Assembly: GCF_900107705.1 (NCBI RefSeq)
Contig: NZ_FNRE01000012.1
Span: 1-64,000, forward strand
DNA: 64,000 nucleotides
Reading direction: 5' to 3'
Source: Prevotella sp. tc2-28
Lineage (GTDB): Bacteria > Bacteroidota > Bacteroidia > Bacteroidales > Bacteroidaceae
Part shown: one piece after another, positions 1 to 64,000 of the stretch
How positions within the stretch are numbered: the first letter of the stretch is position 1
Layout: every line of letters starts with the position of its first letter
Notes under the pieces: generated by a model
Databases searched by the model: none
The model's input: only the letters and a program-made list of their open reading frames with translations
What the model was told of the DNA's origin: nothing
Made by a program: the position numbers and the translations under genes

Positions 1-45
1 CGGTGACGTCAAAGCCGAGCCTTACTAATTGCCCGAGAGCTTTTG
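1..45 (+). rRNA. 23S rRNA, 3' end (partial)
   Basis: The first bases match the terminal part of bacterial 23S rRNA: the stretch ending in TTACTAATTGCCCGAGAGC corresponds to the E. coli end that reads CGGTACTAATGAACCGTGAGG. Only the last few dozen bases are in the window; the gene starts upstream. The exact 3' end is approximate. It is followed by a spacer and 5S rRNA on the same strand, the usual end of an rRNA operon. Confidence 0.85.
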
Positions 46-142
46 CCGCAGTCATCTTTTCAGGTGTTGGTAACGAATCGACATCTCTGGCTTGCTTGTG
101 AAGATTGTCACCTATACGGTTAGGAGGACATGTGATGGGATT

Positions 143-184
143 GGGTAATCATAATTACTCATTACTAATTACTAATTCCTAATT
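143..184 (+). repeat. Solitary right arm of the TAATTATGATT heptamer element in the 23S-5S spacer
   Basis: This stretch reads GGGTAATCATAATTA followed by CTCATTA / CTAATTA heptamers. It is the same as the right arms at about 26867-26914, 30383-30426 and 31664-31706. About 20 bases before it (the ACATGTGATG region) also resemble the inner flank of the 31.6 kb copy, so homology extends beyond the simple repeat. No matching left arm is visible between the 23S end and this arm. Confidence 0.75.
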
Positions 185-194
185 CGAAGATTTA

Positions 195-307
<113 letters not shown>

Positions 308-316
308 TTTTCTTGA

Positions 317-357
317 AGCGCCCTGTTTCAGCCATGAGACAGGACGCTTTTGTTTGT
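317..357 (+). terminator. Rho-independent terminator after 5S rRNA
   Basis: An imperfect hairpin (AGCGCCCTGT pairing with ACAGGACGCT around a TTCAGCCATGAG loop region) is followed directly by a T-rich run. It lies 10 bases after 5S rRNA and fits the end of the rRNA transcript. Confidence 0.8.
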
Positions 358-423
358 TCTTAGATTTGGCGGTTTTTTAGATCAGGTGGATAGTTCAGGG
401 TACTAACTTGTTTAAGACTTTCA

Positions 424-465
424 CCCTCGGCATCCGATTTTCGGTCTTGTCGGGGGCTTTTTTTG
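424..465 (+). terminator. Second terminator-like hairpin after the rRNA operon
   Basis: CCCTCGG pairs (with wobbles) with TCGGGGG; the loop holds a smaller hairpin (CCGA/TCGG), and a run of seven Ts follows. It may be a back-up terminator for the heavily transcribed rRNA operon, which faces the dcw cluster. Confidence 0.55.
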
Positions 466-681
466 TCTTTTTTCGAAACTTAGCACAAAATACTAGCCAG
501 AAGGGGTTTAGTTAATCGGTTTTCGTGTGTATTAAGAGTGTATGACAGATCAAAGTAAACTCGAAAAGCTGTTCCGACTGCGCTACCCACGCACACTGAT
601 AGTCGGTCATCACGACCTGAATCCACATAAGGATTGTCCGTGTATAGCGAATGTAGCTGCGGAATATCAAGACCTGCAGCC
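466..681. other. Intergenic region with no recognised gene
   Basis: About 215 bases between the rRNA terminators and the ftsZ terminator. Open frames here lack any recognisable family or start context and overlap ftsZ sequence out of frame. A short minus-strand tract (GGTAGCGCAGTCGG) recalls a tRNA D-arm, but no acceptor stem, anticodon arm or T-arm can be built around it. Confidence 0.5.
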
Positions 682-729
682 GTGATAAAAAGAACATCCC
701 CGTCACCATTTCTAGGGTGGCGGGGATGT
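682..729 (-). terminator. Strong hairpin terminator of the dcw cluster, downstream of ftsZ
   Basis: The 36-base hairpin at 694-729 has a 14-bp stem (ACATCCCCGTCACC with GGTGGCGGGGATGT, one wobble) and a short loop. On the minus strand it is followed by TCTTTTTAT, which makes it a classic intrinsic terminator 28 bases after the ftsZ stop codon. On the plus strand the downstream tract is weaker, so it serves mainly the minus strand. Confidence 0.85.
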
Positions 730-756
730 TTATGTTTGTGCTGTGCGGTCTTCGCG

Positions 757-2091
757 TTATCCGAACTTGATGGTGCCCTGGATGGCTTCCGACTTCGGTG
801 CGTTGTCAGCAGGTGAAGCTGCCTGTGAATCTTCGCCAGTGGCTTGCTGGTAGATGCTGTCCAGGATCTCACGTGTACGCTTGTAGGTGGGCGTCTGTTC
901 AACGGCAGAGATGACGTCGTCGTTGTCGAGGTCGTCCGGACGGAACAGGTATATGTGCGGACGGCGCTTGTAGCGGCGCGTGGTGCTGTCGCCGCCATAG
1001 AAGCGGTTACGACGGTCCTGACGCTGTGCCTCAGCCTCCTGTTCGGCAGCCAGTCGGGTAGCCTCTTCGATGGTGTTCTGGCGCTGGCGGTGGTTAGACA
1101 TGCCGTCGACATTGTCGATGCCGAAGCCGGTAGCAAGGATGGTGACCTTCACCTTCTTGCCCAGTTCGGGGTCTGTGGCTAGTCCCCACTTGATTTCGAA
1201 GTCGTTGCCGAACTTCGCCATGAAGTCGTTGACGTCGTTCATCTCCTCCATCATCAGCGATTCCTTGCCGTCCTTTCCGCCGGAGAAAGAAATGCTGAGC
1301 AGGATTTTCTTGGAGTTGAAGACATCGTTCTCGTTGAGCAGCGGCGAGTTAAGGGCATCGTCGATAGCCTTGCGCACGCGACCTTCTCCCTCGCCATAGC
1401 CTGTCGACATGATGGCTACGCCACCATCCTTGAGCACGGTCTTCACATCGTTGAAGTCGAGGTTGATGAGTCCGTGAACGGTAATGATCTCCGCAATAGA
1501 CTTGGCAGCCACGCTCAGCGTGTCGTCAGCCTTTCCGAAGGCGTCGAGCACGGTCAGCTCAGGGTATATCTCGCGCAGACGCTCGTTGTTGATGACAAGG
1601 AGAGCGTCGACGTGCTTTGACATCTCCTCCACGCCGTCGAGTGCCTGGTCAATCTTACGATCACCCTCGAAGCGGAATGGAATGGTGACAATGCCGACGG
1701 TGAGGATGCCCAGTTCTTTGGAAACACGGGCGATGACAGGAGCAGCTCCCGTTCCGGTACCACCACCCATGCCGGCGGTGATGAAGGCCATGCGTGTTCC
1801 GTCGTTCAACACCTTCTTGATATCTTCCTCGCTTTCTTCTGCAGCAGCGCGTGCCTTTGCGGGGCGGTTGCCGGCACCAAGGCCTTCCTTGCCCAGTTGC
1901 AGATGAACGGGAACAGGCGAGTCATTCAGTGCCTGTGCGTCTGTGTTGCAGAGTACGAAGGTCACGTCGTGGATACCTTCACGATACATGTGGTTAACAG
2001 CGTTACCGCCACCGCCACCAACACCAATCACCTTGATGATGCTGTTCTCTTTTTCGGGCTCACCGAAATCTAATAGTATGTTGTTGTCCAT
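757..2091 (-). CDS. ftsZ: Cell division protein FtsZ
   Basis: Tubulin-like GTPase that polymerises into the cytokinetic ring at midcell. The 444-residue product shows the tubulin signature GGGTGTGAAP at residues 109-118, the N-terminal glycine-rich loop (VGGGGGNAVNHM) and the T7 synergy loop (NLDFNDVKTVL). After the core comes a charged linker of Arg/Gln/Tyr, then TPTYKR, then about 40 further residues ending in TIKFG, so the conserved C-terminal peptide is not at the extreme end. The frame is open 19 codons further upstream, but MDNNILLDF is taken as the start because homologues begin this way and the upstream part would reach into ftsA. It is the last gene of the cluster, 25 bases after ftsA, with a strong terminator behind it. 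Confidence 0.97.
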   Translation of the reverse strand: MDNNILLDFGEPEKENSIIKVIGVGGGGGNAVNHMYREGIHDVTFVLCNTDAQALNDSPVPVHLQLGKEGLGAGNRPAKARAAAEESEEDIKKVLNDGTRMAFITAGMGGGTGTGAAPVIARVSKELGILTVGIVTIPFRFEGDRKIDQALDGVEEMSKHVDALLVINNERLREIYPELTVLDAFGKADDTLSVAAKSIAEIITVHGLINLDFNDVKTVLKDGGVAIMSTGYGEGEGRVRKAIDDALNSPLLNENDVFNSKKILLSISFSGGKDGKESLMMEEMNDVNDFMAKFGNDFEIKWGLATDPELGKKVKVTILATGFGIDNVDGMSNHRQRQNTIEEATRLAAEQEAEAQRQDRRNRFYGGDSTTRRYKRRPHIYLFRPDDLDNDDVISAVEQTPTYKRTREILDSIYQQATGEDSQAASPADNAPKSEAIQGTIKFG

Positions 2092-2116
2092 AATCGTTGT
2101 CTGATTGGTTAATGAA

Positions 2117-3565
2117 TTATTCCTCGTCGCTGATAACCTTCTCGCCAAAGCTCTTCAAACCTTTGAACATCTTGTTCCAGATGGAGTTTTCCTTCTTGAT
2201 GCGCTGACGCTCACGCTCCTCAGCTTCCGCCTTCTCACGGGCGATACGGTCTTCCTCATCCTTCTGGCGGCGAGCCTCCTCGTCGGCACGACGAATCTCG
2301 TCGACCGTGCGAACGACACCAGCTGGTGTCTCGACAGCCTGACGGGCGCGGCGCTCAGTGAAGGTCTCCGTCTGTTGCTGCTTCGGTGTGGCAAAGAGGT
2401 TGCCGTTGGGGTCGAACTCATCGCCAGCGCAGTTGATGTCACCCTTCGCCAACAGTCCGAGCACTGTGTTCAGTTTGCCGTCGTGGGCGTTGATGTCGGA
2501 GAGGGTAGAGGTGATAGTCTGTGTGACGAATTTGGCAATGCGAATCTTGTCGATGTGCGTATAGTTCTGGAAAGCCTTCTCGATGTCCTTCATGTTAGAA
2601 CCACCACCCGTCAGGATGATACCTCCGAGCAACTTGTCGCAATACTCCTCTGGCACCTGGCACCATACGTTGGCGATGATTTCCTCGAGACGTCCTTCGA
2701 CAATCTCAATGAACTTGCGTGCCTCAATCTGACGATCCTGGTCAATGGAGTATTTCAGGTTGTTGTCAATCTCAGCATTGTCCGTGTATGCACTAGCGTA
2801 TTTCAGTTTCATCTTCTCGGCATCAGTCTCCTCCATCTGGAGAGAAGCGATGTCCTTGGTGATGTTGTTAGAACCCAAGGGAATGACTGCCAGATGGCGC
2901 AGGACATTCTTTGAGTAGACACTGACGGTGGTCGTGTCGGCACCCATGTCGACCAGTGCACATCCCGAACGGCGCTCCGTCTCCGTCAGTACGCTGTCTG
3001 CCAACGCCAGCGGTGCCAGATACATCTCTGCCACATTGATGTTAGCAGCCTCAAAGCAGCTGTTGAGGTTCTTGTAGAACGTCTTACGCTGCAGGATATT
3101 GAGGAAGTTGCCCTCAATGTGTGAACATGGAATGCCGACCGGATCCAGCTGATACTGCGAGTCCACCTTGTACTCCTGTACGGCGGCATCAAGTATCTCC
3201 TGGTCAGGGTATTTCATGTTACGGTTGGCATCCATCAGTTCAATGACCATCTCCTGTGAGATGGGTGTCTCAATGTTCATGTCCTTGGAAATCACATTGC
3301 GAATAGAGCGAATAGACTGGCCTCCTACACCAACATAGACCTGTGTGATGGTGGTCTTGAGCTGACCTTCCATCTTGTTGATAATGTTGGTGAGGCACTG
3401 GGCAGTCTTATCGATGTTATAAACCACTCCTTTGCGGATACATGATGAAGAGTCCTCCTTGATACATGCCAGCACCTGAATGCTGCCGTCAAGGTTCTTC
3501 TTGCCTGCAATACCGGTCATCTTAGATGAACCCAACTCGATAGCTACGATAAAATCCTTTGGCAT
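2117..3565 (-). CDS. ftsA: Cell division protein FtsA
   Basis: Actin-like ATPase that tethers FtsZ filaments to the inner membrane and recruits later divisome proteins. The 482-residue product has the actin-fold phosphate-1 motif near the start (AIELGSSKMTGIAG), a second nucleotide motif (ALVDMGADTTTVSVY) and the adenosine motif (IILTGGGSNM). The C-terminus after about residue 430 is a charged helix (many Glu/Arg/Lys) followed by an amphipathic segment, IWNKMFKGLKSFGEKV, the expected membrane-targeting helix. It lies between ftsQ (22 bases upstream) and ftsZ, the standard order, and is presumably co-transcribed with both. It is longer than E. coli FtsA (420 residues) because of the charged C-terminal stretch. 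Confidence 0.95.
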   Translation of the reverse strand: MPKDFIVAIELGSSKMTGIAGKKNLDGSIQVLACIKEDSSSCIRKGVVYNIDKTAQCLTNIINKMEGQLKTTITQVYVGVGGQSIRSIRNVISKDMNIETPISQEMVIELMDANRNMKYPDQEILDAAVQEYKVDSQYQLDPVGIPCSHIEGNFLNILQRKTFYKNLNSCFEAANINVAEMYLAPLALADSVLTETERRSGCALVDMGADTTTVSVYSKNVLRHLAVIPLGSNNITKDIASLQMEETDAEKMKLKYASAYTDNAEIDNNLKYSIDQDRQIEARKFIEIVEGRLEEIIANVWCQVPEEYCDKLLGGIILTGGGSNMKDIEKAFQNYTHIDKIRIAKFVTQTITSTLSDINAHDGKLNTVLGLLAKGDINCAGDEFDPNGNLFATPKQQQTETFTERRARQAVETPAGVVRTVDEIRRADEEARRQKDEEDRIAREKAEAEERERQRIKKENSIWNKMFKGLKSFGEKVISDEE

Positions 3566-3587
3566 CTTTATACTATGTTTTTACGAT

Positions 3588-4346
3588 TTACATTGTTGTG
3601 AATTTGCGTTTCTTGCAGATAATCTGGTTGTCGAATTCCAGACTGATATAGGAGTATTTGTTCCAGCCAGCCTGACTCAGTCCATAGCGGTAGAACTTCT
3701 CCAGGCGGGAGAATTTCTTGTCAATGTTGACGGGTTTGCCGAGGTAGACGACATGATCGCCAACGCGTGGTATCGCTTCTACACTGCCGTCATGCAGGAT
3801 GTTAAGCTGTTCTATCTGACTGCGCCACAGCGGGTGTTTGATGAGATAGTTGCCAAACTGCGTGAGGAACTTCTGGGCATACTTCTTGTTGATGGCTCCC
3901 GTGGCGACTACGAGATCATTGGCATAGCTCGTCTCAGGCATGATATTGCCAAATTCGTCGACGTAGTAGTCTTCACCATTGTCGGCCTTGATGCGGATGA
4001 CAGGCAGGCGCTGTACCAGATTGATGATGACGTGTCCAGTCTGTGTCTTATAGCACTGTGCTTTGTCAACAATGGGATTTTTCAGCAGGGACTCTTCTAT
4101 CTTGCGCGGGTTGATATCTTTCATCACGTCGCCCAATGGGTAAAGCCTTGCCTGTTGCAGCTGAATCTTGACATCGTTGGCATTGAGGAATCCCTTGGAA
4201 CTGCTTTCCTCGATGTTGATCTTGACTTTGTCACACACATGGCTCAGTTCGTCAGGGGTATTAAATGCCGTGACGGCTAATACCAGATAGATGCCCAGCA
4301 CCATGTCTGTTGTCAGGATAGCGGTTTTTTTCCAACTGAAAGCCAT
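3588..4346 (-). CDS. ftsQ: Cell division protein FtsQ
   Basis: Bitopic divisome protein that links FtsA/FtsZ-side components to the periplasmic synthesis machinery. The 252-residue product has one N-terminal membrane segment (about residues 9-28) after a short basic cytoplasmic part, then a POTRA-like region (INIEESSSKGFLNANDVKI, followed by the LLKNPIVDKAQCY segment) and a beta-rich periplasmic domain containing the typical YYVDEFGNIMP motif. Its place between murC and ftsA supports the assignment, as sequence conservation in this family is low. The short gap to murC is filled by heptamer repeats. Confidence 0.9.
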   Translation of the reverse strand: MAFSWKKTAILTTDMVLGIYLVLAVTAFNTPDELSHVCDKVKINIEESSSKGFLNANDVKIQLQQARLYPLGDVMKDINPRKIEESLLKNPIVDKAQCYKTQTGHVIINLVQRLPVIRIKADNGEDYYVDEFGNIMPETSYANDLVVATGAINKKYAQKFLTQFGNYLIKHPLWRSQIEQLNILHDGSVEAIPRVGDHVVYLGKPVNIDKKFSRLEKFYRYGLSQAGWNKYSYISLEFDNQIICKKRKFTTM

Positions 4347-4396
4347 GTTTATTTACGATTTGACAATTTACTATTTGACAATTTACAATTTACTAT
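4347..4396 (-). repeat. AAATWGT heptamer array at the murC/ftsQ junction
   Basis: On the coding strand the junction is built of AAATAGT, AAATTGT and AAATCGT units, some with an extra C. The array covers the whole intergenic space and the last codons of murC, so the final residues NSKL and the TAA stop of MurC are encoded by repeat units. A related array fills the murE/mraY gap. Confidence 0.75.
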
Positions 4397-5759
4397 TGAG
4401 GATTTGCGTCATTTGGGGAACTTGATTGTCCAAGTCGCCGGCACCCAGTACGATGAGCACATCGAAGGTGCGCTGCTTTAACAGTTCCAGGACCTCGTCC
4501 TTACGGATAATCTGTTTCTCAATGCCTGGTCGCAGGTTGTCGTAGATGAGCTGCGAGGTGACGCCAGGGATGGGTTGCTCGCGAGCCGGGTATATCTCGG
4601 TGAGGATGACCTCGTCGAGTTGACTCAGTGCGTCGGCAAAGTCCTTGTAGAAGTCACGTGTACGGGTGTAGAGGTGGGGCTGGAAGATAGCCGTGATCTT
4701 ACGGTTCTTATACAGTTCCTTGATGCTCTTGGCACTCTGGTAGATTTCCTTCGGGTGGTGGGCATAGTCGGAGAGGAATACCAACTTGTCGTTCTTGATT
4801 TTGAAGTCGAAGCGACGGTCGACACCTCTGTAGGTTTGAATACCGTAGCGCAGTTCCTCGGCAGTACATCCAGCCAGCTGAGCCATAGCCATTGCGGCAA
4901 TGGCATTCTCGATATTGATGGGGATGGGTTGCCCGAGACGAACGTTCTTCACCGACTCAACGGGTGAGATGAAGTCGAATGTGATCTCACCATTCTCGAT
5001 GCGGATGTTGTCAGCGTGGAAGTCGCCTTCATTCAGTGCATAATCGTAGCGGCGAACACCCTCGGGCAAGTTCTCCTTCATCTCCAGTCCACGGTGAATG
5101 ATGAGCGCCCCCTGCGGCTGTATGAGTTCCGTATAGTGGCGGAAACTCTCCAGATAAGCCTCTTTGGTGCCGTAGATGTCCAGATGGTCTGGATCCGTAG
5201 ATGTAATGACTGTCATGAACGGAGAGAGCCAGTGAAAAGAACGGTCAAACTCGTCAGCCTCAATGACCACGAAGTCGGAGTCAGAGAGAATGTAGTTTGT
5301 ACCATAGTTCTTAGAGATACCTCCCAGGAAGGCGTTACAATCCAGATGACTCTGGTGCATGATATGGGCGCACATGGTCGACGTCGTCGTCTTACCATGC
5401 GTGCCAGCCACACAAAGTCCCTTATGCTGACGTGTCAGTGTACCTAATACCTGTGCGCGTTTTTGTATCTCAAAGCCGTTCTCACGGAAGAAACAGAGCT
5501 CCTGATGTTCCTGCGGGATAGCCGGTGTGTAGATGACGAGGCATGACTGCGACTGCTTGCAAGCATGGGGAATCTGGTTGATGTCCTCTTCATAATGAAT
5601 CAGCATACCCTCCTTCTCCAACTGACGGGTAAGGGTGCTAGGGGTTTTGTCGTAACCGGCTACGACAAGTCCTTTTTTCAGGAAATAGCGGGCGATGGCG
5701 CTCATGCCGATGCCGCCTGCTCCTACGAAATAGACAGCTTTGATATCTTTCAGTTCCAT
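4383..5759 (-). CDS. murC: UDP-N-acetylmuramate-L-alanine ligase MurC
   Basis: ATP-dependent cytoplasmic enzyme that adds L-alanine to UDP-MurNAc, the first amino-acid step in the peptidoglycan stem peptide. The 458-residue product has the N-terminal UDP-binding Rossmann loop (FVGAGGIGMSAIARY, residues 11-25), the Mur ligase P-loop GTHGKTTT at 119-126, the EADEFDRSFH catalytic segment, the STDPDHLDIYG motif, and the YAHHPKEI and QPHLYTRTRDF motifs typical of MurC. Length is normal. It lies 13 bases after murG on the same strand. Its last codons lie inside a heptamer repeat. Confidence 0.97.
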   Translation of the reverse strand: MELKDIKAVYFVGAGGIGMSAIARYFLKKGLVVAGYDKTPSTLTRQLEKEGMLIHYEEDINQIPHACKQSQSCLVIYTPAIPQEHQELCFFRENGFEIQKRAQVLGTLTRQHKGLCVAGTHGKTTTSTMCAHIMHQSHLDCNAFLGGISKNYGTNYILSDSDFVVIEADEFDRSFHWLSPFMTVITSTDPDHLDIYGTKEAYLESFRHYTELIQPQGALIIHRGLEMKENLPEGVRRYDYALNEGDFHADNIRIENGEITFDFISPVESVKNVRLGQPIPINIENAIAAMAMAQLAGCTAEELRYGIQTYRGVDRRFDFKIKNDKLVFLSDYAHHPKEIYQSAKSIKELYKNRKITAIFQPHLYTRTRDFYKDFADALSQLDEVILTEIYPAREQPIPGVTSQLIYDNLRPGIEKQIIRKDEVLELLKQRTFDVLIVLGAGDLDNQVPQMTQILNSKL

Positions 5760-5772
5760 TGGTTTAATTGCA

Positions 5773-6882
5773 TTAATGGGCTTTCTCAGCCAGTTTTATC
5801 ACTTCTTTGGCGATAATCTCTGCCGATGCAGGCAACGCCATCTTCAGGATGTTCTCGTGGAGACTCTGCAATTTGGCGGCATCACGAACCACGTCGAGAG
5901 CCATCTGGATAAGTTGTTGGGGAGCATCAGCATCCTTCACGTAAATGGCAGCCTGTTTGTTAACCAGTGCCATGGCATTCTTGGTTTGATGGTCCTCAGC
6001 TACATTGGGCGAAGGAACGAGAATGACGGGAATGCCCAAGAGACAGAACTCGCTGATAGAGCCTGCTCCGGCACGGCTGACCACCACATCGGCAGCCTTG
6101 TAGGCCGCACCCATGTCGCTGATGAAATCAGTGACGACGAGGTTGGGTAGCTCTTGTCCCTTCATACGTTCGCTAATCTCAGCACTATAATACTTACCCG
6201 TCTGCCAGATAAACTGAACCTCACTCTGACGAATCAGGTCGAGGTGTTGTAACACGCTCTCGTTCAGTGTGCGTGCTCCTAAGCTTCCCCCCACGATGAG
6301 CACGGTCTTCTTGGTCGTGTCAAGTCCGAAAGCGGCAAGCGCCTCATCACGGGAAATGTGGGTGTCAAGTAACTGCTGGCGCACAGGATTTCCTGTGAGC
6401 ATAATCTTCTCTGCAGGAAAGAAGCGTTCCATGCCTTCATAAGCCACGCAAATCTTGCTGGCTTTCTTTGCCAACAGTTTGTTGGTGACACCTGCATAGG
6501 AGTTTTGCTCCTGTAGCAGACAAGGGATGCCTTTGGCTGCAGCCATGTTCAGCGTGGGTCCGCTGGCATATCCGCCTACGCCTACAGCAACCTGTGGACG
6601 GAACTCCTTGATAATCTGTTTAGCCATGCGTTGGCTCTTCCAGATTTTGAAGAGTACCTTGAAATTCTTGAGCAGGTTTTTTCGGTCAAATCCCTGGATG
6701 GGCAGTCCTTTAATCTCATAGCCGGCAGCGGGGACCCGCTGCATCTCCATGCGTCCTAACGCACCGACGAAAAGTATTTTAGCATCAGGGCGTAAGGCTT
6801 TGATGGCGTTCGCTATTGATACGGCAGGGAAGATATGGCCTCCAGTTCCACCACCGCTGATAATGACTCTTAACTCGCTCAT
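5773..6882 (-). CDS. murG: Undecaprenyl-PP-MurNAc-pentapeptide GlcNAc transferase MurG
   Basis: Membrane-associated glycosyltransferase (GT28, GT-B fold) that converts lipid I to lipid II. The 369-residue product shows the lipid-side glycine loop SGGGTGGH at residues 9-16 and the C-terminal UDP-GlcNAc motif SRAGAGSISEFCLLGIP. The frame is open 12 codons further upstream. The start at 6882 is preferred because it lines up with homologues and because a promoter-like TACTTTTG at 6908-6915 would put the upstream ATG before or at the transcript start. Ordered after ftsW and before murC, as usual in Bacteroidetes. Confidence 0.96.
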   Translation of the reverse strand: MSELRVIISGGGTGGHIFPAVSIANAIKALRPDAKILFVGALGRMEMQRVPAAGYEIKGLPIQGFDRKNLLKNFKVLFKIWKSQRMAKQIIKEFRPQVAVGVGGYASGPTLNMAAAKGIPCLLQEQNSYAGVTNKLLAKKASKICVAYEGMERFFPAEKIMLTGNPVRQQLLDTHISRDEALAAFGLDTTKKTVLIVGGSLGARTLNESVLQHLDLIRQSEVQFIWQTGKYYSAEISERMKGQELPNLVVTDFISDMGAAYKAADVVVSRAGAGSISEFCLLGIPVILVPSPNVAEDHQTKNAMALVNKQAAIYVKDADAPQQLIQMALDVVRDAAKLQSLHENILKMALPASAEIIAKEVIKLAEKAH

Positions 6883-6907
6883 AATTTCTTTGATATTGTT
6901 ATGCTTG

Positions 6908-6915
6908 CAAAAGTA
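6908..6915 (-). promoter_or_regulatory. Candidate internal promoter -7 element before murG
   Basis: The minus strand reads TACTTTTG here, matching the Bacteroidetes -7 consensus TAnnTTTG, about 26 bases before the murG start. It lies in the 61-base ftsW-murG gap, the largest in the cluster. No clear TTTG is found at -33 spacing, so activity is uncertain. Confidence 0.4.
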
Positions 6916-6943
6916 CAAATTAAATTTCTTTTCTTGGCATATT

Positions 6944-8182
6944 TTAGCCGATATTTTCTTCTTTCCTCATTTTTGCCGACCGACTGACACTCAAGATGGC
7001 TCCGATATAGGCACAATTGATGATTGTGGACGTACCTCCTTTCGAGATGAGCGGCAGTGGCTGACCTGTCACGGGAGCCAGTCCAACAGCCACCATCATG
7101 TTGAACACCGCCTGGATGACCAGTAGCAGTCCGAGCCCCATGGCCAGGAAGGCAGGGAAGTTGTTCTCACAGCGCGACGCGATGCGGGCGCAGCGGTATA
7201 GGAGGATGATGTAAAGGAATGCTACAGCGGCAGCTCCGAGGAGTCCCAGTTCCTCAATGATGATGGCATAAATGAAGTCGGAGAATGCCTGCGATAGGAA
7301 GTCGCGTTCGGTGCTCTTGCCTGGTCCTTTGCCGATGATGCCACTTGACACGATGGCGATGTTGGCATGTGCCACCTGTGCATCTTTGTCGAGGTCGTAA
7401 TCTTGTGGCGAGGGCTTAGGCCTGCCGAACTTTTTGATACGGCTCTTCCAGGTGTCTGCACGGTGGAACATCTTCTCGATGGCGCTTTTCTCCTTTTTGG
7501 GCTGGTCTGTCTGTTCAACCTTTGTCAATTCATTATTCTCCTCTGCCGCATCGTGTCCTACCATCATCACCATGGACACGGCAAATACGCCTGCTAGTGC
7601 GATGATACCTATCAATTTGCCCAATTGCTTTATGGGGACAAGTCCGATGAACATCATAATGAGTACGACCATAAAAAGCAATGCAGCAGTGGAGAGGTTT
7701 TCTAATCCGATGAGGAAGCAGGCAGGGATGGTGATTCGCATAATCCACTTGAAGGCGTTGCGGTCAGCACCGCCCTCGCGCTGCATGGCAGCCAATATCT
7801 GGGCAACGATAAGCACCACCGTACCTTTGGCAATCTCAGAAGGCTGGAAAGTGAAGCCAAACAGGTTGATCCAACGGCCGGCATCACCCACCTTGGTTCC
7901 AGCCAACAGCACCCATAGCAGGGTAATGAGGGAGATGAGCATGAGGAACGGCGTCATCAGCTTGAAATAGCGACAGGGGATGTTCAGCGTCACGATGGCG
8001 ACGACGACACCGACGATAATGGTGCCGGCATGGTAGACAATCGGTCCAATGTAGTTCTGGCTCTTATACGTCAGTCCGCTGGAAGCCGAGAAGACCTCCA
8101 CGATACTGATCATACAGAGGAAGAAGAACACCATCCAGATGACCTTGTCGCCTTTAAAGATTCTGCCTATCTTCTTTTCCAT
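6944..8182 (-). CDS. ftsW: Peptidoglycan glycosyltransferase FtsW (SEDS family)
   Basis: Multi-pass membrane polymerase that makes septal glycan strands from lipid II together with FtsI. The 412-residue product has about ten hydrophobic segments, the GRWINLFGFTFQPSEIAKG motif after the third, and the SEDS signature GQPLPLISKGGTSTIINC near the C-terminus. A long charged insertion (about residues 210-270, rich in Lys/Glu/Asp) separates the middle segments and is larger than in E. coli FtsW. The start codon directly abuts the murD stop codon, which suggests translational coupling. Confidence 0.95.
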   Translation of the reverse strand: MEKKIGRIFKGDKVIWMVFFFLCMISIVEVFSASSGLTYKSQNYIGPIVYHAGTIIVGVVVAIVTLNIPCRYFKLMTPFLMLISLITLLWVLLAGTKVGDAGRWINLFGFTFQPSEIAKGTVVLIVAQILAAMQREGGADRNAFKWIMRITIPACFLIGLENLSTAALLFMVVLIMMFIGLVPIKQLGKLIGIIALAGVFAVSMVMMVGHDAAEENNELTKVEQTDQPKKEKSAIEKMFHRADTWKSRIKKFGRPKPSPQDYDLDKDAQVAHANIAIVSSGIIGKGPGKSTERDFLSQAFSDFIYAIIIEELGLLGAAAVAFLYIILLYRCARIASRCENNFPAFLAMGLGLLLVIQAVFNMMVAVGLAPVTGQPLPLISKGGTSTIINCAYIGAILSVSRSAKMRKEENIG

Positions 8183-9514
8183 TTACAAGTTTCTTGCTAA
8201 TTCCTTAAACTGTTCACCACGATCCTCCATGTTCTTGAACAAATCGAAAGAGGCGCAGCAGGGAGAGAGGAGTACCGTCATGCCCGGCTCAGCCATCTCG
8301 TAGCAGGCCTGTACACACTCCTTCATGGAATGCGTGTCGCGTACGGGAATGCCCAATGAGTCGAAGTTATCGTGCAACTTCTGATTGTCTGCTCCCAGGT
8401 ATACCAGACCGGCACACTTTTCACGGATGAGCGGCTTGATAGGGTCGTAGTCGTTACCCTTGTCCTTACCGCCAACAATGAGGATGGTCTTGGTCTTCAT
8501 GGATTCCAGTGCGTACCAGCATGCATCGACGTTAGTGGCTTTCGAGTCGTTGATATACTGAACACCACGTACGGTGCAGACCTTCTCCAAGCGGTGTTCC
8601 ACGCCGGGGAAGTCGCTGAGAGCCTGACGTATGACGTCTTTCTGAATGCCCGCAATATTCGTAGCGATACCTGCTGCCAGTGAGTTGTAGATGTTATGCT
8701 TACCCGTGAGACTGAGAGACTCCTGTTCCATATTGAAAGGCTCTGGCTTCTCTATCTTGTACTGTCCTTCTTCGATGTAGCCGATTGTCCCGTTCTCTTT
8801 TAGTTCGGAGAAAGGATATTGAATGGCTTTGATGTTATATTTCTCCAGCTCTTTCTTGATAATAGGATCGTCGTTCCAGTAGATGAACGCATCTTGAGGT
8901 GTCTGGTTCTGGATGATGCGCATCTTGGCATCGACATAGTTCTGCATCTTGAAATCGTAGCGATCAAGATGGTCTGGTGTGATATTTAGCAAGATAGCGA
9001 TGTTGGCTCGGAAATCGTACATGTTGTCGAGCTGGAACGAGCTCAACTCGATGATGTAGTATTCATGCGGGTCCTCAGCGACCTGTAGTGCCAGCGAGTT
9101 TCCGATGTTGCCGGCTAGTCCGGCATCGTAGCCAGCTTTTTTGAAGATATGGTAGATGAGACTCGTTGTCGTCGTTTTACCATTAGACCCTGTGATACAA
9201 ATCATCTTGGAATGTGTATAGCGTCCGGCAAACTCAATTTCGCTGATGATATGAATGCCACGTGCCTTGATCTTCTGAATCATGGGTGCTGTGTCAGGGA
9301 TGCCCGGACTCTTGATAACCTCGTCGGCATCCAGGATTTTCTCCTCACTGTGTTGGCCTTCTTCCCAGCATATCTGGTGGTCGTCCATCAGTTTCTTATA
9401 CTTGTCGTGGATCTTCGACATGTCGCTGACGAAGACCTCAAATCCTTCTTTCTTGGCAAGAACGGCAGCGCCTGCTCCGCTCTCTCCTGCTCCTAAAATG
9501 ACAATCTTGCTCAT
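8183..9514 (-). CDS. murD: UDP-N-acetylmuramoylalanine-D-glutamate ligase MurD
   Basis: ATP-dependent cytoplasmic ligase that adds D-glutamate to UDP-MurNAc-L-Ala. The 443-residue product has the N-terminal Rossmann loop (ILGAGESGAGAA), the P-loop GSNGKTTTT at 109-117, the ELSSFQLD and NITPDHLDRY motifs, and the NDSKATNVDACWYAL C-domain motif typical of MurD. The ATG overlaps the mraY stop by four bases (ATGA), and ftsW follows with no gap, so the three genes appear translationally coupled. Confidence 0.97.
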   Translation of the reverse strand: MSKIVILGAGESGAGAAVLAKKEGFEVFVSDMSKIHDKYKKLMDDHQICWEEGQHSEEKILDADEVIKSPGIPDTAPMIQKIKARGIHIISEIEFAGRYTHSKMICITGSNGKTTTTSLIYHIFKKAGYDAGLAGNIGNSLALQVAEDPHEYYIIELSSFQLDNMYDFRANIAILLNITPDHLDRYDFKMQNYVDAKMRIIQNQTPQDAFIYWNDDPIIKKELEKYNIKAIQYPFSELKENGTIGYIEEGQYKIEKPEPFNMEQESLSLTGKHNIYNSLAAGIATNIAGIQKDVIRQALSDFPGVEHRLEKVCTVRGVQYINDSKATNVDACWYALESMKTKTILIVGGKDKGNDYDPIKPLIREKCAGLVYLGADNQKLHDNFDSLGIPVRDTHSMKECVQACYEMAEPGMTVLLSPCCASFDLFKNMEDRGEQFKELARNL

Positions 9515-10782
9515 CTTACTTTCAATGTTATGATGGTTAATGCTGCTAATATAATCGAAATAATCCAGAAACGGGAGGTAATCTTCGACTCGTGGAATGG
9601 GCGTTTAGGCCACCCTTTCAGGATATAAGTGCTTGTGGCATCCAACTGTGAGTCCAGACGTCGGAACGTGTCGTGGATGGGTGTGGCACGGAAGACGCGC
9701 ACACGCTTGCCCTTGCGCTTCTGTATTTTGAACCACTGCGTCTGGATGATGACACTCAGACTCTCGATGAAGAAGATGCCGCACAAAGTGATGAGCATCA
9801 ACTCTTTATGGATGATGATGGCACATACACCGATGATGCCGCCAATAGTCAGAGAGCCCGTGTCGCCCATGAAGACCTGTGCCGGATAAGCATTGTACCA
9901 CAGGAAACCGACAACGGCACCGATGAAGGCGCTCAGGAAGACGACAAGCTCCTCAGAATGAGGGATATACATGATATCGAAATAGGCGGCGTAGACGATA
10001 TGCGACGAGACGTAGGCGAAGATCATCAAAGCCACACCAATGATGGCGGAGTTGCCTGCACACATGCCGTCCATACCATCGTTGAGGTTGGCACCGTTGG
10101 AAACGGCAGTGACGACGACGATGGTCATGATGACAAACAGAATCCAGCCGGCTGCGGTCTTGTACTTCCCGCAGAACGACATGATGTTTGAGTAGTTCAA
10201 GTTGTGGTTCTTGAAGAACGGAATCGTGGTCTGCAATGATTTGACAGGCTCTGTCTTATGACTGATGACGATCTCCTGGCCCTGCTTGACCTGCGAGACG
10301 TTTTCACGAATCACAGCATCGGGACTAAGCCAAAGCGTGAGTCCTACGATAAAGCCGATACTTACCTGTCCGATAATCTTGTAAATCCCCTTCAGACCCT
10401 CTTTGTTCTTTTTGAAAATCTTGATATAGTCGTCCATGAAACCGAGGAATCCAAGCCATACCGTGGTGATAATCATCAGTATCAGGTAGATGTTACGCAT
10501 ACGGCCTAATAGCAAAACTGGTATTAGGATGGACACGATGATAATGATGCCACCCATGGTGGGCACGCCTTTCTTCTCAACACCAAAGGGGTCGATGCTT
10601 GGGTCACGCGCTGTCTCCGAAATATTACGACGCTTCATCCATCTGATGAAGTGTTCACCGAACCATGCTGAGATGAGCAGCGACATAATCAGTGCGAGCA
10701 GTGAACGGAATGATATATAAGACCAGATGTGTGCACCCGGAATGTTGAACTGCTCTAAGAAACGGAAGAGATAGTATAGCAT
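9511..10782 (-). CDS. mraY: Phospho-N-acetylmuramoyl-pentapeptide transferase MraY
   Basis: Integral membrane enzyme that attaches phospho-MurNAc-pentapeptide to undecaprenyl phosphate to make lipid I. The 423-residue product is hydrophobic with about ten membrane segments and carries the family aspartate motifs: GFMDDYIKIF, NLNDGMDGMCAG and VFMGDTGSLTIGG. It is longer than the E. coli enzyme (360), with an extra soluble loop (about residues 155-210), as in other Bacteroidetes. It overlaps murD by four bases and is separated from murE by a gap filled with heptamer repeats. Confidence 0.96.
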   Translation of the reverse strand: MLYYLFRFLEQFNIPGAHIWSYISFRSLLALIMSLLISAWFGEHFIRWMKRRNISETARDPSIDPFGVEKKGVPTMGGIIIIVSILIPVLLLGRMRNIYLILMIITTVWLGFLGFMDDYIKIFKKNKEGLKGIYKIIGQVSIGFIVGLTLWLSPDAVIRENVSQVKQGQEIVISHKTEPVKSLQTTIPFFKNHNLNYSNIMSFCGKYKTAAGWILFVIMTIVVVTAVSNGANLNDGMDGMCAGNSAIIGVALMIFAYVSSHIVYAAYFDIMYIPHSEELVVFLSAFIGAVVGFLWYNAYPAQVFMGDTGSLTIGGIIGVCAIIIHKELMLITLCGIFFIESLSVIIQTQWFKIQKRKGKRVRVFRATPIHDTFRRLDSQLDATSTYILKGWPKRPFHESKITSRFWIISIILAALTIITLKVR

Positions 10783-10821
10783 ATTATCAATTTACAAATT
10801 TGACGATTTACAATTTACTAT
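10783..10821 (-). repeat. AAATWGT heptamer array between murE and mraY
   Basis: The whole murE-mraY gap consists, on the coding strand, of AAATAGT, AAATTGT, AAATCGTC and a diverged AAATTTGT unit. This is the same family as the murC/ftsQ junction array. No other signal fits in the 39 bases. Confidence 0.65.
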
Positions 10822-12279
10822 TTAGACATTACCGAAAATCTCACGTACGACTTCGCGGTCGTCGAAGTGGTGCTTCACACCTTTTATCTCTTGATAGTCC
10901 TCGTGGCCTTTGCCTGCGATGAGGATAACGTCACCCTTCTCTGCCATCATACAGGCTGTACGGATGGCTTCGCGACGGTCAACAATAGAAACCACTTTCT
11001 TCATCTGCTGGGGTGAGAGACCTGCCAGCATGTCGTTGATGATGTCTTGAGGCTCCTCGTTGCGTGGATTGTCGGAGGTAATGATGACACGGTCGCTCTG
11101 TTTGACGGCTTCCTGAGCCATCAATGGACGCTTTCCCTTGTCACGGTTGCCGCCGGCACCGCAGACAGTGATGACCTTGCCCTGCTTGCCTTCCAACACT
11201 TCGTGAATGGCGTTGAGTACATTCTCTAAAGCATCAGGTGTATGTGCATAGTCGACAACAGCCGTTATACCATCCTCGGAACGGATAGGCTCCAGACGAC
11301 CAGCCACACTCTTCAGGGTACTCAGTACAAGGAGGATGTCTTCGGGTTTCTTGCCTAACATGACGGCAGCCCCATAGACAGCCAATAAGTTGGAGACATT
11401 GAACTTCCCGATAAACTGCACACCCACCTCATGACCGTTGATTTCCAGATACATACCCTCGAAATGACACTCGATGATACGGGCGCGGAAGTCAGCCATC
11501 GAACGGGTCGAATAAGTCTTTATCTGCGCTTTGGTGTTCTGCACCATCACACTGCCGTTCTTGTCGTCGGCATTGGTGATGGCAAAGGCTGTTTTGGGGA
11601 GGTTGTCGAAGAATGCTTTCTTCGCATCACGGTAGTTCTCAAAGGTCTTATGATAGTCCAAGTGGTCGCGAGTAAGATTGGTAAACAGTCCGCCGGCAAA
11701 CTTCAGTCCACCAATGCGCTGTTGTGCGATGGCATGGCTGGAGCATTCCATGAAAGCATATTCACAGCCGGCTTCCACCATCATGTGCAGCAGACGGTTT
11801 AGTTCGATAGGATCTGGTGTTGTATGATCAGCGGGAATGGCTTCTCCTTCGATGTAGTTGCACACGGTCGAGAGCAGTCCGCATTTATGCCCAAACTTAC
11901 GGAACATATTATATAATAAGGTGGCAATGGTTGTCTTGCCGTTCGTTCCGGTAACGCCTACTAGCTTCAAGTGTTGCGAGGGCTCTCCGTAGAACACCGT
12001 AGCAACAGGGCCAACAGCTTCTTCTGTAGACGAGACCTGTACATAGGTGATGCCTGGCAGACAGTCTTCGGGAATGTCTTCGCACAGCACGGCAATAGCA
12101 CCTAGTTCCAATGCCTTCGGGATGAAACGGTGACCATCTGTCTGCGTTCCTTTGATAGCCACGAAGAGGTGTCCCTCCTTTATCTTTCGTGAGTCGATGT
12201 TAACACCCGTGATTTCTGTCTCGGTGCTCCCTATGATTGTCATAGGCTTGACTAGTTTGAGCAGCTCGCTTAATTTCAT
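10822..12279 (-). CDS. murE: UDP-MurNAc-tripeptide synthetase MurE (meso-diaminopimelate type)
   Basis: ATP-dependent ligase that adds the third stem residue. The 485-residue product has the N-terminal UDP-binding domain, the P-loop GTNGKTT at 111-117, the [10 protein letters not shown] motif and, near residue 400, DNPRNEEP. The DNPR tetrapeptide is the known marker of meso-diaminopimelate-adding MurE, as against lysine-adding enzymes, so the organism probably makes DAP-type peptidoglycan. The frame is open 16 codons upstream, but [13 protein letters not shown] aligns with homologues and the upstream codons are AT-rich spacer. Located after ftsI and before mraY. Confidence 0.96.
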
Positions 12280-12305
12280 ATACTTATTTATATTAATAGG
12301 AAGAA

Positions 12306-14438
12306 TTATTCTAATGTCAGTATGCACACGCTGTTTTCCGTGATGGCCTTGCCAGCTGGGTAGCTCTGCTTCTTTACCTTTCCTCTGCCGACCAGCTTGA
12401 CACGTAGTCCGTGACTTTCGAGCAGATAGACAGCATCCTTGGCACCCATGCCGACAACGTTAGGAGTGATGTCCTGTTTCGTCTTTACGTCATTCGCCAT
12501 GCGTTTTCTGATGCCTAACTTATTCAGTACATAGTTGGCATCTTTGCTGTTGCCATCTTTGACTTCTGGAATGAACACAGAATGCTCATCGCGCGCATCC
12601 TCGACACTCATCTTCAGGTTACGTGCCATGACACCTTCTGCGATATGGTGGAAGACGACACCGCTCATACCACCACCCGAAGCAGGCAGGCCAGACTTCT
12701 TGAGGCAGACGATGCAGGAGTAGCGTGGGTTGTCTGCAGGGAAATAACCGGCAAACGACAGCCAATATTGTACGGTACCGCTCTTGTAACCGGCCTTACC
12801 TTGTGATACCTGTGCCGTACCCGTCTTGCCAGCGACCTTGAACAGGCGGGAACCAGCCTTACGACCAAGTCCCTGACTGACGACATGCTCCAGAATGGTC
12901 TGCATGGTCTTGACAGCTTTGGGCTTGGCGATGCGCTCCTTGATGACCTCTGGCGGGAATTCCCTGATAACCTCACCGTTCTTGACGACCTTCTTGACAA
13001 AGCGCGGACGCATCATCTTGCCGTTGTTGGCAATGGCATTGTAGAAAGTGACCGTATTAATCGGGGCAATCTGCGTTTCGTAGCCAATAGACATCCAGGG
13101 CAAGGTGGTGGCATACCAGTTGTCGTCGTAGTGACCGTTCTTCTTACGCTTAGGCATACGGATGAGTGGCGGACGATAGCCAGGCAGGATGTTCTGCAAC
13201 TTCAAGTCCTCTGCGATACCAATGCGGTGGAGCCCTTTGACATAACGCTCAGCCTGATCGTGGTATATTTTATCAATGACATGGCTCACGCCGATGTTGG
13301 AACTGACTTCCAGCGTGCGTGCCATATTGATGTCGCCATAGCCGCCACGACGCCAGTTGTGGTCCTTCATCTCTCGTCCGTACATGGGCATGACACCGCC
13401 ACCCGTGTGAATGACGTAACTGGTGTCTATCTTATGACCTCCGATGGGTAGCTCGTCGTCAAGGGCAACGAGGAAGGACGCCACCTTGAATACGGAACCG
13501 GGTTCACAGCGGTAGCTAATGGCACTGTTGACGGTCTCTGCATAGTAAGGATTCCCCTCGCTGTCATGATAACGCTGCATGTTGACGATGGCTTTCACGT
13601 CGCCTGTGGCCACTTCCATCAAGATGGCAACACCCATCTCTCCGTTGACTAGCTTCAACTCGTCGAGCAGGGCGCGTTCTGCCAAGTCCTGCATGTTCAC
13701 GTCAATGGTTGTCACGATGTCACCACCATCGATGGGTAAGGTGACGGGAATATTCATGTATTTGTTCAAGACCTTACGGCGTCCGGTGATACCTGGTGTG
13801 CCACGCAGAATAGAGTCGTAGGCAAGTTCCAGTCCGAAGTAGGCAGAGTCCTTGGCACCATACAGACCACCGATGGTGCGCTGAGCCAGTGTGGTGAACG
13901 GGCGGCGACGTGCATTGAAGACCTCTTCGTGGAAACCACTCTTGTATTTGGGCATGTTAAAGAAAGGTAGGCTCTTCACCTCGACATAGGTGTTGTAGTC
14001 GATGCGTCGAGGATAGATGGGCCAGTGGCGTGCACCGACGGTGCCATTACTGTTGACTTTTTTCTTTCCCTTTTCCAACAGTACTTTGAACTCGTGTGCG
14101 GTGTAGGGGAAAATGTGACTGAGGCCCTCGCAGACAGAGTCTACTTTTTCGTCCCAGAGAGAGTCGTCCTCAAAGGCTGCGGCTTGGAAGTCAATAAATA
14201 TCTTGTATTCTGGAATACTGGTAGCCATCAGCTGACCGTCACAGCTGAGGATGTTGCCTCGGTTAGGCTTGACACTGACAGAGTCACGTTTCAGACGGTC
14301 GGCTACCTCCGTCCAGTATTGCTTTTTGGCAGTCATGGTGTAGAAGGCTTTGCCAATGATGGCAAAACCAATGAGCGTCAGGATGATGGAAACCGCCATG
14401 TAGCGCGGTATCACTTTGTCGTTGTCGAACTTGCTCAT
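12306..14438 (-). CDS. ftsI: Septal penicillin-binding protein FtsI (PBP3) with PASTA domain
   Basis: Division-specific transpeptidase that cross-links septal peptidoglycan. The 710-residue product has one N-terminal membrane segment (about 14-36), a dimerisation domain beginning at the RGNIL motif (60-64), and the transpeptidase motifs SVFK (Ser315, Lys318), SSN (379-381) and KTG (538-540). A single PASTA repeat ends the protein (about 655-710, beginning near [15 protein letters not shown]). E. coli FtsI is shorter (588) and has no PASTA domain; in Bacteroidetes the addition is common. It follows ftsL by four bases. Confidence 0.95.
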
Positions 14439-14442
14439 ATCT

Positions 14443-14907
14443 CTACTCGGGTATTTCGATTATAAACGGCGGCTGGTCTGCCTGATGAAGCAGCGAGTCC
14501 TTATTTTGTTTGAGGATGTCAAGCACATGACTCTCACGGCATTTCTCTGTGAGTGTACTCGATGCGCTGAGGGCCTTGAACTTAGCGTCTTTAAGCTGTC
14601 CTTCCATGCGGTCAATAGTAATCATGTCCTGTTGACACTGGTAGCGGAAAGCCACATAGATAATGGTAAAGACCACAATCAGTACAAACAGCCAGATTTG
14701 TGAGCGCACGATTTGGGTGGTTAGCAAGTCTCCACCCAGAATGGCACGCAGATTGATTTGCTGGGAAGGATGTGGGTCCTCTTCCTTGGCTGTCTCCTTG
14801 ATCTTCTGCAGTGCTTCTTTCAAGGTCTTCTCAGGAGCCTCTTCGGATGTTTCCTCTTGTCCTTTAAGGGGCTGCTCTTCCTCTATGATGTTGTCTGTTT
14901 CTGTCAT
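14443..14907 (-). CDS. ftsL: FtsL-like cell division protein
   Basis: Small bitopic divisome protein expected to work with FtsB/FtsQ to activate FtsW-FtsI. The 154-residue product has an acidic, glutamate-rich cytoplasmic N-terminus (1-50), one membrane segment (about 71-88, IWLFVLIVVFTIIYVAF) and a periplasmic helix (about 90-140). Sequence conservation is low in this family, so the assignment rests on topology, size and the invariant position between rsmH and ftsI. The cytoplasmic tail is longer than in E. coli FtsL. Confidence 0.85.
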   Translation of the reverse strand: MTETDNIIEEEQPLKGQEETSEEAPEKTLKEALQKIKETAKEEDPHPSQQINLRAILGGDLLTTQIVRSQIWLFVLIVVFTIIYVAFRYQCQQDMITIDRMEGQLKDAKFKALSASSTLTEKCRESHVLDILKQNKDSLLHQADQPPFIIEIPE

Positions 14908-14911
14908 ATTG

Positions 14912-15841
14912 TTATTTGTTCTTTTCTGCTATTCTGAGTTTTGCACTCCGACTGCGTGGGTTGCGTTGTTGTTCCTCGTCGGAAGGAACGGTAACTTTGT
15001 TGACCAGACGGAAGGGACTGTTGATGTGTCCGAAGAAGTCTTGTTCTATCTTTCCCTCTGCATTGCCTGCCTTCATGACGTTCTTGACGATGCGGTCTTC
15101 TAATGAGTGGTAGGTGATAACGCTTAAGCGACCTCCCTCACGAAGCAGTGTGGTGGCGCCCCGAAGCATGTCGCGCAGGGCATCCATCTCATGGTTGACC
15201 TCAATCCGCAGTGCTTGATAGAGGCGAGCCAGGTCTTTCTTCTCGCGCTCGGAACGCATGAGCGGTTCAATGACCTCGCTGAGGTCAGCAGTTGTCAGAA
15301 CGGGTTTCTGTTGACGGTGGTCCACAATGGCTTTGGCAATGCGTCTTGCATTCTTCATCTCACCGTAAAGGTAGAACACGTCAGCCAACTGCTCCTCTGT
15401 ATAGTTGTTCAGCATGTCTGCAGCCGTTTGTCCGGCACGTTTGTTCATGCGCATGTCCAGTGGAGCATCGAATCGGAAGGAGAAACCGCGCGTTTCGTCA
15501 TCGAAATGGTGGCTTGATACCCCTAAGTCGGCCAGCAAACCGTCGATATGCTCAACGCCATAGTATTGCATCCAGTTGGTGATATACCTGAAGTTGCTGC
15601 GCACGAAGGTGAAACGGGCATCGTCAACGATGTTCTTTTCGGCATCGGCATCCTGATCGAAGCTGTACAGATGACCGTTCTTACCTAGGCGGGAGAGTAT
15701 TTCTCGGGAATGACCGCCGCCGCCAAAGGTGACATCTACGTAAATGCCGTCGGGCTGGATGTCCAGCCCGTCGACACTCTCCTGTAGGAGTACAGGAACG
15801 TGATATGTCTCAGCGGTAGTTACCATATCTTTACTCATCAC
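14912..15841 (-). CDS. rsmH: 16S rRNA (cytosine1402-N4)-methyltransferase RsmH
   Basis: SAM-dependent enzyme that methylates C1402 in the decoding centre of 16S rRNA. The 309-residue product has the SAM loop DVTFGGGGHSREIL, the LLADLGVSSHHFDD motif, the RGFSFRFDAPLDMRM motif and the C-terminal VITYHSLEDRIVKN motif, all characteristic of the MraW/RsmH family. The start used overlaps the end of mraZ by 11 bases; Met2 or Met6 are alternatives. It is second in the cluster, as in most bacteria. Confidence 0.96.
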   Translation of the reverse strand: MMSKDMVTTAETYHVPVLLQESVDGLDIQPDGIYVDVTFGGGGHSREILSRLGKNGHLYSFDQDADAEKNIVDDARFTFVRSNFRYITNWMQYYGVEHIDGLLADLGVSSHHFDDETRGFSFRFDAPLDMRMNKRAGQTAADMLNNYTEEQLADVFYLYGEMKNARRIAKAIVDHRQQKPVLTTADLSEVIEPLMRSEREKKDLARLYQALRIEVNHEMDALRDMLRGATTLLREGGRLSVITYHSLEDRIVKNVMKAGNAEGKIEQDFFGHINSPFRLVNKVTVPSDEEQQRNPRSRSAKLRIAEKNK

Positions 15842-16286
15842 TGTTTTCTTCCATGAGCATTTGTAATGCTTGTCCGAATTCTTCCGGCTTCATCTGTTGC
15901 TGCTCAACTTTCTGGTTACTCCATATCTCAATGGTGTCACCCATGCCGATAAACTTGATGTCTTGGGTGATGTCAGCCATTCGCAGATAGCGCTTGGGTA
16001 TCAGGAACCTGCCGTTTCCGTCAAGTGTGACTAATTCCACTTCGCTGACAAATTGACGGAACACCTGCTGATGTTGCTTGTTCCATCGGTTTAGTCTGGA
16101 ACGTAAGCTGTCCATCTGTTCGTTCCATATGCTTTCAGGATATAATACGAGGCAAGGTTGGAAGACGTCCTTTCGGAGCACTAACCGCTCGTCGCCTCCG
16201 CCTTGCAGCACTTTGCGGAAAGCTGCGGGCAGGAAAGCACGCCCTTTCGTGTCTGTCTTGGCCTCTATATTACCTAAAAAACGCAT
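15831..16286 (-). CDS. mraZ: MraZ, transcriptional regulator of the dcw cluster
   Basis: DNA-binding protein of the SpoVT-AbrB fold with two tandem MraZ domains. The 151-residue product begins MRFLGNIEAKTDTKGRAFLP, which is domain 1, and repeats the pattern in domain 2 as the LDGNGRFLIPKRYLRMA segment. In E. coli MraZ represses its own operon by binding 10-bp spaced TGGG repeats. Three such repeats lie 45-75 bases upstream here, so autoregulation is likely. First gene of the cluster; its 3' end overlaps rsmH. Confidence 0.95.
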   Translation of the reverse strand: MRFLGNIEAKTDTKGRAFLPAAFRKVLQGGGDERLVLRKDVFQPCLVLYPESIWNEQMDSLRSRLNRWNKQHQQVFRQFVSEVELVTLDGNGRFLIPKRYLRMADITQDIKFIGMGDTIEIWSNQKVEQQQMKPEEFGQALQMLMEENSDE

Positions 16287-16317
16287 ACGTACTTCTTTAT
16301 TTTAATAAGTTTGGGTG

Positions 16318-16325
16318 CAAAGATA
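16318..16325 (-). promoter_or_regulatory. Promoter -7 element of the mraZ-ftsZ cluster
   Basis: The minus strand reads TATCTTTG, an exact match to the Bacteroidetes -7 consensus TAnnTTTG, about 32 bases before the mraZ start. A clear TTTG is not present at -33; that position falls within the MraZ repeat block, which may explain dependence on or interference by MraZ. Confidence 0.65.
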
Positions 16326-16330
16326 AACAT

Positions 16331-16360
16331 TTTTCCCCACATTCCCCCACATTTCTCCAC
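16331..16360 (-). promoter_or_regulatory. Probable MraZ operator: three 10-bp direct repeats
   Basis: On the minus strand the block reads TGGAG, TGGGG, TGGGG at exact 10-base intervals (TGGAGAAATG, then TGGGGGAATG, then TGGGGAAAAA). This is the architecture described for E. coli MraZ, which binds TGGGN repeats separated by five bases. The block begins five bases upstream of the -7 element and covers the -33 region, so a bound protein would compete with RNA polymerase. Confidence 0.75.
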
Positions 16361-16417
16361 TTTTTTTAGTGAATATTTTTTAAAACGCTTTAAATACGTC
16401 ATTTTTTTCATAAAAAG

Positions 16418-16450
16418 TTTAGGTATTCACAAAGATTTGACTTAACTTTG
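16418..16450 (+). promoter_or_regulatory. Promoter of the glycine-lipid acyltransferase operon
   Basis: TAACTTTG at 16443-16450 matches the -7 consensus. TTTA at 16418-16421 is a near match to -33 TTTG with 21 bases between. The start codon follows at 16477, so the leader is about 20 bases. It diverges from the mraZ promoter about 120 bases away. Confidence 0.6.
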
Positions 16451-16476
16451 CAAACTGTTAGTATTATCTGGGAGAA

Positions 16477-17304
16477 ATGGGACAGATTACAGAGAAGACA
16501 ATAGATATTGATGGCATTCTGAAAGGAAAGATGGGCGCCAAGGCAAAATGGTTGCCCAGGCCGTTGGTGTCTTGGTTGAAACGTATTGCCCATCAGGACC
16601 AGGTAAACGCATTCCTTTGGGAATCACGTGACAAGATTGGTACAGAATGGTTGGAGGAGTGTGTCCGATACTTGCAGATGACCTTGAAGGTTGAAGGGAT
16701 GGATAATCTCCCAGCAAAGGATGACGGTCGTCTGTATACCATTGTTTCCAATCATCCCCTCGGAGGTGCTGACGGCGTAGCACTAGGGGCCATCATAGGT
16801 CGCCATTTTGATTCCCGTTTCCGTTATTTGGTTAATGACTTGCTGATGAATCTGCCAGGATTGGCACCGCTATGTATACCTATCAATAAAACGGGACATC
16901 AGAGTCGGAACTTCCCAGCAATGGTGAAGGCAGGATTTGAGAGTGACAACCACATGCTGATGTACCCTGCGGGCATTTGTTCGCGTCGCCAAAAGGATGG
17001 GAAGATTCGTGATATCCCCTGGTCGAAGACGTTTATACAGAAAAGTGTAGAGTATCATCGTGACGTGGTGCCTATTCACTTTAGCGGCCAAAACTCGGAC
17101 TTCTTCTATAAACTGGCTAATTTCAGCGACAGGTTCCTTCCTTTCAATCTGGCCATGCTTTTCTTGGTCGATGAAATGTACAAGAATGTCGGTAAGACTT
17201 TTGAAGTCTGCATAGGTAAACCCATTCCTTGGCAGACTTTTGACAAGAGTCGGTCGCCCCAACAATGGGCACAGTATGTGCAAGATATCGTCTATTCTCT
17301 ATAA
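16477..17304 (+). CDS. glsA: PlsC-like O-acyltransferase, probable glycine-lipid synthesis (GlsA-like)
   Basis: Probable membrane-associated acyltransferase that adds the second (ester-linked) fatty acid to a monoacyl glycine lipid. The 275-residue product has the acyltransferase block NHPLGGADG with His93 and Asp99, one residue wider than the classic H-x4-D spacing, and a later MYPAGICSRR block in the position of the PlsC substrate motif. In Bacteroides thetaiotaomicron a PlsC-like gene (glsA) sits next to the N-acyltransferase gene glsB, and both make glycine lipids. The same pair is adjacent here, 24 bases apart. The partner gene carries most of the functional inference; without it the protein would be called only a lysophospholipid acyltransferase family member. 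Confidence 0.75.
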   Translation: MGQITEKTIDIDGILKGKMGAKAKWLPRPLVSWLKRIAHQDQVNAFLWESRDKIGTEWLEECVRYLQMTLKVEGMDNLPAKDDGRLYTIVSNHPLGGADGVALGAIIGRHFDSRFRYLVNDLLMNLPGLAPLCIPINKTGHQSRNFPAMVKAGFESDNHMLMYPAGICSRRQKDGKIRDIPWSKTFIQKSVEYHRDVVPIHFSGQNSDFFYKLANFSDRFLPFNLAMLFLVDEMYKNVGKTFEVCIGKPIPWQTFDKSRSPQQWAQYVQDIVYSL

Positions 17305-17328
17305 TCCAATTATCATCAGCGTGAACCA

Positions 17329-18321
17329 ATGGAACAGCCCATCATCCAACCCATTAACAAAGAATTGCTCAAAAGCGAACTGACTCCAGACAAGCAGTTG
17401 CGCATGACGAACAAGAGCCACAATGAAATCTATATTATTACGGCACATAATGCGCCTAATGTCATGCGTGAGATCGGACGCTTGCGTGAGATTGTCTTCC
17501 GCGAGGCAGGCGGTGGCACTGGTAAGGAGGTGGATATCGATGAATTCGATATCTGTGAGAATTGCTATAAGCAACTGATTGTATGGAATCCGGAAGAGCA
17601 AGAGATTATAGGTGGCTACCGTTATCTGCCAGGTACCGACTGGGAGTATGATGAGAAGGGTCAACCGATTCTGGCAACCAGTCATATGTTCCATTTTTCA
17701 GAGAAGTTCATACGGGAGTATGCCCCTCAGACCGTAGAACTGGGACGATCCTTCGTATCTTTGCCTTACCAGTCTTCACGCATGGGGGCAAAGAGTCTTT
17801 TTGCCCTTGATAACCTGTGGGATGGCTTAGGCGCTTTGACAGTAGTCCGTCCTAATGTACGCTTTTATTTCGGAAAGATGACCATGTATCCCTCATATAT
17901 TCGTAAGGGACGTGACATGATTCTCTATTTCCTGAAGAAGTATTTTGATGACAAAGAGAACCTGATTATTCCGATGAAACCATTGGAATTGGAGACTAAT
18001 CCCCAGGAACTCGAAACCCTTTTTAGTGGTAAGAACTTCAAGGAGGATTATCTTATCCTGAATCGTGAGATTCGCCTGTTGGGTTACAATATTCCTCCTC
18101 TGGTCAATGCCTATATGAGTCTGTCGCCAACCATGAAACTATTCGGAACAGCTATCAACTATGGTTTTGGTGATGTGGAGGAGACCGGAATCCTTATCGC
18201 TATCGATGAAATCTTTGAAAACAAAAGGAAACGCCATATTGATACATTTATTGCTGAACATCGTGACGAACTGAAAATTACCTCTGGTGCTAACAAGATT
18301 ATCTATAAGGAAAAAGACTAA
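17329..18321 (+). CDS. glsB: GNAT-type N-acyltransferase, probable glycine-lipid synthase GlsB
   Basis: Probable cytoplasmic enzyme that transfers a 3-hydroxy acyl chain to the amino group of glycine, the first step of glycine-lipid synthesis. The 330-residue product belongs to the OlsB/hemolysin-like acyltransferase group: it contains the REIVFREAGGGTG segment, the GGYRYLPG block and the VELGRSFVSLPYQ segment seen in that group. It lies between the PlsC-like gene and a secreted beta-helix gene, with 13 bases to the latter, so all three may share one transcript. The alternative is another N-acyl amino-acid lipid (ornithine or serine-glycine lipids), which sequence alone cannot exclude. Confidence 0.78.
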   Translation: MEQPIIQPINKELLKSELTPDKQLRMTNKSHNEIYIITAHNAPNVMREIGRLREIVFREAGGGTGKEVDIDEFDICENCYKQLIVWNPEEQEIIGGYRYLPGTDWEYDEKGQPILATSHMFHFSEKFIREYAPQTVELGRSFVSLPYQSSRMGAKSLFALDNLWDGLGALTVVRPNVRFYFGKMTMYPSYIRKGRDMILYFLKKYFDDKENLIIPMKPLELETNPQELETLFSGKNFKEDYLILNREIRLLGYNIPPLVNAYMSLSPTMKLFGTAINYGFGDVEETGILIAIDEIFENKRKRHIDTFIAEHRDELKITSGANKIIYKEKD

Positions 18322-18334
18322 AAACTAAACTGTC

Positions 18335-20557
18335 ATGCGACACTTTTTGCTGTGGTGGGCTCTTTTGCCCACAGTGGCTCTGGGGCAGAGCCTCGACTCC
18401 CTTCATGTCATGGTTGACGCGGAGGCTGTTTCTGCTATCCCTTATGTATACAGGTCCTTTCAGGAGGCTGTGGCTCATCTGAAAGAAGGTTCTCCCCAAA
18501 ACCCGATGACGGTTTATATCCGTCCAGGTGTCTATTGGATTGATGATCCTGATGACCCGGAGGTGAGAGTCGGAAAGGACGGGCGTGTTCCCTTTGGCAT
18601 GACGGTTCATGGTGGCTATCTGCGCCTCATCGGACTGGGGGAAAAGCCTGAGGACGTTGTGCTCGCTTCCCAGCGAGGACAGACTCAGGGCGCTGTGGGG
18701 AATTTTACCATGTTCGACTTCTGGGTGAAGAATATGTATGTGGAGAATATGACGATGGGAAACTACTGCAACGTAGATTTGGTTTATCCTCTCAATCCCC
18801 GATTAAATCGCCCTAAACGAAGTGATGCTATCACGCAGGCTCATGTTGGTTACGTGCATGGTGACAGTCTGATAGCTCATCGGGTTCGTTTTATAAGTCG
18901 TCTTAACCTTAACCCGTTGAATGGTGCCCGTTATTCTTATTATGAGGATTGCCATTTTGAGAGTACTGATGATGCCTTGAATGGTACGGCGATTTATCGT
19001 CATTGTGATTTTGACTTTTATGGTCAGAAACCTTTCTGGAGTACCTTCGGTCGTGGTGCTATGTTCATTGACTGCGATTTCTATGCAAAGAGTAATAGTC
19101 GTGAACTGTACTTCACCAAACAAGGAGGACCTGTTACCGTTATAGACTGTCGTTACCATGCCCCCTCTGATAGTGTCTATATCGGTTGGACGGCTTACCC
19201 TCAACCCTGGTTACGCTGTTATCAGCATCATTTTACGCTCAATGGGAAACCTTATGTTATAGGAAATCGTCAGCCGCAAAACACGATACAGACAAATAGG
19301 TTAGCTACTTATCCCCGTGAGGCTCCCTTCCTGGGAGTCAGTCAGCATGAGGCGACGCTAATGACAGCCCGTGATACCTTGCGGTTAACATGTCCAGAAC
19401 CTGTTCGTTGGCATGTTGACAAGGGCTTTGAGTCTTATGTCGCACTCATACCTATTGATGCCTGTTCTGTTGCTGTTGTTCCTGTAAATCATACCGATGA
19501 AAACGTTGATTTCTGTATCTCAGCAACTACGGAGGATGGACGAGAGGCAGCATGTCTTGTAACGGTTAAACCATCGCAGTTGCCACCACCAAAAGTGCGT
19601 AATCCTAAACTTCGCATCACGCGCGAGGAAGCGATCTTGTCTTATACGTTGAATGCCAAAATGGAAAGCGACGACTCGCGCATCACGTGGTATCGAGACT
19701 CCATACCTGTTGCTGCCAGCCATGGCAGTCCCGCACGTAGCTATCGCCTTCAACCTGGTGATCGTGGGCATATGCTGAAAACAGTGATTTCGCCAAAGCT
19801 GAAACGAAGTGATGAGGGAGAACCGATCACCTGTCAAGTGCAAGTTAAACGTACTCCTCAACAGCATACTTTAGAGACTGACTTTAGCCATTTCTATTGC
19901 GATTGGCAGCCCGTCGTCGCAGAGGGAGTATGGACTGTAGATGGCTTTAAGCCCGCTGATACGAGCGAATATCCATGGTCTTTCAATACCAATAAGCCAA
20001 TGTGGGAATATGCGAAAGGATTCAATGGCGCCGTTGGAATGGGCCTTTTGCAAGCCCAGCGAGGTGCTCGCCTACGGTACACTCCGGTTTTGCGACAATA
20101 TGGCGATATGTCATTGGAATTGCTGGTTGATCCGACGAAAACGGCAGGTCAGGGCTTTGGATCTGCTACGGGACAGTATATGGATGTATGCTTGAAATTT
20201 GATACCCGTACCCTGACAGGTTATGGGCTCCGTATGATACGAACCAAGAAATACGCTAATGCTGTTGACTTTCTGTTAGTGCGCTACGATCAAGGCATTG
20301 TTACAGAGATTTCTGCCCCTGTCTCCGCTACCTGTTATCTTACAGGCTGTACTATTTCGCTCCATTTCACCGGCAATGAGCTAACCGCTCATGTCACTAC
20401 TGTGACACCTCGGCCCTCTGGTTCGCAACTCCCTCATGAGGTGTCCCTTAAGGCGCAGGTACCCGCTAATTCGTTTGGGGGTGTACATATTCAGCATACT
20501 GGTTCGTGTGGTGAAAGCACGACGATGCTGCACAGGTTGACAGTCTGCTGGCATTAG
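18335..20557 (+). CDS. Secreted right-handed beta-helix protein (pectinesterase-like)
   Basis: Exported protein of 740 residues with a signal peptide (about 1-17, ending VALGQ). Residues about 30-330 resemble the pectinesterase/pectate-lyase beta-helix: regular short strands such as VENMTMGNYCNVD, YYEDCHFESTDDALNG, YRHCDFDFYGQ and FIDCDFYAKSNS, with asparagine and aspartate ladders. The middle (about 340-500) looks like Ig-like domains, and the end (about 510-740) like a jelly-roll carbohydrate-binding module. The canonical pectinesterase catalytic pair is not obvious, so substrate and activity are open. No T9SS-type C-terminal domain is present. Its stop codon overlaps that of the convergent dGTPase gene. 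Confidence 0.7.
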   Translation: MRHFLLWWALLPTVALGQSLDSLHVMVDAEAVSAIPYVYRSFQEAVAHLKEGSPQNPMTVYIRPGVYWIDDPDDPEVRVGKDGRVPFGMTVHGGYLRLIGLGEKPEDVVLASQRGQTQGAVGNFTMFDFWVKNMYVENMTMGNYCNVDLVYPLNPRLNRPKRSDAITQAHVGYVHGDSLIAHRVRFISRLNLNPLNGARYSYYEDCHFESTDDALNGTAIYRHCDFDFYGQKPFWSTFGRGAMFIDCDFYAKSNSRELYFTKQGGPVTVIDCRYHAPSDSVYIGWTAYPQPWLRCYQHHFTLNGKPYVIGNRQPQNTIQTNRLATYPREAPFLGVSQHEATLMTARDTLRLTCPEPVRWHVDKGFESYVALIPIDACSVAVVPVNHTDENVDFCISATTEDGREAACLVTVKPSQLPPPKVRNPKLRITREEAILSYTLNAKMESDDSRITWYRDSIPVAASHGSPARSYRLQPGDRGHMLKTVISPKLKRSDEGEPITCQVQVKRTPQQHTLETDFSHFYCDWQPVVAEGVWTVDGFKPADTSEYPWSFNTNKPMWEYAKGFNGAVGMGLLQAQRGARLRYTPVLRQYGDMSLELLVDPTKTAGQGFGSATGQYMDVCLKFDTRTLTGYGLRMIRTKKYANAVDFLLVRYDQGIVTEISAPVSATCYLTGCTISLHFTGNELTAHVTTVTPRPSGSQLPHEVSLKAQVPANSFGGVHIQHTGSCGESTTMLHRLTVCWH

Positions 20558-21894
20558 ATGATAGGCAAGGAGATACCGTTTATTTTCTGATAGACGTCCA
20601 ATGCATAAACGTCGGTCATACCGGCAATGTAGTCAATGACCGCCATCATGCGTGTCTCCAGGTCGTCGCTGTTGATGTCATATTGTGAACTGACGCGGTC
20701 GATAAGTTGTTGCGAGTAGTAGCGGTCGGGATGCATTACGGCCTCTGTCATCTGCTCCATCAGGGTAGCCATAATTTTATAACCCGACAGTTCCACGTCA
20801 AGTACGGGTCGGCTGCGATAGATACGTTCCATCGACAGTTTGGCGCACCGTTTGTAAGCTCCTCGTTGCAACTCGTTGATATGGTCGATTAATGAGCCCT
20901 CGAAGGTTCCGTTTAGGATTTCTTCTTCGTGTTCTACGAATGTTTTGGCACATTCATTCTCCAGTTTCCCAATCACACAGGCTCGCATGTATACCACTTT
21001 CTCGTTGGTGTCTTCTAGCTGCTCTTTAGTGATACGGTTGAGGATCTTCTGCCTGTTTTCTTCATCAAAGAATCCCAATAGCAAATCCTCTGTTTCTTGA
21101 TAGGACAGGATTTTCAGTTTGTGCGCGTCTTCTATGTCCATAATCTCATAGCAGATGTCGTCGGCAGCCTCCACCAAATAAACCAGTGGATGACGTGCGT
21201 AGCGCAGTGGTTCTCCTGGTTTCGACTTGCAGATTATACCCATTTCATCGGCAATCCTTTGGAAGTATTCCTGCTCGCTTTGAAAAAAGCCAAACTTCCC
21301 CTTTTTGCTGGCTGCTGATGAAGCATAGGGATATTTGACGATGCTGGCAAGCGTGGAATAGGTCATTACGAATCCGCCAACCCGTCGTCCTTTGAACTGA
21401 TGCGTCAGTAGTCTGAAGGCGTTGGCATTACCTTCGAAGTGGGTGATGTCATCCCAGAACATCGATGAAACCTTTGTTTTTAACGCATTTCCGGCTCCTT
21501 CGGTAAAGAATGTTTGAATAGCTTTCTCTCCAGAATGCCCAAAAGGTGGGTTGCCCAGGTCGTGAGCCAGGCAGGCGGTGGATACAATTTGTCCTATCTG
21601 TTCAAACAGGGTTCCTTGTAGTTCCCCTCGTTTCTCCTGAATGATATGTTGTGACACGTCGTTACCCAACGACATGCCGACACTGGCAACTTCCAGTGAA
21701 TGGGTCAGCCGGTTGTGTACGAAGATACTGCCTGGTAGGGGGAATACCTGTGTTTTGTTTTGCAGACGACGGAACGGTGCAGAGAAAATCAACCTGTCGT
21801 AATCACGTTTGAATTCTGTACGGTCATCATGCCGTTCTGTGTGTTGGTGCTCCTGTCCTAACCGCTTGTTTGATATCAATTGTTTCCATTCCAT
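20554..21894 (-). CDS. dgt: Deoxyguanosinetriphosphate triphosphohydrolase-like protein (HD domain)
   Basis: HD-domain phosphohydrolase that cleaves dGTP (or other dNTPs) to nucleoside and triphosphate. The 446-residue product has the entry motif SAPFRRLQNKTQVFPL, the first metal histidine in VHNRLTHSLEVA (His65), the HD pair in CLAHDLGNPPFGHSGEKAI (111-112) and the later EAADDICYEIMDIEDAHK segment typical of dGTPases. Start choice: a very good promoter at 21904-21935 places the transcript start within a few bases of the ATG at 21894 and excludes an upstream ATG at 21906. The mRNA would then be nearly leaderless. Convergent with the beta-helix gene. Confidence 0.9.
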   Translation of the reverse strand: MEWKQLISNKRLGQEHQHTERHDDRTEFKRDYDRLIFSAPFRRLQNKTQVFPLPGSIFVHNRLTHSLEVASVGMSLGNDVSQHIIQEKRGELQGTLFEQIGQIVSTACLAHDLGNPPFGHSGEKAIQTFFTEGAGNALKTKVSSMFWDDITHFEGNANAFRLLTHQFKGRRVGGFVMTYSTLASIVKYPYASSAASKKGKFGFFQSEQEYFQRIADEMGIICKSKPGEPLRYARHPLVYLVEAADDICYEIMDIEDAHKLKILSYQETEDLLLGFFDEENRQKILNRITKEQLEDTNEKVVYMRACVIGKLENECAKTFVEHEEEILNGTFEGSLIDHINELQRGAYKRCAKLSMERIYRSRPVLDVELSGYKIMATLMEQMTEAVMHPDRYYSQQLIDRVSSQYDINSDDLETRMMAVIDYIAGMTDVYALDVYQKINGISLPII

Positions 21895-21903
21895 AACGAG
21901 CAT

Positions 21904-21935
21904 CAAAGGTACAAATAAGTGGCAAGAAAACCAAA
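21904..21935 (-). promoter_or_regulatory. Promoter of the dGTPase gene
   Basis: The minus strand reads TTTG, exactly 20 bases, then TACCTTTG: a full match to the Bacteroidetes sigma consensus. The last G is only 10 bases from the chosen ATG, so transcription probably starts about 0-5 bases before translation. Confidence 0.8.
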
Positions 21936-22005
21936 CTTTCTTATAATTTATTAATAAAAACGTGCAAATTATAGAAAAAATGATGGTTATTTAAAAAGAA
22001 ATATT

Positions 22006-22013
22006 TAACTTTG
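22006..22013 (+). promoter_or_regulatory. Promoter -7 element of the dut operon
   Basis: TAACTTTG matches TAnnTTTG, 31 bases before the dut start. The -33 position holds no clear TTTG. The surrounding 100 bases are very AT-rich and separate the divergent dgt and dut genes. Confidence 0.6.
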
Positions 22014-22044
22014 CACATTATTTATAATAGAATAGAAATATTTT

Positions 22045-22482
22045 ATGGTAAAAATTCAAGTAGTCAACCGTGGACATCAACAACTTCCTGCTTATGCAAC
22101 AGCCCAAAGTGCTGGTATGGACCTAAGGGCCAATCTTGCTGAGCCAATCGTATTGCATCCCTTGGAGCGGCGCCTGATTCCTACCGGTCTGCATATAGCT
22201 CTCCCCGAAGGCTATGAGGCACAGGTGCGTCCTCGTAGTGGTCTGGCTCTGAAGCATGGTCTGACAGTGCTTAACTCGCCAGGGACGATCGATGCAGATT
22301 ATCGTGGTGAGATAGGTGTTGTGTTGGTTAATCTTTCACAAGACGACTTTGTGGTCAACGATGGGGAACGTATTGCCCAGCTGGTGATTGCCCGCTATGA
22401 GCAAGCTGCCTTGGTGACTGTCGAGACGCTGGACGAGACGGAGCGCGGTGAAGGAGGCTACGGACATACCGGAGTCAAATAA
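22045..22482 (+). CDS. dut: dUTP diphosphatase
   Basis: Trimeric enzyme that hydrolyses dUTP to dUMP, keeping uracil out of DNA and feeding thymidylate synthesis. The 145-residue product shows the five classic motifs: AGMDLRA (I), RPRSGLA (II), [13 protein letters not shown] (III), RIAQLVI (IV) and the C-terminal phosphate-binding motif [10 protein letters not shown] (V, usually GGFGSTG). Length is normal. It is divergent from the dGTPase gene, another dNTP-pool enzyme, and heads a run of genes of quite different roles (TPR, DUF4292, EnvC-like). Confidence 0.97.
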
Positions 22483-22519
22483 GTTATTGGAAATCAATGT
22501 GAGAAGTGAGCGAATCGTG

Positions 22520-24256
22520 ATGAAATCTTTTTTGATGATAATCGGTTTATGGGTAGGGTTGACTTGTGATGCGCAGGTTAATCCGACTGGTCATACACTC
22601 ACCTCACAGCGATATGATGCACTTTTTCTGGAGGCTGTCTGCCAACGGGAGAAAGGTAATAACGACAGTGCTTTCGACATCTTTCGCCGTTGTGTGGAGA
22701 TTGACTCAACGCGTTCTGAAGCTTACTATTATCTGGCTCAATACTATGCGGCATTGAAGCAGAAGGACACTGCACTGGCGTATTCCAGGAAATGTGTGGA
22801 ACTGGAACCTTCGAATGTCACCTATCTGGAAACGTTAGGGCGTATCTATATCAGTCAGAGACAGTATGCTGAAGGCATCGACATGATGGAGAAGCTTTAT
22901 GACAAGGACCATAGCCGTGACGATATCTTGGGCATCTTGGTACAGCTCTACGAACAGCAACAGGACTATGATAACGCGATACGTACGCTGAACAGACTGG
23001 AAATTGCCGAGGGTAAGAGTGAACGCCTGTCGTTTGCCAAGAGTTCTCTCTATACACAGAAAGGTGACAAGAAGGCTGCGATTGCTGAGATGAAGAAGCT
23101 CGCAGACCAATATCCTAATGATAATAACTACCGCTGTCTGTACGGGAACACGCTTTATGTAAACGGTCAGCAAAAGAAGGCACTGGCAATCTATGAAGCC
23201 ATTCTGCAGGAAGACCCGGATAACCGTAATGCTAAGATGGCGATGCTCGCACATTATAATGAGCAGCATGATACCGCAGCCGCCAACAAGTTGATAGAAA
23301 GTATCTTGTTGAGCAGGACTGCGTCAACGGAGGATCGTGTGACATTGATGCGTCAGGTCATTGGTGAGAGTGAGCAACAGGGAGGAGATTCTACCCGTGT
23401 GCTGCACTTGTTTCATCAGATGCTCGCAAAACCCCAGAGTGATGCAGACTTGGCCCTTTTCTGTGCGACCTATATGAATTTGAAGAAGATGCCTAACGAC
23501 AGCATTGCCCCAGTGCTGTATCAAGCCTTGCGCATCGCTCCCGACAATGCGGCAGCCCGCTTGCAACTCGTCAGCTATGCCTGGCAGGCAGAAGATCGTG
23601 ATCGTGTCATTACGCTTTGTCGGGAGGCACGTCAGTATAATCCCGATGAAATGGCTTTCTATTACTATCAGGGCATAGCCTATTATCAGGAAAACCGGTT
23701 GGATGAAGCTCTTGATGCCTTCCAGAATGGCATAGGAGTGATAACCCAACAGAGCGACCCGGCCATTGTCAGTGATTTTTATGCTGTCATGGGTGATATC
23801 ATGCATCAGAAGGGAATGGACCGTGAGGCTTTCGCAGCCTATGACTCATGTCTCCAATGGAAGGAAGATAATATCGGGTGTCTGAACAACTATGCCTATT
23901 ACCTGAGTGTGAAAGGGATACAGTTGGACAAGGCAGAGCAGATGTCGTACCGTACCATCAAGGCAGAACCGAAGAATGCCACTTATCTTGATACCTATGC
24001 ATGGATACTCTTCATGCAGAAACGATACAGCGAAGCCCGTATCTATATTGATCAGACCCTGCAGAACGACTCCGACTCGTCTGCAGTACTTCTGGAACAT
24101 GCCGGTGATATCTATTATCATGCTGGTGATGTCGAGAAAGCCGTTGCCTTCTGGGAAGGCGCGTTGGCACGTTCCGACGGTGATAAGGAAATAGTAGGAA
24201 ACCATAAACAAGTACTTATAAGAAAAATTAAACTTAGAAAATATCTAAAAGAATGA
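22520..24256 (+). CDS. Exported tetratricopeptide-repeat protein
   Basis: The 578-residue product begins with a signal peptide (MKSFLMIIGLWVGLTCDAQ) and then consists of TPR-like helical repeats through almost its whole length, for example SEAYYYLAQYYAALKQKD, YLETLGRIYISQRQYAEG and YLDTYAWILFMQKRYSEA. The frame is open 24 codons further upstream into dut, but only Met25 gives a proper signal peptide. TPR proteins of this kind scaffold envelope complexes. Here it lies between dut and a DUF4292 lipoprotein, whose ATG overlaps its stop by four bases. An envelope function coupled to the two downstream genes is inferred. Confidence 0.8.
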   Translation: MKSFLMIIGLWVGLTCDAQVNPTGHTLTSQRYDALFLEAVCQREKGNNDSAFDIFRRCVEIDSTRSEAYYYLAQYYAALKQKDTALAYSRKCVELEPSNVTYLETLGRIYISQRQYAEGIDMMEKLYDKDHSRDDILGILVQLYEQQQDYDNAIRTLNRLEIAEGKSERLSFAKSSLYTQKGDKKAAIAEMKKLADQYPNDNNYRCLYGNTLYVNGQQKKALAIYEAILQEDPDNRNAKMAMLAHYNEQHDTAAANKLIESILLSRTASTEDRVTLMRQVIGESEQQGGDSTRVLHLFHQMLAKPQSDADLALFCATYMNLKKMPNDSIAPVLYQALRIAPDNAAARLQLVSYAWQAEDRDRVITLCREARQYNPDEMAFYYYQGIAYYQENRLDEALDAFQNGIGVITQQSDPAIVSDFYAVMGDIMHQKGMDREAFAAYDSCLQWKEDNIGCLNNYAYYLSVKGIQLDKAEQMSYRTIKAEPKNATYLDTYAWILFMQKRYSEARIYIDQTLQNDSDSSAVLLEHAGDIYYHAGDVEKAVAFWEGALARSDGDKEIVGNHKQVLIRKIKLRKYLKE

Positions 24257-25185
24257 GAACGTTACGTTTGTTGTCAGTGACTGCCTGTATGGCTGCACTG
24301 ATGTTAGCTACCTCATGTAGCTCATCAAAGGGTTTGGGTCGCCAGCGTGGTGATCAGCAGAGTGAACAGACTGCAAACCAGTCTAAGAAAAAATCCTCTT
24401 CAGCGTCGTTTGCCGCTCAGACGTCCGACCTTACGGACTCTGTACAGCGTCAGACCTTCTTGCAGCATGTAAACGACAATGCGCAATTCGCCCGTTTTAT
24501 CACTTCCAAGATTAAGTTCTCTGTTGAGGTGGGTAATCAGCAGATGACCTTGACAGGTAACCTGAAGATGAAACGTGACGACGTGATTCGTTTGCAGTTG
24601 ATGGCTTTCGGTTTCGTAGAGGCAGGTCGTCTGGAGTTCACACCGGACTATGTGCTGATTATCGACCGCATCAACAAGCAGTACCTGAAAGTGCCTTATT
24701 CACAGCTTGACTTCCTGCGTAATAGCAATATCGACTTCTATGTGCTCCAGTCGCTGTTCTGGAACGAGCTTTTCCAGCCGGGCAAGACTCGTCTTCTTGA
24801 CTCCCACCTGAAGAGCTTCCGCGCTGAGGCTGGTGCTGATGATGACGTCGTCATTGCCTTGGAGGATGGAAAGCTGTCCTACCGTTGGCTGGCAGACCAT
24901 TCTGAGGCACAGGTGAAGATGGCTAACATCAAGTATGAAGACAAGTATCGTGGCAACTACCAGCTGAACTGGGACTACGAGGACTTCCGTAAAGAGGATG
25001 GCAGGTCTAAAGCTTTCCCCATGACGCATAAGGTTATCTTTAACACACCAAAGAAAGATATCAAGTTCGATATGGTTCTCAACTACCTGGGCAGCGAAGA
25101 CAACTGGGAGACTCGTACCGAGTTGTCAGGCAAGTATCGCCAGGTGGAGATTGATGAGATCCTGCGCCGTTTCATGGCTCTTTAA
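24253..25185 (+). CDS. DUF4292-family lipoprotein
   Basis: The 310-residue product has a lipoprotein signal (lipobox LATSC, Cys22), a serine/lysine/glutamine-rich linker (about 23-60), and a beta-strand-rich body that includes KIKFSVEVGNQQMTLTGNLK and LNYLGSEDNWETRTELSGKY. This body resembles LolA/LolB-like lipid-carrier folds, a comparison made for DUF4292 proteins; the function is unproven. It starts inside the stop of the TPR gene (ATGA overlap) and is followed after nine bases by an EnvC-like gene, so the three are probably one envelope module. Confidence 0.75.
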   Translation: MRTLRLLSVTACMAALMLATSCSSSKGLGRQRGDQQSEQTANQSKKKSSSASFAAQTSDLTDSVQRQTFLQHVNDNAQFARFITSKIKFSVEVGNQQMTLTGNLKMKRDDVIRLQLMAFGFVEAGRLEFTPDYVLIIDRINKQYLKVPYSQLDFLRNSNIDFYVLQSLFWNELFQPGKTRLLDSHLKSFRAEAGADDDVVIALEDGKLSYRWLADHSEAQVKMANIKYEDKYRGNYQLNWDYEDFRKEDGRSKAFPMTHKVIFNTPKKDIKFDMVLNYLGSEDNWETRTELSGKYRQVEIDEILRRFMAL

Positions 25186-25194
25186 ACAAGGCGA

Positions 25195-26775
25195 ATGAAG
25201 CGGTTAACTCTCATATTATTGTTGCTGTCCTTTGCAATGGCCCCCTATGCGCAACAGAGAAAAAGCGCTAGGCGGACCACTGCAAAGAAAACGGTTGTAC
25301 AGTCCAAGAAAACGCGTAAGTCAGGAAAAACCTCTACTGCGAAGAAAGCGACTACAACACCTTCTGTGCAGTCTTTGCAAAGCCAGCGACAGAAAATCCA
25401 ACAGAAAATTAAAGAACAGGAGCAACGCTTGCGAACAAACCAACAGGATGTGAACAAGCGCTTGCAGAACCTCATGATCATCAACACTGAGATTGAGGGA
25501 AAGCGTCGTGCTATTGACACAATTCGTCGTAACATCAGTCAGCTGGATGTGGAGATAGAACGGCTGTGCTTACAATTGGAACATTTGCAGGCAGACCTGA
25601 CGGAATGCAAGAAGCAGTACGTCAAGTCCATGCGTTACCTGCACCGTAATCGTTCCACTCACAGTCAGCTGATGTTTGTCTTCAGTGCTGACAACTTGAC
25701 ACAGATGTTCCGTCGTATACGTTTCATGCGTGAGTATGCTGCCTATCAGCATGTTCAGGGTGATAAGGTCAAGGCCCAACAGCAGGTCGTCGACGGACAA
25801 CTGCAGCAAATCAGTTATGCTAAGCGCCAGAAGTCTAATCTCTTGGCAGAAGGTGAGCGTGAGCGCAAGTCACTGGAAGGCAAGCAGGCTGAACAGCAGA
25901 ATGTTGTAAAGACACTGCAAAAAGAGCAGAAGACCATTCAAGGCATCATCGCAGAACAGAAAAAGAAAGATGCTGCGCTCAACGCACAGATTGATCGCTT
26001 GATTGCTGAGGAGGTGGCTAGACAGAAGGCCCGTGCTGCAGCAGAGGCCAAGCGTCGTGCGGAGGCTGAGGCTGCTAAGAAGCGCGCTGCAGAACTGGCA
26101 CGTAGGAAAGCGGAGGCCGAGAAAGCTGCGCGTGAGAACGAGCGTCGTATTGCTGAAGCCAAGGCTCGTGAGGCAGAGGCCAAGCGATTGGCATTGGCCG
26201 CCAAGAATAAAAAAGAGAAGGAGGATGCTGAGCGCAGAGCTCGTGAGGCAGAGGAAAGCCGTTTGGCTGCAGAGCGCAGGGCTGACGAGGAGGCACGTGC
26301 TCATGCCAAGGAGGTGGCTTCTGCCCGCAAAGAGGCAGAGGAGGCATTGCGTGTACCCTCAGAGGATATGCGTATTAGTGGCAGTTTCGAGAACAATCGT
26401 GGCAGACTGCCCATTCCCATCACCGGTCCTTATCGCATCGTCAGCCACTTTGGTCAGTATAATGTCGAAGGATTGAAGAATGTAACCCTTGATAACAAAG
26501 GTATTAATATTAAGGGTGAGGCAGGTTCTCAGGCTCGTAGCATCTTCGATGGCGAGGTCAGTGCTGTGTTCAGCTTTGGTGGAACGGTCGTTGTGATGGT
26601 ACGCCATGGCAGTTATATCTCCGTCTACTGTAACTTGTCCAGTGTCAGTGTTCGCAGAGGACAGCGGGTAAGCACTCGCCAGATCCTGGGACGTGTTGGT
26701 CAGGACAATATCTTACAGTTCCAGTTGCGACGTGAGACGGCAAAGCTGAATCCCGAAAGTTGGTTGGGAAGATAA
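25195..26775 (+). CDS. EnvC-like murein hydrolase activator (coiled coil + degenerate LytM)
   Basis: The 526-residue product has a signal peptide (1-19), a basic linker, a coiled coil (about 60-130), a second very long charged coiled coil rich in Ala/Glu/Arg/Lys (about 180-390) and a C-terminal M23/LytM domain (about 410-526). The zinc ligands of active M23 peptidases are missing: the first His/Asp site reads FGQYNVEGLKNVTLDNKG, and the final HxH is replaced by LQFQL. It therefore most likely activates an amidase, as EnvC does for AmiA/AmiB in E. coli, and acts at daughter-cell separation. No amidase gene is in the window. Confidence 0.88.
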   Translation: MKRLTLILLLLSFAMAPYAQQRKSARRTTAKKTVVQSKKTRKSGKTSTAKKATTTPSVQSLQSQRQKIQQKIKEQEQRLRTNQQDVNKRLQNLMIINTEIEGKRRAIDTIRRNISQLDVEIERLCLQLEHLQADLTECKKQYVKSMRYLHRNRSTHSQLMFVFSADNLTQMFRRIRFMREYAAYQHVQGDKVKAQQQVVDGQLQQISYAKRQKSNLLAEGERERKSLEGKQAEQQNVVKTLQKEQKTIQGIIAEQKKKDAALNAQIDRLIAEEVARQKARAAAEAKRRAEAEAAKKRAAELARRKAEAEKAARENERRIAEAKAREAEAKRLALAAKNKKEKEDAERRAREAEESRLAAERRADEEARAHAKEVASARKEAEEALRVPSEDMRISGSFENNRGRLPIPITGPYRIVSHFGQYNVEGLKNVTLDNKGINIKGEAGSQARSIFDGEVSAVFSFGGTVVVMVRHGSYISVYCNLSSVSVRRGQRVSTRQILGRVGQDNILQFQLRRETAKLNPESWLGR

Positions 26776-26778
26776 TTT

Positions 26779-26914
26779 CTAATGAGTAATGAGTAATTAG
26801 TAATTATGATTACCTTTGTGGCGGAATATGCGCATCTTTAACTGTATGTGTTCTGTGCTTAAACATATCATAATTACTCATTACTCATTACTCATTACTA
26901 ATTACTAATTAATT
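26779..26914. repeat. Inverted heptamer-array pair with a 54-base core, between convergent genes
   Basis: The left arm (26779-26812) consists of TAATGAG, TAATGAG, TAATTAG and the inner core TAATTATGATT. The right arm (26867-26914) consists of the inverse core followed by CTCATTA and CTAATTA units. The 54 bases between show no gene. The pair could form a long hairpin and sits exactly between the EnvC-like gene and argE. The last four codons and the TAG stop of argE are made of repeat sequence. Confidence 0.8.
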
Positions 26915-27950
26915 CCACATAAGTGGAAATAGCCTTCTCTATCTCTGAAATGCAAATGAACTCGTCCGCACTGTGACTCCGACTGCTTTCTCCTGGACCG
27001 AGTTTCAGTGAGAGGAAGGGCATCAGCGCTTGGTCGCTTAGGGTGGGGGAACCAAAGGGTACCATGCCCATCTTGATGCTTTTCTGTACCAACGGATTTC
27101 CTAGGGGAATGTGTGATGAGGACAGCCGGAACGAGCGAGCCTTCAATTCGCATTTCTTCATGTGTTTCTGCAAAAATGCAAAAAGGTATTCGTTCTGGTA
27201 GTACTCGTTGGTGCGCACATCAATGACAAAACGACACTCGTCGGGCACCACGTTGTGTTGTGTGCCGCTGTTGATGACTGTCACAGTCATCTTCGTAGGT
27301 CCTAATAGTGGACTCTCTTTCTTGAAACGATAGTCGCGTAGCCACACCAGGTCGTCTAAAGCTTCATAGATGGCGTTTACCCCTTCGTCGCGTGCAGCAT
27401 GTCCACTCTTTCCACGAGCAATTCCGTCAATGACCATCAGCCCTTTCTCTGCAATGGCAGGGTGCATGCCTGTCGGTTCACCAACGATAGCCACGTCAAT
27501 CTTGGGCAGGTGTGGCAGTGCGAGCGAGAAACCATTCTGACCGCTCACCTCCTCTTCGCATGAAGCAAGGTATACTAAGTTGTAAGGTATATTCTCGTTC
27601 CTTAAAATACGATAAACCTGTAAAAGACTGACTAAGCCCCCTCCGCAGTCGTTGGCGCCTAATCCATAGAGGCGGTCCCCCTCCACAGTGGGCGAATAGG
27701 GGTCGCGCGTCCATGTAGCCACAGGTTTCACGGTGTCGATGTGAGCGTTAAGCAACAAGGTCGGCTTATTGGGGTCAATGTTCTCCTGTATCAGGATGTT
27801 GTTTCCAATACGCTGGAAGGGGAGGCCCCATTTTCCGATGAAATCGCAAAAAACATCAGCAGCCTGTGCTTCTTCGCGGCTCACTGATGGTGTCTTGATG
27901 AGTTGCTTGAGCAGCTCAACGGCATCGTTTGTATATTGCTTCATGTCCAT
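26898..27950 (-). CDS. argE: M20-family ornithine N-deacylase, ArgE-like
   Basis: Zinc metallohydrolase that probably removes the acyl group from N-acetyl- or N-succinyl-ornithine in arginine synthesis (Bacteroides fragilis uses succinylated intermediates). The 350-residue product shows the M20 metal ligands: HIDTVKP, GANDCGGG, the EE pair in SCEEEVSG, the VGEPTG motif and the late His in SRSHSADEF. The ATG at 27950 is followed by a second ATG at 27944; either could be used, and both lie within 3-9 bases of the predicted transcript start. The carboxyl end LISN and the stop are encoded in a heptamer repeat. Confidence 0.85.
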   Translation of the reverse strand: MDMKQYTNDAVELLKQLIKTPSVSREEAQAADVFCDFIGKWGLPFQRIGNNILIQENIDPNKPTLLLNAHIDTVKPVATWTRDPYSPTVEGDRLYGLGANDCGGGLVSLLQVYRILRNENIPYNLVYLASCEEEVSGQNGFSLALPHLPKIDVAIVGEPTGMHPAIAEKGLMVIDGIARGKSGHAARDEGVNAIYEALDDLVWLRDYRFKKESPLLGPTKMTVTVINSGTQHNVVPDECRFVIDVRTNEYYQNEYLFAFLQKHMKKCELKARSFRLSSSHIPLGNPLVQKSIKMGMVPFGSPTLSDQALMPFLSLKLGPGESSRSHSADEFICISEIEKAISTYVELISN

Positions 27951-27958
27951 AACTGCTG

Positions 27959-27966
27959 CAAAGATA
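27959..27966 (-). promoter_or_regulatory. Promoter -7 element of argE
   Basis: The minus strand reads TATCTTTG, matching TAnnTTTG, ending nine bases before the first ATG. No exact TTTG at -33. If used, the argE mRNA is nearly leaderless, like that of the dGTPase gene. Confidence 0.55.
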
Positions 27967-27982
27967 CGAAATTTTTCACTTC

Positions 27983-28034
27983 CATTTTTCATTTTTCATT
28001 TAAATTTCTCACTTCTCATTTCTCATTTCTCATT
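27983..28034. repeat. CATTTTT and TCTCATT heptamer arrays upstream of argE and fadD
   Basis: Two adjoining heptamer arrays: CATTTTT units at 27983-28001 and four TCTCATT/TCTCACT units at 28007-28034. They occupy the space between the divergent argE and acyl-CoA synthetase genes. No protein or RNA gene is recognisable in this gap. Confidence 0.7.
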
Positions 28035-28082
28035 TATTATTATTACCTTTGACTCCGTCTTCGGTACTCACGTTCGGAAAAT

Positions 28083-28124
28083 TGCAAATTTATTTGCATT
28101 TTTGCTCACTTATTCGTACCTTTG
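28083..28124 (+). promoter_or_regulatory. Promoter of the acyl-CoA synthetase gene with overlapping palindrome
   Basis: TTTG at 28093-28096, 20 bases, then TACCTTTG at 28117-28124: an ideal Bacteroidetes promoter. A perfect inverted repeat, TGCAAAT-TT-ATTTGCA (28083-28098), covers the -33 element and is a plausible repressor site. The leader is about 25 bases and contains AAGGAG six bases before the ATG, an unusually good Shine-Dalgarno sequence for this phylum. Confidence 0.75.
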
Positions 28125-28153
28125 CACCTAATTAATAAATATAAGGAGAGCTT

Positions 28154-29962
28154 ATGCAGACAAATTGCCACATGTCAGTGCTGTTGCACGAACAAGCCAA
28201 GAAGTATGGTGACCGCGAGATGTTGATTTATCAGGATTTTGGCGGCAAGGAGTGGAAGTCGTTGTCGTGGAATCAGGTTTCTGCCACGGTGAAACAGGTG
28301 TCCAATGCCTTGTTGAACCTGGGCGTAAAAGTGCAGGAGAATATCGGTATTTTCTCCAATAACTCAGTGCAGTATATCGAATGTGACTTCGGAGCCTGGG
28401 GAATTCGTGCCGTTACGATTCCGTTCTATGCCACCTCGTCAGAGCAGCAGATCCAGTTCATGGTCAACGACGCCAAGGTGCGTTTCCTCTTTGTAGGCGA
28501 ACAGGACCAGTATGACAAGGCGCGGCGGGCTTTCTCACTCTGTCCGACTTTGGAACGTATCATTGTCTACGATCCCATGGTGCATATCTCCACACATGAC
28601 CCCAATGCAATCTATTTCAGCGACTTCTTGAAGCTGGGTGAGAACTTGCCTCGTCAGACGGAGGTGGAGGCTCTGCAGAAGGAAGCTTCTTATGATGATA
28701 TTGCCAACATCCTCTATACCAGTGGTACGACAGGCGATTCTAAGGGTGTCATCCTGACGCACGGACAGTTCCATGCAGCCTTCGAGGCTAATGACAAGTG
28801 TGTGCCCGTAGGTGAGAAGGATCGTGTCATGAATTTCTTGCCCTACACCCATATCTTCGAACGTGGATGGGCTATCCTTGCCCTGACGGAAGGTGCTACC
28901 ATGATTGTCAATACCCATCCGCAGGAGGTACAGCAGTCCATGCGTGAGACCCATCCGACCTGTATGTCCGCTGTCCCCCGTTTCTGGGAGAAGGTCTATA
29001 TGGGTGTGATGGATAAGATCGAGCACTCCAGTGCCGTACAGCGTAAGCTCTTCCGCCATGCGCTCTCCGTAGGACGCAGGCATAACATCGAATACCTCAG
29101 CCTTGGCAAGAAACCGCCAGTAGCCCTTCATCTGGAATATGAGATGCTGAACCGTACTGTGTTCTCACTCGTTCGTAAGGAGTTGGGACTGGAGAATGCC
29201 CATTTCTTCCCCACCGCAGGCGCAGCCGTTTCTGCTCATGTGGAGGAATTTGTCCATTCCATCGGTATTAATATGATTGTTGGCTATGGCCTCACAGAGT
29301 CATTGGCTACAGTCAGTTGTAACCATCTGGGCAAGCCTTGGACAGTGGGTGGCGTCGGCATTCCCATCGAAGGTATCAGCATCCGCATTGGTGAGAATGA
29401 TGAGGTGTTGCTCAAAGGCCCGACGATTACCACTGGCTACTATAACCGTGAGGATTTGACGAAGGCAGCCTTCACTGACGATGGCTATTTCAAGACAGGT
29501 GATGCTGGCTACCTGAAGGATGGTGAGCTGTTCTTGAAGGAGCGCATCAAGGACCTCTTCAAGACTTCCAATGGTAAGTATATCGCACCGCAGATGATAG
29601 AGTCAAAGTTACTGGTAGATAAGTTCATCGACCAGATAGCCGTTATTGCAGACCAGCGTAAGTTCGTCTCAGCACTCATCATCCCCGTTTATTCGTTATT
29701 AGAGGAGTATGCTCGTGAGCATGGTATCAGCTTTGAGAACCGCGAACAACTCTGTGCTGATCCTCGCATCATCCAGATGATGAAGGAACGCATCGATACC
29801 CTTCAGCAGCAGCTGGCTCACTACGAACAGGTCAAGCGCTTCACCCTGTTGCCTCACCACCTGTCCATGGAGAAAGGTGAACTCACCAACACACTGAAGA
29901 TCCGTCGCCGCGTTTTGAACGAAAACTATAAGGAACAAATCGAAGCGATGTATCAAGAATAG
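28154..29962 (+). CDS. fadD: Long-chain acyl-CoA synthetase (AMP-binding)
   Basis: Activates fatty acids to acyl-CoA through an acyl-AMP intermediate, at the inner face of the membrane. The 602-residue product has the ATP/AMP motif YTSGTTGDSKGV (about 186-197), the FLPYTHIFERGW segment, the GYGLTESLATVS motif, the YFKTGDAG motif and the KDLFKTSNGKYIAPQ hinge/lysine region of long-chain synthetases (FadD15-like). Length is normal. It has its own strong promoter and is followed by a heptamer-repeat element carrying the S23 gene. The symbol is by family; substrate range is not known. Confidence 0.9.
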   Translation: MQTNCHMSVLLHEQAKKYGDREMLIYQDFGGKEWKSLSWNQVSATVKQVSNALLNLGVKVQENIGIFSNNSVQYIECDFGAWGIRAVTIPFYATSSEQQIQFMVNDAKVRFLFVGEQDQYDKARRAFSLCPTLERIIVYDPMVHISTHDPNAIYFSDFLKLGENLPRQTEVEALQKEASYDDIANILYTSGTTGDSKGVILTHGQFHAAFEANDKCVPVGEKDRVMNFLPYTHIFERGWAILALTEGATMIVNTHPQEVQQSMRETHPTCMSAVPRFWEKVYMGVMDKIEHSSAVQRKLFRHALSVGRRHNIEYLSLGKKPPVALHLEYEMLNRTVFSLVRKELGLENAHFFPTAGAAVSAHVEEFVHSIGINMIVGYGLTESLATVSCNHLGKPWTVGGVGIPIEGISIRIGENDEVLLKGPTITTGYYNREDLTKAAFTDDGYFKTGDAGYLKDGELFLKERIKDLFKTSNGKYIAPQMIESKLLVDKFIDQIAVIADQRKFVSALIIPVYSLLEEYAREHGISFENREQLCADPRIIQMMKERIDTLQQQLAHYEQVKRFTLLPHHLSMEKGELTNTLKIRRRVLNENYKEQIEAMYQE

Positions 29963-29967
29963 TTCTA

Positions 29968-30426
29968 TAATGAGTAATTAGTAATGAGTAATTAGTAATT
30001 ATGATTTGTTTACTATGCAGGAAAGGCGTGAGAATGTTATCGTCAAGAAATCTGAAAAGTTCGCTGATAGAATAATCAAAATGTGTAAATACTTATCTAA
30101 AAAAAAGACAGGCGATAAGGATATGATCAATCAAATATATCGTAGCGGGACAAGTGTGGGTGCTAATGTCGCAGAGAGTCAATATGCCCAAAGTCGAGCT
30201 GACTTTTTGACAAAGATGACTATTGCTCTCAAGGAGGCAAATGAAACTCATTATTGGCTTGGACGTCTTAATTCGTGCGGTATTTTGACAGAGAAAGAAT
30301 ATGAATCTATTAATATAGATAGTGAAGAGATAATTAAATTATTAACGAGTATAACAGGAACGGTAAAAAATGGGTGAGCAAGAGTAATCATAATTACTCA
30401 TTACTCATTACTAATTACTCATTAAA
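29968..30426 (+). mobile_element. Candidate element: S23 gene inside inverted heptamer arrays
   Basis: The left arm (29968-30007) has TAATGAG/TAATTAG units and the core TAATTATGATT. The right arm (30383-30426) is its inverse. Between them lies only a four-helix-bundle gene. The left inner flank (GATTTGTTT) and right inner flank (GGTGAGCAAGAGTAATC) recur around the short copy at 31.5-31.7 kb. That is the pattern of a small element with an internally deleted relative. No transposase, target-site duplication or insertion boundary can be shown from this window. Confidence 0.5.
30015..30377 (+). CDS. Four-helix-bundle protein (23S rRNA intervening-sequence / S23 family)
   Basis: The 120-residue product is almost entirely helical, with the family features: KKSEKFADRIIKMCKYL in helix 1, IYRSGTSVGANVAESQ at the helix 1-2 turn, SRADFLTKMTIALKEANETHYWL in helix 2-3, and LNSCGILTEKEY before helix 4. 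Members are encoded in intervening sequences of 23S rRNA genes and as free-standing genes in Bacteroidetes; the Avd protein of diversity-generating retroelements has the same fold. No molecular function is established. A TTG nine bases upstream is also in frame, but ATG at 30015 is preferred. Inverted heptamer arrays enclose the gene, and its stop lies a few bases before the right arm. Confidence 0.85.
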   Translation: MQERRENVIVKKSEKFADRIIKMCKYLSKKKTGDKDMINQIYRSGTSVGANVAESQYAQSRADFLTKMTIALKEANETHYWLGRLNSCGILTEKEYESINIDSEEIIKLLTSITGTVKNG

Positions 30427-30427
30427 T

Positions 30428-31549
30428 ATGATAACATCCGACCAGTTAAAAGACGTCCTTGACCGTGCTGATGCGCTGTACAAGTATCTGAAGATAGACG
30501 AAAAGAAGATTGAATTCGAGGAGGAGGACCTTCGCACACAGGCTCCCGACTTCTGGGAAGACCAGAAGCGTGCCGAGGAGCAGATGAAGAAGGTGAAGGC
30601 CATCAAGAAATGGATTGATGGCTATCAGGCCGTACGTACTGCTGCCGATGAGCTTCAGCTGGCTTTCGACTTCTATAAGGAGGAGATGGTTACCGAGCAA
30701 GAGGTGGACCACAACTATGCCATGGCGATAGAGGCCATCGAGGCCTTGGAACTCAAGAACATGCTTCGCCAGAAGGAAGATCCCATGGATGCCGTGCTGA
30801 AGATTAATTCCGGTGCAGGTGGTACTGAGGCTCAAGACTGGGCACAGATGCTTATGCGTATGTATCAGCGTTGGGCAGAGGCGCATGGCTATAAGGTGAG
30901 CATTGCCAACTTACAGGATGGTGACGAGGCAGGCATCAAGAGTGTCACCATGCAGATAGAGGGTGGTGAGTTCGCCTATGGTTATCTGAAGTCAGAGAAT
31001 GGCGTCCATCGTCTGGTACGTGTGTCGCCTTATAACGCGCAGGGTAAGCGCATGACGTCATTCGCTTCTGTCTTCGTGTCTCCCTTGGTCGACGATACCA
31101 TTGAAGTGTATGTCGACCCAGCCAAACTCTCCTGGGACACCTTCCGCAGCTCCGGTGCGGGTGGTCAGAACGTCAACAAGGTGGAATCAGGTGTTCGCTT
31201 GCGCTATTGGTATACCGATCCTGATACCGGTGAGGAGGAAGAAATCCTGATTGAGAATACGGAGACGCGTGACCAGCCTAAGAACAAGGAGCGCGCAATG
31301 GCTTTGCTCCGCTCACAGCTCTACGATCGTGCCATGCAGAAGCGCCTGGAGGCACAGGCTAAGATTGAGGCTGGCAAGAAGAAGATAGAGTGGGGCAGCC
31401 AGATTCGAAGCTATGTCTTCGATGACCGTCGTGTCAAGGACCACCGTACGAATTATCAGACTTCTGATGTTGATGGTGTGATGGACGGTAAAATCGACGA
31501 TTTCATCAAGGCATACCTCATGGAATTTCCTTCAGTTGATAATGAGTAA
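30428..31549 (+). CDS. prfB: Peptide chain release factor 2
   Basis: Recognises UGA and UAA stop codons and triggers peptide release on the ribosome. The 373-residue product has the peptidyl-transferase motif GGQ at 245-247 (SGAGGQNVNKVESGVR), the stop-recognition region VRVSPYNAQGKR (SPY where E. coli has SPF) and an RF2-type N-terminal helical domain. The reading frame is continuous: at the position of the usual programmed +1 frameshift the codons read TAT CTG AAG, with no TGA and no upstream AGGGGG. A GTG further upstream is in frame but would translate the repeat arm. The last codons and TAA stop lie in the left arm of the next repeat pair. Confidence 0.95.
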   Translation: MITSDQLKDVLDRADALYKYLKIDEKKIEFEEEDLRTQAPDFWEDQKRAEEQMKKVKAIKKWIDGYQAVRTAADELQLAFDFYKEEMVTEQEVDHNYAMAIEAIEALELKNMLRQKEDPMDAVLKINSGAGGTEAQDWAQMLMRMYQRWAEAHGYKVSIANLQDGDEAGIKSVTMQIEGGEFAYGYLKSENGVHRLVRVSPYNAQGKRMTSFASVFVSPLVDDTIEVYVDPAKLSWDTFRSSGAGGQNVNKVESGVRLRYWYTDPDTGEEEEILIENTETRDQPKNKERAMALLRSQLYDRAMQKRLEAQAKIEAGKKKIEWGSQIRSYVFDDRRVKDHRTNYQTSDVDGVMDGKIDDFIKAYLMEFPSVDNE

Positions 31550-31706
31550 TTAGCAATGAGTAATTAGTAATTATGATTTGTTTGGAGGTTGAAAATAAGG
31601 ACGAATATATAGAGTTAAATAACTAAATAGTAAAACATGTAATGTGGTTGTTGGTGATAGCAGGGTAATCATAATTACTCATTACTAATTACTCATTACT
31701 AATTTT
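31539..31706. mobile_element. Short inverted-arm element, probable deletion relative of the S23 element
   Basis: Left arm 31539-31579 and right arm 31664-31706 with the same 11-bp inner cores as the S23-carrying copy. The core is only 84 bases. Its left end repeats GATTTGTTT, and its right end (GGTGATAGCAGGGTAATC) matches the right inner flank of the S23 copy (GGTGAGCAAGAGTAATC), including the position of the S23 stop codon. After the left flank, ATG ATT TGT TTG GAG GTT GAA AAT reads MICLEVEN, which recalls the start of S23 proteins, before a stop. This fits an element that lost the middle of its gene. Confidence 0.5.
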
Positions 31707-31714
31707 AAAACATT

Positions 31715-31858
31715 ATGAACAAGAAAGTAAACGCGAAGAAAGAAGCTTACGCAAAGAAACAGGAAGAAAAAGGACGTAATCTGATTATGTGGATTATTGG
31801 AATACTTATTGTCCTTGGCGTGTTATATGCATTCTGGGCTAGCATCATGATGTCATAA
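31715..31858 (+). CDS. Small single-pass membrane protein, 47 residues
   Basis: A short open frame with ATG at 31715 and TAA at 31856. The first half is strongly basic and hydrophilic (NKKVNAKKEAYAKKQEEKGR), followed by one clear membrane segment (about residues 23-43, including MWIIGILIVLGVLYAFW) and a short tail. The stop codon directly abuts the ATG of the CYTH gene, which argues for translational coupling and for a real gene. No family is recognised with certainty; many Bacteroidales have small proteins of this type next to CYTH genes. The expected topology is basic N-terminus in the cytoplasm. Confidence 0.7.
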   Translation: MNKKVNAKKEAYAKKQEEKGRNLIMWIIGILIVLGVLYAFWASIMMS

Positions 31859-32335
31859 ATGGCACAGGAAATTGAACGCAAATTCCTCGTGCTTGACGAC
31901 TCGTTCAAGCACGAGGCTTTTTCTAAGAGCCACATTCAGCAGGGATATATCTGCAGTGAGCGTGGCCGTACGGTACGTGTACGTATAAGAGATGAACGCG
32001 CGTACCTTACTATTAAGGGGCCCAGTCTGAATGGTGGACTCTCGCGTTACGAATTCGAACGCGAGATACCCCTCGACGATGGTCTTCAGATGATGCAACT
32101 CTGCGAGTCGGGCATTATCGACAAGACCCGTTGGCTGGTGAAAAATGGCCCTCACACCTTCGAAGTTGATGAGTTTCATGGTGAGAACGCAGGTCTTGTT
32201 GTGGCTGAAGTAGAACTCCATCATGAAGATGAACTGTTCAAAAAGCCCCATTTCATCGGGAAAGAGGTTACTGGAGACCGACGCTACTACAATAGTCAGT
32301 TGCGTGCCAACCCCTATTGTAATTGGTCTCTGTGA
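31859..32335 (+). CDS. CYTH domain protein (inorganic triphosphatase-like)
   Basis: The 158-residue product begins MAQEIERKFLV, giving the ExExK signature (Glu4, Glu6, Lys8) of the CYTH/triphosphate-tunnel fold. Paired charged residues continue through the protein (VRVRIRDERAYLTIKG, YEFEREIP, FEVDEFHGENAGLVVAEVEL), as required for a tunnel that binds triphosphate and divalent metal. Single-domain bacterial members of this size hydrolyse inorganic triphosphate or related compounds; which substrate applies here is unknown. It follows the 47-residue membrane protein with no gap. Confidence 0.88.
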   Translation: MAQEIERKFLVLDDSFKHEAFSKSHIQQGYICSERGRTVRVRIRDERAYLTIKGPSLNGGLSRYEFEREIPLDDGLQMMQLCESGIIDKTRWLVKNGPHTFEVDEFHGENAGLVVAEVELHHEDELFKKPHFIGKEVTGDRRYYNSQLRANPYCNWSL

Positions 32336-32339
32336 TTTG

Positions 32340-32381
32340 CCTCTCACCTCTTACCTCTCACCTCTTAATTCTTACCTCTTA
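32340..32381. repeat. CCTCTYA heptamer array after the CYTH gene
   Basis: Six exact-period 7-bp units: CCTCTCA, CCTCTTA, CCTCTCA, CCTCTTA, ATTCTTA, CCTCTTA. The array starts two bases after the CYTH stop codon. It is a different sequence family from the TAATKAG arrays but has the same unit length and junction position. Confidence 0.8.
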
Positions 32382-32425
32382 AACTTCTCGTACGTCTAAA
32401 TTTAGTTAAAAAAACGTCATCCTTA

Positions 32426-32456
32426 TTTGCCTTTCATGGAAAATTTCTTACCTTTG
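32426..32456 (+). promoter_or_regulatory. Promoter of the TPR/AraC regulator gene
   Basis: TTTG at 32426-32429, 19 bases, then TACCTTTG at 32449-32456, followed by a start codon at 32476. A full match to the Bacteroidetes consensus. Confidence 0.75.
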
Positions 32457-32475
32457 TCATAGGCTTAGTTGAATC

Positions 32476-34134
32476 ATGATGAAGTGTAAGAAGTTTGTCT
32501 TTGGCTTATGGGCTATATGTTATAGCCAGTTGGGAGTTGCAGCAACGCAGCTTCCCGATTCACTCTTGACTTTCGAAAAGGCTTATTATTACAATATCGT
32601 TGACATGCCGAAGTCTCTCCAGATTGTGCAGACCATGCGCGAGCGGAAGATGGCGCAATCGTGGGAGTTGGATCGTGCTGAGGCCAACCTATGGAGTTTG
32701 GATCGTCAGTATAACAAGGCATTGAAACTCTACCAAAAAGTGCTTAAGAATCCTAAGGCCGTTGAGTCTTGGGAAGAAGAGCTAAGAACCCTTTTCTTTA
32801 TTACTTATTGCTATGACAAGTTAAGTGATGAGCGCCATCTTTCTGAAATGGGGTTCCGCATGAAGGAATTGGCAGAAAAATACCAGGCAGCCACTTATTT
32901 GAGCATGACCGAGTTCCTTCGTGGTAAGCGCCTTTATGCGATGGGCCGCAAGGACGAGGGTTGTTCAATCTGTGAACGGGCAGTAGAGGCTATGAAACGT
33001 GTGAGCTATAGATACAAGAATCGAATGCTTTTCATTTTCAATGCCAATTTGTCCAACATGTACTTAAACGATGGCAAATACCAGGAAGCGTCGAAAACGT
33101 TGTCAAATGCCGAGGAAGTACTCCGCCAAGGGTTAAACATGAATGTCCTTGATGTAGAGCGTCGTGCTTATTCTGTCGTATATGCCACCAAGGCGCGCAT
33201 TCTTGCTGCTGAAGGACAGCTGGCTCAGGCTGACTCCGTCTATGCGCTGATGCGTTCAAACCCATACCGTGACATCGGTGCTGAGGTTATTGTCTTGCCT
33301 TACCTGAAGATGCGAGAGAAGTATGCTGATATGCTAGAGTCTACCAAATACTGCCGTAAGGTTGTTGAGTCTGACAATAACCAGATTGGTATGAATATCA
33401 TTTCGATTCTTAGGTTTGAAATCGAGGCATACATGGGTATGAAGGATTTTCAGAAAGCTTCAGAAGATTATTATACTTTGACAAAATTGACGGATTCGCT
33501 GCATATTGACAATATGAACTATTTCTCAAATGAGGCGCGTGCGAATCTTCGACGTGAACAGTTGGTAGCCCGTCAGAACCTCCAGCTTTCCATCGGTATA
33601 TCCGCCTTGATCATTTTGTCCCTGCTGATGTTGGCAGCCTTCGTGCATCACCTGCTGGCTCGCAAAAGAACCAAAGTGATGATGGCTACCATCGAGGAGT
33701 TGATGTTCTATCGTAACCTGTTTCTCCAAAATGGCGATAAAGTTCCCGTTGAAATGGAAGGAAATGAAGCGGCATCTCATGAAGAAAAGCATCGCTTCAA
33801 GGAGATGGATAAGCGAATTATGAAGGAAAAGCTGTTCTGTTCACCTGAATTTGGTCGTGATGACCTGATGCGCCTTATGGGTGTTGATAAGAATGCCATA
33901 GCCCCCATTGTCCAGAAATACGCGCACACAAACGTTTCCGGCTATATTAAGATGAAGCGTATGGAGTATGCCGTCACCCTGTTAAAGGAGCGCCCCGAGC
34001 TCACCATTGCCGCTATTGCCGATATGAGTGGCATCAAGAGTGCCACCACTCTTGTCAACCATTTCAAGGAAACTTATGGTATTACCCCTTCCGACTATCG
34101 TGCTTCCTTAGCCAATTCTGCCCCCCCCCAATAG
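32476..34134 (+). CDS. Membrane-anchored TPR regulator with AraC-type HTH domain
   Basis: The 552-residue product has an N-terminal signal or anchor (about 1-23, ending VAATQ), a periplasmic region of TPR-like helices (about 30-360), one membrane segment (about 371-392, IGISALIILSLLMLAAF), a short coiled linker and a C-terminal AraC-family DNA-binding domain (about 455-545: RDDLMRLMGVDKNAIAPIV, then YIKMKRMEYAVTLLKE and ITPSDYRASLAN). It should sense an envelope signal and act directly on DNA from the membrane. It lies directly upstream of the fimbrial operon in the same orientation and is the likely local regulator. The final codons include a run of nine Cs. Confidence 0.85.
   Translation: MMKCKKFVFGLWAICYSQLGVAATQLPDSLLTFEKAYYYNIVDMPKSLQIVQTMRERKMAQSWELDRAEANLWSLDRQYNKALKLYQKVLKNPKAVESWEEELRTLFFITYCYDKLSDERHLSEMGFRMKELAEKYQAATYLSMTEFLRGKRLYAMGRKDEGCSICERAVEAMKRVSYRYKNRMLFIFNANLSNMYLNDGKYQEASKTLSNAEEVLRQGLNMNVLDVERRAYSVVYATKARILAAEGQLAQADSVYALMRSNPYRDIGAEVIVLPYLKMREKYADMLESTKYCRKVVESDNNQIGMNIISILRFEIEAYMGMKDFQKASEDYYTLTKLTDSLHIDNMNYFSNEARANLRREQLVARQNLQLSIGISALIILSLLMLAAFVHHLLARKRTKVMMATIEELMFYRNLFLQNGDKVPVEMEGNEAASHEEKHRFKEMDKRIMKEKLFCSPEFGRDDLMRLMGVDKNAIAPIVQKYAHTNVSGYIKMKRMEYAVTLLKERPELTIAAIADMSGIKSATTLVNHFKETYGITPSDYRASLANSAPPQ
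34121..34129 (+). repeat. Nine-C homopolymer at the 3' end of the regulator gene
   Basis: Nine consecutive Cs encode the Pro-Pro near the C-terminus of the regulator, six codons or fewer from its stop. Gain or loss of a C would only exchange the last few residues, since stops follow soon in all frames. Confidence 0.85.
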
Positions 34135-34168
34135 ATAGTTAGAAGTTGTCGGAGAGCCTTTAGATTTT

Positions 34169-34219
34169 GTCTTTTTACCGATAAAAGGACAAATTTGTTG
34201 ATGCAGCGGACATATTTGT
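34169..34219 (+). promoter_or_regulatory. Inverted repeat and 21-bp-period direct repeat upstream of the fimbrial operon
   Basis: An inverted repeat GTCTTTTTA-CCGA-TAAAAGGAC (34169-34190, one mismatch) runs into a direct repeat: GGACAAATTTGT at 34187-34198 and GGACATATTTGT at 34208-34219. The 21-base spacing is two helical turns, the geometry used by AraC-family activators. The block sits between the regulator gene and the fimbrial promoter, ending about 45 bases before the -7 element. Confidence 0.55.
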
Positions 34220-34262
34220 AAGTTATTTTGTTAATTTTTGTTTTCACCTTGTATATTTTTAG

Positions 34263-34270
34263 TACTTTTG
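34263..34270 (+). promoter_or_regulatory. Promoter -7 element of the fimbrial operon
   Basis: TACTTTTG matches TAnnTTTG, 48 bases before the first gene. TTTG at 34237-34240 lies 22 bases upstream, slightly too far for the ideal spacing. This suggests a weak promoter that needs an activator. Confidence 0.6.
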
Positions 34271-34317
34271 CAAAAATTATGTATTGAATAATAATCGACA
34301 AGATTGATTGCAAGGGT

Positions 34318-35859
34318 ATGAAAATGAAACTAAATAGTCGCAAATCGTTATCCATACTGCTTTTGTTTGTAGCGCAGTGGGTGTCTGCTCAACAGGTAAC
34401 GCTTAGCAATAATCTGCTCTATGATGCCTGGCTCACTCCCAACCTTCGGATGGGTGTCAGGCTGTCGCCACATTGGTCTGTGGGACTTACAGCAGGTTAT
34501 CGTCCTTGGCCCACTGATGACCAGACATCGAAAAAATGGAAGCATTTGCTGTTGGCACCCGATGTACGTTATTGGACCGACTCTGTCAATGTGCACCATT
34601 TCTTTGGCGTTAATCTGATATACAGCCACTACAATGTTGCTGATGTTAAGTTCCCCTTTGGTCTTTGGAAGTCCGTGCGCGACGAGCGTCGTCAGGGTGA
34701 TCTTGGTGCTATTGGAGCCTATTATGGCTATTCTTGGCCGTTAGGTCGCTATTGGAATTTGGAGGCACATATTGGTGCAGCCCTCGGTTATACCAAGTTC
34801 GATCGTTACGAGTGCGGCCATTGTGGTACCAAGTTAGGCACTAAGCATAAAATCTTTGTGCTGCCACAGGCTGGTGTAAGCATTGTCTTTAATATCCCGG
34901 GTCGTCCGCGTAAAGTGGAGGAGCCTGTCGTGGCTGAGCCAGCCGTGGAGAATCTGGTTCCTGTGGTACAGCAACCGTTCATCCCGGCGCTGACTCCTGT
35001 TCCCGACTTCAAGGGACGTGCCGGACAGTTGCAGCAGGACAACCCTGTGGTGCAGCATATCTCTGCCTACCGTCCTTATGACCGTACCCGCATCCTTCGC
35101 AAAGAGAAAGATGCCCTCTTTGTTCATTTCGACCAGGGCAAGTCACAGCTCAATGCCAATTATCGTGACAACCAGCGAGTGATGGATCGCATTGTCGATA
35201 TCACGCGTCAGATTATGTCCGACAGTGCCAGCAGCGTCCAGAAGATACAACTTATCGGACTTGCCTCCATTGAAGGTGGTCCTGCAGTCAATGAGCGTAT
35301 TGCTCAGAATCGTGCTCTGTCATTACAGAAATATATTCAACAAAATATCAGTGTCCCCGATACCCTTTTCGAGACGGTCGGTGGTGGTGAGGCTTGGTCT
35401 GAGTTCCGCGACCTGTTGAACGATATGGCCCCGGAGCATGCCCAACTCTCGAAAGCCGTTGAGATTATCGACCAGGAGACCGATGACAAGGTTCGCGAAC
35501 GTCGCATCAAGCAGTTGGATAAGGGGCGCACGTGGACTTATATCAAGGAGCATGTCCTGAAAGACCTGCGCAATTCCGGTTACATCCGCATCTATTTCGA
35601 CTATGTGCCCGATAGGGCAGCTGCTACCATCAACGAGGCCAGCGAACTGCTGACTACCGACTGTGGCGACTGTCACCGTGAGGCCCTCCGCCTATTGCAG
35701 ACCGTCCGCAATGACGAGCGCGCTCAGAATGCTTTGGCAGTGGCCCTCTGGCTCACCGGTCAGAAAGACGAGGCCCTCTCCACTTTCCGTCGTGCCGCCG
35801 CCAATGGCAATGCCGATGCGATTAAGAATTTGAAACAGTTAACAGAAAATCAAAAATAA
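34318..35859 (+). CDS. DUF3575 / OmpA-like outer-membrane protein of the fimbrial operon
   Basis: The 513-residue product has a signal peptide (about 1-25, ending WVSAQ), a DUF3575-type beta-barrel part (about 26-200, rich in aromatic alternating strands such as HWSVGLTAGYRPWP and YYGYSWPLGRYWNLEAHIG), a proline-rich linker, and a C-terminal OmpA/DUF3868-like region (about 255-430: ALFVHFDQGKSQLNANYRDN, LIGLASIEGGPAVNERIAQNRALSLQKYI). The very end (about 445-513) resembles TPR/Sel1 helices (ALAVALWLTGQKDEALSTFRR). Such proteins head many Bacteroidales fimbrial operons and may anchor or position the fimbria at the outer membrane. First gene of the operon, 11 bases before the large fimbrillin gene. 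Confidence 0.8.
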   Translation: MKMKLNSRKSLSILLLFVAQWVSAQQVTLSNNLLYDAWLTPNLRMGVRLSPHWSVGLTAGYRPWPTDDQTSKKWKHLLLAPDVRYWTDSVNVHHFFGVNLIYSHYNVADVKFPFGLWKSVRDERRQGDLGAIGAYYGYSWPLGRYWNLEAHIGAALGYTKFDRYECGHCGTKLGTKHKIFVLPQAGVSIVFNIPGRPRKVEEPVVAEPAVENLVPVVQQPFIPALTPVPDFKGRAGQLQQDNPVVQHISAYRPYDRTRILRKEKDALFVHFDQGKSQLNANYRDNQRVMDRIVDITRQIMSDSASSVQKIQLIGLASIEGGPAVNERIAQNRALSLQKYIQQNISVPDTLFETVGGGEAWSEFRDLLNDMAPEHAQLSKAVEIIDQETDDKVRERRIKQLDKGRTWTYIKEHVLKDLRNSGYIRIYFDYVPDRAAATINEASELLTTDCGDCHREALRLLQTVRNDERAQNALAVALWLTGQKDEALSTFRRAAANGNADAIKNLKQLTENQK

Positions 35860-35870
35860 ATCAGATAGTT

Positions 35871-38138
35871 ATGAAGAAAATGTTTAAATTTGCCTTTCTG
35901 AGTGCGATAGCATTCGTAGGTGCAGTTTCTTTCACTGCTTGCTCGTCCAGCGACGATATGGTTGAAAGCAACAACCCGAACTATGATCCGGATACTCAAA
36001 CTGTATATGCACAGTTTGTCTTCAATGTGGCAAGCGGCAGCACGGCAACCACTCGCCAGTCAGAAGCTGCCACTCAGGCATCATCCAGTTTGACTGCCGA
36101 ACAATTCCGTGGTATTGACAATTCTCATGTCATGTGTTTCATCAATGGTGGCGGTGATGGTCATTACCTTACTTCTGCCGCAACAGCAACAAAGTCATTC
36201 GATATGGCACGTGTTGCTAATTCCGGAACTTTGAGCAATACCAAGTCAAGTCGCGTCCTTGAGATGTCATTGCCATTAAACACCAACACTATGGTGTTCT
36301 ATGGTAAGGCTATTGACGAGACCAACAACTACAACACCTTTGGTCATCTGGATGCATTCCATGTAGAGGACGATCTGGACAGTACTTACTTCCAACTCGG
36401 CAGACGCCTGACTGCAGAAAAAAAGGCTGAGTTTCAGGAGATTCAGAAATTATTGGCAGCTTGCCTAACATGTGTTATGGGTGTGAAGAGAGGAACTGAA
36501 GCGGTTTCAGCTGATGATGCTCCAACAGGTGTCGCCAGTAAGTACGGTTTCTCCATCGAGTCTGATTACATGCCCAATATGCGATGGAAGGCTTATTATA
36601 AAGAAAAAGCCGGTGCAAGCAAAACTCCACTAACTCCAACTTCTACTGCTGAAATAGATGCTAAACCTCTTGAAATAAAGCTGTATAGGGTGTATAAGGA
36701 ATTGACCACTATTCAGACAACCGAATTGCGTAATGCTTCAGGCTATGCCATAAAGGAGTGCGTCAGGAATCTCTGGTCTATCGTCAACTCCGTTCGCTGT
36801 GCATTACCTACCAACACAGAAGAGGCATTGGCTAAGTACATGGCGAACCTTATTGACCATGAATTGCGTAATTATTTCGAAGCAGAATCTGTTCCGAATG
36901 ATGGTGGTTCTGTTACAGGTGTTTCAATAAAGTCATCTAAAGCTCTTATTGACGCTCTCTCAGCAGACCCCTACTGGCCAGCAGAAGCAACAAATGCATC
37001 GATTAACAAACCAGGCTCTAGTGATTTCCCAATTATTTACGATAATAACCATGTTGTAAACAGTGCTAAAATGGAACAATTCCCTGGACAATATGATTTG
37101 CCGCAGGGCTCTACACACATTCACTTCGACGCAGAAAAGTCAGTATTCACCTATGCTGATGAATTTAATACCAGCGCTGTAGGTAATACCCAGTTCACTG
37201 TTGATGACTACTACTATCCTGCAGAGCTTTGTTATTTCGGCAACAGCCCTGTACGCGTTTCTGACAAAGAGCATGTGGTAGGTGATTATCCTACAAGCGT
37301 TACCACTTGGAATACCGACGTTACAACGAGTTGGCCATCAGACTGGTCTGTTAGCCATGTCAAGTCTTCTACCCGCAGTGTGGCTATGAAAAACGATATC
37401 AACTATGGCACCTCACTGCTTAAGACGACTGTTAGCTATAACACTCTGTCATTACAGGACAACAACAAGAATATTCAGCAAAGAGACTATGGCGTAACCG
37501 AGGTTAACAAGACTATCAATGTTACAGGTGAGTCATTCAAGCTGGTGGGCATCATCGTTGGTGACCAGTGGCCTAAGGTAGGATGGGACTTCCTGCCAAA
37601 GACAACGGATCCTGGCAATACAAGTTACAGAAAGGGTTATATCTATGATAATCAGATTACTAGCAGTGGTGTCATCCCTGCATCAACAACCTCTGCTTCC
37701 GACCCCAACTACACCCTGGTGTTCGACAACTACGTCTCAGAAACCACACAGCCCAAGGTATATGTAGCTCTTGAGTTCCAGAACAATTCCGGTGTGGACT
37801 TCTTCGGTTTTGACAACATGATTCCTAATGGTGGCAACTTCTACCTGATTGGTGAGCTTGACCCGGATGGAAAAACTGGTCCTACTAAACCAGAATGGCA
37901 TGCTCTGCCTCCCTATGATGTTAACGATACAACTGTTCCCCGCGTATTCATTCAGGACCACATGACAACTGCCAACTTCAAGTTTGACACATACTCTCTG
38001 CAGCATGCTTACCTGACAGTGCCTGACCTGCGCAGTAGCTCAGTGACGTTAGGTCTGTCCGTTGATCTGCAGTGGTCAACAGGTTTGACATTCGACAACA
38101 TTACCATTGGAGGAGGCGAAGTTACCACCAACCCTTGA
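35871..38138 (+). CDS. Mfa1-like major fimbrillin (lipoprotein precursor)
   Basis: Probable structural subunit of surface fimbriae. The 755-residue product has a lipoprotein signal (VSFTACSSSDD, Cys24), an N-terminal beta domain, a helical insertion (about 250-340), the block YYPAELCYFGNSPV, the block TRSVAMKNDINYGTSLL, the block GIIVGDQWPKVGWDF, and a C-terminal strand pattern ending in SVTLGLSVDLQWS. In P. gingivalis such pre-fimbrillins are exported as lipoproteins, cut by an arginine protease and assembled by strand exchange. An Arg in TATTRQSEA (about residue 63) is a candidate cleavage site. It is longer than P. gingivalis Mfa1. The smaller protein two genes downstream shares the same blocks. 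Confidence 0.8.
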   Translation: MKKMFKFAFLSAIAFVGAVSFTACSSSDDMVESNNPNYDPDTQTVYAQFVFNVASGSTATTRQSEAATQASSSLTAEQFRGIDNSHVMCFINGGGDGHYLTSAATATKSFDMARVANSGTLSNTKSSRVLEMSLPLNTNTMVFYGKAIDETNNYNTFGHLDAFHVEDDLDSTYFQLGRRLTAEKKAEFQEIQKLLAACLTCVMGVKRGTEAVSADDAPTGVASKYGFSIESDYMPNMRWKAYYKEKAGASKTPLTPTSTAEIDAKPLEIKLYRVYKELTTIQTTELRNASGYAIKECVRNLWSIVNSVRCALPTNTEEALAKYMANLIDHELRNYFEAESVPNDGGSVTGVSIKSSKALIDALSADPYWPAEATNASINKPGSSDFPIIYDNNHVVNSAKMEQFPGQYDLPQGSTHIHFDAEKSVFTYADEFNTSAVGNTQFTVDDYYYPAELCYFGNSPVRVSDKEHVVGDYPTSVTTWNTDVTTSWPSDWSVSHVKSSTRSVAMKNDINYGTSLLKTTVSYNTLSLQDNNKNIQQRDYGVTEVNKTINVTGESFKLVGIIVGDQWPKVGWDFLPKTTDPGNTSYRKGYIYDNQITSSGVIPASTTSASDPNYTLVFDNYVSETTQPKVYVALEFQNNSGVDFFGFDNMIPNGGNFYLIGELDPDGKTGPTKPEWHALPPYDVNDTTVPRVFIQDHMTTANFKFDTYSLQHAYLTVPDLRSSSVTLGLSVDLQWSTGLTFDNITIGGGEVTTNP

Positions 38139-38172
38139 AACTAAATAGAATATTTGCCAATTGCAAAGAGAC

Positions 38173-39204
38173 ATGAAGTTGAAGGTATTCTTATGGACAG
38201 TGCTCCTGCCGTCAGTCGCATGGCTGACAGCAGGATGTTCTGCCATTGACGATGACCTGTCGGATTGCGGCGAGGAGAAAAAGGAGTTGCAGTTAGACTA
38301 TCAACTCCGATTGGTGACCAATATGACGACAGAGTTGCAGACGCAGTTGACTACTGTGACTGAACTTGGCGTGGCCAGTTCCCTCGAGACCCATCTGGAG
38401 AATATCTTCAGTGACCATGCCCACGATATTGACCTTACATTCTACGATACAGAAGGTACGTTGGACAGCCTGTATCATAAACGCGACATCATAGACGCCA
38501 ACCAGACGAGTTATACGCTTACCCTGCCAATGCGAAAATATATGCATCTGGCAGTGGCCAATATTGCTGAGAATACAGTGGTAAGCCTGGAGAATGTAGC
38601 GCATAGCAACACATCCAGGCTGCAACAGGTTGAAGGTACAGTGTCTGACGGTTCCCCCGTCAGAATTATAGACTCCCATACCACAGGCCTCTTTACCGCC
38701 CGTCAGCCTATGGAGGTGCTCTCAGGCGTTAGCCAGACATTCAATGTCCGTCTGTTTATGGCCAACAGTGCCGTTGCCCTTGTCCTCAATCCCAAGGGAC
38801 ACAATTATACCGACTTGAAGGTGTATGCCACAGGCTTTGCCAGCCAGTTCAATATTAGCGACAGTGTCTATGTGTACCCAGCAGAGAGCCCGTTGATTAC
38901 TGCGGAGAAAGTAGAAACGGACAACGACCTGCTCTGTTACTGTACGGTGAATTTCCCGTCACGCGATGTTCTGACGAGAGCACCGGCTTCGTCACTCTGG
39001 CAACTGAAAGTGTACATGACCAATGCCGACGGTTCGACAACAGAAACGGTATTGGACATCCAGGAGCCCCTGAAAGCTGGAGAGCTAAAGATTATCAAGG
39101 GTGATGTGGATGACGAAGGTGCCATACGTCCCTACAACAGCACGGTAGGTGTTAGTGTGACGCTCGACTGGCAGGAGGGTGGTACCTATCATCCGAATCT
39201 ATAA
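38173..39204 (+). CDS. FimB/Mfa2-family fimbrial anchor lipoprotein
   Basis: Probable anchor and length terminator of the fimbria in the outer membrane. The 343-residue product has the lipobox LTAGC (Cys22) followed by the family start CSAIDDDLSDCGEEKKEL and an LDYQLRLVTN strand, both typical of Mfa2/FimB proteins. The body shows DIDLTFYDTEGTLDSLYHKR and a TLPMRKYMHLAVANI pattern seen in the family. A TTG four codons upstream is in frame, but ATG at 38173 gives a normal signal. It follows the major fimbrillin gene by 34 bases, the conserved order in Mfa-type operons. Confidence 0.85.
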   Translation: MKLKVFLWTVLLPSVAWLTAGCSAIDDDLSDCGEEKKELQLDYQLRLVTNMTTELQTQLTTVTELGVASSLETHLENIFSDHAHDIDLTFYDTEGTLDSLYHKRDIIDANQTSYTLTLPMRKYMHLAVANIAENTVVSLENVAHSNTSRLQQVEGTVSDGSPVRIIDSHTTGLFTARQPMEVLSGVSQTFNVRLFMANSAVALVLNPKGHNYTDLKVYATGFASQFNISDSVYVYPAESPLITAEKVETDNDLLCYCTVNFPSRDVLTRAPASSLWQLKVYMTNADGSTTETVLDIQEPLKAGELKIIKGDVDDEGAIRPYNSTVGVSVTLDWQEGGTYHPNL

Positions 39205-39213
39205 CCTTATTGC

Positions 39214-40950
39214 ATGAGAAAAAGTAGCTTAGTCATAGTCATTATGTTGTCAGCCTGGCTCCTCATGGCAGGATGCAATGCTGATGAAGGATTACAGCAG
39301 GAAAGTAAGCCTGTTGTAGTCGATTTGGCTTTGACGGTGTCGAACGCTACTCAGGAGACTACGCGTATGGCAGCTGCTGATGTGCAGGCAGATGGTAACA
39401 ACTATCGTGGCATCTCGATGACACGCATTGTACCTTTCAACGTACACGGAAAGATAACTGTTGACGATGTGCCTACATGGTATCAGATCAGTGCCCTGCG
39501 CACAGACTATCTGAGGACTGACAAATTCTACCTCTATAGAAACTGCATGATCATGGAAGGTGCTGCCTCGTTCCTGACGTACGGACGTGCTCCGAAAGGT
39601 TCATTGACCAAGGCAGCCAACGGTTCCATCATCGAGACATTCCCTCTGGCGATGGATCCGCAGCATATCCGTTTCTCTTTGGAACCTATCTCTCAACGTG
39701 TCGTACACTCTACTGCCACATCGTTGGCTGACTATATGACCTCCATTGCTACGGCAAAAGGCAACAATATAGCTTGGAAGGACTCACCGAGTAATGTGTT
39801 GAAGACGATGTTCCTGAACTTCGTCAACCAGACAGAAGCCGTTACAGGCGGTAATGTTCTGCCAGGGTCATCAGCCAATATCAAGGCATATACGCAGCTG
39901 TTGAAAACGGTGCTGAGCGGTATGCTGAACGGTATGTCGCTCTCGGGCGATGACGCTGCCATATGTACGGCTATCATTGAAAAGATAGATACATACGATA
40001 ATGCCTGGGACGGTTTCCCAGCCTCCTTAGGTTTACCTGACGGAGCTGCTGCCATCCGCTGGAACGGCACAAGTTTCACACCGCAGATATCCTATACGTC
40101 ACTTGCCGACATCAACGGTATCGACCGCTTTACCTATCCTGCAGAGATATACTACTACGGCAATAGTCGCATAGTGACATCAAACATAGACGGTCGCCAA
40201 CAGATATATGACGACGTGAGCAACCAGGAATGGTATCAGGTGCTGACGAGTGGATATGAATATCAAGACAATGCTGCCGTAACCCATAACACCAGATCTG
40301 TAGCTATCAAAGACCCGCTGCAGTATGGTGTGGCACGTCTGCAGGTCAAGTTAATAAAGACGGCGTCTGAATTGGAAGATGCCAAAGGTTCTCCCATCCC
40401 CGTGGGTGCCACAAGTTTTCCTTTGACAGGCATCATCGTGGGCGGACAGATGCCTGTAGGTTTCGACTTCGCACCAACCACCTCCTATCCCGTCTATTCG
40501 GAGACGGACATTGTGTATGTCTATGACAATCAGGTGAAGACCAATGGACTATCAGGCAAAGAGTATTTCTATCTGAGTTCAGCGGCAGATGCCACTCAGA
40601 TGACCAACACGCTGGTGCTGCAGTCATACGACCACAAGGTAGTACCCGTCGTGCTGGAGTTTATCAACAACAGTGAGTCTGACTTCGAAGGGCTTGATGG
40701 CACTGTCCTGAAAGGAACGAAATTCTATCTTGTTGCATTGATTGACCCTGCAACAAAGTCAGGAGACCCCCTCACACAGATTCGTGACCGTGTCTTCACA
40801 CAGGATTACACGACCACATTGAATATGAAAGTAACAGGCTTGTCAAAAGCCTACAACGTAGTGCCTAACCTGCTGTCGCCACGACTGGAGCTGGGCATAG
40901 AACTGGTGTCACAGTGGGCATCCACAACACCGGAGGAAATAGTTTTTTAA
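39214..40950 (+). CDS. Second Mfa1-like fimbrillin (minor or alternative subunit)
   Basis: The 578-residue lipoprotein (lipobox LMAGC, Cys21) shares with the 755-residue fimbrillin the blocks TYPAEIYYYGNSRIV, TRSVAIKDPLQYGVARL, GIIVGGQMPVGFDF, RVFTQDYTTTLNM and a C-terminal LELGIELVSQW strand. The helical insertion (KTMFLNFVNQTEAVTGG, then a second helix) is also present. It appears to be a diverged duplicate and may be a tip or accessory subunit, or an alternative shaft protein. It starts nine bases after the anchor gene. Confidence 0.75.
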   Translation: MRKSSLVIVIMLSAWLLMAGCNADEGLQQESKPVVVDLALTVSNATQETTRMAAADVQADGNNYRGISMTRIVPFNVHGKITVDDVPTWYQISALRTDYLRTDKFYLYRNCMIMEGAASFLTYGRAPKGSLTKAANGSIIETFPLAMDPQHIRFSLEPISQRVVHSTATSLADYMTSIATAKGNNIAWKDSPSNVLKTMFLNFVNQTEAVTGGNVLPGSSANIKAYTQLLKTVLSGMLNGMSLSGDDAAICTAIIEKIDTYDNAWDGFPASLGLPDGAAAIRWNGTSFTPQISYTSLADINGIDRFTYPAEIYYYGNSRIVTSNIDGRQQIYDDVSNQEWYQVLTSGYEYQDNAAVTHNTRSVAIKDPLQYGVARLQVKLIKTASELEDAKGSPIPVGATSFPLTGIIVGGQMPVGFDFAPTTSYPVYSETDIVYVYDNQVKTNGLSGKEYFYLSSAADATQMTNTLVLQSYDHKVVPVVLEFINNSESDFEGLDGTVLKGTKFYLVALIDPATKSGDPLTQIRDRVFTQDYTTTLNMKVTGLSKAYNVVPNLLSPRLELGIELVSQWASTTPEEIVF

Positions 40951-40952
40951 GT

Positions 40953-42158
40953 ATGAAGTACATCAACAGACATAACTGCCATCGCCATGTTTGCAGTCCA
41001 GTTCTTTGGATGCTGCTACTGCTGTTGTGTCTGTCGGCATGCACCTCAGGCGATGAGGATGCCACTTCTTCGCCTGATATGACGAAGTTATATGTCTATG
41101 TCTACGCACCACAGACAGCACAGCCTACACGTGTAGCCTACGATGGCAATGTATCTGCCATAACCAATGAGGCTGCGGTATATTCCCTGCAAATATGGGT
41201 GTACGGGCATGTCAGTCATACACTTCTGGGTCATTACTCTTCGACACAGCCGTCCAGTCTCACCACGTCAAATCCATACGAGCTGATAGAGATATCTATT
41301 GATGACACCTATGCTGAGACTTCTGCGGTTAGCCGTGAGCGCGTTGATGTGTATGTCGCTGCAAATGTGAAAGATAGCAACTGCGGACAGGCTCTGGATG
41401 ACCAGTCGACGCAGGAGCAGTTGGAAGCCGCTCTGATACAGAAGACAACTACCGATCCATTCGGAATGACCACTCCTGTGTCCCGTGTGCCTGAAAACGT
41501 CGGACTGCCTATGAGCGGTGTATTGCGCAACGTTCTGGTAGTAGGTGATGCACCTGTATTGCGACTGGATGACGGCAACGAAGGCATAGCTACGGTGCAG
41601 CTGATACGTACCATCTCAAAACTTCGCTTTGCCTTCTCACGCCAGACGGGCGGAGAGACCCTGCGAATCAACAGTATCAGACTGAACACTGAGATGCTGC
41701 CTATAGCAGAGTATCTCTTTATGGCTGACGGTTACGACAGCCACACCTGCCACATAAAGACAGAGAGCGGATATGACGCCACAACGCCCGACCTGCTGGG
41801 CGAAGCAATCACAGAGATTGCCGAAAGCGATAATCCTACCTATTACGCCTGGGATCAGCAACTACCTCCTCTTGACTACGAGCAAAGAATGGAGGACGGT
41901 GTGGCAGCAGGAAAACTCACCCAACGCTATTTCTACCTGCGCGAGAGCGACAAGCTGATACAGGGAGAGATTAAATACCAAGTAGGCAGCGGCGAGGAAC
42001 AGACAGCAACCTTCACCATGGTTGACGTTGGTGGATTCTCGCGCAATCATGTCTGGACGGTATATGCCTACCAGGCAGAAGCAAGTCTGAAGGTGATTGT
42101 GGCTGAGGTGGCTCACTGGGTACAAAAGGAGGAGGACTATGAATTCTATAACTGGTAA
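40953..42158 (+). CDS. Fimbrial accessory lipoprotein
   Basis: The 401-residue product has a long lipoprotein signal (basic/His-rich start, hydrophobic core, lipobox LSAC, Cys30), then a beta-rich sequence with strands spaced as in fimbrial minor subunits: KLYVYVYAPQT, VYSLQIWVYGHV, ERVDVYVAANVKD, TVQLIRTISKLRFAF, and a C-terminal VWTVYAYQAEASLKVIV followed by a VAHWVQKE strand. An in-frame start 13 codons upstream overlaps the previous gene; the ATG two bases after its stop is preferred. Function is inferred from operon position and from the ISKLRFAF-type motif seen in fimbrillin-like proteins. Confidence 0.7.
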   Translation: MKYINRHNCHRHVCSPVLWMLLLLLCLSACTSGDEDATSSPDMTKLYVYVYAPQTAQPTRVAYDGNVSAITNEAAVYSLQIWVYGHVSHTLLGHYSSTQPSSLTTSNPYELIEISIDDTYAETSAVSRERVDVYVAANVKDSNCGQALDDQSTQEQLEAALIQKTTTDPFGMTTPVSRVPENVGLPMSGVLRNVLVVGDAPVLRLDDGNEGIATVQLIRTISKLRFAFSRQTGGETLRINSIRLNTEMLPIAEYLFMADGYDSHTCHIKTESGYDATTPDLLGEAITEIAESDNPTYYAWDQQLPPLDYEQRMEDGVAAGKLTQRYFYLRESDKLIQGEIKYQVGSGEEQTATFTMVDVGGFSRNHVWTVYAYQAEASLKVIVAEVAHWVQKEEDYEFYNW

Positions 42159-42163
42159 GAAAG

Positions 42164-43168
42164 ATGAAGAAAGGAATATCTCACATACTCGTCATCATGG
42201 CACTGCTATTTGCGGCAGGCTGTTCGAAGGATGCTGCGGACAATACAGAATCAGCCCAGGAGTCACAGCCTGCTTCCTTGAAGGTGGTGGGGCTTACACG
42301 CGCCACTTCAGGCAATACCGATTGGGATGATATACATATATACCTGACCAGCAGCGGCACACAAGTTGCCGAGGGAAAATTCGGATATGCAAGCGATACG
42401 AAGGAATGGAGCACTCATCTGAAACTGAAGTCTGGTGCAGGCACCTTTCGTTTGTATGGTTTCATGCCCGATGATCCTTCGCTGACTGCTTCGTTGCAAA
42501 ATGTGACTCCTGTAGATGCTCAGATAAAACTTGAGAACGTGAACCCGCTCACGACTAAAGACTACTGCGTTGTAACAGGCGTACGACAGGTGGAAACAGC
42601 TTTGGACCACACATCTGCTACGCGTGGCATGTTCTCATTCGACTATGACAGCTACCGCCAGAACTATATCAATCTGTTTCTCGACCACCTCATGAGCAGA
42701 CTGGTTTTCAATATGAAGATTAGCCCCACATACGATGCTGTACGCACCATCAAGGTCAAGAAGATGACGCTGAAGCTGGCAGACATCAGCAGCATGAGCG
42801 TGACCGTTACCTTTTCTGACAACCATGGCATCAGTGCCATCAGCTATATTCCGACTGGCGCTGCAGCAAACTCCTGCATCATAGAGAACGAAGAGAAGAC
42901 GCTAACCACCTCGCCCGCTGCGATATGCACTGGATACATGGTGCCGGATAACGTGTTTATAAACAAACTGGAACTGGAGACGGAGTTCGAGGTGTATAAT
43001 AAAAAAGGAGACAAGATAGATGAACGAACAGCAGTCAATAAGCTGACCGAACCGCTGGCAGAATTGCAGCGGGGCGAGGAGCGCACCCTATTGTTAACTA
43101 TTGATCCGTCATACCTCTATGTGCTGTCGGATCCTGACTTGGACAATCCAACGATTAGGATTAATTGA
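42164..43168 (+). CDS. Fimbrillin-family lipoprotein
   Basis: The 334-residue product has a lipobox (LFAAGC, Cys20), a short linker, TRATSGNTDWDDIHIYL, a central DHLMSRLVFNMKISP block that matches the common fimbrillin (Mfa_like_1) core, and a C-terminal GEERTLLLTID strand, where family members often have GKVYTLTVTL-type motifs. It is probably a tip or minor subunit. It follows the previous gene by five bases. Its stop codon TGA is formed by the first unit of the 8-bp tandem array that leads to the giant protein gene. Confidence 0.78.
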   Translation: MKKGISHILVIMALLFAAGCSKDAADNTESAQESQPASLKVVGLTRATSGNTDWDDIHIYLTSSGTQVAEGKFGYASDTKEWSTHLKLKSGAGTFRLYGFMPDDPSLTASLQNVTPVDAQIKLENVNPLTTKDYCVVTGVRQVETALDHTSATRGMFSFDYDSYRQNYINLFLDHLMSRLVFNMKISPTYDAVRTIKVKKMTLKLADISSMSVTVTFSDNHGISAISYIPTGAAANSCIIENEEKTLTTSPAAICTGYMVPDNVFINKLELETEFEVYNKKGDKIDERTAVNKLTEPLAELQRGEERTLLLTIDPSYLYVLSDPDLDNPTIRIN

Positions 43169-43259
43169 AGAATTGAAGAATTGAAGGATTGAAGAGTTGA
43201 AGGATTGAAGAGTTGAAGGATTGAAGAATTGAAGAGTTGAAAAATTGAAGAATTGAAGA
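43164..43259 (+). repeat. Twelve tandem 8-bp units (RTTGAAGR) just before the giant adhesin gene
   Basis: Ninety-six bases made of twelve 8-bp units: mostly ATTGAAGA, with GTTGAAGG, ATTGAAGG and one GTTGAAAA variant. The array starts within the last codons of the fimbrillin gene and ends one base before the ATG of the 3,873-residue protein, filling the whole gap. The unit length, near-identity and position fit a slipped-strand contingency repeat affecting translation or transcription of the giant gene. Confidence 0.9.
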
Positions 43260-43260
43260 T

Positions 43261-46200
43261 ATGCGAAAGATAACGACCATCCTATTACTTTGTTTGTCTG
43301 CAACACTGATGCAGGCACAGATTACTATTGGTGGTAGCATCTATGGCGGCGGTAATGCTGGAGACACAGGTGGAAGTTCCAAGGTTACGGTGCATGCAGG
43401 CAATCTGCATGCTGTATTTGCCGGAGCCCGAATGGCTAACATTGGCGGTTCTTCTTTCGTGCACCTCGATGGTGAACATGCCTCTGACTATATCCTTGCC
43501 GACTATGTCTATGGCGGTAACGATATAGCAGGAACCATCGGTAGTTCACAAGATCTTCCAACAGAACTGTCGGAAGTAGGCACAGGGGAAGGCAAGAACG
43601 ATATTGACAACACCTGGAATGCCTTTGTGCGCATATCTACTAAGATGAATGGTGATGCCGAGGCCGCTGATGCCCAGAAGATATATGTCGGTCAGTTGTT
43701 TGGTGGCGGTAATGGCTACTATGACTATGAAGCAAAAACCTCTGGCACTGGCACAATCGTCAAGGATAAAGTCACACATGCAGAGGTGGCTTCCAGTGAT
43801 AACGAGCTGTCGTCACCGGAACTCGGTAAAGCCTATCTGGAGCTCCTTGGCGGCTCTGTCGTCTATGCCTATGGTGGCGGTAACAATGCCACCATCACTG
43901 AAAACACGGTCATCTGCGTCGATAACCCCAGCAAGGTGGTCAACAGCATCAAAGATACTCGATTGACGTCAGAGAATGAGGGCGAACTGCTGACTACAGA
44001 GCGCTTCAAACTCATGAGAATCAACACCGGTTTGTCCTATCCCAGCAGTGATGCCTTCCAGATTGGCCGATTCTTTGGTGGTAACAACATGGCAGATATG
44101 GCCATTCGTCCAGTATGGAACCTGAAAAACGGAAAGATCAGAAACCTCTATAGCGGTGGTAATCAGGGTAGAATGACGAACCCGGAGGGATTGCTGCTGG
44201 AAATCATGGCTAACAGCACCATCAAGGTGGACAATGTCTATGGCGGATGTCGTATGGCAGATGTTCGTCCAATGAGAAACGGCCTTGATGTCCTGTCTTC
44301 TGACATTCAGCTGCATGATGAAGACGGTAATCAGATTTACAAATTCCCTGCAGGCCTGTCTGCCCGTGTGCTGGTTCGTGGTGGTGACATCAACAATGTC
44401 TATGGTGGTAACGATATCACAGGTCGTGTGTATGGCGGTAATGCCGTAGGTATATATACCAGTGTTCGAGGTGATGTCTATGGTGGAGGTAACGGCTCCT
44501 ATCCTTATACCGACAATGCCAAGCTGATAGGTCACGACATCTATGGCGACCTCTACTATAATCCTGGCAGCAACTCTGCGGAAGCCCTCAATGCCTTCCG
44601 TCCTAATGCAGAGCAGGTGTCTATCCGTGTGACGGGTACGGATGCGGATCATCCTACCGTCATAGGTGGCTCTGTCTATTGTGGCGGTAACAGTGCTACA
44701 CTGGCGACTGTCAAGCCGAAACCGTTGGTGGAATTGAAGATTGGCTCCTACGTGATAGCTGACAATGTGTTTCTGGGTAACAATGGTGCCAACATGATCA
44801 AGTATGATGTAGGCGAGGGACTTCATGAAGGTGTGTTGCGCACCATGAAGAGAACGGACATTGCGGACGATCATTCTGTTTACAATACTATGGACCTCAC
44901 CGATGTAGGAACCTTTGCCACCTATATGAACGGTGTGGCTATGGGATTGATGCCCAGCGTCACATTCGATGCCATCGCTAAAGGCGACCCTGCCGACTAC
45001 GAAGACTATACTACCATGTTCGGTTCCATCTACTGCGGTGGTAATGTGGGTAGTATGACGAGCAACGGCAAGACAGCCATCGACTTCACCCAGAAGGTGA
45101 TAGTCTATGACAAGGTGGTGGGTGGTTGTAACAATGCTTTCGTGACTCCTGTCACGGGCTTTAATGCCATCTATGAGGGTGGTCTGACAGGCAATCCTGA
45201 TGCCAACGGCGACAAGTTGCAGCTGAACTTTGCTGGATTGAAGATACAGCCCAAGCGCTGGAATAATGATCATACGGAACTGATATGGAACACCGTCGAC
45301 GCGTCAGGTACCCCCGTTGACCCCGTAACGTCAGGTGCCTCTCCTGAGAGCCCTGTTACCAGTAGTGATGCAGACTTGGACCGTCGTTTCACAGGTGGTA
45401 ACATCTATGGAGGTTGCTACAACAGCGGTTTCGTCAATGGTAATGTCGTCATCAATATCAACAGCTCTATCGTTGACCGTGACAGGCTCTTTGACACGGT
45501 GGAAGAGGACGAGAGTGGTGAAGACAAACTCTACGGCAACGACCAATATCGCATCACCAAGCGCAACAGTGGTGTCATCCTTTCCGAGCAAGGCATGGAT
45601 GTGCTGGGTAAGGCCCTCAACGTGTTTGGTGGCGGTAAGGGTGTGAATACTGAGATATGGGGCTCAACTACCATCAACCTCAACCGTGGCTACATGTTCC
45701 AGATATTCGGTGGCAGTGAGGAAGGCGGTATCGGTAAGGGAAACTATAATGAGTCGACAGGAAAAATAGAGTACACCTACGACGAGAAATACAGCACCTA
45801 TATCAATCTGAATGGTCCTGTTCCTGGTGTATCCAAAAAGGAAAGTATGAGTGAGGATATCGCCGAGTGTGAGTTTATGTATGGTGGCGGTTTCTTAGGT
45901 GTTACAGCAGGTAACTGTATCATCAACTTAAATAACGGTCGTATCTTCGACTCTTTCGCAGGAGCTTGTAATGCCAATGTCCTCGGACATACAGAGACTT
46001 ATATCGGCGTCAACGGCTTCCCATACGTTCGTGACTTCGTATATGGCGGTAACGACCTGGGAGGACAAATTCTTGGAACTGCCAATTTCGACAGCCGTCT
46101 GCGCAACGAGACCGTTCGCGGCAAGGTATATAATAACGATATGCTCAATGCTTCTGCATATATAGAATATGTACAGGGGCGCGTGGAGAAGATATTCGGT

Positions 46201-49200
46201 GGCGCATATGGTGTGTATGACTACAAGGACGAGCACTTCCGTGCATACTTCGATGCCGACGGTCACGCATTGACAGGCTACCACAAGCCTTTCTTGGACA
46301 ATGCTTTCATCAACTTCCGTCCTAACGACACTAACAACCCGCTGAATACCGTAAAGCAGATATACGGAGCAGGACAGGGTTACCTCGGTGAAGAAGAGGA
46401 GGACTTGATGCAGAACCGCAGTTATATCTTGATTGATGTTCCACAGACCATGCAGACCTATCAGGATACCGAGATATTCGGTGCCGGAGAGAGTGGCGGT
46501 GTAGGTATGGGTGTAGCAAAAGCCACAGCAGACGCCACTGCCACAGCACACAAGGCATCTGCCATCATCGACCTGCTGAGTGGTCATTTCAAGGCTGTCT
46601 ATGGTGGTAGTTATCAGGAGGGCGTGACACGACGCACTGTGGTCAACGTACCTACTGGTTCTACCTTCCGTGCGGAAGCCATCTTTGGTGGTGCCTACGG
46701 CTTGTATCAGTGGTATCCTTGCGACGTCTATGAGGCGAATGTCAACTGGAACAGTAGCGATGCCCTCGTAGGTGGCTATCGTACGGGTATCTACGGTGGT
46801 AACAATAACTGCCGCCGCACCTTCTACAGTCACGTCAACATCAATGCACCTGTCTATTTTGACAAGGCCAACGAGTACTTTGCTACTGTCTATGGTGCTG
46901 GTTACGGTAAGGACACCTGGTCACAATATACCGAGGTCAACCTGAACAACACAGCTCGCGTCTATGAGGTATATGGCGGTGGTCAGTTGGGGCGCGTGAT
47001 GAACAAGAAAACGGTTGATGCATGGGCACCCGGAGCTTATACAGAAGCTCACGCAGCATGGGATGCCTTGCTTGATGATGAGAAGGCTAATACTCCGGAA
47101 CCTCAGACAATTGACATCTCTATCGGAACGGGCTATACCGACACTGGACTGGACAATGACCTTGCATTAGCCAGAAACGGTAGGAAATACAATACCAACG
47201 TCATCATCAAACAAGGTGCTGATGTCTGTGGCTATATGTACAACGGTAGTCTCAGCGGTGCATACGCATATGGTGGCGGTCTGGGTGATGCCAATGTTCC
47301 CAATACCGGCGACGTTCACGGAACTACCTACATCGCCTTGCTGGGTGGTAAGGTAACAAAGGACCTCTATGCCGCAGGAACAGTAGGTTCGGTAAACAAC
47401 AAATACAACATCGCAACTGACGACTTCGACGAGTCATTCATTGCTTCAACCAATGCCTATATCGAGGGTGGTACGGCACGTAACGTCTATGGCGGCGGTT
47501 GGAGAGGTAGTGTAGGCTACCACGCTGGCGCTATCAGCGCCACCCCAGCAGATGATATCCTCGGTGTGGCTAACGTCATCATCGGTAAGAAAGACGGTAC
47601 CAGCTTCATCGACGGTATCCCAGCCATCGAGCGTAATGCATACGGTGGTGGTGAGGGTGGTCCTGTATTCGGAACAGCCAACATCACCCTGAACAAGGGC
47701 TTTATCGGTTATCGTCACTTCAACTCTGTACCGACAACAGAAACCGACCTCGACTATGTACAGGTAGGCTCTGACTACTATCAGGAGAAGCTGAACGACG
47801 AGACTTGGTCGGGCGACGGTACCAACCGACTCTATGACAGTGGATGCATCTTCGGTGGTGGTTATATCGACAACAGTAGTGTGGATATCACCAATGTCAA
47901 GATGTATGGTGGTGTAGTACGTAACGCCCTCTTCGGAGGCGGTGAGATTGCCGCCATCGGACGTGGTGTCATCCAGGCTACCGGACAGGACAACAGTGTC
48001 CGTACCCTGCAGGGTATCTACAAGGCTGGTAGGACAAGCGTTGATATGTTCGACGGCCAGGTACACCGCAATGTCTTTGGTGGTGGTCGAGGCTACAACA
48101 ACCTGGGTGACGGTGGTACGCTCTATTCCGACGGTTACGTCTTCGGACAGACAGAGGTGCATGTACACGGAGGTATAATAGGTACAGCGAAGGAACTGGC
48201 GCGTGAGAATGGTAACGTCTTCGGTGGTGGTGATATCGGTTATGTATATAGTGCCTACGAAGACAATGAAGGCAATCTCTATGTCGGCATCAAGGATGGT
48301 GAGCGCTATAAAACTCAATGGGAGGGCTACTATTATGCTTATAAGAAAGGACATGATGCATACATCCCTGGTCCGAAGCCTGATGATGACGATTCTGGCT
48401 GGGTGAAGGATGCAGGCGAGTATGTGCTTACCGAGGACTGCAAGGTGCTGATTGAGCCTCACTGTAGGGCAAAGTCTGCTGTTTCCATCAATAATCACAA
48501 CTATGCCGAAGGTGACTTTGTAACCACAGAAGACCTCCACCATCTGGGCAATAAGAGCAGCGACTCTCGCTGGAGCAGCTTGGATGATACGGGTATCACC
48601 ATCTTCAACGCTGTGTTTGCTGGTGGTAACACCTCATCAGGTTCTTCTACCGTGTATGCTAACACGACCACAGTATTCGGTAATGCTACAGCATCTATCC
48701 ACGACGTCTATCACCGCGACCTGATTACCTTAGGTACAGGACGTACTGGTGGTCTGTACGGTGATGGTAACCTGACCTTCGTCGACGGCTATCGCGGACT
48801 GAACATCACCAACTATGGCACAGACTACTATAACATCGCTAAAGAGATTACGTATGACGCATATAAGGACCTTCCTGCCCGTGAGCAAGATTACTATCAG
48901 CTGAAGTATAAGTGTATCAAAGCATGTACAGATAAGGATGGAACGGCCTACCATATAGCAAGCAGCGAAAGCAGCAAGGCTTCTACGCTGACCATCGACG
49001 ACCTGCTGACGCTGTTTGAAGGTATTAAGGATGGTGATGTAGATATTCTTCTAACTGATCCAGAAACGGGTGAGCAATATCCGAATCCTGCTTACTGGGA
49101 GCAAAGTGGTGTCGTTCCTGTCTATGCCGGTCGTCTGATGAATACCATTCAGCGTGCAGACTTCTGCGGTGTGTTCGGTAGCCGTATGGTGATGCAGGGA

Positions 49201-52200
49201 GCACAGGACCGTGTGCCTGAGATTGTAGACCATACCAACTACACCATTAACCGTGTGCGTGAGGTGTCACTCAACCATAAGACATCCGTTATCGAGGACG
49301 ACAAGGCTCTGAAGTCTGGCAAAACGCCAAAGGCTGACATCATGGATCAGAATCCGGATGATTTCGTAAATAAGGACAAGGCTATTCACGGCAACTACTT
49401 CGGTATCTACAGCATCGTGAACTACTTAGGTGCCCTGACCAGTGACGCATTCTTCCTGCCAGGAAAGAATATACGCTATACAGAGAATACCTCTAATCAT
49501 GACTACAAGACCGCCTCAGGGGCATACAGTGGCGGCACTTCCAAACCTTATGGTGAGGCCACCTTCTACGACTGGAAGGCAGGATACGTCAATAACCGCA
49601 AGCGCAACAACGGTACCAGTCATAACAAGGTGGCACTGGCATCAGGTGTCTATCTGGAGCTGACCACAGAGCAGAGTACAGGCAACGACCTGTATGAGAA
49701 GGACTGGGGCTACATCACGGGTGTGGTAGAGCTCGATCTCATCAACGTGCAGCCAGGTATGGGTGGTGGCTTCGTCTATGCCAAGAACGTACATAAGATA
49801 GGCGAATATAGACCGAGTAAGCATGTTACTTTGACGGCTTTGAACACTGGTGCTGTCACCCGACGCGACTTCACGTTTGATGGTGCCGACGTGGAATGGG
49901 AGACGTCAGGAAACTTTATCCACAGTACGCAGACGATTATCGATGACTGTTACAACGTCAGCGGTAAATATAAAGGTAGCGATGCCGTTCCTGCACACTA
50001 CTGGTTCATCAAGGGTTCGGTATATGTCTATGACCAGTATATCTCTGCTTACACCGGCGCGCCTAATGCATACAGCGAGACGGTGGACATTCCGCTGACC
50101 ATCACTGCTGCTTCGCATGGTACGATGAAGCTGCTCAACGTGATGCCTAACAAGTATGCTTACTACTCTGCTCCTGGTGTGAAACTGGAGGGTGACAAGA
50201 AGATGGTCATCAACGATGTGGAGTATCATCTGAACGATCCTATCAACTACTGGGATTGGTACTTGCTGACTCCAGCTGAGAAGAATCTGTTTGTCGATGA
50301 AACCTATGTCACCATTGCAGACTGCAAGTATAGCAGCAGTGACGCAAATGTCATTCCTGCAGGTACGGTGATGCTGCCTGATGAGTACAATACATTGAAG
50401 GCTGCTCACACAGAAGTTTACCATGTTGAAAAACAGGAGAATGTTCCTTTCGACTTCGTATATCGCTCAACCAACAACATGAGCCACGATACGGGCTATA
50501 TGCTGACCTACAGGGTGAATAACCCGACAGACTGGAACACTTGGTACACCAAGTTTGAGAGCGCTAATCCTATTGGAGATAAGAAACAGACAGACGATAC
50601 GGGCTATGAGGATGGTCCTACCTATCGTTTCACCGGTGGTTCAGCCGGTATCCTCGGACAACGTGAGTATAAGGTAAGCAACCTTATCGCTAAAGATATT
50701 TACGATACTTACCAGACGATGGTAACGGATCATCCTGATGCTATCCCAGAAGGACAGGCAACCTTCAAACCAGCTTATATCGTAACTCAAGAATATGCAA
50801 GTGGTGACGAACACCTGCATGTTGGCACCACTGTTTCTGCTACAAAGGCAGCTACGATGACTGATGAATATGTGAAGCCCGCCTTCATCTGTACGAGCAC
50901 CATCCAGCTCAGCAAGACAGAGTTCATCTATGTAGGCAACCGCATGACGGAGGCAGAGAAGGAAGCATACAAAACTGCTAATCCTTCGTTGGCTGCTGTA
51001 ATCGAGGCAGATGTTGTACCTGCCTACTACTGTACCGCTGATGGCCTCTACGGGGGTAATTACTATGAGGCTGGCAAGAACTATCGTGGACTGGAAGTAT
51101 GGAGCTCTATGTCGAAGGCAGACCGCGAGAAGTTTGAATTCAACTATGATGCCTTCGATGTGCTCATCGATTCTCGCTATAGTAAGAATGCTGAAGGTAC
51201 CAGCATCATACATCCTGAGGGACAGAAGTATCAGTACGACTCTGCAGCAGGTACTAAGGAGGCAGCAATAGCCAATAAGGCGGGCTACTCTCTGGAACGG
51301 CCTGTTAACTACACCGCAACCTATAACGGCACAAGCACTCTCGACTATGGAAGTGGTACCGTAGCCCCAGGAGCGGAAATTTCTCGAGTAGAGTTCGAGA
51401 ACATTCCTAATGAGAAACGCCACTATGTTTCTATCGACGTGAAGGAGGCAGGCAACATCTATGTTGTTAAAAACTCATTCCAGGTAGGCAACACGCCATA
51501 CGCTGTGGGCTCTACCATCTCGGCAAGTACATATAACAGTTTGAGCGGCTCAGAACAGGGGAATATCACTACGCTGACATTCACCGAGGAGCAGAAGGAC
51601 AAGACATTCTACTACTGCCGCGAGGAGTATGAGGTCGGTGAGCATGGTCAAGGTGAAACCGTAACAGGTATCTCCGGCATCGGTGGCGTAACTGGAACCT
51701 ATAACAACGGACATACTGTTCCTGTGGGAGTCTTAATCAATGAGAGCAACTACACAAGTTTGAAGAACTACCAGACAGACTTCACCATCCACGGTATTGC
51801 TCCTACGGAGACCAGCACGCTGTATGTAAGCCGCTTCTCTGACATCTTCGACCTCTCGAAGGAGAAGATTATCACCGTCATTTACGAGTACAACTACGAG
51901 GAGAGCGATGCCTCTGGCACACATGTCACTCCTGTCAGCGAGCGCCATGTGGTGAATATCCATGTGCTGTTCAAGAGCGGTATTCCTACCGTCGAGGACA
52001 TCAAGGCGCCGCAGATTGTGCTGCCAGGTACTTTCGTTGGTGTGCGTGAGCCACATGTGACACCAGGTGCCTACGAGGTAACGGGCGGTGGATGGAAGCT
52101 CTTTGAGAAAAAGGCAGAAGCAGAAAACCACACCAATGGTATCGAATATACTCCTACCGCTGACCCGCTCTACTGGTATCAGGATGGCTACTATCTGGCT

Positions 52201-54882
52201 TACTATGCGAAGACCTATCTCGGTGAGACATACTCTAATACTGTCCAGGTAAGTGTAGCCAACTATCATGACTTGACGAAGGTGATGGCTGATACTGAGC
52301 ACCACTACTATGTAGACAACAAGAACGTAAAGCGCGACTCAAAGATATACATCACTGATGCAACCAACGGTGCTACTCAGCTCAAGCAGTTCTACGACCT
52401 CAGTAAGAGCGCGCTCGATGCACACGTCCAAGACTGCCAGAACCTTGAGTTCTTCCTGCACACCAACGTTAATCATGAAGGCGGTTGGACGCCAATCGGT
52501 GACGAAGGTCACTGCTTCGCAGGTAACTTCCACGGTGACGGTTACCACATCGACGGACTCGACCACTCACTGTTCGGTCAACTCTGTGGTAACGTATATA
52601 ACCTCGGTGTGACAGGTTCATTCACCTCTGCTGGTGTTGCTGACACTGGTGGCGGCTATGTAGAGAACTGCTGGATCAACACCACAGGTACGCCTGATGG
52701 TAGCGTCAAGGCTGTCTTTGGCAACCCAACAGCAGAAGGCAAGAAGATAGTCAACTGCTACTATCCAGAGGGACTGAACTACAGTACATCGAACGACAGT
52801 CACGGCTTAGCTCGTCCTATGCCTGCCGCTGCCTTCTACAACGGTACTGTAGCTTACGACCTGAACGGCTTCTACCTATATAAGAGATATAATAACACGA
52901 AGACCGGTGCTGGTCTGCCTCATACATTCTACACTATCAATACCGACGGTACATTGTCTGATCCAACGACGAAGAACTATGTAGAGAATAACGCTACTTA
53001 TTGTTCGTCGGGTATCGCAAACATATATGTTACCGACGAAGTTGACTATGGTGGTTATGTTGAGCAGCGCTATGCTGACGGTGACTTCCGCTATGCTGAC
53101 GGTGTGATACCTGAGAGCGAAGACGAGCGTACATTGGTCGATGCTGATGGCAATAGTCACTTCTATCCCATCTGGCCTGACGACTACTTCTACTTCGGAC
53201 AGATGCTGACCTATAACTGGAACAACCAGCGTCCACACGAGGATGTTCCTTCACACATCGTGAAGAACAGCGGTCGTCTGTCAAATACTGATGAGAGCAA
53301 CCGTGTATATCGTGCCCCTGCTTACTATCAGTCAAAGGTGATGGATGTGGCTCACTTCAACCCGGCTGTGAACCTCGTAGCCTACTCGAAGCCGCAATCG
53401 TCGAACGATATAAACCTGCATCCGGCTTACCCGGATATGACGGCTATCGACTTTGCTGGTCATAACGATACCGATTGGACTATTGGTCGTGCAGGCGGTG
53501 CTCCCGCTGGAGTAGACTTGTTCTACCGTCCACTGCTCGACGAGAATGGATTGCAGAGCATCATCAACCGCGATGAGACAGACAACATGTTGGTATATGC
53601 TCCTGCAGCAGAAGGCAATGCACAGACATATGGTGTGCTGACAACCTACTTCACCGAACCATCATATAGTGACTACTACAACAACAGCGATACATATCGC
53701 CGCGTTAGTGCAGCACCCTACTGGACGGTATTCGGTCACCTGGTACAGAACGACCTCACTGCTACCAGCGACCAACTGCTGGTGGATAAGCAGGACTTCA
53801 ACTGTCCTCTCAGCTACACCTTTGCTGAGGGTAAGCGTATGTGGTACCAGCGTATGCCTGATCTCTACGTGAGCCTTAACAAGGGATGGGAAGGCATCAG
53901 CCTGCCGTTCATAGCTGAACTGGTTTCTACTCAGGACAAGGGTGAAATCACCCACTTCTACAGCGGTAGCCGCACCATCGAAGGCAGCGATGCCAAGATT
54001 GGTCACGAGTACTGGCTGCGTGAATATAAAGGTGGTGCTGTGGATCCTGATGATGATAAGATTTTCAAGTCAACCTTCAACTATCCTGATGCCGCAGGCG
54101 ACACCAAGATCGTTGGCAACACCTTCCTTTGGGATTATTACTATAATCTGAATGGTCGACTGGATGCCAACACGGATTCCTACCAGACTTATTATCAGAC
54201 TGGTCGTAACCTTGCCAGCTATCCGTTGCTGGCAACTGCTAAACCGTATATCATCGGCTTCCCAGGCAAGACCTACTATGAGTTCGACCTCAGTGGCGAG
54301 TGGACGGCTAAGAATACTGCGGCCACCGCTCCTGCACAGCTCGCCAAGCAGGCTATCAGCTTCGTATCTAATCCGGGCATCAGGATTGACGTCAGCAATG
54401 ATGAACTGAATGCTGTCACTGCAGAAACCAACTACAGCTTCATGCCTAACTATATGAGCAAGAAGGTATCTAACGCCTTCCTGATGAATGGCGAGGGCAG
54501 CAGCTTCGACAAGGTCGCAACAGGTACAACTGTACCATTCCGTCCGTACTTCGTGACAGTAGCTTCGCCATCACCTGCCCCACGTCGCGCTGCGGCAGAG
54601 ACTATCGTCTTCGACCGAACCGACTCTTCATTCGCCATTGGTGACGACCCATCCGATGAGTTGGCTGGCGAGCTGACCTTCTCAACGAAGCCTCGCAAGC
54701 TGATTACGACTTCGTCGTTGCGTCAGCCTGCCGATGTCCGTATTTATAATGTTAGCGGCGTCGCCATCAGCACGTTCACCATCCAACCCGGTGAGACTAT
54801 CGAGACCGACATTGCTGTCTCAGGTGTTTACATCATCCGTGCTGCCAATGGTCGCTATACGAAGAAACTGACACTGAAGTAA
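43261..54882 (+). CDS. Giant exported glycine-motif beta-solenoid protein with T9SS sorting domain
   Basis: The 3,873-residue product begins with a signal peptide (about 1-19, ending LMQAQ). Residues about 20-1790 contain some 35 copies of a loose unit ending in [VIF][YF]GGG, for example SIYGGGNAGDTGG, DVYGGGNGSYPY, NVFGGGKGVNTE and NVYGGGWRGSVG, usually after a strand like TNVIING; this suggests a long beta-solenoid. Residues about 1790-3060 carry tyrosine-rich modules (YYCTADGLYGGNYYEAG, then YNSLSGSEQG-like turns). A GLUG-like region lies near 3086-3160 (FGQLCGNVYNLGVTGSF). The end, from about 3825 (VRIYNVSGVAISTFTI to RYTKKLTLK), is a type A T9SS sorting domain, so the protein should be exported by the type IX system and attached to the surface. 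Function is probably adhesion; no enzyme domain is seen. Confidence 0.85.
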   Translation: MRKITTILLLCLSATLMQAQITIGGSIYGGGNAGDTGGSSKVTVHAGNLHAVFAGARMANIGGSSFVHLDGEHASDYILADYVYGGNDIAGTIGSSQDLPTELSEVGTGEGKNDIDNTWNAFVRISTKMNGDAEAADAQKIYVGQLFGGGNGYYDYEAKTSGTGTIVKDKVTHAEVASSDNELSSPELGKAYLELLGGSVVYAYGGGNNATITENTVICVDNPSKVVNSIKDTRLTSENEGELLTTERFKLMRINTGLSYPSSDAFQIGRFFGGNNMADMAIRPVWNLKNGKIRNLYSGGNQGRMTNPEGLLLEIMANSTIKVDNVYGGCRMADVRPMRNGLDVLSSDIQLHDEDGNQIYKFPAGLSARVLVRGGDINNVYGGNDITGRVYGGNAVGIYTSVRGDVYGGGNGSYPYTDNAKLIGHDIYGDLYYNPGSNSAEALNAFRPNAEQVSIRVTGTDADHPTVIGGSVYCGGNSATLATVKPKPLVELKIGSYVIADNVFLGNNGANMIKYDVGEGLHEGVLRTMKRTDIADDHSVYNTMDLTDVGTFATYMNGVAMGLMPSVTFDAIAKGDPADYEDYTTMFGSIYCGGNVGSMTSNGKTAIDFTQKVIVYDKVVGGCNNAFVTPVTGFNAIYEGGLTGNPDANGDKLQLNFAGLKIQPKRWNNDHTELIWNTVDASGTPVDPVTSGASPESPVTSSDADLDRRFTGGNIYGGCYNSGFVNGNVVININSSIVDRDRLFDTVEEDESGEDKLYGNDQYRITKRNSGVILSEQGMDVLGKALNVFGGGKGVNTEIWGSTTINLNRGYMFQIFGGSEEGGIGKGNYNESTGKIEYTYDEKYSTYINLNGPVPGVSKKESMSEDIAECEFMYGGGFLGVTAGNCIINLNNGRIFDSFAGACNANVLGHTETYIGVNGFPYVRDFVYGGNDLGGQILGTANFDSRLRNETVRGKVYNNDMLNASAYIEYVQGRVEKIFGGAYGVYDYKDEHFRAYFDADGHALTGYHKPFLDNAFINFRPNDTNNPLNTVKQIYGAGQGYLGEEEEDLMQNRSYILIDVPQTMQTYQDTEIFGAGESGGVGMGVAKATADATATAHKASAIIDLLSGHFKAVYGGSYQEGVTRRTVVNVPTGSTFRAEAIFGGAYGLYQWYPCDVYEANVNWNSSDALVGGYRTGIYGGNNNCRRTFYSHVNINAPVYFDKANEYFATVYGAGYGKDTWSQYTEVNLNNTARVYEVYGGGQLGRVMNKKTVDAWAPGAYTEAHAAWDALLDDEKANTPEPQTIDISIGTGYTDTGLDNDLALARNGRKYNTNVIIKQGADVCGYMYNGSLSGAYAYGGGLGDANVPNTGDVHGTTYIALLGGKVTKDLYAAGTVGSVNNKYNIATDDFDESFIASTNAYIEGGTARNVYGGGWRGSVGYHAGAISATPADDILGVANVIIGKKDGTSFIDGIPAIERNAYGGGEGGPVFGTANITLNKGFIGYRHFNSVPTTETDLDYVQVGSDYYQEKLNDETWSGDGTNRLYDSGCIFGGGYIDNSSVDITNVKMYGGVVRNALFGGGEIAAIGRGVIQATGQDNSVRTLQGIYKAGRTSVDMFDGQVHRNVFGGGRGYNNLGDGGTLYSDGYVFGQTEVHVHGGIIGTAKELARENGNVFGGGDIGYVYSAYEDNEGNLYVGIKDGERYKTQWEGYYYAYKKGHDAYIPGPKPDDDDSGWVKDAGEYVLTEDCKVLIEPHCRAKSAVSINNHNYAEGDFVTTEDLHHLGNKSSDSRWSSLDDTGITIFNAVFAGGNTSSGSSTVYANTTTVFGNATASIHDVYHRDLITLGTGRTGGLYGDGNLTFVDGYRGLNITNYGTDYYNIAKEITYDAYKDLPAREQDYYQLKYKCIKACTDKDGTAYHIASSESSKASTLTIDDLLTLFEGIKDGDVDILLTDPETGEQYPNPAYWEQSGVVPVYAGRLMNTIQRADFCGVFGSRMVMQGAQDRVPEIVDHTNYTINRVREVSLNHKTSVIEDDKALKSGKTPKADIMDQNPDDFVNKDKAIHGNYFGIYSIVNYLGALTSDAFFLPGKNIRYTENTSNHDYKTASGAYSGGTSKPYGEATFYDWKAGYVNNRKRNNGTSHNKVALASGVYLELTTEQSTGNDLYEKDWGYITGVVELDLINVQPGMGGGFVYAKNVHKIGEYRPSKHVTLTALNTGAVTRRDFTFDGADVEWETSGNFIHSTQTIIDDCYNVSGKYKGSDAVPAHYWFIKGSVYVYDQYISAYTGAPNAYSETVDIPLTITAASHGTMKLLNVMPNKYAYYSAPGVKLEGDKKMVINDVEYHLNDPINYWDWYLLTPAEKNLFVDETYVTIADCKYSSSDANVIPAGTVMLPDEYNTLKAAHTEVYHVEKQENVPFDFVYRSTNNMSHDTGYMLTYRVNNPTDWNTWYTKFESANPIGDKKQTDDTGYEDGPTYRFTGGSAGILGQREYKVSNLIAKDIYDTYQTMVTDHPDAIPEGQATFKPAYIVTQEYASGDEHLHVGTTVSATKAATMTDEYVKPAFICTSTIQLSKTEFIYVGNRMTEAEKEAYKTANPSLAAVIEADVVPAYYCTADGLYGGNYYEAGKNYRGLEVWSSMSKADREKFEFNYDAFDVLIDSRYSKNAEGTSIIHPEGQKYQYDSAAGTKEAAIANKAGYSLERPVNYTATYNGTSTLDYGSGTVAPGAEISRVEFENIPNEKRHYVSIDVKEAGNIYVVKNSFQVGNTPYAVGSTISASTYNSLSGSEQGNITTLTFTEEQKDKTFYYCREEYEVGEHGQGETVTGISGIGGVTGTYNNGHTVPVGVLINESNYTSLKNYQTDFTIHGIAPTETSTLYVSRFSDIFDLSKEKIITVIYEYNYEESDASGTHVTPVSERHVVNIHVLFKSGIPTVEDIKAPQIVLPGTFVGVREPHVTPGAYEVTGGGWKLFEKKAEAENHTNGIEYTPTADPLYWYQDGYYLAYYAKTYLGETYSNTVQVSVANYHDLTKVMADTEHHYYVDNKNVKRDSKIYITDATNGATQLKQFYDLSKSALDAHVQDCQNLEFFLHTNVNHEGGWTPIGDEGHCFAGNFHGDGYHIDGLDHSLFGQLCGNVYNLGVTGSFTSAGVADTGGGYVENCWINTTGTPDGSVKAVFGNPTAEGKKIVNCYYPEGLNYSTSNDSHGLARPMPAAAFYNGTVAYDLNGFYLYKRYNNTKTGAGLPHTFYTINTDGTLSDPTTKNYVENNATYCSSGIANIYVTDEVDYGGYVEQRYADGDFRYADGVIPESEDERTLVDADGNSHFYPIWPDDYFYFGQMLTYNWNNQRPHEDVPSHIVKNSGRLSNTDESNRVYRAPAYYQSKVMDVAHFNPAVNLVAYSKPQSSNDINLHPAYPDMTAIDFAGHNDTDWTIGRAGGAPAGVDLFYRPLLDENGLQSIINRDETDNMLVYAPAAEGNAQTYGVLTTYFTEPSYSDYYNNSDTYRRVSAAPYWTVFGHLVQNDLTATSDQLLVDKQDFNCPLSYTFAEGKRMWYQRMPDLYVSLNKGWEGISLPFIAELVSTQDKGEITHFYSGSRTIEGSDAKIGHEYWLREYKGGAVDPDDDKIFKSTFNYPDAAGDTKIVGNTFLWDYYYNLNGRLDANTDSYQTYYQTGRNLASYPLLATAKPYIIGFPGKTYYEFDLSGEWTAKNTAATAPAQLAKQAISFVSNPGIRIDVSNDELNAVTAETNYSFMPNYMSKKVSNAFLMNGEGSSFDKVATGTTVPFRPYFVTVASPSPAPRRAAAETIVFDRTDSSFAIGDDPSDELAGELTFSTKPRKLITTSSLRQPADVRIYNVSGVAISTFTIQPGETIETDIAVSGVYIIRAANGRYTKKLTLK

Positions 54883-54910
54883 AAATAGAACAAGAGAGTA
54901 AAGATAAGAT

Positions 54911-55816
54911 ATGACTAATGAGATGATGGAACAGCACACGAAGCAGGGTGAGATAGTGATGTATCAGCCTGACGAGACTATCCGACTGGAAGTACGGTTG
55001 GAGAATGATACCGTGTGGCTGACGCAGGCGCAGATGGCAGAGTTGTTTCAGAAAGACCAATCGGTAATAGCCAGACACATCGCCAATGTCTTTCGTGAGG
55101 GAGAACTACAGGAAACAAGTAATATGCAGATTTTGCATAATACTCTGTCAAAGTTCAAACCCACAAAGGTATATAATCTGAATGTCATCATTTCCGTAGG
55201 CTACAGGGTGAAGAGTAAACGTGGGACCCAATTCAGAATTTGGGCTACCTCTGTTTTGAAAGAACTACTCCTCCGAGGTTATGCCATCAACCAACAATTG
55301 TCACAATTGGAACGTCGCATAGATGCTCGCTTTGATACTCAACAAAACCAAATAAAGGAAATTAAGTCTACGCTCGCTGACCATCAGCAGAAAATTGATT
55401 TCTTCGTTCGGACAAATCAGCCGCCTGTTGAGGGTGTACTGTTTGAAGGACAGATATTTGATGCTTATAAATTGGTAGAGGCTCTCGTCAAATCTGCTCA
55501 ACGTGAGATCATCTTGATAGACAACTATATAGATGCAACTGTTTTTGACCTCCTTGAAAAGCGGGAACAGGGAGTTGATGCTACGATATATACTGAGCAC
55601 GTTAGTCAGTCGCTCACTCATTTGCAGCAACTAAACCAACAGCAATATGGACGCAGGATAGAGGTAAAGGAGTACAATAACCGCTTCCATGACCGCTTCC
55701 TCATTCTTGATGATGCACTCTATCACTTTGGCGCATCATTCAAGGATTTAGGCAAACGCCTTTTTGCCTTTGAACAGATGGGTATAGACAAAGAAATAAT
55801 ATTGAACCAATTGTAA
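54911..55816 (+). CDS. RhuM-family protein with PLD-like C-terminal domain
   Basis: The 301-residue product has an N-terminal RhuM domain with VWLTQAQMAELFQKDQSVIA, HIANVFREGEL and a YNLNVIISVGYRVKSKRGTQFR block. A middle coiled segment follows (about 135-165), then a C-terminal domain with ILIDNYIDATVFDLL and FHDRFLILDDALYHFGAS, which resembles a single phospholipase D/HKD-type half site. RhuM proteins are often found with phage-related or accessory genes; the helix-turn-helix-like N-terminus suggests DNA binding. Here the gene lies between two giant surface-protein genes (28 and 11 bases away). A regulatory or DNA-modifying role in this locus is only an inference. No signal peptide, so it is cytoplasmic. 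Confidence 0.82.
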   Translation: MTNEMMEQHTKQGEIVMYQPDETIRLEVRLENDTVWLTQAQMAELFQKDQSVIARHIANVFREGELQETSNMQILHNTLSKFKPTKVYNLNVIISVGYRVKSKRGTQFRIWATSVLKELLLRGYAINQQLSQLERRIDARFDTQQNQIKEIKSTLADHQQKIDFFVRTNQPPVEGVLFEGQIFDAYKLVEALVKSAQREIILIDNYIDATVFDLLEKREQGVDATIYTEHVSQSLTHLQQLNQQQYGRRIEVKEYNNRFHDRFLILDDALYHFGASFKDLGKRLFAFEQMGIDKEIILNQL

Positions 55817-55827
55817 AGATACAATAT

Positions 55828-58800
55828 ATGACACACACTATGAATACGACATATAGACATACAAAGCAAGTAACAAGGATGATGGCAAGGTGTACCCAAG
55901 GTGTAGGCAAGGTGTACCCAAGGTGTACCCAAGCTCTAGGCAAGCTCATGAGTATGCTTAGAGTATGGCTAGAAGCAGCCTGGAGTATGGCTAGAGTATG
56001 GCTAGAGTATGCCTACAGCATATTTATAACGACATACTTACGTCCTTTCAGTAGCAAGCGAGCAGAGCTCGAGCGACGGCTCGTCGTATCCATGCTCCTG
56101 ATGCTCACATTGGGAAGCGGCAGTGTGTGGGGACAAGTTACATACCAATACTATGCCATTCACAATAAGGACAATGGCTATTTGAAACAAGTCAATGGAG
56201 GCGTTGCTGTTGACAAGACATTCCGTTATGAGAATTCACATGACGGAAATGGCTCATCTATTTGGGTCTTATCTTCCGATGGTTATTTGCAGCAGGAAAT
56301 GTATTATCTGAATGTAGCTAACGATCAGACACTTTATCTCTCTACAGAGAAAGTAACTAAGTGGACAATTGACGACACTACTGCCTCTGGAAAAAACTAT
56401 CTAAAACCCAATGGGAGCAGTAAATTCCTCTGTGCCGATAGTGGTCCGCAGTTGAAGGATAGTCCATCGAAATACTTAAACGCCTGCAAGATGACCATAA
56501 CCGAGAATGGCACTAAATGGGAAGGCCCCAAAGACGTTTCTTTTACGGTTCAGTCGCCACAGTTAGTGACTTATTTGCGCACCTACTATATACGCAGTAT
56601 CATAGCAACTATTTCAGAGGATGATGCAGGAACTACCAATAGTAAAGTAGCAGATCAAAAAGACAGCCGTTGCTATTGTTCGTTGACATACAGTACAACC
56701 ACAGATGCTAATAAGGGGACTAAATGGGATATCAATGAAAGTGGTGTCATTTATAGCAAACAGGCCAGTGGCGACTATTCTGTAGCAGCGACATATTCTG
56801 TTGCTCCCTTTGACCCCATTGCACTTTCATCGCACCCTGCTGCAGATGAGGCTGTGACTTTGAAGCTTCAGCCTTCACCTTTTGCTCCTGACGCAGGGAA
56901 GAACTATCTCCTCTTTTACACCAAGGATGCCAACTACCGTTTCCCATACGATGACGGCAGTCTTAACGAGAATGATGCTGTTAAGACCAATGCTAGTAGG
57001 TCAGTACTTACAGAACCCGCAACCAGTCCAAATAACAACATCAGTTGGAAGATTGTTAGGGATAATGAAGGATTCTATTCCTTCCGTAATGTTAACAGTG
57101 GTAGATGGCTTCGTTTTGACGGCGGTCGGTTTGTTGATGGTAGTAACTATGGCGTGATAGAAGTGGGCGTCAATGGTGATGATACTCCGACAGGAAACGA
57201 ATACAAATTCCGTTTATATAAGTCGGGAACTTATAAAAACACCAATACTGCCCCTACATATTGTATTCTTCCATATAGCAAGCAATATGCCGTCTATAAG
57301 TCAGATGGCGTGGCTACTAATGCCTCAGTAGCCCTTAGTGTCTATACAACTCCAAAAGTTATCAGTTTGAATAAAGCAAACGATGACTCGAAGTACTGCA
57401 TATTTGCTTATGAGGCAGAGAATCGTATCTATGATTTCACTCTTTCGGGACCTATAAGTGCATTAGCAACAGGAGACTATGTCTTTAATACAACGCAGTC
57501 TTATTTCTCAAAGAATATCAAAGGTTCACCCGCAAATACCAGAGATCTTGAGATTAGCGGGAGTTATTCTGATGTAAACTTTATTTGGCAGGTTCAAGGT
57601 CATGATGGCTATATTACAGTGCAAACGCCTACTGTGTCAAGTGGTAAAGGAACACAGGTTGTCACTGTCAATTCATTACCTTCGGGCACAAGTTATGGAA
57701 AGGTGATGGTACAAGCTAAAGGAGGTACAAAATATTCAGGATGGAAAGAGTTAGAATTCAATCTGTATGGTGAGCCTTCATATACAGATATCTCTTCTTT
57801 GTCAGAGATTACATCCTCTAATGGCTACTATCGCCTGACAGCAGATGTATCTGACGCCCCAGGCGTTACCGAATTCTCAGGCTTCCTGGATGGTAATATG
57901 CACAAGATTAGCAGTGTATCAGCACCATTATTCACCACCCTTACTGGTACGGTAAAGAACCTTGTGTTGGAGAGTGTTAGCATTAGCAGTGGCGACAGTG
58001 ATGGCAATACAGGTGCTATCGCATGTAAAGCGAATGGTGATGCTCGCATTTACAATGTAGGAATACTCGGTGGTTCTGTGAGCGGAACTGAATATACTGG
58101 TGGTCTTGTAGGTTTTCTTGATGGCTCTGCCCGTGTCATCAACTGCTTTAGCTATGCTAATGTTTCCGGAGGCACTGTCGGAGGTATTGTAGGCTATAAC
58201 AACGTAGCTACTACTGCCACAAACCTTAAAACCATGGTAATGAACTGCATGTTCTATGGTGAGGTCAGCGGCTCTTCAATAGCACCTATTTATAATGGCA
58301 ACATCATTACGAATGTAGGCAAGAATGCAGGTGTTAGTAACTTCAACTATTTTCGTCTCGAATCCTCTTATATTCAGAATACAGACATAACCAAAGTATA
58401 TAACTGCGCCCTCGGTGCAGAAACACGTTTCTTGCAGCGATTCGAGTTTTTCCGTAACACACTGAACAGTCATCGCGAACTGGCTGCTTGGTGGGCAACA
58501 GGTAGTATGGACAATAAGGATAAAATGATGAAGTGGGTACTGGAGCCGTCACAGATAGGCTCATCTACTCCTTACCCTATACTGAAAACTCCTGGCTACT
58601 ACCCGTCTGTGATCAACATTGATGCTGAAAACGCTTCAACTGCCACCGAGCGCAACAAGGGCGGTAAATTAGGCACGTTGTCTGTAACGATACAATCAGG
58701 CAGTGGCGCTCAATTTAACGCTCCAACAGGTGCGTCTATCGAAACAAATCATCTCGACCTAGCCATCACAGATAAAGACTACGATCACTTCAACTTCAAC

Positions 58801-61800
58801 TATTACAAGGTTCAATTACCTTATTATAATGATGTCGGCACAGGCAATTATACAGGCAACCGTGTGGTAACGGGATGGAAAATCGTATCTGTCACCACTG
58901 ACGGAAGTGTCAGTTCCTATAACGACTTCACCACGGGCGATGATGCGCCAGCCTATAACTTTGCAGACCGTAAATGTATCGATAAGGATTTATATAGTGT
59001 AAGTGGACGTGTCTTTAACCAAGGCGCATATTGGGACGTACCAGAGGGTGTAACAGGCATTACCATTCAGCCGTATTGGGCTAAGGCTGCATATGTTGCC
59101 GATGCCTATCCCGATGTGGTATACAATGCCAATATGACTGAAGCCTACGATGTTTCTAATGTAGGCGGCGGACAAAAGTACACAAACAATACCAATTATA
59201 ATATCGCTGGCGAACAACAGAGAGTCTTTACTTCAATCAGTGAAGCAGTTACCAATGCTAATGGACTTAATAAACCGACTGGCAATACGGTTCATGACTA
59301 TGCTGTTGTACTTGTGGGGAATGTCCATCAATATACGGGAAATAACGTGGCCATTGGCAGTAATTATAAATATACAGTTACCACCATCGACCTTGACCAC
59401 GACAATGAGCCGGACTATTCTCTCATGTTGCGTAATGATGGTCGTAACAAGCTGCATCCCGCGAAGTGGGACTTCCTGAATATCGTGGGTCTTGGTATGG
59501 CACAGAAATCTACGGGTGGTAAAGGTTCCTACAATCAAGGAATTTTCCAACCGCTGTACTGGTTCGAAACTACCAACACCTCACTCTTCCGCGTCACGCA
59601 GTTTGAGTACGACAACACCAGCCGTATCGAAGCTCCTTTGATTTTGCAAGGCGGTGTAATGGAGCAGTGGGTATGTGGACAGAGCGGTGGTGCCGCTAAC
59701 AAAACCACTTATTTCCATGTAGGTGGCAACGTATGGTTCAAGGAATTCCACCGCGGCACCCACCAGGATGTGGCACTGCAGTCCAAGCACCCGCCTGTAT
59801 CGGTCACTGGTGGTGATTACAATGAGTTTTACCTCACTGGTCTTTATACCGCAAATGTCACCAGTTATACAGACAATGCAGAATGCTATATCAACGGTGG
59901 CCGCTTTGGCATTGTTGCAGGCGCTGCCATGGAAGGTATCGGTAAAGCTGGTGGTGCGGACGACACAGGTAACATCACCTGGCAAGTGCAAAATGCAGAC
60001 ATCAAGGAATTCTACGCTGGTGGCATCAATGCAGCCAAGCCCGTCACCGGCAATCTCAGCACCACAATAACTGGTGGTAAAATCGATCTCTTCTGCGGTG
60101 GTCCGAAATTTGGCGACATGAGCACAGGCAAGACCGTAACCACCAATGCTACAAGTTGTGAATTTGGCACCTTCTTTGGTGCTGGCTATGGTGGAAACTC
60201 TTACAGTCGCCAAGCACCGAGGAACCATAACAATATGATAAACTTCCCTCATAATGATGGTCAGGCTGGCAATGATGCTTCTTGGAACGCATGGTTGGGT
60301 CGATTCTATACGCAGGACTACAGCGGTACATATGGTGGCGTTTCCACTCAGTTCAGCTACCAGTTTCTGCCGATGTCTAGTAATGCCGACAACTGTGGAC
60401 GTATTTTTGTGGAATATGTAAAGTTCTCATTGGCTACCTGCCGCAATGTCACTTCAACTCTAACAGGATGCAAAATTACTGGTAATTTCTATGGAGGCGG
60501 CAGTTTGGGAAAAGTGGATGGTCCCGCGACCTCCACGCTAACCAATTGTGAGGTTCAGGGCAGTGTCTTTGGTGCAGGTTTTTCGGCATCTCTGCCTTCT
60601 GTTGAGGTGGACCAGATAGGTTTTGCAACGGAGCCATACTACTATGAGGGTCTTGGTACTTATCGTAATGGAGTTAAAGGACCAACAACGACCTATACCT
60701 GGCAGAAAAAGACTGGTGACTCATGGGTAGATAACACAAATCACATCCTCTATACTGACGAGGACCTCACATCTCTCGGTACCGTCACAGGAAACGTTAC
60801 CCTTACCATCGATGGCAATACAGTAGCTGATGAGAATGGTAAGGTTATGAAGGTCGAGCACAGCGTTTATGGCGGAGGTGAGGAATCAGCTGTCAACGGC
60901 AATACTTCAGTGACAGTCACAGGTGGTACGATTGGTACTGCAAATGAGGGCGGTGCCGAGTATGGCAACGTCTTTGGCGGTGGTAAAGGTAAGGAAGATG
61001 ATGTGACTGCCGGTATTGTGAAGGGCAGCACTACTGTTAGCATCAGTGGCTCGCCTGTCATTCTGCATAATGTCTATGGTGGTGGTGCCTATGGTTCGGT
61101 GGGAACGTTCTCATACGATGCTACTGGCTTCCCAACTGGTTGGACTACTACAGAAAACAAAGGTAAGTGTACTGTGTCCATTACAGGTGGTACCTTTGGC
61201 AGCACTGGTAAAGAGAATGGTATGGTGTTCGGTTCATCTCGAGGATTGGAAGGCAATCCAGAAACGAATACTAATGTCGACAAGATGGCTTGGGTGTACG
61301 ATACGGATGTGACTATCGGAACCCAGAACGCAGAATCGAATGCCAATCCATGGATAAAGGGCTCTGTCTATGGTGGTGGTGAGAATGGTCATAACTTCCA
61401 CGATGCCAAGGTGACTGTGTATAGCGGTACTATTGGTATAGCAGAGGGATCAGCAATTGTCGATGATGGCGGTACGCCAGATGACCCTTCCGATGATATT
61501 TCTTATGCAGGTGCTCGCTATCCTAATCGTGGTAATGTCTATGGTTCTGGTTGTGGTACGGATACCTATACAGGAACTGATAGTAAGACTTACTTCAACT
61601 TCAGCGCTGGTATCGTGCGTGGTAATACGACTGTGTTGATAAAAGGCGGTCATGTGGTACACAATGTCTATGGCGGTGGTGCTATGGGCTCGGTGGGCAC
61701 ATACAACACCTTTAATGACAATGGCAAACCAATCTCTTGTGCAGAGAATACAGGTACTTGTACCGTTACTGTCAGTGGCGGTCAAATTGGTGTTGCAGGA

Positions 61801-64000
61801 GCTAAGATGGCTGGATATGGCAAGGGTGGTCCTGATGATTTCGGTCATGTGTATGGTGCTGGTCGTGGTGAGATGCATGATCCTAACCTCTATCCTAATT
61901 TGGAGACTTGTGCATACTTTAATAAAACGGTTTTGACCATCAGTGGTAGTGCATTCCTGACTGGTTCTGCCTATGGCGGTAGTGAGAGCGGACATGTGCT
62001 GGGTGATACCGATGTCACCATCTCCGGAGGCCAGATTGGCTGTGGCAGAGAGGCTACAGCACCTTTTGATAATTCAGTATGGGCTGATGACTATGTCCCG
62101 ACAGCATCAGTCAATCTTGATTGTGCCAGCTGGCCATTCAATGCTCCATATGCCTCCTATGACCCATACGCTAATGCATCGGGCGACCTGGACAAGTATC
62201 CTAATGGGACCTCAACGGAAGGTGGCAGACTGGAGGCTTCCGATGGTCATACTTATTATGGTAATGTGTTTGGTGGTGGTTCGGGTAGTGTGCCTTATTT
62301 CGATGCGACAGCTGGCATTAGTAAATATCTGAGCACGGCAGGTAGCGTAGAGGGTAAGACTAAGGTGACTATCAGTGGCGGACACATCATAACGAATGTC
62401 TATGGTGGTTGTGAGGCTACGAATGTGAAGGGCTCTGCTACCATCAAGATGACTGGTGGTACTGTGGGTGTGCCTCGAACCGTCGCACAAATTGTAGATC
62501 ATCCGCTTACGGGCTATATCTTTGGTGCCGGTAAGGGTGACCAGCGCATCTTCTTTAACAAGGAGACGAATGTGGACCGTACCGAAGTCAACATCGAGGG
62601 CGGTAGAGTCTATGGTTCCATCTTTGGCGGTGGTGAGGATGGTCACGTATTCCAGAATACAACTGTGACCATCGGTAAGGATAATGATGATACCGAAGGT
62701 CCGATGATTGGCACCTGGGGTACCTCATACGTAGATGGTAACGTCTTCGGAGGTGGTCGTGGCTTCAGTGGTGAGGCGCTGACAGCAGGCAACATCGGAG
62801 GTTGTGTAGAACTGAATATCAAGAGTGGTAAGATTCTTGGTTCTGTTTATGGCGGCGGTCGTCTGGCATCGGTAGGCTATGGCTTGTACTTGACTTCAGA
62901 GGAAGGCTATGGTATCTTGCGTCCAGATGACGAATACGACGGTTCTTATCCGAACCCCAGTACGCAAGAGGCTTCTGCTTATTACAACAATGGTCGTGGA
63001 TACATTACTATCAATATCAGTGGCGGTACTATTGGTAACGATGCCGAATACATATATGAACCATCTACAGAGGAGAAGGCTGCGATACCATACACCAAAT
63101 TCGACTATCAGAACCATCTGCAATACACCAAGGGTGGTAATGTGTTCACGGGCGGTATGGGCCGACTCTACGCACTGGATGGCACAACGTTGCTTCCGTT
63201 ATGGTCAAAGCTCGGTAAATGTAAGGGCACTACACTGAACATGACCGGTGGCACTGTGAAGAGCAGTATCTATGGCGGTGGTGAGATTGGTGCTGTGGCA
63301 GAGAATGCGACGGTGAATATCAAGGGAGGCACAGTAGGTACGAAGGTCGTTCATAAGACTAGTGCTTCCAGGTATTACTACTTCGGCAGTGTGTTCGGTG
63401 GTGGTAAGGGTAGTGTGGATAATATCACATATCCTGACGGTACAGCTGAAGCCGACAAGATTCCTATCAGTGAGGCTGGAACGACAGGAGGCAATGTGAT
63501 CGTTAATCTGAACGAAACTGTTGCATCGAATGATGACGCAAAGGGTGCTATCGTCAACCAGGTGTTCGGTTGCAACGATATGAACGGTTCACCCAAGGGT
63601 ACTGTCACCGTACACGTCTATGCTACACAGAATGCAGATAAAGACAAAATCAGTGCCAAATACGATAAAGGTACTGAGAAGTTTGATGTGATGGCAGTTT
63701 ATGGTGGTGGCAATCTGGCAGCTTATGAGCCGACAGATTTGTCGACAGGTAAGACTAATGTCATCATCGACGGTTGCGGACTGACCAGCATACGTCAGGT
63801 GTATGGTGGCGGTAATGCAGCATCTACGCCGGCTACCGATGTCGAGATTAATGGCACCTACGAGATTCTGGAACTCTTCGGAGGCGGTAACGGTGCTGAC
63901 AAACTGCCTACAGGTGCAGATAACCCTGGTGCTAACGTAGGTTATAAGGATTATCACTTGGTAGAGAATGACCCTGCTTATGCCACGAAGGAGGCCAGAA
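55828..64000 (+). CDS. Second giant glycine-motif surface protein (partial, continues past window)
   Basis: One continuous frame from ATG 55828 to the window end (at least 2,724 residues). Codons were read directly without finding a stop through about 60060, then spot-checked in frame to the end. The first 75 or so residues come from 11-bp tandem repeats, then RRLVVSMLLMLTLGSGSVWGQ (about 83-103) forms the hydrophobic part of a signal peptide, so either the N-terminus is unusually long or the true start is an ATG further in (55948, 55954 or 56092). Later parts: a region near NGYLKQVNGG (about 110-260), a GLUG-like region (about 690-795, ARIYNVGILGGSVSG, TGGLVGFLDGSARVINCFS), and from about 1550 at least 24 units ending in [VI][YF]GGG (NVFGGGKGKEDD, NVYGGGAYGSVG), often after VTISGG. 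It is clearly related to the first giant protein in this motif. Confidence 0.85.
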   Translation, partial: MTHTMNTTYRHTKQVTRMMARCTQGVGKVYPRCTQALGKLMSMLRVWLEAAWSMARVWLEYAYSIFITTYLRPFSSKRAELERRLVVSMLLMLTLGSGSVWGQVTYQYYAIHNKDNGYLKQVNGGVAVDKTFRYENSHDGNGSSIWVLSSDGYLQQEMYYLNVANDQTLYLSTEKVTKWTIDDTTASGKNYLKPNGSSKFLCADSGPQLKDSPSKYLNACKMTITENGTKWEGPKDVSFTVQSPQLVTYLRTYYIRSIIATISEDDAGTTNSKVADQKDSRCYCSLTYSTTTDANKGTKWDINESGVIYSKQASGDYSVAATYSVAPFDPIALSSHPAADEAVTLKLQPSPFAPDAGKNYLLFYTKDANYRFPYDDGSLNENDAVKTNASRSVLTEPATSPNNNISWKIVRDNEGFYSFRNVNSGRWLRFDGGRFVDGSNYGVIEVGVNGDDTPTGNEYKFRLYKSGTYKNTNTAPTYCILPYSKQYAVYKSDGVATNASVALSVYTTPKVISLNKANDDSKYCIFAYEAENRIYDFTLSGPISALATGDYVFNTTQSYFSKNIKGSPANTRDLEISGSYSDVNFIWQVQGHDGYITVQTPTVSSGKGTQVVTVNSLPSGTSYGKVMVQAKGGTKYSGWKELEFNLYGEPSYTDISSLSEITSSNGYYRLTADVSDAPGVTEFSGFLDGNMHKISSVSAPLFTTLTGTVKNLVLESVSISSGDSDGNTGAIACKANGDARIYNVGILGGSVSGTEYTGGLVGFLDGSARVINCFSYANVSGGTVGGIVGYNNVATTATNLKTMVMNCMFYGEVSGSSIAPIYNGNIITNVGKNAGVSNFNYFRLESSYIQNTDITKVYNCALGAETRFLQRFEFFRNTLNSHRELAAWWATGSMDNKDKMMKWVLEPSQIGSSTPYPILKTPGYYPSVINIDAENASTATERNKGGKLGTLSVTIQSGSGAQFNAPTGASIETNHLDLAITDKDYDHFNFNYYKVQLPYYNDVGTGNYTGNRVVTGWKIVSVTTDGSVSSYNDFTTGDDAPAYNFADRKCIDKDLYSVSGRVFNQGAYWDVPEGVTGITIQPYWAKAAYVADAYPDVVYNANMTEAYDVSNVGGGQKYTNNTNYNIAGEQQRVFTSISEAVTNANGLNKPTGNTVHDYAVVLVGNVHQYTGNNVAIGSNYKYTVTTIDLDHDNEPDYSLMLRNDGRNKLHPAKWDFLNIVGLGMAQKSTGGKGSYNQGIFQPLYWFETTNTSLFRVTQFEYDNTSRIEAPLILQGGVMEQWVCGQSGGAANKTTYFHVGGNVWFKEFHRGTHQDVALQSKHPPVSVTGGDYNEFYLTGLYTANVTSYTDNAECYINGGRFGIVAGAAMEGIGKAGGADDTGNITWQVQNADIKEFYAGGINAAKPVTGNLSTTITGGKIDLFCGGPKFGDMSTGKTVTTNATSCEFGTFFGAGYGGNSYSRQAPRNHNNMINFPHNDGQAGNDASWNAWLGRFYTQDYSGTYGGVSTQFSYQFLPMSSNADNCGRIFVEYVKFSLATCRNVTSTLTGCKITGNFYGGGSLGKVDGPATSTLTNCEVQGSVFGAGFSASLPSVEVDQIGFATEPYYYEGLGTYRNGVKGPTTTYTWQKKTGDSWVDNTNHILYTDEDLTSLGTVTGNVTLTIDGNTVADENGKVMKVEHSVYGGGEESAVNGNTSVTVTGGTIGTANEGGAEYGNVFGGGKGKEDDVTAGIVKGSTTVSISGSPVILHNVYGGGAYGSVGTFSYDATGFPTGWTTTENKGKCTVSITGGTFGSTGKENGMVFGSSRGLEGNPETNTNVDKMAWVYDTDVTIGTQNAESNANPWIKGSVYGGGENGHNFHDAKVTVYSGTIGIAEGSAIVDDGGTPDDPSDDISYAGARYPNRGNVYGSGCGTDTYTGTDSKTYFNFSAGIVRGNTTVLIKGGHVVHNVYGGGAMGSVGTYNTFNDNGKPISCAENTGTCTVTVSGGQIGVAGAKMAGYGKGGPDDFGHVYGAGRGEMHDPNLYPNLETCAYFNKTVLTISGSAFLTGSAYGGSESGHVLGDTDVTISGGQIGCGREATAPFDNSVWADDYVPTASVNLDCASWPFNAPYASYDPYANASGDLDKYPNGTSTEGGRLEASDGHTYYGNVFGGGSGSVPYFDATAGISKYLSTAGSVEGKTKVTISGGHIITNVYGGCEATNVKGSATIKMTGGTVGVPRTVAQIVDHPLTGYIFGAGKGDQRIFFNKETNVDRTEVNIEGGRVYGSIFGGGEDGHVFQNTTVTIGKDNDDTEGPMIGTWGTSYVDGNVFGGGRGFSGEALTAGNIGGCVELNIKSGKILGSVYGGGRLASVGYGLYLTSEEGYGILRPDDEYDGSYPNPSTQEASAYYNNGRGYITINISGGTIGNDAEYIYEPSTEEKAAIPYTKFDYQNHLQYTKGGNVFTGGMGRLYALDGTTLLPLWSKLGKCKGTTLNMTGGTVKSSIYGGGEIGAVAENATVNIKGGTVGTKVVHKTSASRYYYFGSVFGGGKGSVDNITYPDGTAEADKIPISEAGTTGGNVIVNLNETVASNDDAKGAIVNQVFGCNDMNGSPKGTVTVHVYATQNADKDKISAKYDKGTEKFDVMAVYGGGNLAAYEPTDLSTGKTNVIIDGCGLTSIRQVYGGGNAASTPATDVEINGTYEILELFGGGNGADKLPTGADNPGANVGYKDYHLVENDPAYATKEAR
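55887..56015 (+). repeat. Two adjoining arrays of 11-bp repeats inside the 5' end of the second giant gene
   Basis: Array one has five to six units of AAGGTGTACCC / AAGGTGTAGGC from 55887. Array two has about six units of GAGTATGGCTA from 55950 to 56015 (one unit diverged). The period is 11 bases throughout, so a change of one unit shifts the reading frame between the first ATG and the signal peptide. Repeated peptides such as RVWLE result from the cycle of three units. Confidence 0.85.

Follow-up and report, generated by a model that had tools for sequence, protein, structure and literature searches.

Inverted heptamer arrays around an S23 four-helix-bundle gene of Prevotella sp. tc2-28: a likely REPtron-like minimal mobile element

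Open reading frames of the S23 family are found in intervening sequences (IVSs) of rRNA genes in Coxiella, Leptospira and other bacteria (PMC4990558). The Coxiella IVS, 428 nt long, combines an S23 ORF with terminal inverted repeats forming a 28-bp stem, and directly before the ORF it carries tandem GACAGAT heptamers whose number varies among strains. This IVS is excised by RNase III, and the authors infer that no S23 protein is produced from it in vivo, its ORF being in decay. The protein Xcc0516 is a toroidal homopentamer (PMC4990558). Moreover, the profile PF05635 resembles Avd (PMC10053308), which acts in diversity-generating retroelements (DGRs).

RAYT (TnpA-REP) is a single gene with its own intergenic repeats, the REPs/REPINs, which are also scattered as inverted pairs and singlets without the gene, and co-evolution of gene and repeat has been proposed (PMC3116915). 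DDE insertion sequences and MITEs are characterised by a transposase, fixed terminal repeats and a target duplication of constant length. Heptamer repeats of unknown role include TAACTGA in Beggiatoaceae, cyanobacteria and Bacteroidetes (PMC4679880), as well as GGGAATC in Xanthomonas and GGGGA(C/T)T in Nostoc (PMC4679880; PMC4692102). Cyanobacterial STRRs are likewise heptamer repeats of unknown role. Xanthomonas campestris contains 70 inverted heptamer pairs, with four units preferred (PMC4679880; PMC4692102), and few such pairs have been reported from Nostoc PCC7120 (PMC4692102). For start-codon-proximal TAACTGA heptamers, a post-transcriptional regulator was proposed (PMC4679880). Neither 'S23' nor 'four helix' occurs in the main texts of PMC4679880 and PMC4692102, and PMC5524665 records, by annotation only, a four helix bundle gene flanked by guanylate kinase and adenylyltransferase genes. 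In the literature examined, heptamer arrays, S23 structures without function and S23-bearing rRNA IVSs have so far been described separately, their role and spread unexplained. A search of open-access full text found no paper linking S23 to heptamer arrays generally; subscription papers and preprints lay outside this search, and priority is therefore uncertain.

The window considered here is the whole stretch of DNA analysed, 64,000 nt of a Prevotella sp. tc2-28 contig. A preliminary description, made from the sequence alone, had claimed that an S23 gene is enclosed by inverted arms of TAATGAG/TAATTAG heptamers ending inward in an 11-bp core, that the same arm structure occurs at three other places, and that arms plus gene form a spreading unit with no transposase of its own. 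The features concerned are as follows.

29968..30006, + strand: left arm, four heptamers TAATGAG/TAATTAG, then TAATTATGATT
30015..30377, + strand: S23 / 23S_rRNA_IVP four-helix-bundle gene, 120 aa (PF05635 6.2e-25; TIGR02436; PDB 2rld 2.9e-30)
30386..30424, − strand: right arm, reverse complement of the left arm, 97%
26780..26911, no strand: S23-less paired element A, inverted heptamer arms with a 76-nt interior
31540..31705, no strand: S23-less paired element C, directly after prfB
147..185, − strand: solo array (single arm) with inner core

The claim of enclosure held. The arms are 39 nt each and 97% complementary, with 379 nt between them, and the terminal inverted repeats form a stem around the ORF, the whole element folding as a long RNA stem (z −5.0). 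The gene runs from an ATG at 30015 to a stop codon ending at 30377 (the mechanical ORF starts at a TTG at 30006), and its bordering genes are taken to be fadD and prfB, as named in the preliminary description. Its 11-bp core also held, in amended form: it comprises half of the last unit (TAAT) and an inner box, TATGATT(AC). This box stands beside other heptamers in related S23 elements (L336, L339, L342, L343, L345, L346, L348, L352) and was mostly unseen in the arms inspected from other S23 clades. With at most one mismatch, TAATTATGATT matches the window seven times against 1.2 expected, and none of 100 shuffles reaches seven. Across the 34 main window genes, the inverted-repeat score over the gene is 73 for S23 and 48 for prfB, which is flanked by two heptamer elements, with a median of 17. 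An array of another heptamer, AAATGAG, was observed at 28015-28035, upstream of the gene named fadD.

The three other places were confirmed as the pairs A and C and the single arm at about 147-185, all with the unit of the window S23 arms. Element A including its arms folds as one long RNA stem (z −10.3), and the interior of element C alone folds no better than shuffles. An element like C was missing after prfB in G189, G157, G204, G182 and G186; an interior resembling that of C lies near an S23 gene of G232 (L317), and the idea that element C is unique to the tc2-28 genome was rejected on account of this similar element. Alongside the window element, this genome carries pairs without S23 and solo arrays of the same unit, and these outnumber the one S23 copy of that unit. 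A reversed-pattern control for TAATKAG arrays matched too (7+6 vs 20+18 in G000; 34+16 vs 27+12 in G245), and it is uninformative because TAATGAG read backwards gives the same array in another phase. As a separate observation, window positions 1-300 and the start of contig C15 (L013, L267) are nearly the same in sequence, apparently that of a 5S rRNA region, and each adjoins a solo array; the two solo-array copies differ in their units.

Inverted arms are a frequent feature of S23 genes. In this genome there are six PF05635 hits, one weak and under the cut-off. Inverted arrays of other units surround the S23 genes at L001 and L005, direct arrays were found at L003, and L002 has an array on one side only. 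The exact GTAATTATGATT is absent beside all other S23 genes of the genome and the repeat differs between elements, so that these genes would have escaped a search restricted to the core; the idea that TAATTATGATT is a universal core was rejected. Around the S23 gene of L001, long and partly nested AGTTTAC arrays were observed at 1250-1480 and 1830-1930.

For a broader view, arms were scored by local alignment between the 300 nt upstream of S23 and the reverse-complemented 300 nt downstream of it. In a family scan, 78 of 151 genomes had an S23 match at E <= 0.001, giving 117 domains, of which 116 loci could be scored (the weak one included; one domain had no flanks). The median arm score was 46, and 101 of the 116 loci exceeded the 99% point of a null built from 248 windows of the same geometry elsewhere in the same loci (median 18, 99% point 29, maximum 43). 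The remaining 15 loci fell short of this threshold, and L003, L063 and L134 gave high scores for direct, not inverted, repeats. A second set of 86 loci (84 scorable) comprised six from cyanobacterial plasmids and 80 from a species-genome scan covering cyanobacteria, rhizobia and other phyla, with some Bacteroidota. Here, 65 of 84 exceeded the null 99% point of 25.7 and 58 exceeded 29 (131 null windows, maximum 31). The units differ again, for instance GGGAACA and GGGAATA in cyanobacteria and GGCAGTA and GGTGAAT in Mesorhizobium; other-unit arms were also exemplified in a Nitrospira, Acidobacteria, an Omnitrophota and candidate-phyla bacteria, and two other Nitrospira S23 loci scored at null level.

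The S23 family was present in 157 of 198 genomes drawn from the phylum of the window, and a held-out phylum set of 50 loci (30 best hits and 20 further listed places) was picked before any flanks were seen. With the strict score, 24 of 50 exceeded 29, compared with 1 of 79 null windows. A softer score, picked only after this result, placed 37 of 50 above the null 95% point (null 16/341; Mann-Whitney p 4e-20) and only 2 of 50 above the null 99% point, which a few repeat-rich null windows appear to have inflated. Loci passing on any of three measures numbered 44 of 50 (null 40/341). The statistical tests are uncorrected for genome relatedness.

These comparisons bear on one objection, namely that the arms are a product of chance or composition in AT-rich intergenic DNA. 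The arms of the window element are indeed AT-rich, which is the point in favour of such an artefact. Against it stand the same-locus nulls, the shuffles and a reverse-complement control (see below), together with the GC-richer arms of rhizobia and cyanobacteria, and this explanation can be all but dismissed.

The figures for anatomy, orientation, co-divergence and selection come solely from the 101 loci past the arm threshold. Their outer length has a median of 493 bp (5-95%: 430-614) and their arms a median of 38 bp, with a median of 16 nt from arm to start codon and 10 nt from stop codon to right arm. The heptamer period of the preliminary description proved to be the most common: the joint repeat period is 7 in 65 of 101 loci and 8 in 17, the remainder having 6 or 9 to 12. 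The arms contain a median of 4.5 units on the left (93 loci) and 4.6 on the right (95 loci); shuffled flanks matched the array score in 55 of 1010 trials. The element mostly lies in sense and occupies the short gap that separates one gene's stop codon from the gene that follows. When neighbouring genes are defined by a longest-frame rule, 83 of 101 loci have S23 co-directional with both of them and 4 have it opposite to both, and the stop codon of a co-directional upstream gene lies a median of 2 nt before the left arm. Furthermore, G exceeds C in the upstream arm of 89 of the 101 loci.

This build resembles the Coxiella IVS in its S23 ORF, its terminal inverted repeats and the tandem heptamers ahead of the ORF. 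However, the window element lies between protein-coding genes and not inside a 23S rRNA gene, and S23 elements have whole-array arms, many sites and repeat types, and S23-less derivatives. A search of 356 loci with two 23S motifs, a weak test, gave no S23 gene inside a 23S gene. The known heptamer repeats are similar in being intergenic arrays, many of them near start codons. DDE elements and MITEs are not matched, as no transposase was detected in the gene, the arms differ from element to element and a 5-bp duplication was seen in one of five site sets.

The protein was examined in its own right. The window S23 matches PF05635 with 87.9 bits (cut-off 33.8) and the TIGR02436 four helix bundle protein model with 95.2 bits (2.6e-27; cut-off 24); no other Pfam domain, and no transposase domain, was matched in the gene at E <= 0.001. 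Its AlphaFold2 model (pLDDT 94.6) has four helices and superposes on the solved S23 proteins 2rld (TM 0.91) and 2gsc (TM 0.78), 2rld having been deposited with five chains. In 51 of 53 S23 pairs with 70-97% protein identity dS is saturated, and dN is below about 0.3 in those shown; S23 is therefore maintained as a working protein by purifying selection, unlike the Coxiella ORF, which is described as decaying and probably unexpressed. Both S23 alignments show little or no variation at the polar residues Q40, R43, S47, N51, E54 and E77 (window numbering). No catalytic activity of S23 is known to us, and none is demonstrated by this sequence analysis.

The fold raises the possibility that movement occurs by reverse transcription, with a resident reverse transcriptase (RT) and S23 acting as Avd does in DGRs. 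In favour of this, the window S23 model has a fold similar to Avd (4dwl, TM 0.74, E 0.19), and the elements lie in sense between co-directional genes. The structural signal is weak: Avd 4dwl and the DGR RT complex 8ub7 score E about 0.2, ranked after some plant pectin methylesterase inhibitors. The window locus, in contrast to a DGR, shows no RT, template repeat or variable repeat; no RT is adjacent, the single PF00078 match of this genome being weak (8.6e-7) and on another contig (C24), and one DGR avd locus examined had no arms (IR 17). Moreover, PF00078 and S23 occur independently of each other across genomes (41/37/35/38, p=0.63), and three or more S23 matches without any PF00078 match at E <= 0.001 were counted in at least nine genomes that are 90% or more complete. 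A resident RT as the required motor was rejected on the strength of these S23-rich genomes, and the RT explanation as a whole is unlikely. The earlier claim that the unit has no transposase of its own is consistent with these observations, a resident RT not being required either.

Across different sites, repeat type and S23 protein diverge together. In 4822 locus pairs from different junctions, with unrelated translated flanks, arm similarity follows S23 similarity with a Spearman coefficient of 0.235 (1000 permutations: mean 0.002, sd 0.019, maximum 0.07). Mean 5-mer sharing between arms rises from 0.049 at S23 identity below 20% to 0.328 above 70%, and the reverse-complement control stays flat at 0.02-0.04 (first flank filter). 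Among S23 pairs above 65% identity, both flanks are unrelated in 96 of 132, as exemplified by three TTTAGTG-type elements at three sites (L091, L098, L139); similar elements thus occur at unrelated sites. In 100 genomes of the genus, TAATKAG arrays were present in all eight with an S23 at least 60% identical to that of the window and in 16 of the 92 others (p=4e-6, uncorrected for relatedness). Of these 16, 13 have only more distant S23 matches, and G245, G206 and G211 (65-86% complete) have the arrays and no S23 match.

The co-divergence speaks to a further alternative, in which the arrays are the mobile or expanding entity and S23 genes were merely captured between them. It is supported by the S23-less pairs and solo arrays of this genome, which outnumber its one S23 copy of the unit. 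It is contradicted by the linked divergence of array type and S23 protein, and by the enclosure of S23 in many groups, whereas other window genes are not enclosed, except prfB between two elements; capture is very improbable.

Filled and empty sites provide the evidence for movement: some replicons carry a complete element that their close relatives lack. In the genus, prfB was found in 57 of 60 genomes, 30 loci were compared by S23 search, and the junction could be read in 19 of these (the motif was not found in 11). An S23 element lies at the fadD-prfB junction in 5 of the 30 loci, including this genome, and empty junctions were found in the close relatives L239, L240 and L241, whose prfB is 94-96% identical; L242, L244, L247 and L252 carry, by inspection, short solo arrays of other units there. 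The five S23 proteins are 60-85% identical and are accompanied by several array types, and therefore the element at this junction may be an old resident that was lost more than once, and not a new insertion. In L255, a TAATTAG element adjoins an AATGAGA-type array that has no right-hand partner, and it may have been inserted into this older array. The preliminary description would have been refuted by the lack of any empty site in relatives and by other S23 genes without arms, and neither half was borne out: empty sites exist, and inverted arrays are common across genomes, here at L001 and L005, the core not being shared.

Clearer cases come from cyanobacterial plasmids, in which seven loci (L151, L154, L155, L370-L373) were searched and five sets of filled and empty sites were obtained. 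In set 1, a 423-bp element is present in T. variabilis (L154) and Scytonema (L362) and missing from L359, L360 and L368, with flanks 96-99% identical. GTAAT stands on both sides of the element and once in the empty site, a 5-bp target duplication; the two filled copies differ in repeat number, and L361 has at this site only a left arm and the S23 start. Set 2 comprises L151 and L358 (filled) against L363 and L365 (empty), and at the same site L364 has an S23-less pair (about 730-990), its relatives having the S23 element or neither. Set 3 sets L155 and L357 against the empty L366, L367 and L369; in set 4, L373 is filled and L374, L375 and L379 are empty, the target having lost about 9 nt; set 5 sets L372 against L376-L378. 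Element ends are ambiguous in sets 2, 3 and 5, and a clean duplication was obtained in one of five sets only, so that a fixed target duplication, seen in set 1 alone, was rejected. L370 and L371 showed no plain empty site in the hit tables, hit sequences not having been compared. The L373 element is 83% identical to that of L154 over about 410 bp, and the surroundings of the two sites do not match.

The arms-plus-S23 unit is thus genuine and widespread and is either there or missing as a whole, and its mobility is well supported. The preferred reading, held with a probability of roughly 0.7, is a minimal mobile element resembling a REPtron, in which one S23 gene sits between inverted short-repeat arrays and S23 would recognise its own repeat; this recognition is the best inference. 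Similar builds around S23 in many bacteria, usually with another repeat, point to a minimal mobile element without a recognisable enzyme. The layout of a REPtron is met, with inverted repeats around S23 and scattered pairs and singlets of the same repeat, and by analogy the RAYT/REPIN system is the nearest working model. In contrast to RAYTs, S23 is a four-helix bundle, no Y1/HUH transposase was found, and the repeats are tandem heptamers instead of short palindromes. That S23 itself drives movement is an inference, association alone being no proof that it moves the array. Counting against this reading are the loci without inverted arms, the site sets that lack a clean duplication, the array-bearing genomes with only distant S23 matches or none, and the inferred decay of the Coxiella ORF. 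The claim of a spreading unit is in this sense supported, with a repeat sequence that differs between elements.

The proposed mechanism is as follows. The S23 gene would be expressed through transcription of the host operon. A ring of five S23 subunits, matched by about 4.6 units per arm, may bind its own repeat, either in folded RNA or in single-stranded DNA. By this binding it would allow replication, repair or other enzymes of the host to copy the unit, or its S23-less copies, into new stop/start junctions. The arms may form a stem cleavable by RNase III, as in rRNA IVSs. Copies would later degenerate into solo arrays and pairs lacking S23, which would account for the intergenic heptamer repeats of these genomes.

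The strongest rival holds that S23 is a resident RNA-binding regulator and the arrays its mRNA sites, with the 5' array serving autoregulation and solo arrays controlling other genes. TRAP is a comparable ring that wraps tandem mRNA units. This view is favoured by the strong purifying selection on S23, by about 4-5 units per arm against a five-subunit ring (2rld), by solo arrays directly before apparent start codons in L011, L012, L014 and L021 (by inspection), and by the proposal made for TAACTGA heptamers (PMC4679880). It leaves unexplained the presence or absence of whole units, the inverted downstream array, the S23-less pairs and the different repeats found at one junction in different genomes, and the balance tips modestly against it.

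Within the mobile-element reading, the unit lacks a defining feature of every family of mobile elements considered (location in rRNA, a transposase or an RT) and would therefore form a category of its own. The S23-bearing rRNA IVS may be one special case of the arms-plus-S23 unit or, if that IVS is taken as the kind, the unit may be its variant. A bolder reading, which as a whole could go either way, regards S23 genes across bacteria as master copies of an unnamed class of mobile elements, whose ends are tandem heptamer arrays read by the S23 ring, one unit per subunit. Its products would include S23 rRNA IVSs, cyanobacterial heptamers, Xanthomonas GGGAATC and Bacteroidota arrays, and it would insert at stop/start junctions, duplicate the gene overlap and be able to supply a start codon. 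If one system links arrays, S23 and IVSs, the widespread S23 family gains a function that a binding assay can test, and the S23 element may explain several families of mysterious short repeats. If true, this would also open enzyme-free or host-powered DNA mobility to experiment, and many operons would have been re-spaced and some start codons replaced by S23 elements.

Arrays before a gene taken to be trpE (by inspection; L430 to L449, 20 printed loci of 28 fetched) concern such start codons. The upstream gene and trpE overlap by ATGGAAACTTTTAA in 5 of 20 loci (L431, L435, L436, L439, L443), and in about 9 of 20 an array stands between the genes at position about 1500, with a unit that varies between loci (L430, L432, L433, L434, L437, L438, L441, L444, L449; that of L438 is short). 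In L430, L433, L437, L438 and L444, both gene ends still resemble the overlap, and in L430 (this genome), L437 and L444 trpE starts with ATGATTAC, like the inner core, and not with ATGGAAAC. The pattern resembles a target duplication with delivery of a start codon, a possibility that rests on inspection only, with the ancestral state undetermined.

Two minor observations remain. Different S23 elements seemingly occupy one junction in different genomes (L043, L045, L054, L071, L073, L107, L109), taken by inspection to be sdhA-sdhB. The longest frame in the ORF list of the window is 3873 aa, at 43261-54882.
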